Below are positions 1-37,117 of a stretch of 37,117 nt of DNA, one piece after another; position 1 is the stretch's first letter; each line of letters opens with the position of its first letter. The notes under the pieces were generated by a model. That model was not told the origin of the DNA and did no database searches. It worked only from the letters and a program-made list of their open reading frames with translations. The stretch spans positions 1-37,117 of the forward strand of contig JAMPFF010000028.1 in assembly GCA_023664605.1 (NCBI GenBank), in the 5' to 3' direction. The position numbers and the translations under genes are program-made. Origin of the DNA: Clostridium sp. Lineage in GTDB: Bacteria > Bacillota > Clostridia > Lachnospirales > Lachnospiraceae.

Positions 1-768
1 CCATGTAAATACCATACATACGACTGTCGCAATCGCCGGAGCAACCGTTGTCGTTACAAAAACGGAACCTAACTGCTCTACGCTTGTACATGCCGCACCG
101 TTAAATCCGTACCAGCCAAGCCATAAGATAAATACGCCGAGACATCCTATCGGAAGATTATGTCCGGGAAATGCGTTGACTTTTACTTTACCGTCTTTAC
201 CTTTTGTAAATTTACCGATACGGGGGCCTAATATTTTCGCGCCAATCAAAGCGGAAATACCGCCGACCATATGAATCGCGCAAGACCCCGCAAAATCGTG
301 GAAGCCCATTTGCGCCAGCCAGCCGCCGCCCCAAATCCAGTGCGCCTCAATCGGATAAATCAGTGCAGAAATAATACCCGAATAAATACAGTAGGATAAA
401 AATTTCGTTCTTTCCGCCATGGCCCCGGAAACGATTGTCGCCGTCGTTGCACAGAACACGAGGTTGAATACAAAATTTGACCAGTCAAAATTTGCATAAT
501 TTGTGAAAATATCAAATCCGGGTTTCCCGATTAACCCGACCAAATCTTCACCAAACAATAGTCCAAAACCAATCAGGATAAACACAACCGTACCGATACA
601 AAAATCCATCAGGTTTTTCATCAGGATATTACCTGCATTTTTGGCTCTGGTGAAACCGGTCTCCACCATGGCAAAACCAGCCTGCATCCAGAATACCAAA
701 GCGGCGCCAATCAGAAACCAGACGCCAAACACTTCACCGCTTACAGCACTCATCATTTCTTCTGTCAT
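1..768 (-). CDS. amt: Ammonium transporter Amt, N-terminal part (cut by left edge)
   Basis: The reverse strand is open from an ATG at 768 to the window edge, 256 codons, so the C-terminal part lies outside. The protein begins MTEEMMSAVSGEVFGVWFLI and has the hydrophobic Amt/MEP/Rh layout, including WMQAGFAMVETGF near residues 27-39, AHWIWGGGWLAQMGFHDFAG and the IHMVGGISALIGA helix. Amt proteins form trimers in the cytoplasmic membrane that take up ammonium. Full-length members usually have about 400-450 residues, so somewhat more than half is visible. An AGGAGG at 776-781 lies 7 bases before the ATG. The leader from about 970 down to 769 contains two terminator-like hairpins, which suggests attenuation. 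A PII gene (glnK) often follows amt, but it would lie outside the window. Confidence 0.95.
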   Translation of the reverse strand, partial: MTEEMMSAVSGEVFGVWFLIGAALVFWMQAGFAMVETGFTRAKNAGNILMKNLMDFCIGTVVFILIGFGLLFGEDLVGLIGKPGFDIFTNYANFDWSNFVFNLVFCATTATIVSGAMAERTKFLSYCIYSGIISALIYPIEAHWIWGGGWLAQMGFHDFAGSCAIHMVGGISALIGAKILGPRIGKFTKGKDGKVKVNAFPGHNLPIGCLGVFILWLGWYGFNGAACTSVEQLGSVFVTTTVAPAIATVVCMVFTW

Positions 769-796
769 AATTTTTCCTCCTCACACGCTTAAGAAT

Positions 797-843
797 AAAA
801 AAGTGGAGTCAATGACCGCTGTCCCTGTAAGCGCCATTGCTCC
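797..843 (-). terminator. Terminator-like hairpin T2 in the amt leader
   Basis: Read on the minus strand, GGAGCAATGGCGCT pairs with AGCGGTCATTGACTCC, with small internal loops (stem 805-843). It is followed by AC and six T residues (797-802). This has the form of an intrinsic terminator, yet it lies only about 30 bases before the amt start codon and no gene ends here. A leader attenuator is therefore the simplest reading. Confidence 0.65.
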
Positions 844-874
844 ACATTCTAATCTCAAACTATTGTATTTACGA

Positions 875-917
875 GAAAATCACTCCGCGACTTATCTAGC
901 CGCGTGGAAAAATTTTC
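875..917 (-). other. Stem-loop SL2 in the amt leader
   Basis: On the minus strand GAAAAT (912-917) pairs with ATTTTC (875-880), and the inner CGCG segments (901-904 and 886-889) pair around a short AGATA loop. The stem lies between the two terminator-like hairpins. It could be a sensor or antiterminator element, but this is inferred from position only. Confidence 0.45.
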
Positions 918-927
918 TACTATGAAG

Positions 928-962
928 AAAAAAGGTACTATGAATCTCTCCACAGCACCTTT
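928..962 (-). terminator. Terminator-like hairpin T1, just after the amt promoter
   Basis: On the minus strand AAAGGTGCTGTG (951-962) pairs with CATAGTACCTTT (931-942), including two G-U pairs, around an 8-base loop. A six-T run follows (928-933). It would stop transcripts coming from the membrane-protein gene that ends at 1049. It also lies about 10 bases downstream of the predicted amt transcription start, so it may act as an early attenuator. Confidence 0.75.
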
Positions 963-977
963 GCTCTTATGAATTGG

Positions 978-1006
978 ATTGTAGCACCGGATTTTCCGGT
1001 TGTCAA
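978..1006 (-). promoter_or_regulatory. Probable amt promoter
   Basis: The minus strand shows TTGACA (1001-1006), a 17-base spacer and TACAAT (978-983), close to the sigma-70/SigA consensus. The spacer contains an inverted repeat ACCGG-N5-CCGGT (986-1000). The position implies a leader of about 200 bases before the amt ATG at 768. Confidence 0.75.
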
Positions 1007-1048
1007 TATTTTTTTTTAGAAATTTTATATTATTATTTCTGCAACACA

Positions 1049-2419
1049 TTATCCATATACTATAATATGGCGAATCACTTGCAGTATATTAAGCAAACCA
1101 CCTATCCATCCTAACGTATAAAACGTGTATTTAAATAATTTATTTTTAAAAATATTATAAGATATTCCCAGTATACATACGCAAAGCATAATAGAAAAGT
1201 AGAAAAAGCCTGCCACACGTATTATGGATGCAGACACTGTTGTTGTGAAACCGATTGCCACACATGGAAACAATCCAAAAAACAGTAAAAATCCAACCAG
1301 AAACCATGACAAATTGGAAAAATCTGTCAGATATGCCACCAGATAGCATATACATAAAACCATCAATATAGCCGATACTAAGGCACAAAATTGCTCTAAC
1401 TGAGAAGACGTTTCAAATAAAGCGTCCGGATAAATATACGTCAATGTCCGGTTTGTAATTGTATAAGCAACAAACATATATCCGGTCCAAAAAATATCAA
1501 AAATCAACGGTATAGAAGATATCAGTCTAATAAAATTTTTTTTCGTTTTATAAAATGAGCAAACCACCAACATTACACATAAAGTAAATAAAATAATATT
1601 GGGAACAGATATAAAATGATAAAAAGTAGAATTAATTCCCATACGCAAATGTCCGCCGATTGACATATTTAATAATTCTGCAGTGTTATGGTGGCGTGCA
1701 TCTTCGATATTTCGCACTCTATTTCCTGGAGAGGTAAAAAACATGATGATATTTAATACACTTCCAATCATGCCCTCAACAAACAATATTCGGAAAGTTT
1801 TATTCTTAGCCTTACATGTTATATAGACAAAAAGGAAAATAATAAGCATTGAAATAGCAAGCAGATTACAATTAGCAGCATACAAAACTGCAACGCCATA
1901 TAAAATGTAAGTTGGCAGTTTCATATTTCTCTCCTCTTTGACTGAAAACAAAAAAACATAGAGACTATAAAAAAATGCGGACAATGCCCATGTATAAACG
2001 ATGGTAGTCGTCATCCATCCTGCTGTTGCAAATAAAGAATACGGAAAGCTAAGGAAAACAAGCACTATCCATAAACGGGGAGTTAATGATGTTTCTTGAG
2101 AATTTGCAGTTAATAATTTTACCACTTTTGCAAAATAGCAATATATAATTTCAATCATAATAACATCTAAAATTTTCCAGATAAAATTGGGAAGAGCTTC
2201 TATAACAACCTCTACTGTGTACTGAAAAAGAGTTGAACTGGCTTCATTCCAAATATACCATAAATAAGGAAATAAATTATAATTACATTGTTTCAAAACT
2301 GGAGCCATCTTTAAATCATCCCAATAATCCGTATGCATAAAAGCGTGCAATACTCCATATATGACAGCAATCATAATATAGTCATAATATTTATTCCATA
2401 ATTTCTTAATCTGATTCAT
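1049..2419 (-). CDS. Polytopic membrane protein, DUF6056/GT-C-like
   Basis: The frame is open from an ATG at 2446 (465 residues). I prefer the ATG at 2419, giving 456 residues starting MNQIKKLWNKYYDYIMIAVI, because AGGA and GGGAG precede it and the predicted transcription start near 2449 leaves no leader for the upstream ATG. About ten or more hydrophobic segments are visible. An acidic HTDYWDD motif follows the first one, a feature of GT-C-fold glycosyltransferase-like membrane proteins and of the DUF6056 group. The function is probably transfer or export of a lipid-linked sugar, but no substrate can be named. The gene is visibly more AT-rich than the housekeeping genes in the window, possibly a sign of transfer. 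It is divergent from another membrane protein at 2578. Confidence 0.7.
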   Translation of the reverse strand: MNQIKKLWNKYYDYIMIAVIYGVLHAFMHTDYWDDLKMAPVLKQCNYNLFPYLWYIWNEASSTLFQYTVEVVIEALPNFIWKILDVIMIEIIYCYFAKVVKLLTANSQETSLTPRLWIVLVFLSFPYSLFATAGWMTTTIVYTWALSAFFYSLYVFLFSVKEERNMKLPTYILYGVAVLYAANCNLLAISMLIIFLFVYITCKAKNKTFRILFVEGMIGSVLNIIMFFTSPGNRVRNIEDARHHNTAELLNMSIGGHLRMGINSTFYHFISVPNIILFTLCVMLVVCSFYKTKKNFIRLISSIPLIFDIFWTGYMFVAYTITNRTLTYIYPDALFETSSQLEQFCALVSAILMVLCICYLVAYLTDFSNLSWFLVGFLLFFGLFPCVAIGFTTTVSASIIRVAGFFYFSIMLCVCILGISYNIFKNKLFKYTFYTLGWIGGLLNILQVIRHIIVYG

Positions 2420-2454
2420 TGTTTCCTGCTCCCTCTTTATTTTCATTATTTTTT

Positions 2455-2483
2455 ATAGTAATATATATTAAAAACACTGTCAA
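2455..2483 (-). promoter_or_regulatory. Promoter of the DUF6056-like gene
   Basis: The minus strand carries TTGACA (2478-2483), a 17-base spacer and TACTAT (2455-2460). The implied start near 2449 supports translation from the ATG at 2419 rather than the one at 2446. Confidence 0.65.
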
Positions 2484-2502
2484 CTATATTTAACCCAACT
2501 AT

Positions 2503-2543
2503 GGCAAATTGACCTATTGACATTAGAGGTAAATTGACCTATT
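2503..2543. repeat. Two 16-bp direct repeats between divergent promoters
   Basis: GGCAAATTGACCTATT (2503-2518) recurs as GGTAAATTGACCTATT (2528-2543), with one mismatch and a 25-bp period. A TTGACA at 2517-2522 overlaps the end of the first copy and could be the -35 box of the rightward gene, with a weak TATTTC 17 bases on. Repeats of this kind often bind a regulator; none is identified. Confidence 0.6.
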
Positions 2544-2577
2544 TCTAAATCTATATAATATAAGGAGGTTAAAAAAG

Positions 2578-3732
2578 ATGAAATTACTTGCTGACACAAA
2601 AGAACCGGAAAGAATGCTGCCCAAAATAATACATACAGGCTGTTGTTGTGTTTTATTGGCATTATATATTTTTTTCACACTGCAAAAAGGATATTTCATC
2701 ATTGCTTACGGCACTCCAAGAGAACTTCGGGAAATGACCGGCATTGCCGTCGCCCGGCAATTTGCTTACGGACACAATCCTTATGCGCTCTCCGCACTTG
2801 AACACAATATTCCTGCCGTCACAAGTATTTACGGCATTCTTGTGCCGCTTCTTATGAGTCCATTTATCCGCCTGTTTTCCGTCACACCGTTAAGCGCTCT
2901 ACAAATCTGTCAACTGCTGACTTTGATTGTCGAAGTAACCGGCGCAGTTTTCTTTTATCATCTGCTTTTTATAAAAACAAAAAACCAGCTATTATCTCTT
3001 ATCGGAATGCTGCTGTTTCAAACATGTTACTGGCGGTATTCTTCATTCGGCGGCGCATTCCCCGACCAATGGGGTTTAACCGTCTCTGTTATTTTCATGA
3101 CCTTGCTTTACATAGATGAACGGCGGAAACGTTACCGTCCTCTGCTCTATGCCGTTATCATGGTAAGTTTATTCTATATGAAACAATATTTTGTACTTAT
3201 TTTAATCGGATTGTGCGTCTACCTGTTTCTTCGTTCCAAAAAAGATTGCATGAAAATGATTTTTTATGGCATTCTTACGGGATGCCTGTCCATCCTGATA
3301 ATACATACTCTATTCCCTCTTTATTTCTCGGAGGTATTTCCGATTGCTCAGGGGCAGACGCTTACCGGCGATTCCGCTTACTCGGCGGCACAAATCGTCA
3401 AACTTTCTCTTTACTATGGACCTGTCGTATTATTTGCTATAGTCGGAATACTTTACAATATCTGTCGTATGATTAAATACCGTCGCCTTTGTCCGGAAAT
3501 GACCTATGAATTGTGCCAGACTGTTTTTATTTTTCTGCCATTGTTTCATATTGCAGAAAACCAAGGTACGAATTACACATATTATCTGCAGTTATGGTAT
3601 CCATACATTATCCTGCTTGGTCTCGTTTCCGCCTCCGAATTGTTAAAATGGTTGTTCTCACAATCTGCCGCGCAGATACTCGCTACCACCCCCCCCCGAA
3701 AATTTTGCTTTCCAAAACCGGTTATGGCCTGA
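2578..3732 (+). CDS. Polytopic membrane protein, GT-C glycosyltransferase-like (N-terminal part of a frameshifted gene)
   Basis: A strong AAGGAGG (2562-2568) precedes the ATG. The 384-residue product has about nine hydrophobic segments. After the first comes a loop with RQFAYGHNPYALSALEH; the G-x-NPY pattern is seen in GT-C-type membrane glycosyltransferases. The authentic frame runs to about 3697 and then reads a short out-of-frame tail (RKFCFPKPVMA) after a run of nine C residues at 3689-3697. One extra C, or two fewer, joins it to the frame ending at 4226 and gives a continuous protein of about 549 residues. The join restores a transmembrane helix (GLIWLLLIFSFIRIL). The function is inferred from general layout only. 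The frameshift could be phase variation, decay or a sequence error. Confidence 0.7.
   Translation: MKLLADTKEPERMLPKIIHTGCCCVLLALYIFFTLQKGYFIIAYGTPRELREMTGIAVARQFAYGHNPYALSALEHNIPAVTSIYGILVPLLMSPFIRLFSVTPLSALQICQLLTLIVEVTGAVFFYHLLFIKTKNQLLSLIGMLLFQTCYWRYSSFGGAFPDQWGLTVSVIFMTLLYIDERRKRYRPLLYAVIMVSLFYMKQYFVLILIGLCVYLFLRSKKDCMKMIFYGILTGCLSILIIHTLFPLYFSEVFPIAQGQTLTGDSAYSAAQIVKLSLYYGPVVLFAIVGILYNICRMIKYRRLCPEMTYELCQTVFIFLPLFHIAENQGTNYTYYLQLWYPYIILLGLVSASELLKWLFSQSAAQILATTPPRKFCFPKPVMA
3689..3697 (+). repeat. C9 homopolymer at the frameshift site
   Basis: Nine consecutive C residues lie exactly where the reading frame of the membrane protein breaks. Codons upstream (ACC ACC CCC CCC) and downstream (AAA ATT TTG CTT) read naturally only if the tract is one base longer or two shorter. 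Such tracts are prone to slipped-strand mispairing and also to sequencing error. Confidence 0.85.
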
Positions 3733-4226
3733 TATGGCTTCTACTCATATTTTCCTTTATAAGGATTCTTCCGTCCTGCTTCTGTCCGCCTTTAACCCAA
3801 GAGCAACAGGAAGCATGGCATGACGCCTATCGCATGTTGGACTCTCACGCCTCTGAAGGAGATATCCTTGTCACTATGCTTTTATCGGATTATTGTCTGG
3901 AACGGGGAATTGAAACATCAAATTACGGACAGGCGGAATACAATAATATACAAAATTTGGATAATTATAAGAACAACAAACTGTGGCGCAATATTTTTCT
4001 CTTTGCATATACGGACGAACTGCTGCAGAAGAATATTTCCTACAACCAGACAGTCAAAGATAACATATCCCGGCAATCCTATCATTGTATTGCGCTTGTT
4101 TACGCAGGAGAATATCATCTTGCGGAAAGCGATATCCTAAATGCCGGATATCATGTTGCCGCTGCTAAAGAACTGCAGACCGGCAGCCAATGCTGGCATA
4201 CGACTTTCTATACGCTCCCCGACTAA
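3690..4226 (+). pseudogene. C-terminal part of the frameshifted membrane protein
   Basis: In the frame ending at 4226 the sequence continues after the C tract as KILLSKTGYGLIWLLLIFSF, a last transmembrane helix. A hydrophilic domain of about 155 residues follows, with LTQEQQEAWHDAYRMLDSH and LPD at the end. A membrane core followed by an extracytoplasmic C-terminal domain is typical of GT-C-type transferases. The frame also contains an internal ATG at 3513, but the segment 3513-3690 overlaps the N-terminal part in another frame and is a shadow. No ribosome site precedes this half, so it is unlikely to be translated separately. Confidence 0.65.
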
Positions 4227-4330
4227 ACCGCATAACTCACTGACTAAATGATTGATTTGTCAAAACTTCTATGATATGTTGGATATGATAAATGACATGG
4301 AATTATTTTCTGATAAAGAAAGGCATTTTT

Positions 4331-4786
4331 ATGATACCGGTACAAATACAAGAAGCTTCCTTAAACGATATCTTACTGCATGACTTACTTTCGCTTTCAG
4401 CCGAATGGGAACGGGAACAGAGCTGCTATGGCTACCACCAAAATGAAAAAAGCGATTTGGAGGGCAGACGCATTTTCACCGCTCAAAATGATTCTGAAAT
4501 TATCGGCTATGCTTTCGGCAAAGTCTGCACCGCCGAAAAAGACAGTTCTATTATGCAGCATGGTACAACATATTTTGAATTGGAAGAAATTTTTGTCCGG
4601 CAAAACTTCCGCTCTTTAGGCATCGGCAGACAATTATTTGAAACGATAGAAAACGCTCTGAAAAAAGAGGCTGTTCCTTATATCCTGTTAAGTACGGCAA
4701 CGAAGAATTATAAGGCTGTTATGCACTTCTATCTGGATGAAATAGGGATGGAGTTTTGGAGTGCGAGATTGTTTAAGAAGATATAA
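4331..4786 (+). CDS. GNAT family N-acetyltransferase
   Basis: The chosen ATG at 4331 is preceded by AAAGG at 4319-4323; an in-frame ATG at 4292 lacks such a site. The product has 151 residues. It contains the acetyl-CoA-binding motif A (FVRQNFRSLGIGRQLFETIE, with the R-S-L-G-I-G-R loop) and a late beta strand with NYKAVMHFYLDEIGM, as in Gcn5-related acetyltransferases. The substrate cannot be predicted. Its stop overlaps the end of the convergent kinase-like gene by 14 bp, so there is no room for a terminator between them. Confidence 0.88.
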   Translation: MIPVQIQEASLNDILLHDLLSLSAEWEREQSCYGYHQNEKSDLEGRRIFTAQNDSEIIGYAFGKVCTAEKDSSIMQHGTTYFELEEIFVRQNFRSLGIGRQLFETIENALKKEAVPYILLSTATKNYKAVMHFYLDEIGMEFWSARLFKKI

Positions 4787-5294
4787 ACTCCGGCGTTTTC
4801 GACCAATATTGAACGCCCCAGTTTTCAAAATTCCATTCATCCGTATAATCGTTACACTCAAAATCAATATAATAGAGTTCTTCTTTTTGCACCACAAAAT
4901 TTGTAGGAAAATAATCTATATTCGTATGCGCGGCATATAACAGTTCACACATGCCGTACATCTGACGGAGATAGTCGCCTTTCATCCTATCCTGCAAAAT
5001 CAGTTCAGAAATTGTCTCTCCATCAATAAAATCTTTCAGAATACGTTCATTTTTTATATCAACATCAATCATTTCAGGCATTCTTATTCCGATTTCTTTC
5101 AGTCTGTTATAGTCTCTTATTTCCGCCTCGATTTTATTTCCGAATTGATAATAATCACAAGGTTCATGATGTATCTGCTTTAAAACATATTTCCTAACTC
5201 CATCATAAGCCAGATAAGAGTACCCGCCTTTGCCTTTTCCCAATAATGTAAGAATTTCATACTCTTTATCATTTACGGCAATTTTTTCATTCAT
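4773..5294 (-). CDS. Small protein-kinase-fold protein
   Basis: From the ATG at 5294 the product has 173 residues. It shows a compact kinase plan: glycine-rich loop LLGKGKGGYSYLA, a lysine in YVLKQI, a glutamate in AEIRDY, a catalytic loop NIDYFPTNFVV (D-x-x-P-x-N, like the RDLKPEN loop of Ser/Thr kinases) and DFE in place of DFG. This is far shorter than a Hanks-type kinase and resembles minimal or RIO/aminoglycoside-kinase-like proteins, so the substrate is open. The ATG lies inside the end of the upstream phosphatase gene (8-bp overlap), suggesting translational coupling. An in-frame ATG at 5339 is possible but lies wholly inside the upstream gene. Confidence 0.75.
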   Translation of the reverse strand: MNEKIAVNDKEYEILTLLGKGKGGYSYLAYDGVRKYVLKQIHHEPCDYYQFGNKIEAEIRDYNRLKEIGIRMPEMIDVDIKNERILKDFIDGETISELILQDRMKGDYLRQMYGMCELLYAAHTNIDYFPTNFVVQKEELYYIDFECNDYTDEWNFENWGVQYWSKTPEFISS

Positions 5295-5901
5295 CTTCCT
5301 TATCCGCTCTCTTTTTCCCCTGAAACTCTTTCTCAACATGGCAATGTTCTGTCATTGAAACCATCTTCTCCCCATCGAAATCCAGTTCGATAATATAGGG
5401 CATCCAGTCTATGATGCGCAGGAAATCTTTGCAGCCAAACGCAGGCTGGTAAAAATTGATGATTGCGCTGAGCGCCGTTCCATGCGTACCGATTACAATG
5501 CGTCTGCCTTTGTTTTCCGACAATATCTCCGTCAGCGCCGCTATATTTCTTTTTTGCACCATATTGATTGATTCGCCGTTTTCTTCATGATAATCATGAT
5601 TTGCCCACCGTTTTTCAAACATACCGTGGTTGTTGCCGTCAGCGCCTTTTTCCCGCTCGCGCAGTCTTTCGTCGGTTCTAATCTCTTTGCCGTAAAAAGC
5701 CGCCGTATCCGCAATCGTATCAAAACTCCTCTTATACGGGCTGCTGTAGAAAACATCTATTTCTTTATCTTTCAAAAAATCCAGCACAATCCCGGCGTCC
5801 TGCTTGCCCTCGGCGGTCAGCGGTCTGGTTCTGTCGTCCTCCCACATATGTTCCGGCTGCGCATGGCGCACAAAATACACTTTTGTTTTTTCCAATTTCA
5901 T
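5287..5901 (-). CDS. Histidine phosphatase family protein (phosphoglycerate mutase-like)
   Basis: The protein carries the RHG-type active site: VYFVRHAQPEH at the N-terminus (phospho-accepting His), SSPYKRSFDTI, the acid residue region RLREREKG, and the second histidine in GTHGTALS. These proteins remove phosphate from small molecules or proteins through a phosphohistidine intermediate; the substrate is not predictable. The open frame starts at 5940, but the only ribosome site is GGGGAGG at about 5903-5909. That is one base from the ATG at 5901 and 7 bases from a TTG at 5895, so the true start may be the TTG. The kinase-like gene begins inside its last codons, so the two form an overlapping pair. 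Confidence 0.88.
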   Translation of the reverse strand: MKLEKTKVYFVRHAQPEHMWEDDRTRPLTAEGKQDAGIVLDFLKDKEIDVFYSSPYKRSFDTIADTAAFYGKEIRTDERLREREKGADGNNHGMFEKRWANHDYHEENGESINMVQKRNIAALTEILSENKGRRIVIGTHGTALSAIINFYQPAFGCKDFLRIIDWMPYIIELDFDGEKMVSMTEHCHVEKEFQGKKRADKEDE

Positions 5902-6001
5902 ACCTCCCCGCTTATATAGCGCATGATATATCGGTTTCATTTTATCACAGGTACAGAAAAAAGAAAATCTATAAACATAAAAGGTCTTACCCTAATATCA
6001 A

Positions 6002-6982
6002 TTACGGCTGCACCAGAATACGGAACGACGTCTGCGTGGTATCAGTATATTTCTCAATCCCCGCATCGGAAATTTTAAACGCAAGTATCTGAAATACTGA
6101 TGTTTCTTCCACATCCGGCAGAATAACGGGAATGGAAATGGAAGTATCTGCCGATACACCCGCATAATATTTCATATGCTCTCCGTCTATCGGTACCTGT
6201 TTCCAATTCAAAAAACCCATGATAACATAATTTTCATCCTCCGACTCCAATGCCTGATTGAGAATAACCAATTCTACCGTTTCACCGCCTTTTCTTTCTA
6301 CGGATACAATCAAATCATCTCTTGAATCTATCAGTTCAAAACCGGATATATTTTCTTCAACGCGAAACTCGGTATAGTTTTGCTCGTTTTTTTGTTCTTC
6401 CCGTATATCGCTATATTCCCTTTCCAGTTCAAAACGCCCTATATTCCACTCTCTGGTGGAAAGCATTGCCGACCAGTTATATGTTCCATCAATTACTAAA
6501 TTCTTCTCATCCGGCTGCGGAATAACCGCATAGTCAAACTCCCTGCCCTCCGATTCCGTCAGATGCACGGAAATATTAAACTTCACTTCGCTTTCGCCCT
6601 CTAAACTGAAAGCATAGCTTTGAAAATTTTCTCCTTCTATCTCAAAATCATGCTGCACATAATCAATCAAAATAATTAACAAATAATTTCTTTCTTCGGG
6701 AAAATTTTGTTGAAATCCAATTTTGCCCTGTAAAGTATCTCCCGAAAGCTTAATGATGCTGCCGCCGTCGATGATTTTATTTGTTTCTAAACTATAGAAT
6801 CCGTTAGCTGTACAGCCTTCGGGAATCGTCACGCTTCCATCGGCATGATAAATCGGCGCGTCTATCTTTTCTGAAATTGAATTTTCCTGTATATTCCCTT
6901 TTACTGAACCGATAATTATTATCATAATTATAATTACAGCTAACACAAATACTGGCAGTAATATGATTCTTTTTCCTTTCAT
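6002..6982 (-). CDS. Membrane-anchored extracytoplasmic protein of unknown function
   Basis: The 326-residue product begins MKGKRIILLPVFVLAVIIIM, a basic start and one hydrophobic segment without a cysteine lipobox, so it is probably an N-terminally anchored exported protein. The remainder is rich in beta-type, acidic sequence (for example CTANGFYSLETNKI and FNISVHLTESEGREFDYAVI) and I do not recognise a family. The ATG follows AGAGGAG at a good distance. It lies 15 bases after an acetyltransferase gene and may be cotranscribed with it. Confidence 0.75.
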   Translation of the reverse strand: MKGKRIILLPVFVLAVIIIMIIIIGSVKGNIQENSISEKIDAPIYHADGSVTIPEGCTANGFYSLETNKIIDGGSIIKLSGDTLQGKIGFQQNFPEERNYLLIILIDYVQHDFEIEGENFQSYAFSLEGESEVKFNISVHLTESEGREFDYAVIPQPDEKNLVIDGTYNWSAMLSTREWNIGRFELEREYSDIREEQKNEQNYTEFRVEENISGFELIDSRDDLIVSVERKGGETVELVILNQALESEDENYVIMGFLNWKQVPIDGEHMKYYAGVSADTSISIPVILPDVEETSVFQILAFKISDAGIEKYTDTTQTSFRILVQP

Positions 6983-6997
6983 ACTTCTCCTCTCTGT

Positions 6998-7918
6998 TCA
7001 ATCCGCTCTAACGCATTCATTTCCATAACAAATCCCCATTCTCTCATAAACCACGCCGTCCATCTCCACATCCTCCCAGAATGTGAAACCCAGCTTCTCA
7101 CAAAGTCTTTTCGACTTCCCGTTGCCTTTCATAACCAGCGCTTGAAAACGGGTAAAGCCGAGTTCCTCCTGCCCGTACGCTAAAACAGCCTGACAAATTT
7201 CATAGGCATACCCCTGTCGCTGCCATGGCACGCCGATTACAAATCCAAGTTCCGGTATATCGCAGCCCTCCCGCAGGCTGATTCCCGCCCTGCCGATAAT
7301 CTGTCCGCCGGCTTTTTCTATCACAGTCCACATACCATACCCATAAAATCCATACACATTTTTGATATAATCCTTGATATAAGCGGTCTCCGCCTCCCTA
7401 TCGGCATATAAATCCTCCATGTATTCTGTGACGGAGGGGTCTTTGTATATTTCATAAAAGCTGTCTATATCGTCCGTTGTCGTCTCCCTTATCCGGCATC
7501 TGTCCGTTTCCAGAATCTCCCACGGCTGCCCGGTGAGGCGCAAATAAGCAAGCTTTAACGATTTATATTCTATTTCCTCCAGATTTTCTATCACATATTT
7601 TGCTGTGGAAAAATCCTCCTGCCGGTTGTCCTCATGCAGATAAACAATCACCGGAATATTTCGGGACTGCAGTTTTTTATGACAATCAGCACAGTCCGTT
7701 ACATATAAAGTTTCCTCCGCCCCGCTTGTCAAACATTCCTGCATCCATTCTACCGGCTCTTCCTGCATCCATTCTGTCGGCTCTTCCTCATCCGTACCGG
7801 TTCCCATATATCGAAATATATCCGCCTCTGCCCGATGTCTCTTGATATCTTCCAATAACGCCTGCATTTCCTGTAAAGCATTTTCTTTTCGGAAAATAAA
7901 TGCAACCCTTTTTAACAT
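6998..7918 (-). CDS. GNAT acetyltransferase (RimJ/RimL-like) with an extra N-terminal domain
   Basis: The C-terminal half (from about residue 135) is a clear acetyltransferase of the Acetyltransf_3 type: CRIRETTTDDIDSFYEIYKD, then IIGRAGIS, ELGFVIGVPWQRQGYAYEI and NGKSKRLCEKLGFTFWEDV. The first 130 residues begin LKRVAFIFRKENALQEMQAL and include VTDCADCHKKLQSRNIPVIV. They look like a separate alpha/beta domain, possibly HAD- or receiver-like, but this is not certain. A duplicated EEP[TV]EWMQ segment (about residues 45-60) comes from a 24-bp tandem duplication. GAAGG lies 9 bases before the ATG. The likely role is acetylation of a small molecule or protein N-terminus. Confidence 0.85.
   Translation of the reverse strand: MLKRVAFIFRKENALQEMQALLEDIKRHRAEADIFRYMGTGTDEEEPTEWMQEEPVEWMQECLTSGAEETLYVTDCADCHKKLQSRNIPVIVYLHEDNRQEDFSTAKYVIENLEEIEYKSLKLAYLRLTGQPWEILETDRCRIRETTTDDIDSFYEIYKDPSVTEYMEDLYADREAETAYIKDYIKNVYGFYGYGMWTVIEKAGGQIIGRAGISLREGCDIPELGFVIGVPWQRQGYAYEICQAVLAYGQEELGFTRFQALVMKGNGKSKRLCEKLGFTFWEDVEMDGVVYERMGICYGNECVRAD
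7741..7788. repeat. 24-bp tandem duplication inside the acetyltransferase gene
   Basis: Two adjacent 24-bp units (7741-7764 and 7765-7788) differ at two positions and keep the frame. They encode EEPVEWMQ and EEPTEWMQ. This is a recent in-frame duplication in the linker of the N-terminal domain. Confidence 0.85.
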
Positions 7919-8018
7919 TCCTCTTTACCTTCTTTATAAATTCCTATAAAATAGTAACGTGTATACTGCGTATATATAGTAAAAATTATAATACAAAGAC
8001 AGAAAGGAATCAAAAGAA

Positions 8019-8552
8019 ATGGCACAAAACCCGATTGTTACATTTACCATGAAAAACGGCGACGTTATCAAAGCGGAACTTTTCCCCGAAATCGCGCCGA
8101 TATCCGTCAATAATTTTATCAGCCTGATTCAGCAGAATTTCTATGACGGACTGATTTTCCACAGAGTTATCAAAAATTTTATGATACAGGGCGGCGACCC
8201 GGAGGGAACCGGCATGGGCGGTCCGGGTTATTCTATCCGCGGCGAATTTGCGCAGAACGGTTATCCCAACGACTTAAAACACACGGCGGGCGTTCTCTCC
8301 ATGGCAAGAAGTATGCATCCCAATTCAGCGGGAAGCCAGTTTTTTATCATGCACAAGGATTCCCCTCACTTAGACGGCGCTTACGCCGCTTTCGGGAAAG
8401 TTACGGAGGGAATGGACGCTGTCAATAAGATTGCGGAAACGGCGACGGACTTTTCCGACCGCCCGATTGAACCGCAGGTAATAGATACGGTGACTGTAGA
8501 AACTTTCGGCGTAGAATATCCGGAACCTGAGAAAATCCACGCGGGATTCTAA
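8019..8552 (+). CDS. ppiB: Peptidyl-prolyl cis-trans isomerase, cyclophilin type
   Basis: The 177-residue protein has the cyclophilin core: VNNFISLIQQNFYDGLIFHR, FMIQGGDPEGTGMGGPGY, LSMARSMHPNSAGSQFFIMH and YAAFGKVTEGMD. The conserved catalytic Arg (FHRVI), Phe/Gln (FMIQGGDP) and His/Phe residues are present. There is no signal peptide, so it is a cytoplasmic foldase. AAAGGA lies about 12 bases before the ATG, and a TATAAT at 7987-7992 is a good -10 box. It stands alone, with a hairpin following its stop codon. Confidence 0.95.
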   Translation: MAQNPIVTFTMKNGDVIKAELFPEIAPISVNNFISLIQQNFYDGLIFHRVIKNFMIQGGDPEGTGMGGPGYSIRGEFAQNGYPNDLKHTAGVLSMARSMHPNSAGSQFFIMHKDSPHLDGAYAAFGKVTEGMDAVNKIAETATDFSDRPIEPQVIDTVTVETFGVEYPEPEKIHAGF

Positions 8553-8563
8553 CCCATCTTAAA

Positions 8564-8594
8564 GCGCGCCCCTGTCAGACTTACAGGCGGCGCG
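8564..8594 (+). terminator. Hairpin after the cyclophilin gene
   Basis: CGCGCCCCTGT (8565-8575) pairs with ACAGGCGGCGCG (8583-8594), with one bulged base and a 7-base loop. The following TTCATAATTTGTTCAT is T-rich but has no unbroken U tract, so this is a probable rather than a textbook terminator. Confidence 0.6.
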
Positions 8595-8818
8595 TTCATA
8601 ATTTGTTCATATTTAATTTAAAGAAACTTCACTTACGCAACATTCTTTAGACATTTATTTTGCATATACTTAAACCATAAGATAACACAAAAGACATAAA
8701 CAGTAGACAGATTAATTAATACTTTTTCATAATAAATGCCAAGTAAAATTATTTTACTTGGCATCCTCCCTTTTATAGGGTATTTTTTATCTGTAATGTA
8801 TACAATAATACATTTTTA
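8595..8818. other. Intergenic stretch with one perfect inverted repeat
   Basis: Between the cyclophilin terminator and the symporter promoter no reading frame with a ribosome site is visible. The only clear structure is ATGCCAAGTAAAA (8736-8748), TTA, TTTTACTTGGCAT (8752-8764), a perfect 13-bp inverted repeat. It could be a terminator for either strand or a protein-binding palindrome; T residues follow only loosely on both sides. Confidence 0.55.
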
Positions 8819-8847
8819 TTGACATCTATATCCATCTATACTAAAAT
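8819..8847 (+). promoter_or_regulatory. Promoter of the symporter gene
   Basis: TTGACA (8819-8824), a 17-base spacer and TAAAAT (8842-8847) match the SigA consensus closely. The transcript would start near 8854, giving a leader of about 85 bases. That leader includes a 7-bp hairpin TAATGGA-CTCA-TCCATTA (8866-8883) followed by a T-rich stretch. Confidence 0.75.
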
Positions 8848-8939
8848 AGTATCGTTACAAGGGTGTAATGGACTCATCCATTATGCTCTTTTTCTTTGGC
8901 AGAATATAAGAATACATACATTTTAGAATGGAGGAACTT

Positions 8940-10436
8940 ATGGAAAATGTAGTAGAAGTAATTACCAGTATCAATAATGCGGTCAATGGCGTTGTCTGGG
9001 GCTGGCCCGCCTTGATTCTTTTGGCGTTTGTCGGCGTGTTGATGACTATTTTGACGAAATTTTTTCAAATCTCCCACATCGGCCACTGGATGAAGATGAC
9101 GATTGGCGCTATTTTCAAAGACAGAGACGTTTTAGGACATACGGAAGATAAATCCATTTCCCAGTTCCAGTCGTTGTGTACCGCGCTGGCGGCTACCGTG
9201 GGAACCGGTAATATCGTCGGCGTAGCGGGCGCCATTATGGTCGGCGGTCCCGGCGCCGTATTCTGGATGTGGCTTATCGCATTCTTTGGCATGATGACGA
9301 ATTATTCGGAGAATGTATTAGGCATTTACTACCGCCGTAAAAACAAAAACGACGAATGGTCGGGCGGCGCGATGTATTATTTAAGAGACGGTCTGGGCAG
9401 CAAAAAAGGCTGTAAAAAAATCGGTATGGTTCTTGCCATCCTGTTCTCTATATTTTGTTTCCTTGCCTCTTTCGGTATCGGCAACATGACGCAGGTCAAT
9501 TCCATATCAGGAAATATGAACTCCGTATTCGGCGTTCCCACCTGGCTGACAGGTATTGTCGTCCTTATTCTGGGCGGTCTGGTTATTGTCGGCGGTTTGA
9601 AGCGTATTGCTTCCGTTACGGAAAAAATTGTGCCTTTTATGGTTATTTTATACATGATAGGCAGCATCGTTATCTTTTTTACCAATATATCGCAGGCGGG
9701 CGCGGTATTTGGCGCTATCTTTAAAAGCGCTTTCGCTTTACAGGCGGCGGGCGGCGGTATCGTCGGCTACGGCGTTAAACTGGCAATCGAACAGGGCATG
9801 AAGCGCGGTGTATTTTCCAATGAAGCGGGACTTGGCTCCTCTGTTATGGTTCATTCCAACTCGAACGTCAGCGAACCGGTGCGTCAGGGTATGTGGGGTA
9901 TCTTTGAAGTATTTGCAGATACGATTATCGTTTGTACGCTGACAGCTTTTTCCGTACTATCATCCGGTCTGGTAGACTTAAATACCGGCGTTACGATGGA
10001 GACATACAACGGAATAGAACTGACGAAAGCCAATATTGTCTCTACCGTTTTTTCCATCCACTTCGGACAGATTGGCGCGGCGTTTGTGGCGATTTCGGTT
10101 ATGTTATTCGCTTTTTCCACCGTTCTTGGCTGGAGTCATTACGGCACTAAGGCGTGTGAGTTCTTATTCGGCGAAAAATATACGATTATCTACCGCGTGA
10201 TTTTTGTTATCGCCATCTTTGGCGGCGCGGTCATGGGTGATAACCTCGCGTGGGACCTTGCCGATACCTTTAACGGCATGATGATGATACCGAACTTAAT
10301 CGGCGTGCTTGTCTTATCACCGCAGGTATATCAAATCACCAAAAATTATATCCGCCGCGTTATCAAAGGCATGGATGAAAAACCTATGCTTTCCGCCATT
10401 CCTGAAATTCAGGAGGAACAGGAGAAAAATCTTTAA
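8940..10436 (+). CDS. Sodium:alanine symporter family (AGCS) amino acid transporter
   Basis: The product has 498 residues from the ATG at 8940; GGAGG lies 5 bases before it. An upstream in-frame ATG at 8928 overlaps that ribosome site and is less likely. About ten to eleven membrane helices are visible. AGCS signatures include LCTALAATVGTGNIVGVAGA, FWMWLIAFFGMMTNYSENVL, GGAMYYLRDGLG, FSNEAGLGSSVMVHSN and FAFSTVLGWSHYG. These permeases bring in alanine or glycine with Na+. It has its own promoter and a strong terminator, so it is a single-gene unit. The exact substrate (alanine, glycine or glutamine) is not deducible. Confidence 0.95.
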   Translation: MENVVEVITSINNAVNGVVWGWPALILLAFVGVLMTILTKFFQISHIGHWMKMTIGAIFKDRDVLGHTEDKSISQFQSLCTALAATVGTGNIVGVAGAIMVGGPGAVFWMWLIAFFGMMTNYSENVLGIYYRRKNKNDEWSGGAMYYLRDGLGSKKGCKKIGMVLAILFSIFCFLASFGIGNMTQVNSISGNMNSVFGVPTWLTGIVVLILGGLVIVGGLKRIASVTEKIVPFMVILYMIGSIVIFFTNISQAGAVFGAIFKSAFALQAAGGGIVGYGVKLAIEQGMKRGVFSNEAGLGSSVMVHSNSNVSEPVRQGMWGIFEVFADTIIVCTLTAFSVLSSGLVDLNTGVTMETYNGIELTKANIVSTVFSIHFGQIGAAFVAISVMLFAFSTVLGWSHYGTKACEFLFGEKYTIIYRVIFVIAIFGGAVMGDNLAWDLADTFNGMMMIPNLIGVLVLSPQVYQITKNYIRRVIKGMDEKPMLSAIPEIQEEQEKNL

Positions 10437-10453
10437 CTTGGTTACATACAACA

Positions 10454-10485
10454 AAAAGCAGAGGCATCAAAACCTCTGCTTTTTC
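10454..10485 (+). terminator. Intrinsic terminator after the symporter (probably bidirectional)
   Basis: AAAAGCAGAGG (10454-10464) pairs perfectly with CCTCTGCTTTT (10473-10483) around an 8-base loop. T residues follow on the plus strand, and A residues precede it, which become T on the minus strand. It can also end the convergent aldolase transcript. Confidence 0.9.
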
Positions 10486-10516
10486 TATGCTTATCTTATT
10501 TTCAGATACCCATATC

Positions 10517-11452
10517 TTACGCCTTGCCTTCGGAACCAAGTACAGTCTTAATCTTGTGGGCAACAACTTCTTTACAGTAAGCGCGTCCGTCTGTCAAATA
10601 CTGTCTGGGGTCAAAGTGGTCGGGATGAGCCGCCATATGCTCTCTGATACCAGCCGTTAAACCTAATCTTAAATCGGAATCAATGTTAATCTTACATACT
10701 GCAGATTTTGCAGCCTGACGAAGCATATCTTCGGGAATACCGATTGCATCCTCCATCTTACCGCCGTTTGCGTTGATGATATCAACATACTTAGGAAGTA
10801 CGGAAGAAGCGCCATGCAGTACAATCGGGAATCCGGGAAGTCTTCTGGATACTTCCTCCAGGATATCGAAACGAAGCTGCGGTTTCTGTCCGGGTTTAAA
10901 TTTATATGCGCCATGGCTTGTACCGATAGCAATCGCTAAGGAATCAACACCTGTACGCGTTACAAAATCTTCCACCTGGTCGGGCTGTGTATAGGATTCA
11001 GAACCATGTTCAACCGCTACGTCATCCTCTACACCTGCAAGAGTACCAAGTTCCGCCTCTACAACAACGCCTTTGTCATGTGCATATTCCGCTACCTGTT
11101 TTGCAATTTTAATATTCTCCTCATACGGAAGAGAAGAACCGTCATACATAACGGAGGTAAATCCGCCGTCGATACATGATTTACAGATTTCAAAATCTGC
11201 ACCATGGTCAAGATGAAGCGCAATAGGAATATTGGTCTCCTCGATTGCAGCCTGTACCAGATGAACAAGATATGCGTGTTTCGCATACTTTCTTGCACCT
11301 GCGGAACACTGCAGGATAATAGGAGATTTTAACTCATCTGCCGCCTCTGTAATAGCCTGTACGATTTCCATGTTGTTTACATTAAAAGCACCGATGGCAT
11401 AACCGCCGTCATATGCTTTCTTAAACATCTCTGTAGTTGTAACTAATGGCAT
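10517..11452 (-). CDS. fba: Class II fructose-1,6-bisphosphate aldolase
   Basis: The 311-residue protein begins MPLVTTTEMFKKAYDGGYAI. It carries the zinc and catalytic residues of class II aldolases: H80-L-D82-H83-GAD, then AIAIGTSHGAYKF and FPIVLHGASSVLP, followed by a glycine-rich phosphate site (VCKINIDSDLRLGLTAGIRE). It splits fructose-1,6-bisphosphate into DHAP and glyceraldehyde-3-phosphate in glycolysis and runs in reverse in gluconeogenesis. AAAGGA precedes the ATG, and a promoter lies at 11496-11524. It is transcribed alone and meets the symporter terminator at its 3' end. Confidence 0.96.
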   Translation of the reverse strand: MPLVTTTEMFKKAYDGGYAIGAFNVNNMEIVQAITEAADELKSPIILQCSAGARKYAKHAYLVHLVQAAIEETNIPIALHLDHGADFEICKSCIDGGFTSVMYDGSSLPYEENIKIAKQVAEYAHDKGVVVEAELGTLAGVEDDVAVEHGSESYTQPDQVEDFVTRTGVDSLAIAIGTSHGAYKFKPGQKPQLRFDILEEVSRRLPGFPIVLHGASSVLPKYVDIINANGGKMEDAIGIPEDMLRQAAKSAVCKINIDSDLRLGLTAGIREHMAAHPDHFDPRQYLTDGRAYCKEVVAHKIKTVLGSEGKA

Positions 11453-11495
11453 TTTTATTCATTCCTTTCTTGTTAATATTTGTTATTTTTGTTTC

Positions 11496-11524
11496 ATTAT
11501 ACCAGATTCAAATATAAATGCAAA
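11496..11524 (-). promoter_or_regulatory. Promoter of fba
   Basis: On the minus strand TTTGCA (11519-11524) is followed by a 17-base spacer and a perfect TATAAT (11496-11501), 44 bases before the aldolase ATG. Confidence 0.75.
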
Positions 11525-11540
11525 GTGGTTTTAAGGTAGT

Positions 11541-12449
11541 TTAATGAGAAATTTTTACTTCCTGCGGAATCCGTATCTGAAGCGCCTGCCTGCAATTCTC
11601 AATGACGGCTTTTTTATGGTCGCCGCCATATTCACCGTCTAACGACCATGCCACTTCCTGTTCGGATTCTATCGTCAGCTTGGACGCCTTGAAACAATGG
11701 ATTGCTTCCGAATGTGTCCTCTTATCAACCAGTGCGGCTATGATATTATTTAATTCCAGCGGATTACTTGGTCTTTTAATAAGCGTCACCTCAAATAACC
11801 CGTCATCCAGTTTGATGTCTTTTCCGGTAATTCCTTTAAATCCGCCGACGGAAACCGAATTGGTAATCATGCCGTAAATATAGTCTTCTTCCAGACACAC
11901 ATCATCATAAGTGATTTTCATAGGGTAGGATTTGATGGAAGAAAGCCTCTTCACGCCCTCCACCAGATACGCGGTATGTCCGAGAAGATTTTTCATATCC
12001 TGTTTTGTCGCATAGGAAACATCGGTAAAAATACCAAAGGCCGCCACATAAACAAAGCTATCGTTATTAAAGGAGCCGATATCGCAGCCAAAATTTTCTC
12101 CATTCACCACTACATCGGCCGCTTTTATCATCGTTCTGGGAATGCCGAGGCTGTTGGCAAAATCGTTAGTGCTTCCCGCCGGAACATAACCGATGGGAAG
12201 TTTTTCTTCACACTGCATCATACCGGTGACAACTTCGTCCAGCGTTCCGTCGCCTCCGCTGCATACAACGATATCATATCCCATCCGGCGTTCCCTGACC
12301 GCCTTAACAGCGTCGCCGTGCGCCTGCGTCGGATATGCCGTTACTTCATACCCGGCCTTAACAAAAACGTCAATGATATCGAGCAAATTGCTCCTGATTC
12401 TTGCTTTTCCCGCCCTTGGATTATAGACGAAAAGCATATTTCTGCCCAT
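11541..12449 (-). CDS. Diacylglycerol kinase-like lipid kinase (YegS/BmrU family)
   Basis: The 302-residue product has the DAGK catalytic domain: NPRAGK at residues 10-15, the nucleotide-binding SGGDGTLDEVV with GGDGT at 65-69, and PAGSTNDFANSLGIPR. A C-terminal beta domain (DGLFEVTLI, SLDGEYGG) is typical of the family. Members phosphorylate diacylglycerol or related lipids at the inner face of the membrane and so recycle lipid for phospholipid and lipoteichoic acid synthesis. AGGAGG lies 8 bases before the ATG. The gene is 64 bases downstream of the HPr-like gene; an intervening hairpin may reduce read-through. Confidence 0.9.
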   Translation of the reverse strand: MGRNMLFVYNPRAGKARIRSNLLDIIDVFVKAGYEVTAYPTQAHGDAVKAVRERRMGYDIVVCSGGDGTLDEVVTGMMQCEEKLPIGYVPAGSTNDFANSLGIPRTMIKAADVVVNGENFGCDIGSFNNDSFVYVAAFGIFTDVSYATKQDMKNLLGHTAYLVEGVKRLSSIKSYPMKITYDDVCLEEDYIYGMITNSVSVGGFKGITGKDIKLDDGLFEVTLIKRPSNPLELNNIIAALVDKRTHSEAIHCFKASKLTIESEQEVAWSLDGEYGGDHKKAVIENCRQALQIRIPQEVKISH

Positions 12450-12475
12450 ACCATATTCCTCCTCGTAAAATGCAA

Positions 12476-12499
12476 GAGATTCCCATTTCCGGGAATCCC
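12476..12499 (-). terminator. Hairpin between the HPr-like and lipid kinase genes
   Basis: GATTCCC (12478-12484) pairs with GGGAATC (12491-12497) around a 6-base loop. Minus-strand sequence after it (TCTCTTGCATTTTA) is only partly T-rich. It may be a weak terminator that lowers expression of the lipid kinase from the hprK promoter. Confidence 0.5.
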
Positions 12500-12513
12500 T
12501 TCTATCTTCTGCC

Positions 12514-12771
12514 TTACTGATTGCCGCCTAAAAAATTTTCAAGTCCTGCAACTGCCGCAGCTTCATCTTTTCCGTCTGCAATGACCGTTACAGTATCATC
12601 TCTGTCTAGTCCAAGTCCCATCATGCCCATAATGCTTTTCGCATTTACTTTCTTGTTGGCCGACTCGATATACACACTGCTATCATACTTGCTTGCCACC
12701 TGTACAAGCATCGCTATCGGTCTTGCCTCCAGACCGCTCTCCAACTTGATTTGAACAGATTTTTGAATCAT
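12514..12771 (-). CDS. crh: HPr-family protein, Crh-like (Glu at position 15, Ser at position 46)
   Basis: The 85-residue protein has the HPr fold: GLEARPIAMLVQVASKYDSS, then VNAKSIMGMMGLGLDRDDTV and EAAAVAGLENFL. In HPr the segment GLHARPA holds His15, the residue phosphorylated by enzyme I. Here residue 15 is Glu (G13-L14-E15-A16-R17-P18), so it cannot act as a sugar-PTS phosphocarrier. Ser46, the HprK target, is present (A44-K45-S46-I47-M48). Bacillus Crh has Gln15 and Ser46 and lies next to whiA (yvcL), the same neighbourhood as here. The likely role is a regulatory partner of CcpA when phosphorylated by HprK, whose gene heads this operon. The name is by analogy. Confidence 0.85.
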   Translation of the reverse strand: MIQKSVQIKLESGLEARPIAMLVQVASKYDSSVYIESANKKVNAKSIMGMMGLGLDRDDTVTVIADGKDEAAAVAGLENFLGGNQ

Positions 12772-12785
12772 AAGTTTACCTCCTT

Positions 12786-13664
12786 TTACAACCTCATATC
12801 TTCAGCAATCTCACTTAATTTTCTCAGACGATGATTTACGCCGGATTTCCCGACCGCCGGATTTAAATATGCTCCTAACTCCTTTAAAGTCGCTTCCGGA
12901 TATTCTAAACGGACTTCCGCCATCTGACGCAGATTGTCCGGTAAATTCTCAAATCCATAGCATTTTTGAATCAACAGAATATCTTCTATCTGCTTGGACG
13001 CCGCGTTCACCGTCTTGGTGATATTAGCGGCCTCGCAGTTGACACGCCTGTTAATGGAATTACGCATCTCTTTCACTATCCGCAGATTTTCCAGATTCAT
13101 CAGGGAAACATGCGCTCCCATGACATTCAGCAAATCTACGATACCGGCGCCTTCTTTTAAGTACACAACGTAATATTTTTTACGCTGAATCACTTTTGCC
13201 TCTATCTGAAATTCCTGAATCATATCCCGCAGTTGACACGCCTGTTCCAGCCTACTGCAAACAAATTCCAGATGGTAGCTCTTCTTTGGGTCGCTCATGG
13301 AACCGACGCAGAGAAAAGCGCCTCTTAGATACGCGCGTACACAACAACTGTTTTTTATTAAAAGCGAGTTGACCGGCATATCCAATGGAATAATTTGGTT
13401 GTTACTGTCATACAGGTGAAGGCCCTGAAGAAGTTTATCTTCATCCACGTTCCGCATAACATTATCTATATTATATGTTTTTTGTAATAATGTAAAGCAT
13501 TTTCTGGAAACCGTTTCATTTTCCGTCTCTAATTTCAAATGACGGCGGTCATCCGTCAGGCGTCCGCTAAAGTGAATTAAGGCCGCCAACTCCGCTAATT
13601 GACAGTGTCTGGCCGAATCAATAGTCGCTGCCAGTTCCTCTTTTACCATTCCTGAAAATGACAT
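12786..13664 (-). CDS. whiA: WhiA family DNA-binding regulator
   Basis: From the ATG at 13664 (AGGGGAG upstream) the product has 292 residues: MSFSGMVKEELAATI, an N-terminal LAGLIDADG-like region (CCVRAYLRGAFLCVGSMSDP) and a C-terminal helix-turn-helix (LKELGAYLNPAVGKSGVNHR). A GTG start at 13694 would overlap the rapZ stop and lacks a ribosome site. WhiA controls sporulation and division in actinomycetes and affects cell division and chromosome segregation in Bacillus. The gene is 10 bases from rapZ and 14 bases from the HPr-like gene, clearly one operon. Confidence 0.95.
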   Translation of the reverse strand: MSFSGMVKEELAATIDSARHCQLAELAALIHFSGRLTDDRRHLKLETENETVSRKCFTLLQKTYNIDNVMRNVDEDKLLQGLHLYDSNNQIIPLDMPVNSLLIKNSCCVRAYLRGAFLCVGSMSDPKKSYHLEFVCSRLEQACQLRDMIQEFQIEAKVIQRKKYYVVYLKEGAGIVDLLNVMGAHVSLMNLENLRIVKEMRNSINRRVNCEAANITKTVNAASKQIEDILLIQKCYGFENLPDNLRQMAEVRLEYPEATLKELGAYLNPAVGKSGVNHRLRKLSEIAEDMRL

Positions 13665-13674
13665 AACTGCTCCC

Positions 13675-14535
13675 CTATTTTTCACCGCAGTCACGATGAT
13701 ACAGCTTCAACCCATAATTTCCGTGGTCTTTCATCTGTTTATACAGTTCGTTGGCAAGCGTAACGCTCCGGTGCCTGCCCCCCGTACATCCGATTCCTAC
13801 TACCAACTGGTATTTTCCCTCTTTAATATAGTTAGGAATCAAAAAATTCAGCATGTCCGCAAGTTTTGCCAGAAAATCCGGAGCCTCCGGGAAACTCATG
13901 ACATAATCCTGCACTTCTTTATCATTACCTGTTTTATGCTTCAACTCATCGATATAGAACGGGTTGGGCAGAAACCTGACGTCAAAAACCAAATCGGCGT
14001 CCGCTGGAATCCCGTATTTAAACCCGAAAGATAAAATGGTAACCATCAAAGAATTATATTCTTCATTCTGCACAAAAATCCTGTCCAGTTCCTCTTTCAG
14101 TTCCCTTGTCAGCAGATTGGAAGTATCAATCACATAATCCGCTTTTTTTTGCATATCCTGTAAAATCTTTCTTTCCCTTAAAACGCCGTCCTCTATCCTG
14201 CCGTCCGGAGAAAGCGGGTGCATCCTTCTCGTTTCCTTATACCGCTTAATCAGGACTTTATCACTGGCATCCATAAAAAGAATCTCAAACGAATAGCCCT
14301 CCGTCCTTAATTTCTCCAATACTTTCTGCACATCATTAAACGGCTGGTCGGCACGCACATCCAGCCCCAGCGCAACCTTTGTAATTTCACTTCCCGGCGT
14401 TATAATCAGTTCCACAAATTTTTCTATTAAAAGAAGCGGGAGATTATCCACACAGTAAAATCCCAAATCCTCCAACATCTTTAATACCGTACTTTTTCCG
14501 CCGCCGCTCATGCCGGTCACTACTACAAATCTCAT
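13675..14535 (-). CDS. rapZ: RNase adapter RapZ / nucleotide-binding protein YvcJ
   Basis: The 286-residue protein begins MRFVVVTGMSGGGKSTVLKM with a Walker A loop (G8-M-S-G-G-G-K-S15), followed by DLGFYCVDNLP, DVRADQPF and the C-terminal IGCTGGRHRSV and HRDCGEK motifs of the family. The E. coli protein controls GlcN-6-P synthase (amino-sugar supply for the wall) through small RNAs; the Bacillus homologue YvcJ hydrolyses nucleotides and affects competence. Its place between murB and whiA fits a wall-precursor link. The ribosome site is weak: AGGGAG lies about 14 bases before the ATG. Confidence 0.95.
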   Translation of the reverse strand: MRFVVVTGMSGGGKSTVLKMLEDLGFYCVDNLPLLLIEKFVELIITPGSEITKVALGLDVRADQPFNDVQKVLEKLRTEGYSFEILFMDASDKVLIKRYKETRRMHPLSPDGRIEDGVLRERKILQDMQKKADYVIDTSNLLTRELKEELDRIFVQNEEYNSLMVTILSFGFKYGIPADADLVFDVRFLPNPFYIDELKHKTGNDKEVQDYVMSFPEAPDFLAKLADMLNFLIPNYIKEGKYQLVVGIGCTGGRHRSVTLANELYKQMKDHGNYGLKLYHRDCGEK

Positions 14536-14575
14536 TCTTTATCTTTACTCCCTATTGTACCTTACCCGGTTTCCT

Positions 14576-15508
14576 CTAAAAATCTCCCAGAAAAATGACT
14601 TCCGGTTCCAAACTTACATGAAAACGTTCTTTGACCCTTTCCTGCACTTCCTCAATCACTTCTTTTACATCTGCTGCCGTCGCTTTTCCCACATTAATGA
14701 CAAAACCACAGTGTTTATCCGAAACCTGTGCGCCTCCAATGCGGTAGCCTCTCATACCGGCGTCCATAATCAGTTTTCCTGCAAAATATCCTTCAGGACG
14801 TTTAAACGTACTGCCCGCACTCGGGTAATTTAACGGCTGCTTGCTCCGGCGTTTCTCCATCAGCTCATCCATTTTTTCCTGAATTTCCTCTCTTTGCCCC
14901 ATATGCATCCGCAAGACGACTTCCAGCACAATAAACGGCCTGTTCTTAATAATACTTGTACGATAGCCAAATTCCATCGTATCATTATCCAATATGAGAA
15001 TTTTCCCTTCTTTATCCATTACCTTGACGGCTTCCGTAATCCGCTGCATTTCGCTTCCATACGCCCCCGCGTTCATCACAACGCCTCCTCCGACGCTGCC
15101 GGGAATGCCCGCCACGAACTCCAGCCCGGAAAGCCCGGCGTCTCTTGCCGCCGACGCCACCTGAGACAGCAATGCCCCCGCCTGCGCGCGGATACATTCT
15201 CCCTCGGTAGTAATCCGGTTCATTCCTTCCCCAAGTTTTATGATAATGCCTCGATATCCCCTATCACCGACCAATAAATTACTGCCATTGCCGAGAATAA
15301 AATAGTCCTGCTCTATCTGATTGAGATAGGGAATTAAATTTAACAGTTCCTCTTCTTTTTCTATTAACAGCATACACTCGGCTTCTCCCCCTATTTGAAA
15401 GGTCGTATGCCTGCTCATAGGTTCTTCAAAAAGCATTCTTTCTTCCGGAATGATTTTTTTAATATACTCATATATAGATGTATTTGCTTTCAATGTCCAC
15501 CGTCTCAT
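14576..15508 (-). CDS. murB: UDP-N-acetylenolpyruvoylglucosamine reductase MurB
   Basis: The 310-residue protein is a type II MurB. It has the FAD-binding segments MSRHTTFQIGGEAE, FILGNGSNLLVGDRGYRG and FVAGIPGSVGGGVVMNAGAYG, and the active-site residues in FGYRTS, PSAGSTFKRP (proton-donating Ser) and LEPEVIFLG (Glu). It reduces UDP-GlcNAc-enolpyruvate to UDP-MurNAc with NADPH in the cytoplasm, the second committed step of peptidoglycan synthesis. The ATG at 15508 has only a weak ribosome site, and a TTG five codons later follows GGTGG, so the exact start is uncertain. A 12-bp hairpin lies just upstream (15518-15547). Confidence 0.95.
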   Translation of the reverse strand: MRRWTLKANTSIYEYIKKIIPEERMLFEEPMSRHTTFQIGGEAECMLLIEKEEELLNLIPYLNQIEQDYFILGNGSNLLVGDRGYRGIIIKLGEGMNRITTEGECIRAQAGALLSQVASAARDAGLSGLEFVAGIPGSVGGGVVMNAGAYGSEMQRITEAVKVMDKEGKILILDNDTMEFGYRTSIIKNRPFIVLEVVLRMHMGQREEIQEKMDELMEKRRSKQPLNYPSAGSTFKRPEGYFAGKLIMDAGMRGYRIGGAQVSDKHCGFVINVGKATAADVKEVIEEVQERVKERFHVSLEPEVIFLGDF

Positions 15509-15517
15509 TTCTTGAAG

Positions 15518-15547
15518 CAGGCCGCCTGTTTTACTACAGACAGCCTG
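15518..15547 (-). other. Hairpin between glcK and murB
   Basis: On the minus strand CAGGCTGTCTGT pairs with ACAGGCGGCCTG (including two G-U pairs) around a 6-base loop, ending 9 bases before the murB ATG. No U tract follows. It is more likely an RNA processing or translation-control element than a terminator. Confidence 0.5.
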
Positions 15548-15583
15548 ACTTATTAATTCTCATTACTATCATATGCTAAAATC

Positions 15584-16522
15584 TTAATCTAATACCATTT
15601 TTGCCGCGCCATAGATACCCGCATCATTTCCTAACGTCGCTAATGCAAATTTCACATCCTTGCATCCGTGGAATACAGTCGCTTCAAAAGGCGGTTTCAT
15701 ATAATCGAATAACACTTCTCCCGCTTTGGAGACGCCGCCGCCGATAACAAAAATTTCCGGATTGACAACGCCCGCAATAATGCTAAGGCCTTTGCCAAGA
15801 TATTCGCCAAATTTTTTTGCTACCTCTATTGCCAGCTCATCTCCTGCCTTTACCGCATCAAAAACGGTTTTAGCGGAAACCTCTCCCGTTCTTAACACGC
15901 TGCCTTTCGTACTTGCCTGCAAAGCCCTGTTCGCAAGCCTGGTAATACCGGTTGCCGAAGCATATTCCTCCAGACAGCCATAGTTTCCACAGCCGCAGCT
16001 TTCCGTCTCATTGTCCTCTACATGGATATGTCCGATTTCACCACCCGCGCCGGTTGCGCCGGTCATAATTTCACCATTGATAATAATGCCGCCGCCAACA
16101 CCGGTTCCCAAAGTAACGGCAACCAGATTCTTATATCCCTGTCCGCCGCCTTTCCACATTTCTCCCAGCGCGGCTACATTGGCGTCGTTGCCGCCCTCTA
16201 CCCGCATACCGTCCAACAGTTTACACAGTTCGTCTTTTAAATTAAACTGATTCCAGCCAAGGTTGACCGCTTTATGCACAACGCCGTTTCCGTCAACCGG
16301 ACCCGGCACGCCTACGCCCACACCCGCAATATCTTCTTTTACAAGCCCTTTCTGCTCCATTTTCGCATGAACGGCGTCTGCAATGTCAGGCAGGATATTT
16401 TTTCCGCCGTTTTCCGTTCTGGTAGGAATCTCCCACTTGTCCAAAACATTCCCGTTATTGTCAAACAATCCTAATTTTATCGTCGTACCGCCTACGTCCA
16501 CTCCAAATACATGACTTGCCAT
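15584..16522 (-). CDS. glcK: ROK family glucokinase
   Basis: The 312-residue protein has the ROK plan: FGVDVGGTTIKLGLF (phosphate loop) at 6-20, GVGVPGPVD, catalytic Asp113 in GNDANVAALGE, AVTLGTGVGGGII, and the zinc site made by His165 (GEIGHIHVED) with Cys176, Cys178 and Cys183 (CGCGNYGC). It phosphorylates glucose to glucose-6-phosphate with ATP. ROK proteins can also be repressors or N-acetylglucosamine kinases; the lack of an N-terminal DNA-binding domain and the match to the Firmicutes GlcK pattern favour glucokinase. AAAGGA precedes the ATG. It follows hprK after 23 bases. Confidence 0.92.
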   Translation of the reverse strand: MASHVFGVDVGGTTIKLGLFDNNGNVLDKWEIPTRTENGGKNILPDIADAVHAKMEQKGLVKEDIAGVGVGVPGPVDGNGVVHKAVNLGWNQFNLKDELCKLLDGMRVEGGNDANVAALGEMWKGGGQGYKNLVAVTLGTGVGGGIIINGEIMTGATGAGGEIGHIHVEDNETESCGCGNYGCLEEYASATGITRLANRALQASTKGSVLRTGEVSAKTVFDAVKAGDELAIEVAKKFGEYLGKGLSIIAGVVNPEIFVIGGGVSKAGEVLFDYMKPPFEATVFHGCKDVKFALATLGNDAGIYGAAKMVLD

Positions 16523-16545
16523 TTTTCTGCTTTCCTTTCTTTTAT

Positions 16546-17490
16546 CTACTCTTCATCTTCATCATCACGTTTTTGCGCCAGAGATTTCTGCACACGCTGA
16601 TACAATTCCTGCGCCGCGTTATAACCCATCTTCTTCTGACGGTGATTAACCGCCGCGGATTCGCAGATAATCGCCAGGTTACGCCCGGGTCTGATGGGAA
16701 TATTATGACATACCACCTTGTTGCCAAGATATTCGATATACTCCTCTTCCATGCCCAGACGGTCGTATTCCTTATCCTTGTCCCAGTCCTCCAGATGAAT
16801 GACAAGGTCAATATTCTGCGTATCTTTGACGCTGGATGCACCGAACAGAGCTTTCACATCCACGATACCGATACCGCGCAGTTCAATGAAATGCTTGGTA
16901 ATATTCGGCGCCGAGCCTATCAGCGTATCGGCGCTGACTCTGCGCAGTTCTACTACGTCGTCCGTTACCAGGCGGTGTCCTCTCTGAATCAGTTCCAGCG
17001 CCGCCTCGGATTTACCGATACCGCTCTCGCCGGTAATCAAAACGCCCTCGCCATAAACATCTATCAATACGCCATGGATGGAAATACAAGGGGCAAGCTG
17101 CACATTCAGCCATCTGATAATCTCCGCCATACACGCCGACGTCGCCTTGTTGCTCATCAAGAGCGGCACGCCGTGCTTAATCGCAATCTTTTTAAACAAT
17201 TCATTCGGATGAAGCTCCCGGCAGAAAACAATGCCCGGAATCGGATTGTTCAACAGCTTTTCAAAAATTTCCTCCTGCAATTCTTCATCCAGTCCGTTCA
17301 TATAGGAATATTCCACAAAACCCACCACCTGTAAACGGGTCGCTTCAAAATGCTCGAAATATCCCGCCAGCTGTAACGCAGGTCTGTTAATATCCGGCTG
17401 CGTAATTTTGATTTTGGAAATATCAATTTCCGGCGTCAGATTTTCCCATTTCCATTTATCTATTACCTTTGTCAAACTGATACTCGCCAT
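16546..17490 (-). CDS. hprK: HPr kinase/phosphorylase
   Basis: The 314-residue protein has the two-domain HprK layout: an N-terminal regulatory domain (residues 1-130) and a catalytic domain with IHGVLIDVYGEGVLITGES. The Walker A loop GESGIGKS is at 154-161, with His139, DDVVEL at 177-182 and the signature ELRGIGIVDVKALFG. It phosphorylates Ser46 of HPr and Crh in the presence of ATP and fructose-1,6-bisphosphate and reverses the reaction with phosphate, setting carbon catabolite repression. The last residues are acidic (RDDEDEE). AAGGAGG precedes the ATG. It is the first gene of the operon that ends with the HPr-like protein. Confidence 0.96.
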   Translation of the reverse strand: MASISLTKVIDKWKWENLTPEIDISKIKITQPDINRPALQLAGYFEHFEATRLQVVGFVEYSYMNGLDEELQEEIFEKLLNNPIPGIVFCRELHPNELFKKIAIKHGVPLLMSNKATSACMAEIIRWLNVQLAPCISIHGVLIDVYGEGVLITGESGIGKSEAALELIQRGHRLVTDDVVELRRVSADTLIGSAPNITKHFIELRGIGIVDVKALFGASSVKDTQNIDLVIHLEDWDKDKEYDRLGMEEEYIEYLGNKVVCHNIPIRPGRNLAIICESAAVNHRQKKMGYNAAQELYQRVQKSLAQKRDDEDEE

Positions 17491-17531
17491 GCCCCATCCT
17501 CCTTATCCACACAAAATGTTTCCTACTCGTC

Positions 17532-17558
17532 AGAAGCGACGCTGTTGGCGTCACTTCT
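17532..17558 (-). other. 5'-end hairpin of the hprK transcript
   Basis: AGAAGCGACGC (17532-17542) and GCGTCACTTCT (17548-17558) form an 11-bp stem with one mismatch and a 5-base loop. The predicted transcription start (about 17555-17558) is right at the stem base. Such 5'-terminal hairpins often protect mRNA from 5' decay. Confidence 0.5.
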
Positions 17559-17561
17559 GTT

Positions 17562-17590
17562 ATTGTAGCATACAAACGAAGTGTCCGCAA
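17562..17590 (-). promoter_or_regulatory. Promoter of the hprK operon
   Basis: On the minus strand TTGCGG (17585-17590), a 17-base spacer and TACAAT (17562-17567), with a TG one base before the -10 box (extended -10). It lies between the terminator of the upstream operon and hprK. Confidence 0.65.
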
Positions 17591-17592
17591 TC

Positions 17593-17616
17593 AAAAAAGG
17601 CGGCAGGATTGCCGCC
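17593..17616 (-). terminator. Intrinsic terminator of the LRR/SLH-like operon
   Basis: GGCGGCA and TGCCGCC (17599-17605 and 17610-17616) form a perfect 7-bp stem with a 4-base loop, followed on the minus strand by six T residues (17593-17598). It lies 7 bases after the stop of the 808-residue gene. Confidence 0.92.
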
Positions 17617-17622
17617 GCCCTG

Positions 17623-20049
17623 TTATTCTTCCACTTCCCGAAAGCTTTGTAAAATTGCTATTACTTCCGTTTCTTCCTCCTCTGTAAACTGCCCGTCAGG
17701 AGAGTTGGCAATAAATGTATACGGATTAATTGAATAGGTAGAAACTCCCGGCAATTCTACCTGATAGGAATCCGGTTCCGGATAATAAAATGCACACATC
17801 TCATAATATCCCGGCAAATCAGTTGTTTGTAAACCCTCCTTATCATTAAGCAACACTGCATAAGAAACACTGCCACTACCAAAAGCAGAAGAATTCCAAT
17901 ATTCACTGTCGAGTTCTTGTATTCTGGCTACTATAAGTTTTTCAGAATTCGGTGCATTCACCAGTTTTAGTCTGGAATCCGCTGTCTTTTCCACATTATA
18001 CTCTACCCTATATTGAAACGCGCTTCCACTGCCAACATCTCCAGGATTCATTTTATATTGCGTATATGTTATCTGCATTCCTCTATCATTAGTTAATTCT
18101 ACAATTTCGCGATAATAATCCAAATAGTCACCATTCCACTCACTATCATTAGCTTCTTCCCTTGTCACAGTCCACCCATCCGGATAATCAAATGCAAATT
18201 TCGTATTTCCAAATTGTGTCACATAGGTATTTGCAGACCCGTTCTCCTGCTGCGGTTCTGTTCCATCATCATCTTTTTTCGATTCATCATAAGTACACTC
18301 CGCCACAATTTCTCTTGTCCCGTCCGCTATTTCTATATGCGCATTTTTATGAAGCGGGGCATCTTCACTGGATATCAATTCCCATTCTTTAGAGATGCCC
18401 AGTTTATCGCCTACAAAGGTATCTTTCTTATCATCACCGCATACTAATATTGACAACACGGGAAAATCCGCCGATAAATCCAGACAAACCATCCCTGTCG
18501 GACGCATATTTTCTTTAAACGCCAACTCTAACCCGAAATCCAGTTCCATATCCATAACATCCCCAAACAGGCACGTCAACACCGGCTCTACACGCAGCAT
18601 GAAGTCTGCTTCACAATCAACGTCAAGTTTCACCGTTTTTTCTTTCTGTCCGCTTCTGTCTCTGCGGATTCCGCCTTGTTCATCATATTTCACACAAAAA
18701 TTCGCAGGCAGTTCCGCTTCCAGAGATATTTCTCCCTCTGCCGAAACTACCAAATATACTAAAACATCAACACCGCATATGCCGCCTCCCAGCGGTGCAG
18801 ACGTTTCCAACAACATAACTCTGCCGATTTCGTTAGCCTCGTCCGCTTTTATTACTCCCGAAAACGTACTCTGAATATCTAACGCCGCCTCTGCATATTG
18901 CAAGTCTAAAATGGGGTCAAACTCCACATGAACCGCCGCATATATTTGAGAAACGTTCAGTTCCGCCTTACAGCCGCTTTCCCATGAAACATGCTGTCCC
19001 GTTGGAACTTCAAGGGCATCGCCCGTATTATTATCAGTAGCTTTTATTTCCAAATAATTTTCTTCTCCGTCTTCCCCCTCTTCGACATAGACTTCAATTT
19101 TAAATCCCTTGTCCTCAATTTCTCTTGACTCATCCCAAACCGGCATCATATTTCCAACCGAACCCTGTCTGTATGCCATATTGTCGGCGGAATATTCCGC
19201 CTGCATTCCATAATAGTTAAAAATATCCTGCGCGGTCAGTTCCACAATATCCGATACGACAAGAGACTCCAAAACCTCCTCCGGCTTCACATTATCCACA
19301 AGCGTCAGCTTTCCCCCTGTTTCGATATTACTAACCCTTCTTGCCGCTTTTAAGCCTGTCCTATCCGGTTGATACACAATGATGGTTCCCTCGGAGATAT
19401 CGGAAAGAATGGCGTCAGACACCGCAATTTCCAAACCGCCTTCTTTTTTCTCCAGAATATCTTCCGGCGCAATCTCCACCACGCCGTCCTGATATACTGC
19501 TTTCTCATAATCATCCACCCAAAACTCCGTATATTTTAATCCGGCAAGCTGTTCCAAAACCCGCTCGGCGGTTTCTCTGGAAATACCCTGCGTCAATTCT
19601 TCTTCGGTCAGCAAATCATGTTCCAGCGCGGCTTGCAGATAAGCGGCGTCCGTAATGGAATCTTTCGTATTAAGATACAGTTTCAGCTTTCTCTCTCCCA
19701 GACTTTTCATCGCCGTTAAAAGCACAAACCGTCCGGAAGCATAACCGTCGCCCTCAAACTGCTTTTCTTCTTCCAGCACATTCCATTCCACCGCCGATTG
19801 TATATAAGCAAAATAAGAGTTCCCCGCACTGACGTCCGTATAGTATGGTTCCGCTTTTTGGTACTCTGTTATTCCCTCCTGCTCACAGAGCATTTCCATC
19901 CATTCATAGCGGGAAATGTCGCTTTCTGCGGCTGATTTCACATACTTATCGTCACGCCCGCGTAAAAACATTGCCGCGCCAATCCCCCCTGCCACTATGA
20001 GCGCAAGGATGACTGCCGCCGGAATTATTATTTTTTTCTTCTTACCCAT
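17623..20049 (-). CDS. Large membrane-anchored extracellular protein with SLH-like N-terminal segments
   Basis: The 808-residue product starts MGKKKKIIIPAAVILALIVA, a signal anchor without a lipobox. Residues 45-175 resemble divergent S-layer-homology repeats (YFAYIQSAVEWNVLE followed by G-x-ASGRFVLLTAMKSLG; then AALEHDLLTEEELTQGISRE), a possible cell-wall binding part. The long middle is acidic and beta-rich with repeated EVLESLV/ELTAQDIF-type segments, and the C-terminal 190 residues (FGNTKFAFDYPDGWTV) look like a separate domain. I do not recognise the whole protein. GGAG precedes the ATG by about 10 bases. It is the last gene of a three-gene unit, 27 bases after its neighbour. Confidence 0.7.
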   Translation of the reverse strand: MGKKKKIIIPAAVILALIVAGGIGAAMFLRGRDDKYVKSAAESDISRYEWMEMLCEQEGITEYQKAEPYYTDVSAGNSYFAYIQSAVEWNVLEEEKQFEGDGYASGRFVLLTAMKSLGERKLKLYLNTKDSITDAAYLQAALEHDLLTEEELTQGISRETAERVLEQLAGLKYTEFWVDDYEKAVYQDGVVEIAPEDILEKKEGGLEIAVSDAILSDISEGTIIVYQPDRTGLKAARRVSNIETGGKLTLVDNVKPEEVLESLVVSDIVELTAQDIFNYYGMQAEYSADNMAYRQGSVGNMMPVWDESREIEDKGFKIEVYVEEGEDGEENYLEIKATDNNTGDALEVPTGQHVSWESGCKAELNVSQIYAAVHVEFDPILDLQYAEAALDIQSTFSGVIKADEANEIGRVMLLETSAPLGGGICGVDVLVYLVVSAEGEISLEAELPANFCVKYDEQGGIRRDRSGQKEKTVKLDVDCEADFMLRVEPVLTCLFGDVMDMELDFGLELAFKENMRPTGMVCLDLSADFPVLSILVCGDDKKDTFVGDKLGISKEWELISSEDAPLHKNAHIEIADGTREIVAECTYDESKKDDDGTEPQQENGSANTYVTQFGNTKFAFDYPDGWTVTREEANDSEWNGDYLDYYREIVELTNDRGMQITYTQYKMNPGDVGSGSAFQYRVEYNVEKTADSRLKLVNAPNSEKLIVARIQELDSEYWNSSAFGSGSVSYAVLLNDKEGLQTTDLPGYYEMCAFYYPEPDSYQVELPGVSTYSINPYTFIANSPDGQFTEEEETEVIAILQSFREVEE

Positions 20050-20076
20050 TTATGTAGTCTCCATTGTAAAAAAACA

Positions 20077-21003
20077 TTAAAAAAGTTCTTCTATCTTTTT
20101 ATTTCTTATATTAATTACATAATTGGTATTTTTAATATAACTGCAAAAACTTTGCCGTACTTTTTCACTTTTCTCTACACTCCAATTCTGCAATTTAAGT
20201 TCTATACTACGAATGTTGACACGTATCGGGAAATCCTCAAGTCCGGGAAAATAAGGCTCCTTATTTTCCCGTTCAATATAAACTATTTTTCCATCCTCCA
20301 AATCAGAAGTTACCAGAGAAATGACTTTACACTCCTCATCTTCACTCACAAACATGTCCAACATCCAATAAGTAACAAAATTCCTAAAATTTTGAACGCC
20401 GGTATTCCCCGGTATGCAGAATTTCTTTATCCACTCTCTATAGCGTTCAAAGGATTTTCCCAACTGCTTACTGTATGTCGGAGAATAGGTGGCGGCATTA
20501 GCGCCGCTGCCTATATCGCCCAAATGGATAAAGTACTCTCTCAATTCTGCTAATGTAAAATCAAACCGGTCTAACATATTACAACCCTTTGCCTGATTAA
20601 TGGTCGGATATTGCCCCACAGGGAAAAGCATATGTCCGCCGAGCGTTCTCTGCTTCTTTAAATACTTCACAATCTCAGCATCCGAAATGCCTGCCATATA
20701 TGCCAATGTCCTGTTGACTCCGATAAAATCGGATGTATATTTCGTTCCCTCTCCATCAAATAAATTCTGTGATGTTTCCCTAATGTTACATTCACCAGAC
20801 CATTTAAAATGAAACTTTGGATGTTCCCTTTTTTCGGTGATTTTGTTGCACAGGCGAAAAAGGTCGTGATATAAACATTCACTCTTACAGTCGGCGTCCT
20901 CGTAGGTGTCAGGATTGGAAGAATCATACGTTTCTCCCCAGTTTTGATTTTGGGTTGCATTATCAACATAACAGTATGTTGTATCTATGAATTTTGCTGT
21001 CAT
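20077..21003 (-). CDS. Conserved cytoplasmic protein of unknown function
   Basis: The 308-residue product has no signal peptide or membrane segment. A distinctive stretch is RTLGGHMLFPVGQYPTINQA followed by DRFDFTLAELREYF. This resembles a family I know only as a domain of unknown function (possibly DUF6994). It has seven cysteines and ends in a basic tail. AAAGGAG lies 7 bases before the ATG. It sits between two genes for exported proteins (gaps of 53 and 27 bases). Its role is unknown; the neighbours suggest work on the cell envelope or response to it, but this is only context. Confidence 0.75.
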   Translation of the reverse strand: MTAKFIDTTYCYVDNATQNQNWGETYDSSNPDTYEDADCKSECLYHDLFRLCNKITEKREHPKFHFKWSGECNIRETSQNLFDGEGTKYTSDFIGVNRTLAYMAGISDAEIVKYLKKQRTLGGHMLFPVGQYPTINQAKGCNMLDRFDFTLAELREYFIHLGDIGSGANAATYSPTYSKQLGKSFERYREWIKKFCIPGNTGVQNFRNFVTYWMLDMFVSEDEECKVISLVTSDLEDGKIVYIERENKEPYFPGLEDFPIRVNIRSIELKLQNWSVEKSEKVRQSFCSYIKNTNYVINIRNKKIEELF

Positions 21004-21056
21004 GGTTTTGCTCCTTTTTTATCTTTATCTGTATTTTTAATGTCCTGTCCGCTTTC

Positions 21057-22163
21057 CTATTCCCAAATTTTTTCTTCACCGGCTATGATAACCTTTGTAC
21101 CCTCTGGGAAAGAATTATATATAATTTCTGTATCTGCATTTCCTATAATGACTTCTTTTAAATTATCACACCCCATAAACGCCGCATTTTCTATAGAAGT
21201 AACCCCTTCCGGAATAGTAATACTAGCCAGACTATCACAACCCTGAAACGCCGCCTGCTCTATCGATGTAAGACTTGTCGGAAGAGTAACATCAACCAGA
21301 CTGCCACACCAGGCAAACGCAGACTGCCCTATAGATGTAACCCCTTCCGGAATAGTAATATCTGTTAAACTATAACAGTATATAAATGTCGTTCCCTCTA
21401 TAGCAGTGAGGTTCTCTGAAAGCGTAACACTCTTCAAATTTTCGCAGTACTGAAATGCCTGTGAATCTATAGAAGTAACGCTGTTCGGAATTGTGATATT
21501 TTCTAATCCTTTACAATTACTAAATACGCCAACTTCTATAGTCGTAATTCCCTCCGGTAATGTGATGGTCTTTAGATTTTCATTACTGGCAAATGCAAGT
21601 GTTCCTATGGAAACAACACCTGACGGTATGGTAACACTCTCCAAATCACAACCACTAAACACTCTTTTCTCTATCACAGTAACACCATCCGGTATTACAA
21701 TGCTCTTCACATCACATCCGTCAAACGCACTTTCTCCGATTGCCGTAACCGTATCCGGCAGCGTCACATTCTCTAAATTGGAACAATCCTTAAATGCTCC
21801 TTTGGGTATCGTAGTACAGCCATCCTCAATGATTACCGTATGAATATCATCTTCATACTCATACCAAGGCGACTCATAGGTAGAGAAACTCATATTCCCC
21901 GTACCGCGGATGACCAGAATGCCGTCCATTTCCTGTAAATACCACATTAAATCGGGCCCGCACTCCCCGTATTTGCTTGTCGTGCTTTCGTCAATTCCTG
22001 CTGAAATACTGTTTTCTTTCGCAGCGGTTTTGCTGCTGCCCTCATCTTCTGTCTGCTCCTTTACTACTTCCCCTGTTTCTTTGACGTCTTTCTCCGCGTC
22101 GCAGGCGCTCATCAGGATGGATACCGTTAATGCCAGTAGTGTTGTTATTGTCTTTTTCTTCAT
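21057..22163 (-). CDS. BspA-type leucine-rich repeat lipoprotein
   Basis: The start at 22163 is supported by AAAGGAG 9 bases upstream; in-frame ATGs at 22184 and 22196 lack this. The 368-residue product begins with a lipoprotein signal whose lipobox is LMSAC (Cys21). A Glu/Lys-rich spacer follows, then a region GPDLMWYLQEMDGILVIRGT typical of BspA-like proteins, then about nine repeats of 22-23 residues of the LRR_5 type (consensus L-x-x-ITIPEGVTSIGxxAFxxC). Such proteins are displayed on the surface and often bind host or microbial ligands. It is the first gene of a three-gene unit with a good promoter at 22218-22246. Confidence 0.9.
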   Translation of the reverse strand: MKKKTITTLLALTVSILMSACDAEKDVKETGEVVKEQTEDEGSSKTAAKENSISAGIDESTTSKYGECGPDLMWYLQEMDGILVIRGTGNMSFSTYESPWYEYEDDIHTVIIEDGCTTIPKGAFKDCSNLENVTLPDTVTAIGESAFDGCDVKSIVIPDGVTVIEKRVFSGCDLESVTIPSGVVSIGTLAFASNENLKTITLPEGITTIEVGVFSNCKGLENITIPNSVTSIDSQAFQYCENLKSVTLSENLTAIEGTTFIYCYSLTDITIPEGVTSIGQSAFAWCGSLVDVTLPTSLTSIEQAAFQGCDSLASITIPEGVTSIENAAFMGCDNLKEVIIGNADTEIIYNSFPEGTKVIIAGEEKIWE

Positions 22164-22217
22164 GTCTCTTTTCTCCTTTTTCATCAGTAAGACCATTTGG
22201 TCGTATTTTCACATGGA

Positions 22218-22246
22218 ATTATAGCATCATTTGTATACTTTGTCTA
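22218..22246 (-). promoter_or_regulatory. Promoter of the LRR lipoprotein operon
   Basis: On the minus strand TAGACA (22241-22246), a 17-base spacer and a perfect TATAAT (22218-22223). A small palindrome GACCA-TT-TGGTC (22191-22202) lies in the leader between this promoter and the ribosome site and could be an operator. Confidence 0.7.
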
Positions 22247-22255
22247 TGAAATTAT

Positions 22256-22263
22256 CAGGAAAG
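22256..22263. repeat. Left target-site duplication CAGGAAAG
   Basis: The 8-bp sequence CAGGAAAG directly abuts the left inverted repeat of the MITE-like element and recurs exactly at 22486-22493 after the right one. Confidence 0.8.
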
Positions 22264-22485
22264 CACGGAAATCAATTTTCAGTTATTACTCCAATTTAGA
22301 TTCGACAGGGCAGACATGAATCCCGCGGAGGTTCTTGAAAAACGTCGGCACTTAGTGAAAAAGACGCAACGCGGCTTTTGAACTTAGTACCGCTACGTTT
22401 TTCACGAAACGAAAGTGTGCCAACAAGGGATTTATGGCTGTCCTGCCATTTCAAAAGTGAAAATAACTGAAAATTGATTTCCGTG
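22264..22485. mobile_element. 222-bp MITE-like element, able to fold into one long hairpin
   Basis: The ends are perfect 24-bp inverted repeats (22264-22287 and 22462-22485; outer bases CACGGAAATCAA). They are flanked directly by the 8-bp duplication CAGGAAAG, the mark of a transposition event. The inside has no open reading frame but pairs further: CAGGGCAGACATGAATCCC (22306-22324) with GGGATTTATGGCTGTCCTG, TTGAAAAACGT with ACGTTTTTCAC, CGGCACT with AGTACCG, and an inner stem AAAAGACGC/GCGGCTTTT around AAC. The whole element therefore folds as one imperfect stem. It is probably a non-autonomous element moved by a transposase elsewhere; 8-bp duplications occur in several insertion-sequence families, so the family is not assigned. 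Confidence 0.8.
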
Positions 22486-22493
22486 CAGGAAAG
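22486..22493. repeat. Right target-site duplication CAGGAAAG
   Basis: This is the second copy of the 8-bp direct repeat. It now forms part of the purine-rich ribosome site (AGGAAAGGGG) of the XRE gene that follows. Confidence 0.8.
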
Positions 22494-22506
22494 GGGTTTG
22501 GTTTTA

Positions 22507-22710
22507 TTGAAATTTCAACGTATTCAGGATATGCGAATCGACCATGATATTACAATCAAAGAATTGTCGTCATCCCTTAATTTACATCGGGATGTTTACT
22601 CACGATATGAAAGAGGGGTTCGGGATTTTCCGATAGATATTTTGATAAAGCTTGCAGATTTTTATAATTGCTCTATTGATTACTTAGTGGGGCGTTCAGA
22701 CCATAAATAA
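22507..22710 (+). CDS. Small XRE-family helix-turn-helix regulator
   Basis: The product has 67 residues from a TTG at 22507, with AGGAAAGGGG about 10 bases upstream. The frame stays open further upstream, but that part would start inside the MITE-like element and is unlikely. It is a single Cro/C1-type domain: FQRIQDMRIDHDITIKELSS, SLNLHRDVYSRYERGVRDFP, then DILIKLADFYNCSIDYLVGR. There is no extra domain. Regulators of this size often control their own or a neighbouring gene; the target is unknown. The MITE-like element separates it from whatever promoter it had. A hairpin covers its stop codon. Confidence 0.85.
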   Translation: MKFQRIQDMRIDHDITIKELSSSLNLHRDVYSRYERGVRDFPIDILIKLADFYNCSIDYLVGRSDHK

Positions 22711-22721
22711 TCTGAACGCCG
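22692..22721. terminator. Hairpin at the XRE / Rpn convergent junction
   Basis: GGCGTTCAGA (22692-22701) and TCTGAACGCC (22712-22721) form a perfect 10-bp stem with a 10-base loop that includes the XRE stop codon. There is no T tract on either side, so terminator function is only probable. Confidence 0.5.
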
Positions 22722-22735
22722 CCTATTCCGTCGCC

Positions 22736-23713
22736 CTATTTGCCTGTATTTGATTTCAGCATTTCTATTTCACTGAGAAGTTCTTTGATAGTTTTCTCTT
22801 TTTCGGCAATAATTTGTTTACTTTCGGAAAGAGCCTTTTTATCCTCGGCAATGATTATATCCTTTTCACTGATAATCTTTTCCTTTTCCTCAAGCATCTT
22901 CTTATTCTCCGCAACTTCTCTCTCATATGCGCGTAAATCCAGATAATATTCTTCACGGTCACGGCAGCGCTTAAGAATCTGCTCTTCAGCACTTAACTGA
23001 AAAATGGTTTTGGACGCTTCGTTAATGTATGGGTCTTTCGCTGCTAACATTTTAATCTCCTCCCATGTGGTGGCTTTAAAGAGCTTAGCCCAGTCATAAA
23101 TATGATATTCTTTGTCGTCATCGGTCGCCAGTTCTATATGAGATAAGTCTACCACACTTAAGGTCAGGTTGTCACTATAAAGATGATGATTTTTTACGTT
23201 AAGAAGTTTATAAGTGGCATAAAATTCAGGATAATCATCAAACAGCGTGTAATCCAGAAAGCCGATATGTATGACGGGTTTAACCTCTGCATAATCCTGA
23301 CCGTGGTTCAGCATATCAAAAGAGCGGCAGAGATAACTGACGGAGCGGTTGGACCAGATGAGCCTGCCCGTCACCTGCATTTCAAGATTAATATGTGAGA
23401 AGTTATTCAAAGTAACATTAATGTCCAAGCGAAATTCTTTGCTTTTAATGGATTGCCCTAAGATAATGGGGTTTGTGATTTCTACGGATAGAATATCTTC
23501 TTCATGAAGATGGAGCAGTGAACAGATAAGTCCATGTAAGGCCTTGTTGTTGGTCTGGAAAACAGCCCTGAACATATAGTCGTTAGTCATGCCGTAGGGG
23601 ATTGCTCCGTGGGCGTTTTTAAGTAAATCATTTGGAAGTAAATCGCTTGGAAGTAAAGCATTTGGATTGGAAACGAAAGCTGCATTTTTAAGATTTGTTG
23701 TTTTTTGATTCAT
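22736..23713 (-). CDS. Rpn family PD-(D/E)XK nuclease / putative transposase
   Basis: The 325-residue protein has the Rpn core: YGMTNDYMFRAVFQTNNKAL near residue 40, then the nuclease residues in EFRLDINVTL (Asp) and HINLEMQVTGR (E-x-Q), as in recombination-promoting nucleases (TIGR01784 type). The C-terminal 85 residues are a heptad-rich coiled coil (EKEKIISEKDIIIAEDKKAL). The first 30 residues contain a five-residue repeat (P-[NS]-D-L-L) from three 15-bp tandem repeats at 23621-23665. Rpn proteins promote RecA-independent recombination in E. coli and some take part in phage defence. AAGGAG lies 8 bases before the ATG. Confidence 0.88.
   Translation of the reverse strand: MNQKTTNLKNAAFVSNPNALLPSDLLPNDLLKNAHGAIPYGMTNDYMFRAVFQTNNKALHGLICSLLHLHEEDILSVEITNPIILGQSIKSKEFRLDINVTLNNFSHINLEMQVTGRLIWSNRSVSYLCRSFDMLNHGQDYAEVKPVIHIGFLDYTLFDDYPEFYATYKLLNVKNHHLYSDNLTLSVVDLSHIELATDDDKEYHIYDWAKLFKATTWEEIKMLAAKDPYINEASKTIFQLSAEEQILKRCRDREEYYLDLRAYEREVAENKKMLEEKEKIISEKDIIIAEDKKALSESKQIIAEKEKTIKELLSEIEMLKSNTGK
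23621..23665. repeat. Three 15-bp tandem repeats in the Rpn gene
   Basis: AAGTAAATCATTTGG, AAGTAAATCGCTTGG and AAGTAAAGCATTTGG lie end to end and keep the reading frame. Copy number could vary between strains. Confidence 0.85.
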
Positions 23714-23912
23714 AGATATGTCTCCTTATGTGGTGTAAGATAACAGAAAGTGCATAAACAGCTTTCTGCAGAATGAATTGAATTAGTCGAATGACCGAAT
23801 ATGAATTATTTATATCACATTCAAGAGAAAAACGCAATTATTTTTTGTGAATTTTTTCTTATGTGCATTAAAAATAGGGGAAATCTAAATCGCGGCGTAC
23901 TATTCAGAAAAT

Positions 23913-25775
23913 CTATCCCTTATGAAAAAACTCATATATCTGCCCCGCGATATGCTCCGGTATCTCCGCTACCTCGCATAACTGCGTGACTTCCGCGTTT
24001 TTGATTTCCTCAATGGATTTAAAGTATTTCATCAACGCTTTTCTTCTGGCAGGACCGACGCCCGGAATATCATCCAGCACTGACTTCACCTGTGCCTTAG
24101 AACGCAGGGAACGATGATATTCAATCGCGAAGCGGTGCGCTTCATCCTGAATCCTCGTAATCAGTTTAAAGCCCTCGGAACGCGTGTCGATGGGAATTTC
24201 CACGTTCTGATAATAGAGTCCTCTCGTCCTGTGGTTATCGTCTTTCACCATCCCGCATACCGGAATGTCGATGTGAAGCTCTTGTAAAACCTGCAGCGCG
24301 ATATTGACCTGTCCTTTGCCGCCATCCATCAACAATAAATCCGGAAACTTTGTAAAGCTCCCGAATTCCTTGTCTATCTCTTTCCTGTCCAGTTCTGCCC
24401 GCTCCTCCATGCCATGCACGAAACGTCTTGTCAAAACTTCTTTCATGCACGCATAATCATCCGGTCCGGAAACGGATTGTATTTTAAATTTCCGATAGTC
24501 GCTTCGCTTCGGTTTTCCTTTCTCATAGACCACCATGGAGCCGACATTGGCAAAACCGCTGATATTGGAGATATCAAAAGCCTCCATCCGCTGAACGGAG
24601 TCTAAATCAAGCAGTTTTGCGATTTCGCGAACCGCACCGATAGTCCGCCCCTCTTCGCGTTTGATACGTTCTTTATCCCGGCTTAAAACAAGCTGCGCGT
24701 TTTGCGCGGCAAGTTCCACCAGCCGCTCTTTCGTTCCTTTTTTGGGAACGCGCAGATATACTCTGCTTCCTTTTTTCATCGTAAGCCATTTTTCAAGAAT
24801 TTCGATATCCGTAATTTCTTCCTGCAATATCAATTCCTTGGGAATATACGGTGTTCCTGCATAAAACTGTTTGACAAAATCCAATAGAATCTGCGCGCTG
24901 TCATATCCCGCTACCCGCATCATATAAAAATGTTCCCGTCCTATCAGTTTTCCATCCCGTATAAAAAAGACCTGCACGACCGCGTCGCTCTCATCTTTTG
25001 CAAGCGCGATAATATCTTTATCCTCTCCGTCACTGTCTGTTATCTTCTGTTTCTGCGCCACACTCTTGACGCTGTTATATAAATCCCGATACCGGATGGC
25101 GTCCTCAAAAGCGAGCTGTTCGGACGCCTCTTTCATCTTTTCTTCCAGTTCCTTCAAAATCGGCTTATAATTTCCGTTTAAAAAATCCAGAGCCTGCTCT
25201 ACGCGCGCCCTGTAATCTTCCTTGCTGATATACTCCTGACAGGGAGCCAGGCACTGTTTGATATGATAATTCAGGCAGGGGCGCTCTAATCCGATATCCC
25301 TTGGCAGTTTCCGGTTACAGGTACGCAGTTGATATAACTTATTCATTAAATCAATCGTATCTTTTACCGCCGCCGCACTCGTATAAGGTCCGAAATATTT
25401 AGAACGGTCTTTTTTTATTTCCCTTGAAAACAAAATACGCGGATATTCTTCCCCCAATGTGACCTTGATATAAGGATAAGTTTTATCATCCTTTAGCATC
25501 GTATTATATTTCGGCGAATGCTCTTTTATCAGATTATTTTCGAGAATAAGAGCTTCCAGTTCCGAGTCCGTCACAATATATTCAAAGCGCGCAATCTGCT
25601 CGACCATCCTGTCAATCTGCGGACCGCGCCCTACGATTTTACGGAAATAAGAGCGCACTCTATTATGCAGATTGACCGCCTTACCAACATAGATAATAGC
25701 GTCATTTGCATCGTGCATAATATAAACTCCCGGACTGTTCGGCAGTTTTTTTAACTCTTCCGCTACGTCAAACAT
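23913..25775 (-). CDS. uvrC: Excinuclease ABC subunit C
   Basis: The 620-residue protein has the full UvrC order. The GIY-YIG nuclease domain ([20 protein letters not shown], residues 12-31) comes first, then a cysteine-containing region ([20 protein letters not shown]) and a UvrB-binding UVR motif ([20 protein letters not shown]). The RNase H-like endonuclease domain follows ([24 protein letters not shown]), and tandem helix-hairpin-helix motifs are at the end ([18 protein letters not shown]). It makes both incisions in nucleotide excision repair with UvrB. The ribosome site is weak. It follows ftsH after 46 bases and may be cotranscribed with it. Confidence 0.97.
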
Positions 25776-25821
25776 TATTATCGACTCTGCCTTATCATTT
25801 CCATTATTACTTTACGGTATT

Positions 25822-28179
25822 TTATTCATCATCTTCGTCTTCATCATCCGCCTGTATTTCTTCCGCCGACGTTTCAGATGCCGCAGACTGCTCCGATACA
25901 GGCTGCTCTGTTTGCTCTTTCTGTTTCCATGCAGGCTGTATCATCTGTTCCGTCTTGTGCGCAAGCGTCTGTGAGAAAAGTCCGACATTCGGTGCGTTCA
26001 GCTTTCTTTCTTCCTCCGACTGCTGCATCCCCTGCTGCACGCTCTCCTGCGTCTGTGCGGCCTGCTGCGTTCCCGGATGTGCGCTCTCCTGTACCTGTGC
26101 GGCCTGCTGTGTGCTTTCCTGTGTCTGCGCCGCCTGCTGCACACTTTCCTGCGTCTGCGTTGCCTGCTGCCCATCCTGAACGGTCACACTTTTTTCCGCT
26201 TTATCCTTTTTATCCTTATCCTCTTCTTCCGGTTCGGGAAGTCCTTTTTCTTTCCGGTAAATTTTCATAAACTCTTTGCCGGTAATCGTCTCTTTCTCTA
26301 TCAGGTATGCCGCCAGCTTATCCATGATTTCCCGATTCGCTTTTAAAAGTTTTTTCGCCTGTTTGTAGCTGTCGTGCAGAAGTTTCATCACTTCCACATC
26401 AATATCCGCCGCCGTTACATCCGAACAGGTGAGAGACGCTGTACCGTCCAGATATTGACTCTCTACCGTAGCAAGACCCATCAGTCCGAATTTTTTGCTC
26501 ATACCGAATCTGGTAATCATATTGCGGGCAATGCTGGTCGCCTGTTCGATATCGTTTGCCGCACCCGTCGTCACGGTGTCAAATACAATTTCTTCTGCCG
26601 CGCGTCCGCCTAAAAGACCGACTAATCTGTCACGCAGTTCCGCTTCGGTATCAAGGAATTTTTCCTCCTCCGGAACATGCATAACATAACCGAGCGCACC
26701 CATCGTTCTTGGCACAATCGTAATTTTCTGCACCGGCTCCGAATTTTTCTGCAAAGCGCTGACAAGGGCGTGTCCGACTTCATGGTAGGAGACAATCTTA
26801 CGCTCCTCCTTACTCATAATTCTGTCTTTCTTTTCCTTACCTACAAGCACCTGCTCCACCGCGTCGAACAAGTCTTTCTGGCTGACAAATTCCCTGCCCA
26901 TCTTAACCGCGTTAATCGCCGCTTCGTTAATCATATTGGCAAGGTCAGAACCAACCGCGCCGGAAGTGGCAAGCGCAATTTCATCCAAATCGACTGACTC
27001 GTCCATCAAGACATCTTTGGAATGTACCTTTAAAATTTCCACACGGCCTTTTAAGTCCGGTTTATCCACGATAATTCTTCTATCGAAACGCCCCGGACGA
27101 AGTAGCGCTTTATCTAATATTTCAGGGCGGTTGGTTGCGGCAAGAATAATAATTCCTTTTTTCCCATCAAAACCATCCATCTCGGAAAGGAGCTGGTTCA
27201 ACGTCTGCTCGCGCTCCTCGTTGCCGCCGCCGTACTTGGAATCACGGCTTCTGCCGATAGCGTCGATTTCATCAATAAAAACGATACAGGGAGCGTTTTT
27301 TTCCGCTTCCCTAAACAAATCGCGGACACGGGATGCGCCGACGCCCACATACAGTTCGATAAAGTCCGAACCGGATAAGGAAAAGAACGGCACATGCGCT
27401 TCACCGGCTACCGCTTTTGCCAGCAGTGTCTTACCTGTACCGGGAGGGCCTACTAAAAGCGCGCCTTTCGGCAGTCTTGCGCCTATCTTGGAATACTTCC
27501 CGGGATTATGCAGGAAATCTACCACTTCTACAAGGGATTCTTTTGCTTCATCCTCTCCCGCAACGTCCTGAAAGGTAATGCCTGTCTCTTTCTGTACATA
27601 TACTTTAGCGTTGCTTTTGCCGACTCCCATCGGTCCGCCTTTTCCCATTTTACGGAATAAAAGGCTCAAAAGCCCCCACATAAGAAGAATCGGCAGGATA
27701 TAGTATAACAGCACTGTAATGATAACGCTGGAACTGTCCGCCACCTGCTTTTTTATTTCTATATCATGCTCCAGCAGTCTGGCAGTCAGCGTATCGTCAT
27801 CTTCCATTTTTCCCGTATAATAAGTGGCATTGCTCCCATAGGAATACATAAAGGGATTAATGCGCGTCGCCTGTTTCGGATATATCGTGATACGGTCGGA
27901 TTCTACGACAACGCTTTCAATTTCATCCGCCTCTATCATATTGACGAACTCGTTATAACTGATTTCTTCATTGGTAGAACCGGTTAGAAACTTCATAAAC
28001 ATGCTGATGCTTAATAAAGTAACCAGTGCGGCAACAACCAGAATGATAAGGCTCTGCTTCTTAGGGTCGTTTCCGTTTCCATTCGGCCCTCCCGGTCCGC
28101 CCTGCTTGTCCGGCCCTCTGTTTCCATTGTTATTTCCATTATTGTAATTACCGTCATATTGGTTCAAATTATTGTCCAT
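25822..28179 (-). CDS. ftsH: ATP-dependent zinc metalloprotease FtsH with a repetitive tail
   Basis: I chose the ATG at 28179 (785 residues); an upstream TTG at 28245 would add 22 residues without a better ribosome site. An Asn/Gly-rich cytoplasmic start is followed by membrane helix 1 (residues 43-66), an external domain and helix 2 (152-175). The AAA domain has Walker A GPPGTGKT (244-251), Walker B FIDEID (301-306), pore loop YVGVG (277-281; usually FVGVG) and GRFDRR (363-368). The zinc site is HEVGH (466-470). The protease degrades membrane and regulatory proteins. The C-terminal tail of about 130 residues is unusual: Gln/Glu-rich with four near-identical ES[VTA]QQAAQ-type decapeptides, ending in acidic residues. 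The family is usually 600-700 residues long. Confidence 0.96.
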   Translation of the reverse strand: MDNNLNQYDGNYNNGNNNGNRGPDKQGGPGGPNGNGNDPKKQSLIILVVAALVTLLSISMFMKFLTGSTNEEISYNEFVNMIEADEIESVVVESDRITIYPKQATRINPFMYSYGSNATYYTGKMEDDDTLTARLLEHDIEIKKQVADSSSVIITVLLYYILPILLMWGLLSLLFRKMGKGGPMGVGKSNAKVYVQKETGITFQDVAGEDEAKESLVEVVDFLHNPGKYSKIGARLPKGALLVGPPGTGKTLLAKAVAGEAHVPFFSLSGSDFIELYVGVGASRVRDLFREAEKNAPCIVFIDEIDAIGRSRDSKYGGGNEEREQTLNQLLSEMDGFDGKKGIIILAATNRPEILDKALLRPGRFDRRIIVDKPDLKGRVEILKVHSKDVLMDESVDLDEIALATSGAVGSDLANMINEAAINAVKMGREFVSQKDLFDAVEQVLVGKEKKDRIMSKEERKIVSYHEVGHALVSALQKNSEPVQKITIVPRTMGALGYVMHVPEEEKFLDTEAELRDRLVGLLGGRAAEEIVFDTVTTGAANDIEQATSIARNMITRFGMSKKFGLMGLATVESQYLDGTASLTCSDVTAADIDVEVMKLLHDSYKQAKKLLKANREIMDKLAAYLIEKETITGKEFMKIYRKEKGLPEPEEEDKDKKDKAEKSVTVQDGQQATQTQESVQQAAQTQESTQQAAQVQESAHPGTQQAAQTQESVQQGMQQSEEERKLNAPNVGLFSQTLAHKTEQMIQPAWKQKEQTEQPVSEQSAASETSAEEIQADDEDEDDE
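26020..26175. repeat. Tandem 30-bp repeats in the ftsH 3' region
   Basis: About four imperfect 30-bp units encode ESVQQAAQTQ, ESTQQAAQVQ, ESAHPGTQQAAQTQ and ESVQQGMQQS (one unit with a 12-bp insertion). All keep the frame. They lie in the disordered tail, beyond the protease domain. Confidence 0.75.
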
Positions 28180-28245
28180 TGATGAGGAATCCTCACTTTC
28201 TATAGCGTCTATTCCTATTATATGGAACCCTTTTCTATAAATCAA

Positions 28246-28341
28246 TAAGATAATTATGAATTTGTGGACACAAGTATTAAAGATTTCTAAAGTTTTTTCA
28301 CAAAATTTACTTTTTCAGTAGATTTTTCCTGTATTGTTCTT
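28246..28341. other. Divergent intergenic region of ftsH and pyrG
   Basis: AT-rich sequence without a reading frame. It must contain the ftsH promoter on the minus strand, but I see no convincing -35/-10 pair. A perfect TATAAT for pyrG follows at 28342-28347, with no clear -35 box 17 bases upstream. Confidence 0.4.
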
Positions 28342-28444
28342 TATAATAGTGTAAGAAGAACTTCTAAAGCTCACGCTAAAGGGCGTTTCGCTAAGAAGTT
28401 CTATGTCTTACACCGAAGAATACCTTGAAAAGCAGGTATTCTTC
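28342..28444 (+). promoter_or_regulatory. pyrG promoter -10 box and structured leader (two hairpins)
   Basis: TATAAT (28342-28347) is followed at the expected transcription start by a long stem. It pairs GTAAGA/TCTTAC (28351-28356 with 28406-28411), AGAACTTCT/AGAAGTTCT (28357-28365 with 28394-28402), AGC/GCT and ACGC/GCGT. A second perfect 11-bp hairpin, GAAGAATACCT/AGGTATTCTTC (28415-28425 with 28434-28444), ends before CTTCTTAATAG-like sequence. pyrG is attenuated by CTP in Bacillus, but through a G-rich initial transcript, which is absent here. Confidence 0.6.
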
Positions 28445-28483
28445 TTAATAGAAAATGTCAAATTTGTTAAGAAAGAGGCAGAT

Positions 28484-30091
28484 ATGGCGGTAAAATATGT
28501 ATTTGTGACAGGCGGCGTTGTTTCCGGACTTGGCAAGGGAATTACGGCGGCATCTTTAGGGCGGTTGTTAAAAGCGCGTGGTTATAAGGTAACCATGCAG
28601 AAATTCGACCCCTATATTAATATCGACCCGGGTACGATGAACCCGATTCAGCACGGGGAGGTTTTCGTTACGGAGGACGGCACGGAAACCGATTTAGACT
28701 TAGGGCATTATGAAAGATTTATCGACGAAAATCTTGATAAAAATTCCAACGTGACGACCGGCAAAGTATACTGGTCGGTTCTGCAGAAAGAACGCCGCGG
28801 CGATTACGGCGGCGGTACGGTGCAGGTCATTCCTCATATTACAAATGAGATTAAAAGCCGTTTTTACCGGAATTTTACGGACGAAGAAACCAGAATCGCC
28901 ATTATCGAAGTCGGCGGTACGGTAGGTGATATCGAAAGCCAGCCGTTTTTGGAGTCCATCCGTCAGTTTCAGCATGAGGTTGGGCGTGAAAACGCGATTT
29001 TAATTCATGTTACGCTGATTCCTTATCTGCGCGCATCTCAGGAGATGAAAACGAAGCCGACGCAGGCGAGCGTAAAGGAATTACAGGGCATGGGTATCCG
29101 CCCCGACATCATCGTATGCCGCAGCGAATATCCGCTGGAGCCGGGTATCAAAGATAAGATTGCACTCTTTTGTAATGTGCCGAGTAATCATGTTTTGCAA
29201 AATCTGGACGTTGAATATTTATATGAAGCGCCTCTTGCCATGGAGAAAGAGCATCTGGCTCAGGTTGCGTGCGAATGTCTGAATCTGGAATGTCCGGAAC
29301 CTGACCTTGCCGACTGGAAAGCTATGGTGGAATCTCTAAGAACGCCTACCGACGAAATTACTATCGCGCTTGTTGGAAAATATACACAGCTTCATGACGC
29401 TTATATCAGCGTTGTAGAAGCCTTAAAACACGGCGGCATTTCCAACCGCTGCGTGGTAAATATCAAATGGATAGACTCCGAAACGGTAACGCCGGAGAAT
29501 ATAACGGATATGCTGGATAGCGTCAACGGTATTCTGGTCCCCGGCGGATTCGGCGACAGAGGCATCGAGGGCATGATTCATTCCATCCGTTATGCGAGGG
29601 AGCATAAGATTCCCTATCTGGGCTTATGTCTCGGTATGCAGTTATCGATTGTCGAATATGCCAGAAATGTTATCGGTTATAATGATGCACATAGCATCGA
29701 GCTTGACCCCTCTACCACACATCCTGTTATCGCGCTGATGCCCGACCAGAATGACGTGGAGGATATCGGCGGCACGCTGCGCCTTGGTTCTTATCCCTGC
29801 GTTTTGGACAAGACTTCCAGAGCCTATCAGTTGTATGGCGAAGAAACCATTCATGAAAGGCACAGGCACCGCTATGAAGTCAACAACGACTACCGCGCCG
29901 TTTTGACGGAACACGGTATGAAGTTGTCAGGACTTTCACCGGACGGTCGTATTGTCGAGATGTGCGAACTTCCTGAGCATCCGTTCTTCGTGGCGACACA
30001 GGCGCACCCGGAATTAAAATCCAGACCTAACAGACCGCATCCGTTATTCCGCGGATTTGTGGCGGCGTCTTTGGAATATAAAAAAAATTAG
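28484..30091 (+). CDS. pyrG: CTP synthase
   Basis: From the ATG at 28484 (AGAGG upstream) the protein has 535 residues, the usual length. It starts [20 protein letters not shown], the ATP/UTP-binding synthase domain with the P-loop-like GLGKG, followed by [20 protein letters not shown]. The C-terminal class I glutamine amidotransferase domain has [15 protein letters not shown] (nucleophile Cys) and the His/Glu pair in [10 protein letters not shown]. It makes CTP from UTP, ATP and glutamine. A longer frame from an ATG at 28403 exists, but that ATG lies inside the leader hairpin and the extra 27 residues are not typical. A strong terminator follows, so it is a single-gene unit. Confidence 0.97.
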
Positions 30092-30093
30092 AT

Positions 30094-30128
30094 ATACCCC
30101 GCAGTTTACTGCGGGGTATTTATTATTT
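30094..30128 (+). terminator. Intrinsic terminator of pyrG
   Basis: ATACCCCGCAGT (30094-30105) pairs perfectly with ACTGCGGGGTAT (30108-30119), followed by TTTATTATTT. It begins two bases after the stop codon. Confidence 0.92.
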
Positions 30129-31021
30129 CAAGATAAGATATCAAATTCTTTCAGCAACTTTTGTTGATATTCAAAATCTTCGGAAGCACGTTTTAAATCC
30201 GCTATGCGGTTTTGCTCTAATAAAATACATGTCAGTTTGCCTATGCGTTCTCTTTCTAACTTTGCCCCCTGCTCTATTCCCTCATTTTTAAGCGTCCTTT
30301 CATACTTATCCACGTCAAATTCTTCTAACAACATCCCTAATACCTCCATTCGATATTTTCGTAAAAAATCAGATAAAATACCATGGTCTATGCAATAGCT
30401 CATTGCCGTATTCAGCGCATCCTGCATCTTCTGCCCCTCTGCAATATAGTGTCTTGTAAGACCTACAAATTCGGCATATTCTTTCAAAACACAGCATTTT
30501 TCCATCAGTTCCCTGTTATACCCATAATTGATATTGAGCATCCGGACTTTTAATTCCACATCAGACTCTTTTTCTTTATTCTCAAAAGCATCCGAAAGTC
30601 TTAATATCTGTTCTTCCGGCGCTTCCTTTTCTCCATTATAGAATACAATGCACTGTGGTGTCGGCAGGGATATCCGCACCGTACCGTACAGGCTCGCCTC
30701 CGCCTTTTCCACTATCCTTTGATATTCCTCCGCAAGGTAAATCAGAAACCTCACCGGCATGTTTGGATTATAGGTACTCTGATGTTCATATAGATTCAAG
30801 GTTCCTGCAAACACAAACGCAAGGTCGTTTTTCATCACAACATAAACCGCACTTTCAATCGTCACTACGTCTAACTGTGAAGCATCTTGATAATCCGTTC
30901 CATTCAAGGCGTTGTAAAGCTGCAGTAATGATGCCTTGTCTTTCTCGAATAAAAAGCGAAACAGCCTGTCTTTCACCTGCCGCTGTACTTTTCGTTTCTT
31001 TGTCTTTTTTCTTTGCTGCAT
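30128..31021 (-). CDS. Rpn family PD-(D/E)XK nuclease / putative transposase, second copy
   Basis: From the ATG at 31021 (AGGAGG 7 bases upstream) the product has 297 residues; the frame extends to 31075 without a ribosome site. The N-terminal core reads VKDRLFRFLFEKDKASLLQL, YNALNGTDY, VVMKNDLAFVFAGTLNLYEH then QSTYNPNMPVR, with the nuclease Asp (KNDL) and E-x-Q (YEHQS). IPTPQ-type and FYNGEKE segments are also typical. The start is very basic (QQRKKTKKRKVQRQ). It belongs to the Lachnospiraceae-type branch and is only distantly similar to the Rpn protein at 22736. The role is possibly DNA transfer or defence; it is not a classical transposase. Confidence 0.88.
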   Translation of the reverse strand: MQQRKKTKKRKVQRQVKDRLFRFLFEKDKASLLQLYNALNGTDYQDASQLDVVTIESAVYVVMKNDLAFVFAGTLNLYEHQSTYNPNMPVRFLIYLAEEYQRIVEKAEASLYGTVRISLPTPQCIVFYNGEKEAPEEQILRLSDAFENKEKESDVELKVRMLNINYGYNRELMEKCCVLKEYAEFVGLTRHYIAEGQKMQDALNTAMSYCIDHGILSDFLRKYRMEVLGMLLEEFDVDKYERTLKNEGIEQGAKLERERIGKLTCILLEQNRIADLKRASEDFEYQQKLLKEFDILS

Positions 31022-31254
31022 TCTTATCCTCCTGTAATCGGGCAGGACTCTGTATACAGCTATTATTTTACACATATACGGTATCAGTTCCTGCCATATT
31101 TAATTAATCGTTTAGAAATCTGACAGAAACTGTCCGAATGTGCGAAATGCACACTATTTAGAATTTCTTTGATACATTAATCATAAATGAAATATATCCG
31201 TTTGTCAATCTGTTTTAAACGAAATTTAGAAGTTTATAACATATTACAAGTCTT
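31022..31254. other. Intergenic region upstream of the second Rpn gene
   Basis: No gene is visible. Small palindromes are present: GACAG-AAA-CTGTC (31122-31134) and TGTGC-GAAAT-GCACA nearby (about 31139-31153). They may be regulatory for the Rpn gene; no clear promoter was found. Confidence 0.4.
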
Positions 31255-31287
31255 AAAAAGGCACTGCTACATCAATGTAACAATGCC
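31255..31287 (-). terminator. Intrinsic terminator of the coiled-coil gene
   Basis: On the minus strand GGCATTGTTACAT pairs with ATGTAGCAGTGCC (13 bp with two G-U pairs; 31260-31272 with 31275-31287) and five T residues follow (31255-31259). Confidence 0.88.
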
Positions 31288-31295
31288 CTCTTCTT

Positions 31296-32414
31296 TTAAT
31301 CCTCGATTTTCTTATCTACTTTCATACCTTTTAAATCTTCTTCAAGCAGTTTCATCCGTTGCAGCATTTCTCGGATTTCCGCCTGTGCCTCTGCCGCGTT
31401 GGAGGATGGCAGTATGATATTTCCCTCTACCTCTTCCAATAAGTCCGCCTGTTCTCTTGCTTTCTGGCGCTGCTCGTTCTGAATTTCCTTTGCTTCCTTA
31501 TTTTCTTCCTGTTTCAGTTCAAGTTCTATGCCCTGCTCTTCTTTTTCCTCTTTCTGCTCTTCAAGTTTTTCTTCCTGTTCTTCTTTCTCTTCCGCTTTTT
31601 CTTTGGCGTCCTCTATCTTCTCTGCAAGCTCCTCATCGATATGGTCTTTTGCCTCGCCTATCAGCATACCGATGATGTCCTTGCTGGCATCTGCGTTAAT
31701 CTGCTCCGCCTCTTTCTGCGCATCCACCATGCTATGGTCTTTTAAGCGTTCCAGTTTTATCGCACGGATTGCGCCGTTCTCCGCATTGATTTCATCCTGT
31801 GCGTCGTCTATATTTTTTTGGAAAAAACTTGTTTCTGAATCTATTTCCAAAGCCCGCCGCTGATACTCCGTAGGATTATCCAGCTTGCCGCCCAGTTCCA
31901 TCATCCGTTTCCACTCTTCGTCCGTCAGACTGACATCTACAGATTCATCCCATACCTCTTTTGAGTCAAGCATCTTGCTCATGCTTGCAACAGCCGAGTT
32001 CTGCTTCCATAATCTCACCAGCTCTAAATCTTTCTGCTCCTGGCTGTCCTCCTCTATGTTATAGGTTTCCTTGAGTTCCTCCATGCTGGCATTGCAATTA
32101 TTCAGCATTTCCATATTCTCATCAACAACACTCTTTAACTCCTGAATACGGGTTCCCCGCTCTTTTAAATCGAGGTCAATCTTCTTATCAGCTTTCCATG
32201 CGTCGCCCACTACTTTCATCGCTTTTTTCTGCGCCTGCTGTCTGCGCATCAAAATAGAATCCATTTTCCCGCCCAGCTCGTTGATATTGATGGAGCCGTT
32301 CTTTATCTGTCCACCTTTATTATGCCCCTTGGCAGCCTCTTTACGGTTTTTGGCATTCGCGTTCCGGTTCGCTATCAAACTATGGTCGTTATTTTCTGCT
32401 TTTTGTATTATCAT
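31296..32414 (-). CDS. Highly charged coiled-coil protein of unknown function
   Basis: The 372-residue product has no signal peptide or membrane segment. The N-terminus is polar and Asn/Lys-rich (ANRNANAKNRKEAAKGHNKG). The middle is helical, and residues about 260-330 are a near-pure Glu/Lys/Gln coiled coil (EEKEEQEEKLEEQKEEKEEQ). The C-terminal helix has a hydrophobic heptad pattern (REMLQRMKLLEEDLKGM). I do not recognise a family. AAGGAGG precedes the ATG by 7 bases, indicating strong translation. It stands alone between two terminators. It could be a structural or scaffold protein; this is inference. Confidence 0.75.
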   Translation of the reverse strand: MIIQKAENNDHSLIANRNANAKNRKEAAKGHNKGGQIKNGSININELGGKMDSILMRRQQAQKKAMKVVGDAWKADKKIDLDLKERGTRIQELKSVVDENMEMLNNCNASMEELKETYNIEEDSQEQKDLELVRLWKQNSAVASMSKMLDSKEVWDESVDVSLTDEEWKRMMELGGKLDNPTEYQRRALEIDSETSFFQKNIDDAQDEINAENGAIRAIKLERLKDHSMVDAQKEAEQINADASKDIIGMLIGEAKDHIDEELAEKIEDAKEKAEEKEEQEEKLEEQKEEKEEQGIELELKQEENKEAKEIQNEQRQKAREQADLLEEVEGNIILPSSNAAEAQAEIREMLQRMKLLEEDLKGMKVDKKIED

Positions 32415-32584
32415 TGCATAACCTCCTTGTCCGTCTCTTCACGGTAAAATCCTTTTTACCGTTGTCGCTGATACTCCTAATATTTATATCGGCGCATTTT
32501 TCTTATTTTTTACCAAAATTATATTATATGTCGTAGAAAGACCTTTTTTTGTTGTAAACGGGAACTCCCTCTTTCATCTGACAG

Positions 32585-32612
32585 CAAAACTGCCCGGCTG
32601 GTACCGGGCAGT
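32585..32612 (-). terminator. Intrinsic terminator of the GH3 gene
   Basis: ACTGCCCGG (32589-32597) pairs with CCGGGCAGT (32604-32612) around a 6-base loop, with TTTTGC following on the minus strand. It lies 13 bases after the GH3 stop codon. Confidence 0.85.
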
Positions 32613-32625
32613 CTGACTATAAATC

Positions 32626-34899
32626 CTACTCTAACGCATTCAATTTGTCCACAAGCTCCTGCACATCCGCCATGGAAACACCGCCTTGGAAGCTGACCGG
32701 TCCGCGAAGCGGCATATATTCCACCATCGCCATCTCCATTTCATTGGAAATAGCTTCTGACGCCGCATCACTACTTTCATTTTCCCCGCTGCCGAACATT
32801 GCCTTATCCATCAACGGTTTCACAATCTCTTTTGCTCTGGGGTCTTTCATAACGTCTCCCATCGTCGTGTCCGTCGTATAGAAGAACGGAAGTTTCACTG
32901 TGGATTCCACCGTAACCGTTTTGGATAAAACAATGTCTCTGGAGGATTTACCGATTAAAATATCAAACTCCCCTGTCTCCACATGCCAGTCATGAATTTT
33001 CACGCTGTAGTAAGCGAACGCCCTTTTATCCAATGTGAAAGTCACGGTCTTGCTCTCTCCGGGCGCAAGTTCCACTTTGGCAAAATCACGCAGCTCTTTG
33101 ACTGGACGAATGACTGTGCTCTCTTTATCCGCCACATACAACTGCACAACCTCTTTTCCCGTCATACTGCCTGTATTTTTAATGTTGACCGATACGGTCA
33201 TTGTGTCTGTGTCCTGCATTTTTTCTTTATCTACTTTCAAATCCGAATATTCAAAAGTAGTATAGGAAAGCCCGTAGCCAAACGGGAACAGAACGTCCAT
33301 CTTTTTCTTATCATAATAACGGTAGCCTACAAAAATGCCTTCCCTGTATTCTACCATATCCCCTTCGCCGAAATAGGATAAGTAAGAAGGATTGTCCTCT
33401 AATTTTAACGGGAATGTCTCCGGCAGCTTCGCGCTCGGATTTACTTTTCCAAATAAAATATCGCATACGGCGCCGCCTACCGCCTGACCGCCCAGATAAG
33501 CTTCTACCACGCCTTTTACCTTATCTATCCACGGCATTTCCACAGGGGAGCCGTTGTGCAGTACGACAATCGTATTCGGCTGTACTGCCGCGACTTTTTC
33601 AATCAGTTCGTTCTGGCAGTTCGGCATGGACATATGCTTTCTGTCAAAGCCCTCCGATTCAAACGCATCGGGAAGTCCGGCAAAAATAACCGCCGCCTTT
33701 GCCTTTTTCGCCGCCTCTACCGCTTCCGCCAAAAGCTTTTCATCCGTTTCGTCCACGTCATCACGATAGCCCTGCGCATATACGATATTAGACATACCGG
33801 AAACGGCGTCCATCGCAGACGTTACTTTATGGCTGTTGATATGGGAACTGCCGCCGCCCTGATAACGCGGCTTCGCGGCGTATTTCCCGATAAAGGCGAT
33901 ATCGTCCTTTTCATTTAACGGCAAAACATTGTCATTCTTTAACAAAACGATTGTCTCTTCCGCTACCTTGCGCGCCATTTCATGGTCTTTGTCTTTATCC
34001 CAGACAGCGTTCTTATCCCTGTTTTCCTCATAGCGGAACACGATATTCAAAATCCGCTCTACCGCCGTATCCAGAACGCTTTCTTTTAATGCGCCGCCCT
34101 GTACCGCACCTACAATCAGTTTGTCGTTCGCACCAAGAGAAGTCGGCATCTCCAAATCCAGACCGGCTTTCAAATCTTCCACACGGTTATTGACCGCGCC
34201 CCAGTCGCTCATGACATAACCGTCGAAGCCCCATTCGTCACGCAGCGTCTCCGTCAGATATTTATGATTTTCCGCCGCGTAAACGCCGTTGATTTTATTA
34301 TAGGAACACATCACCGTCCATGGTTTCTGCTTTTTCACCGCGTCCTCAAACGCCGCCAGATAAATCTCATGCAGCGTTCTTTCATCCACGCGGGAGTCGC
34401 TTGACATTCTTCTTGTCTCCTGATTATTGGCAAGAAAATGTTTAATGCTCGTACCCACGTTTTTACTCTGCACACCCTGAATCAATGCTCCCGCCATCTC
34501 CGTTGCCACAAGCGGGTCCTCGGAGTAATATTCAAAGTTACGTCCGCATAGAGGAGAGCGTTTGATATTGACTGCGGGACCTAAAATGACGCTGACGCCC
34601 TCCGCCTGGCATTCGTTGCCGATGGTTTCTCCCATCTGCACTAAAAGCTCCTTGTTAAAAGACGCTGCCGTTCCGCAGCCCGCCGGAAAACAAACCGCTT
34701 TGATACTTTCATTGACTCCCAGATGGTCCGCCTCCTGGTCCTGCTTTCTAAGACCGTGCGGTCCGTCCGAAACCATGCTTGCCGGAATCCCCAATCTCTG
34801 CACCGCTTCCGTATGCCAGAAATCTGCGCCGGAACACATCGACGCTTTTTCCTGCAATGTCATCTTACTCACTAATTCCTTGATTTTTTCTGCCGTCAT
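32626..34899 (-). CDS. Glycoside hydrolase family 3 beta-glucosidase-like enzyme
   Basis: I chose the ATG at 34899 (757 residues): AAGGGGG and AGGA lie before it, while the ATG at 34926 has no site. GH3 features in order are SDGPHGLRKQ (41-53), GRNFEYYSEDP (119-129), the K153-H154 pair in SIKHFLANNQE, and the nucleophile Asp232 in GYVMSDWGAV. Next is the second alpha/beta domain with FIGKYAAKPRYQGGGSSHIN and FEGFDRKHM-like acid residues, and a C-terminal fibronectin type III-like domain (NTGSMTGKEVVQLYV). No signal peptide is present, so it acts on imported oligosaccharides in the cytoplasm. The sugar specificity (glucose, xylose or other) is open. The last 85 residues are an additional helical tail. 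Confidence 0.95.
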   Translation of the reverse strand: MTAEKIKELVSKMTLQEKASMCSGADFWHTEAVQRLGIPASMVSDGPHGLRKQDQEADHLGVNESIKAVCFPAGCGTAASFNKELLVQMGETIGNECQAEGVSVILGPAVNIKRSPLCGRNFEYYSEDPLVATEMAGALIQGVQSKNVGTSIKHFLANNQETRRMSSDSRVDERTLHEIYLAAFEDAVKKQKPWTVMCSYNKINGVYAAENHKYLTETLRDEWGFDGYVMSDWGAVNNRVEDLKAGLDLEMPTSLGANDKLIVGAVQGGALKESVLDTAVERILNIVFRYEENRDKNAVWDKDKDHEMARKVAEETIVLLKNDNVLPLNEKDDIAFIGKYAAKPRYQGGGSSHINSHKVTSAMDAVSGMSNIVYAQGYRDDVDETDEKLLAEAVEAAKKAKAAVIFAGLPDAFESEGFDRKHMSMPNCQNELIEKVAAVQPNTIVVLHNGSPVEMPWIDKVKGVVEAYLGGQAVGGAVCDILFGKVNPSAKLPETFPLKLEDNPSYLSYFGEGDMVEYREGIFVGYRYYDKKKMDVLFPFGYGLSYTTFEYSDLKVDKEKMQDTDTMTVSVNIKNTGSMTGKEVVQLYVADKESTVIRPVKELRDFAKVELAPGESKTVTFTLDKRAFAYYSVKIHDWHVETGEFDILIGKSSRDIVLSKTVTVESTVKLPFFYTTDTTMGDVMKDPRAKEIVKPLMDKAMFGSGENESSDAASEAISNEMEMAMVEYMPLRGPVSFQGGVSMADVQELVDKLNALE

Positions 34900-34929
34900 T
34901 CCTGTTTGTACCCCCTTATATTTCATATA

Positions 34930-35142
34930 TTATTTTGACTGCTGTTTTCTTGCCTTATCCAGCAATTCTTTCAATGCCTCGTCGCCGATACTGACCCAGG
35001 CGTCCTCTTCCTCCGCATTCAGTCCCAGGTATTCCCGTAACGTCATGGAATCGTCGCTAAATCCCCACTCCTGACTGTAATCGTCAATTTCTTCAAACTC
35101 AATTTCGCCCGCTATGTATTTTTCTTTGAATGTTTTTTCCAA
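34930..35142 (-). CDS. Small acidic protein of unknown function
   Basis: The ribosome site AGGAGG lies 6 bases before a TTG at 35142, which gives a 70-residue protein; an ATG at 35163 would lie before that site and is unlikely. The sequence is acidic (EKYIAGEIEFEEIDDYSQEW, LREYLGLNAEEEDAWVS) and helical, with a basic last turn (DKARKQQSK). Short proteins of this type are common in Lachnospiraceae, but I know no function. It lies 30 bases upstream of the GH3 gene and 20 bases after the Nudix gene, all on one strand. Confidence 0.7.
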   Translation of the reverse strand: MEKTFKEKYIAGEIEFEEIDDYSQEWGFSDDSMTLREYLGLNAEEEDAWVSIGDEALKELLDKARKQQSK

Positions 35143-35162
35143 TGTCTGCCTCCTATGTATCA

Positions 35163-35654
35163 TTATATCTGCTTTGAAACAAAATGCACAATTTCGTTAT
35201 TATCATTTAAAATATGTGGTATCAGTTCCAATGGGTATACCTTTACTCCATTTTTCAAATTTTCTAACGGAACCCAACAAAAATCTAAATCGATTCTTTC
35301 ATTATCTAAATTATCATATCCATGAAAGGAACCCTCTAATGGTATATCATGATTATTTAACAAATTGACTTTATAATATAGGCAAATTTGATGACATGGT
35401 TTTTGTCCCCAGGGAAAAAACACTTCGCCAACGGCAAACAATCTGTCTATCCCGATTTTTGTATGAAGTTCTTCTTCAAATTCTCTTTTCAAAGTTTCAG
35501 CGGTTGTTTCAAGGCAGGATACATGACCTCCAATAATAGCAAAATCATCATTCTCAGGTTTCTGCAGTAATATTTTATCATTTTGGATAAGCAGTCCCCC
35601 GACTCTGTATGAAAATACAAATTCCTCTGTTTTAAAAAGAATATCTCTGCCCAT
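35163..35654 (-). CDS. Nudix hydrolase
   Basis: The ATG at 35654 follows AAAGG by about 10 bases; the ATG at 35690 has no site. The 163-residue product contains a Nudix box G-x5-E-x7-RE-x2-EE (GHVSCLETTAETLKREFEEE), with IIGGHVSCLE before it. The remainder (FAVGEVFFPWGQKPCHQICL, FCWVPLENL) is typical of cytoplasmic nucleoside-diphosphate-X hydrolases. The substrate is not predictable. The gene is AT-rich compared with GH3 and may be an acquired gene. Confidence 0.9.
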   Translation of the reverse strand: MGRDILFKTEEFVFSYRVGGLLIQNDKILLQKPENDDFAIIGGHVSCLETTAETLKREFEEELHTKIGIDRLFAVGEVFFPWGQKPCHQICLYYKVNLLNNHDIPLEGSFHGYDNLDNERIDLDFCWVPLENLKNGVKVYPLELIPHILNDNNEIVHFVSKQI

Positions 35655-35811
35655 AGATTTATGCCTTTCCCATATAGTTATCATTTTCAAAGCACTGCGC
35701 TTTTATATCAGTTTATATGATTTTTTCGGTAATAACAAGACCTTAGAGATTATTTAGAGACTATTATGTTATGCTTTTGCAAATAAAACAAAAGAAAAGA
35801 GGGAAATAATC

Positions 35812-36393
35812 ATGAGACACAAGAAAGCAGCGGCATATCTTTGTATGGGTTTACTATTGTTTGCGATAACGGGATGCGGTCATTCCGATACTGATGTAGA
35901 TACAGATGTAATAACTATCGTAAACACAGACAACTCTAATGATGTAATTGATACAAGTGACACAGAAAATAATAACAGTCAGGAGAATAATGAGAATGTA
36001 TTTCAACAAGCAGAGAACACTCAATTACAATCGGACACCACTCCACCACAGCAGACAGACACCACGCAGTCACAACCGGATTGTGAACTCGACGGCAGCA
36101 TAGAAAGTATCGGGGAAAACAGTGTGGTAATCAATCAAATATTTCATCCATCGGAAAACGAATCTGTTTCTTATATAGGTTCCGCGGAAACCTTAGTTAC
36201 CGTATATTTTTCCGAAGAAACGGAATTTGAAGTATGGACTGTTAAAAATGGAGGTGTAAATGGAGACGCCGATATCGAAAAGCAGCAAGGTACATTTTCC
36301 GATTTAAAATTGGATATCGGTCTTAATATGACAGGCTGGTATGAGGGAAATGATTTTTATGCCGGGCGGGTAATTATTTATAACTTTGTGTGA
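35812..36393 (+). CDS. Lipoprotein of unknown function
   Basis: The 193-residue product begins MRHKKAAAYLCMGLLLFAIT followed by Gly-Cys, a lipoprotein signal with Cys22. A Thr/Asp/Asn/Gln-rich linker of about 70 residues (NNNSQENNENVFQQAENTQL) follows, then a C-terminal beta-type domain (CELDGSIESIGENSVVINQI, TLVTVYFSEETEFEVWTV). The domain resembles small exported stress or metal-related folds but I cannot name it. GAGGG lies about 8 bases before the ATG. A terminator follows at 36453. Confidence 0.8.
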   Translation: MRHKKAAAYLCMGLLLFAITGCGHSDTDVDTDVITIVNTDNSNDVIDTSDTENNNSQENNENVFQQAENTQLQSDTTPPQQTDTTQSQPDCELDGSIESIGENSVVINQIFHPSENESVSYIGSAETLVTVYFSEETEFEVWTVKNGGVNGDADIEKQQGTFSDLKLDIGLNMTGWYEGNDFYAGRVIIYNFV

Positions 36394-36452
36394 TATATAA
36401 TTTTTATAAGAATGTTCCGCTGTTTTAGATATTTATGCGGTTGACGGCATTA

Positions 36453-36490
36453 GGGCATATAGAAACGAAAATCTATATGCTCTATTTTTG
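36453..36490. terminator. Bidirectional terminator between the lipoprotein and HepT-like genes
   Basis: GGGCATATAGA (36453-36463) pairs with TCTATATGCTC (36472-36482), with one G-U pair and an 8-base loop, followed by TATTTTTG. The 3' arm and T tract overlap the stop codon of the minus-strand HepT-like gene. Confidence 0.75.
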
Positions 36491-36835
36491 TACTTCCTTT
36501 TCAGAAAACTTTTCCAATTCATTAATCAGTATAGGGATTTCCTCAAAAACCACATCAGCAATAATATTCCAATTTGTACCCTCATAATCATGAACCAAAC
36601 GATGTCTAAGTCCTGATATCATGCTCCATTGCACTTCATTGTGTACTTCTTTATACTCACTGGACAAATTATAGACATGCTTACCAATATTATATAATGG
36701 CGTTGTAACAAGCCATTGCAAAGGAATGTCTGTTAGCAAATCTTTCTTACTAACATTATGTGTCACAATATACTCATGTAATTTTATGGCATTTTCGTAT
36801 ATTCTTTTAATTCGCTGCTCATCCGAATATTTCAT
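36482..36835 (-). CDS. hepT: HepT-like toxin (DUF86)
   Basis: The 117-residue all-helical protein contains the R-x4-6-H motif of HepT/HEPN RNases in GLRHRLVHDYEG (Arg77, His82, Tyr84). It begins MKYSDEQRIKRIYENAIKLH and has an internal YNIGKHVYNLS helix. HepT is the toxin of a type VII toxin-antitoxin system and is inactivated when its partner MntA attaches AMP to a tyrosine next to the active site. The ATG overlaps the end of the nucleotidyltransferase gene by 4 bp, the usual coupled order. Confidence 0.9.
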   Translation of the reverse strand: MKYSDEQRIKRIYENAIKLHEYIVTHNVSKKDLLTDIPLQWLVTTPLYNIGKHVYNLSSEYKEVHNEVQWSMISGLRHRLVHDYEGTNWNIIADVVFEEIPILINELEKFSEKEVQK

Positions 36836-37117
36836 GCTATCAACAACCTTTCTCTCATAACCGCATGATAAAAATCGCTATCTTCGTTGATTTCATTAAT
36901 TTCAAACACATCAACATTTTTTTGCAAAACCTTTCGCAACTCCTCTGCAAGTGAAAAAATCATTGTAAGTTTAAAGTTCTCCCCGCCACATACCAGAAAA
37001 TCTAAGTCACTATTTTCATTTGCCTCTCCTCTGGCATAAGAACCAAACAAATATATAGCTTTCACTTTATATTTTTCAGCGATTGGCTGCACTAAATTTT
37101 CAATATCTTTAATTGTA
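36832..37117 (-). CDS. mntA: MntA-like nucleotidyltransferase antitoxin (cut by right edge)
   Basis: The reverse strand is open to the window edge. The visible 94 residues begin in mid-N-terminus (TIKDIENLVQPIAEKYKVKA), so the start codon lies outside; a GTG at 37092 is internal. It has the minimal nucleotidyltransferase motif LFGSYARGEANENSDLDFLV (GSxxRG and the metal-binding SDLD pair) and a helical C-terminal part with DVFEINEI. MntA antitoxins AMPylate HepT. The gene is translationally coupled to HepT by an ATGA-type overlap. Confidence 0.9.
   Translation of the reverse strand, partial: TIKDIENLVQPIAEKYKVKAIYLFGSYARGEANENSDLDFLVCGGENFKLTMIFSLAEELRKVLQKNVDVFEINEINEDSDFYHAVMRERLLIA

Follow-up and report, generated by a model that had tools for sequence, protein, structure and literature searches.

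MITE ends are thought to be selected, and the middle of such an element is regarded as a leftover. A 222-bp hairpin just upstream of a small regulator gene in a Clostridium sp. contig raises the question of whether its interior is a passive deletion product, or a structure that is itself maintained. Comparison of the element with its copies in the same genome and in relatives points to the latter.

An inserted element upstream of a small HTH gene

The element and its flanks occupy the following positions in the window, that is, the whole 37,117-nucleotide stretch of DNA that was analysed.

22264..22485, plus strand: whole MITE, one long hairpin of 222 bp (fold, copies and CACGG-type rows)
22256..22263, no strand: left target-site duplication CAGGAAAG (sequence; the site is single, uninterrupted and diverged in five fetched relatives)
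22264..22287, plus strand: left terminal inverted repeat CACGGAAATCAATTTTCAGTTATT (sequence, repeat finder, end-pattern scan)
22462..22485, minus strand: right terminal inverted repeat (sequence, repeat finder)
22486..22493, no strand: right target-site duplication CAGGAAAG (sequence)

The terminal inverted repeats (22264-22287 and 22462-22485) are perfect over 24 bp; a repeat finder reports 25 bp, since two bases of the duplication, G22263 and C22486, pair as well. An ORF scan finds no frame of at least 80 aa within the element. The perfect 24-bp repeats, exact 8-bp duplication and lack of a coding frame described in an earlier, sequence-only reading of this DNA are thus confirmed. When folded as RNA, 22256-22493 reaches -97.3 kcal/mol, compared with a mean of -52.45 (sd 4.51) for shuffled sequences (z -9.94), and 0 of 200 shuffles fold as well. 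The window contains no Rfam match at the gathering score; at E values up to 10 there are only four matches, all sub-threshold and chance-like.

On one side of the element lies a minus-strand leucine-rich-repeat gene (21057-22196; PF13306), and on the other a 67-aa HTH gene (22507-22710; PF01381), with the element just upstream of it. Past the HTH gene is a PF12784 PD-(D/E)XK (Rpn-like) gene (22736-23713) that has several copies in its own genome. The stretch 22494-23740 is matched in 64 of 77 genomes of the genus. The region upstream of the HTH gene (window 22150-22510) carries a palindrome of the AAGACCAnnTGGTCTTAT type and GTATACTTTGTCTAT, both kept with some changes in five fetched relatives (L317-L321); they probably serve a conserved regulator as operator and promoter. 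With the insertion, the conserved GTATACTTTGTCTAT stretch and the presumed ribosome-binding site have become separated.

The window element is a true insertion. Among the matches listed in a search that scored five candidates per genome, the same-genus loci that cover the upstream side of the HTH gene were fetched, and 5 of 5 lack the element: their joined flanks run through the site for roughly 40-90 nt on the left and 190-220 nt on the right, at 79-82% identity. Copies are numerous. A DNA search of the element's own genome (3.59 Mb, 78 contigs) returned 31 match rows at 17 distinct related sites, the window included, two of which are at contig ends, as expected of repeats. The element is matched in 24 of 98 genomes (its own counted), all of the same genus, and the end pattern, at up to 3 mismatches, matches 22 times in its own genome, two of these being stray. 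Among 23 CACGG-type rows (the window and some orthologues included), an exact 8-9 bp duplication flanks five and a 9-bp duplication with one mismatch flanks four; the other 14 have at least two mismatches or no duplication. The element is short, has no transposase gene, shares its terminal repeats with its copies, is bounded by a target-site duplication and is missing from this site in the five fetched relatives, as is typical of MITEs. Its earlier description as a non-autonomous mobile element is supported by the copies, the duplications and the uninterrupted sites.

A covarying core inside the hairpin

In several congeners only query positions ~58-167 match the element, and the arms are unrelated in sequence though still paired. 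This central region contains the following features.

22316..22436, plus strand: conserved core, modelled as R1, a three-way junction with flanking stem (core alignment, covariation, covariance model)
22330..22332, plus strand: junction-closing stem, 5' side, paired with 22419-22421 (99.3% of cells paired; two-sided change in 3 of 3 pairs)
22419..22421, plus strand: junction-closing stem, 3' side (helix 2 pairing count)
22353..22353, plus strand: U.U mismatch with 22385 (invariant, 45/45)
22357..22358, plus strand: tandem G.A / A.G with 22381 and 22380 (44/45 and 43/45)
22409..22416, plus strand: side hairpin with a GNRA tetraloop, here AC-GAAA-GT (GNRA in 35/36 rows of loci from the covariance model alone)

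We aligned 45 of 53 extracted cores (alignment A1; 8 of 61 were not located), leaving out two identical rows, three near-identical rows and three own-genome copies (L064, L065, L067) that carry an extra hairpin of ~28-29 nt within the 3' side of the core. RNAalifold places 31 pairs on A1, of which 24 show two-sided changes, compared with 14.2 in shuffled alignments. With this structure, 94.9% of cells are paired (83.9% in shuffles) and 171 cells carry double changes (44 in shuffles). All 500 shuffles scored lower on each of five measures, where the shuffles ignore relatedness and the structure derives from the same alignment; controls in which the structure was slid gave 8-9 pairs with two-sided change.

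The side hairpin ends in a GNRA loop in 175 of 178 located copies (16 of 194 were unlocated) and in 107 of 108 rows of a second set, counts that are partly circular because the right anchor and the exact pattern themselves demand a GNRA-like loop. The count of 35 of 36 covers model-found loci only, although the model's training set was anchored too. A GNRA candidate is also present at this hairpin in each of the 41 model-found copies of the element's own genome (G000) and a relative, G466.

The core also distinguishes between its strands. GU outnumbers AC by 35:7 in A1, by 14:4 in the 36 model-found rows and by 67:13 over the 108 rows, a set that includes copies already in A1. The long outer arms have 222 GU and 221 AC under a scoring that itself favours GU. 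The excess in the core therefore suggests that the fold of one strand matters, which fits single-stranded DNA as well as RNA. At model positions immediately flanking the junction, A1 gives 14:12, as against 23:7 in the 108-row set and 7:2 in the model-found rows; the constrained core therefore has no sharp border with the free arms.

Covariation beyond controls, tolerance of GU and RNA-type loops are the general marks of a structured RNA, and all three are found here. The suggestion that the interior pairs along its length and is a selected structure rather than a passive deletion product is thus borne out by the folding energy, the conserved and covarying pairs, the strand bias and the GNRA loop. 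One detail of that proposal finds no support. A pseudoknot between GGCAC (22347-22351) and GTGCC (22417-22421) is at odds with the conserved fold, in which GCC (22419-22421) is taken by GGT (22330-22332), with 99.3% pairing over three pairs, and the GG of GGCAC is paired in the inner stem.

Arms that change together

Orthologous copies L144 and L292 have identical cores, and both of their arms have been rewritten yet remain paired; the arms of L259 and L298 likewise change together. At one locus shared by G016 and G039 (L151:1564 and L212:5019), where the flanks are 91-96% alike, the element stands in opposite orientations, by an in-place flip or by independent insertion. These observations suggest that palindrome correction or recombination acts on the arms. 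The mismatches of the core have survived this, from which we infer selection on the core. Three copies (L127, L131, L176) have outer arms that no other copy shares and that are near-perfect along ~40-75 bp, far beyond the usual terminal repeat.

One core, several kinds of end

The core is not tied to one set of ends. Ends of the TAGGNGATTGCGAAAC type are found on most G466 copies and on several of seven further copies in the element's own genome; among 12 such rows, one has an exact 12-bp duplication and two have duplications of 10-11 bp with one mismatch. A third set consists of GC, a variable arm of ~20 bp, the core, an arm and GC-GTCC, and lacks definable terminal repeats. A fourth is GTTCAGCCC. 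When 194 copies were assigned by simple, partly loose patterns, 28 fell into the CACGG class alone, 14 into TTGCGAAAC, 19 into GC..GTCC and 4 into GTTCAGCCC; 4 fit two classes and 125 fit none of the four that were searched. A search for target-site duplications at stem ends, which is blind where the stem end differs from the element end, gave 6 of 191 at a score of at least 6, compared with 3.8 expected. Given the unclassed majority and the lack of a clear excess of duplications, the case for a DDE mechanism extends no further than the CACGG lineage and a few TAGG copies.

Two short copies have both ends and no core: L069 (102 bp, flanked by a 9-bp duplication bearing one mismatch) and L300:2046-2116 (71 bp). 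Unless these copies lost it once inserted, the core may thus be dispensable for transposition. Since elements with unrelated ends share the core, conservation at the level of the family is highest there rather than in the ends. The sequence-only reading missed this because comparison was needed.

The terminal repeats did not lead us to a full IS in the element's own genome or the fetched stretches. In the own genome, a 78-contig draft, we found no PF01609 or PF00872 transposase and no Y1 transposase, the enzyme that mobilisation of the IS200/IS605 or REP-RAYT kind would call for, and the end scan returned element copies and two stray ends, with no adjoining transposase by eye. Around stray ends in the relatives, the ORFs of 6 of 7 fetched stretches (all except L303) include no recognised DDE transposase. 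In L300, inverted ends separated by 1,291 bp enclose a PF04754 gene (YhgA-like, a putative transposase in Pfam). A core copy interrupted by a run of N supplies the left end and the 71-bp core-less element the right, so these are probably two elements, with ends from separate copies, rather than one IS. Two further inverted end pairs, in L299 and L215, are 2.8-3.0 kb apart; that in L299 spans ordinary genes and was rejected as an IS. A PF01609 match in G466 (L316) was rejected as a partner because neither end occurs there within 5 mismatches. The autonomous partner could belong to a different IS family, be missing from the assembly or be extinct.

Distribution and gene context

A covariance-model search of 397 genomes of the same family (by inference the Lachnospiraceae) detected the core in 150, representing 132 of 334 genera. 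In a class-wide sample, 10 of 391 genomes carry it, and all 10 belong to that family. Both searches used strict filters and scored up to 9 candidates per genome; fuller scoring gave 22 distinct places (29 rows) in the element's own genome, 38 rows in G466, 9 in G487 and 3 in G328. Searching named genomes with an exact core pattern gave 79 stretches. Of these, 53 come from assemblies that bear the labels Lachnospiraceae, Blautia, Butyrivibrio, Clostridium symbiosum or Clostridiales, and the other 26 are in a single assembly labelled Muribaculaceae, G016, which we count in the window's genus. The name of the family is deduced from these labels. Viral carriage was considered and rejected, as the exact pattern had no matches in viral contigs.

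The 345 proteins encoded next to cores fall into 254 clusters, the largest with 12 members. With no recurrent neighbour, cis-regulation of one pathway or gene family was rejected. Only 2 of 194 cores lie inside an ORF of at least 200 aa, though some loci are short. Between co-directional neighbours the core is antisense in 54 cases and sense in 27 (194 copies, which include orthologues and are not fully independent; p 0.0036). The bias holds for ORFs from 80 aa (60 and 32, p 0.0046) and is weaker for ORFs from 130 aa (34 and 22, p 0.14). We read the antisense excess as a mild cost of a sense core in messages. At six loci (L119, L122, L126, L132, L145, L146) two cores occur in minus-then-plus order with a spacing of ~80 to 550 bases.

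Discussion

We favour, with modest confidence, the view that these MITEs carry a selected, structured module whose core works mainly as RNA. The 222-bp element, non-autonomous and inserted with an 8-bp duplication upstream of the small HTH gene, would have moved in trans by a DDE-type transposase, as its terminal repeats and target-site duplication suggest. Its central module, with three-way junction, GNRA side hairpin and fixed non-canonical pairs, is carried by several element families with unrelated ends. Read-through transcription could allow the repeats to zip up and display the folded core, which may then contact a host RNA-binding or RNA-processing factor common to these bacteria. Such contact could make the insertion tolerable or otherwise favour the element.

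Alternatively, the core could act as folded single-stranded DNA, one strand being extruded at replication and recognised by a shared trans-acting mobilising protein, so that the ends are free to change while the core stays fixed. This rather unlikely reading accommodates a core common to elements with unrelated ends, the multi-copy, almost always intergenic distribution (2 of 194 inside a long ORF) without ties to any gene family, and a strand asymmetry as apt for single-stranded DNA as for RNA. However, the CACGG lineage has the ordinary terminal repeats and 8-9 bp duplications expected of a double-strand DDE mechanism, and core-less copies retain both ends (L069, L300). No Y1 (HUH) transposase was found in the element's own genome, with its 22 distinct cores, nor in G059, G119 or G134 (9, 5 and 9 scored cores), and adherence of the loops to the GNRA rule also argues against a DNA role.

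It is more doubtful still that we are looking at an ordinary MITE with a palindromic interior, in which conservation of the core is only apparent, because the element spread recently and its arms were corrected with the hairpin as template. The lack of strand preference in the outer arms (GU 222, AC 221), the co-change of arms between orthologues (L144/L292, L259/L298), as template switching would produce, and the opposite orientations in G016 and G039 all agree with it, and for the outer arms this explanation could well hold. Correction would nonetheless delete mismatches, yet the U.U and tandem G.A persist beside covarying pairs, and the core spans 132 of 334 sampled genera with GU over AC at 35:7. 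We consider it very unlikely that the hairpin serves as a bidirectional terminator of transcription, or as an insulator, at gene ends. Many cores do lie near a stop codon (the median distance is 43.5 nt over 100 genes ending towards the 3' side of the core), and some paired cores separate convergent genes (L122, L126, L132). As far as the accessible parts of those accounts go, QMITE2 is found mainly in 3' untranslated regions (PMC10969869) and SPRITE is terminator-like (PMC3049150). Against this, the sole terminator-like site in the stretch scanned (for short stems with loops of 3-8) is outside the element, cores lie in convergent and in divergent contexts equally often (27 and 26), and a plain stem would suffice, which leaves the invariant non-canonical core unexplained.

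Returning to a core that works mainly as RNA, one could envision a wider scenario, which we offer tentatively and do not rate as probable. A hitherto undescribed, family-wide structured RNA (or single-stranded DNA) module might itself be the selfish unit, capturing or being captured by different transposition ends, with a fixed core, stems rewritten at each locus and a family-specific partner. It would be a bacterial counterpart of the eukaryotic RNA-derived short elements.

Against the usual view of MITEs, the folded core is what has been kept across 132 of the 334 sampled genera, and ends and arms have varied. If the core acts as RNA, it would be a common, unnamed structured RNA of these gut bacteria and a testable case of a parasite sequence gaining an RNA function. 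Rewritten in concert, the arms also offer a natural system in which to study palindrome maintenance.

Relation to known elements

Our literature search, which most subscription papers and supplements lay outside, found no published description of this element. REP/RAYT elements are structured intergenic repeats mobilised in trans. The window element differs from them in that its genome is without a detected Y1 transposase, its structure is far longer and its CACGG lineage makes 8-9 bp target-site duplications.

The BOX, RUP and SPRITE repeats belong to Streptococcus pneumoniae, and BOX elements are transcribed (PMC3049150). Like the window element, all three are small and non-autonomous, and BOX and RUP are tightly folded with paired terminal repeats. 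Unlike it, BOX is built of boxA, boxB and boxC modules and occurs in other bacteria, and the portions of that account available to us describe no covarying three-way-junction core under different ends (PMC3049150). MRSC-65-2, which has a covarying stem and dozens of copies per genome, was judged selfish, with its RNA or DNA form left open in the accessible part of the report (PMC11109978). It is a single long stem with UYCCGG repeats in diverse phyla (PMC11109978), whereas the structure here is a three-way junction detected in a single family, and TYCCGG is present in only 5 of 194 cores.

A close likeness is seen in QMITE2, which has terminal repeats of 23-29 bp, duplications of 7-9 bp, a core of 113-145 bp and a strongly folded transcript (PMC10969869). 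In layout, which is what we compared rather than sequence, it is almost identical to the window element. ERIC and QMITE2 are MITEs of another phylum, and the available text on them does not state that their core recurs under other ends (PMC10969869). Relative to QMITE2, BOX/RUP and MRSC-65-2, as the accessible parts of those accounts describe them, what is new here is one complex core that recurs under different ends.
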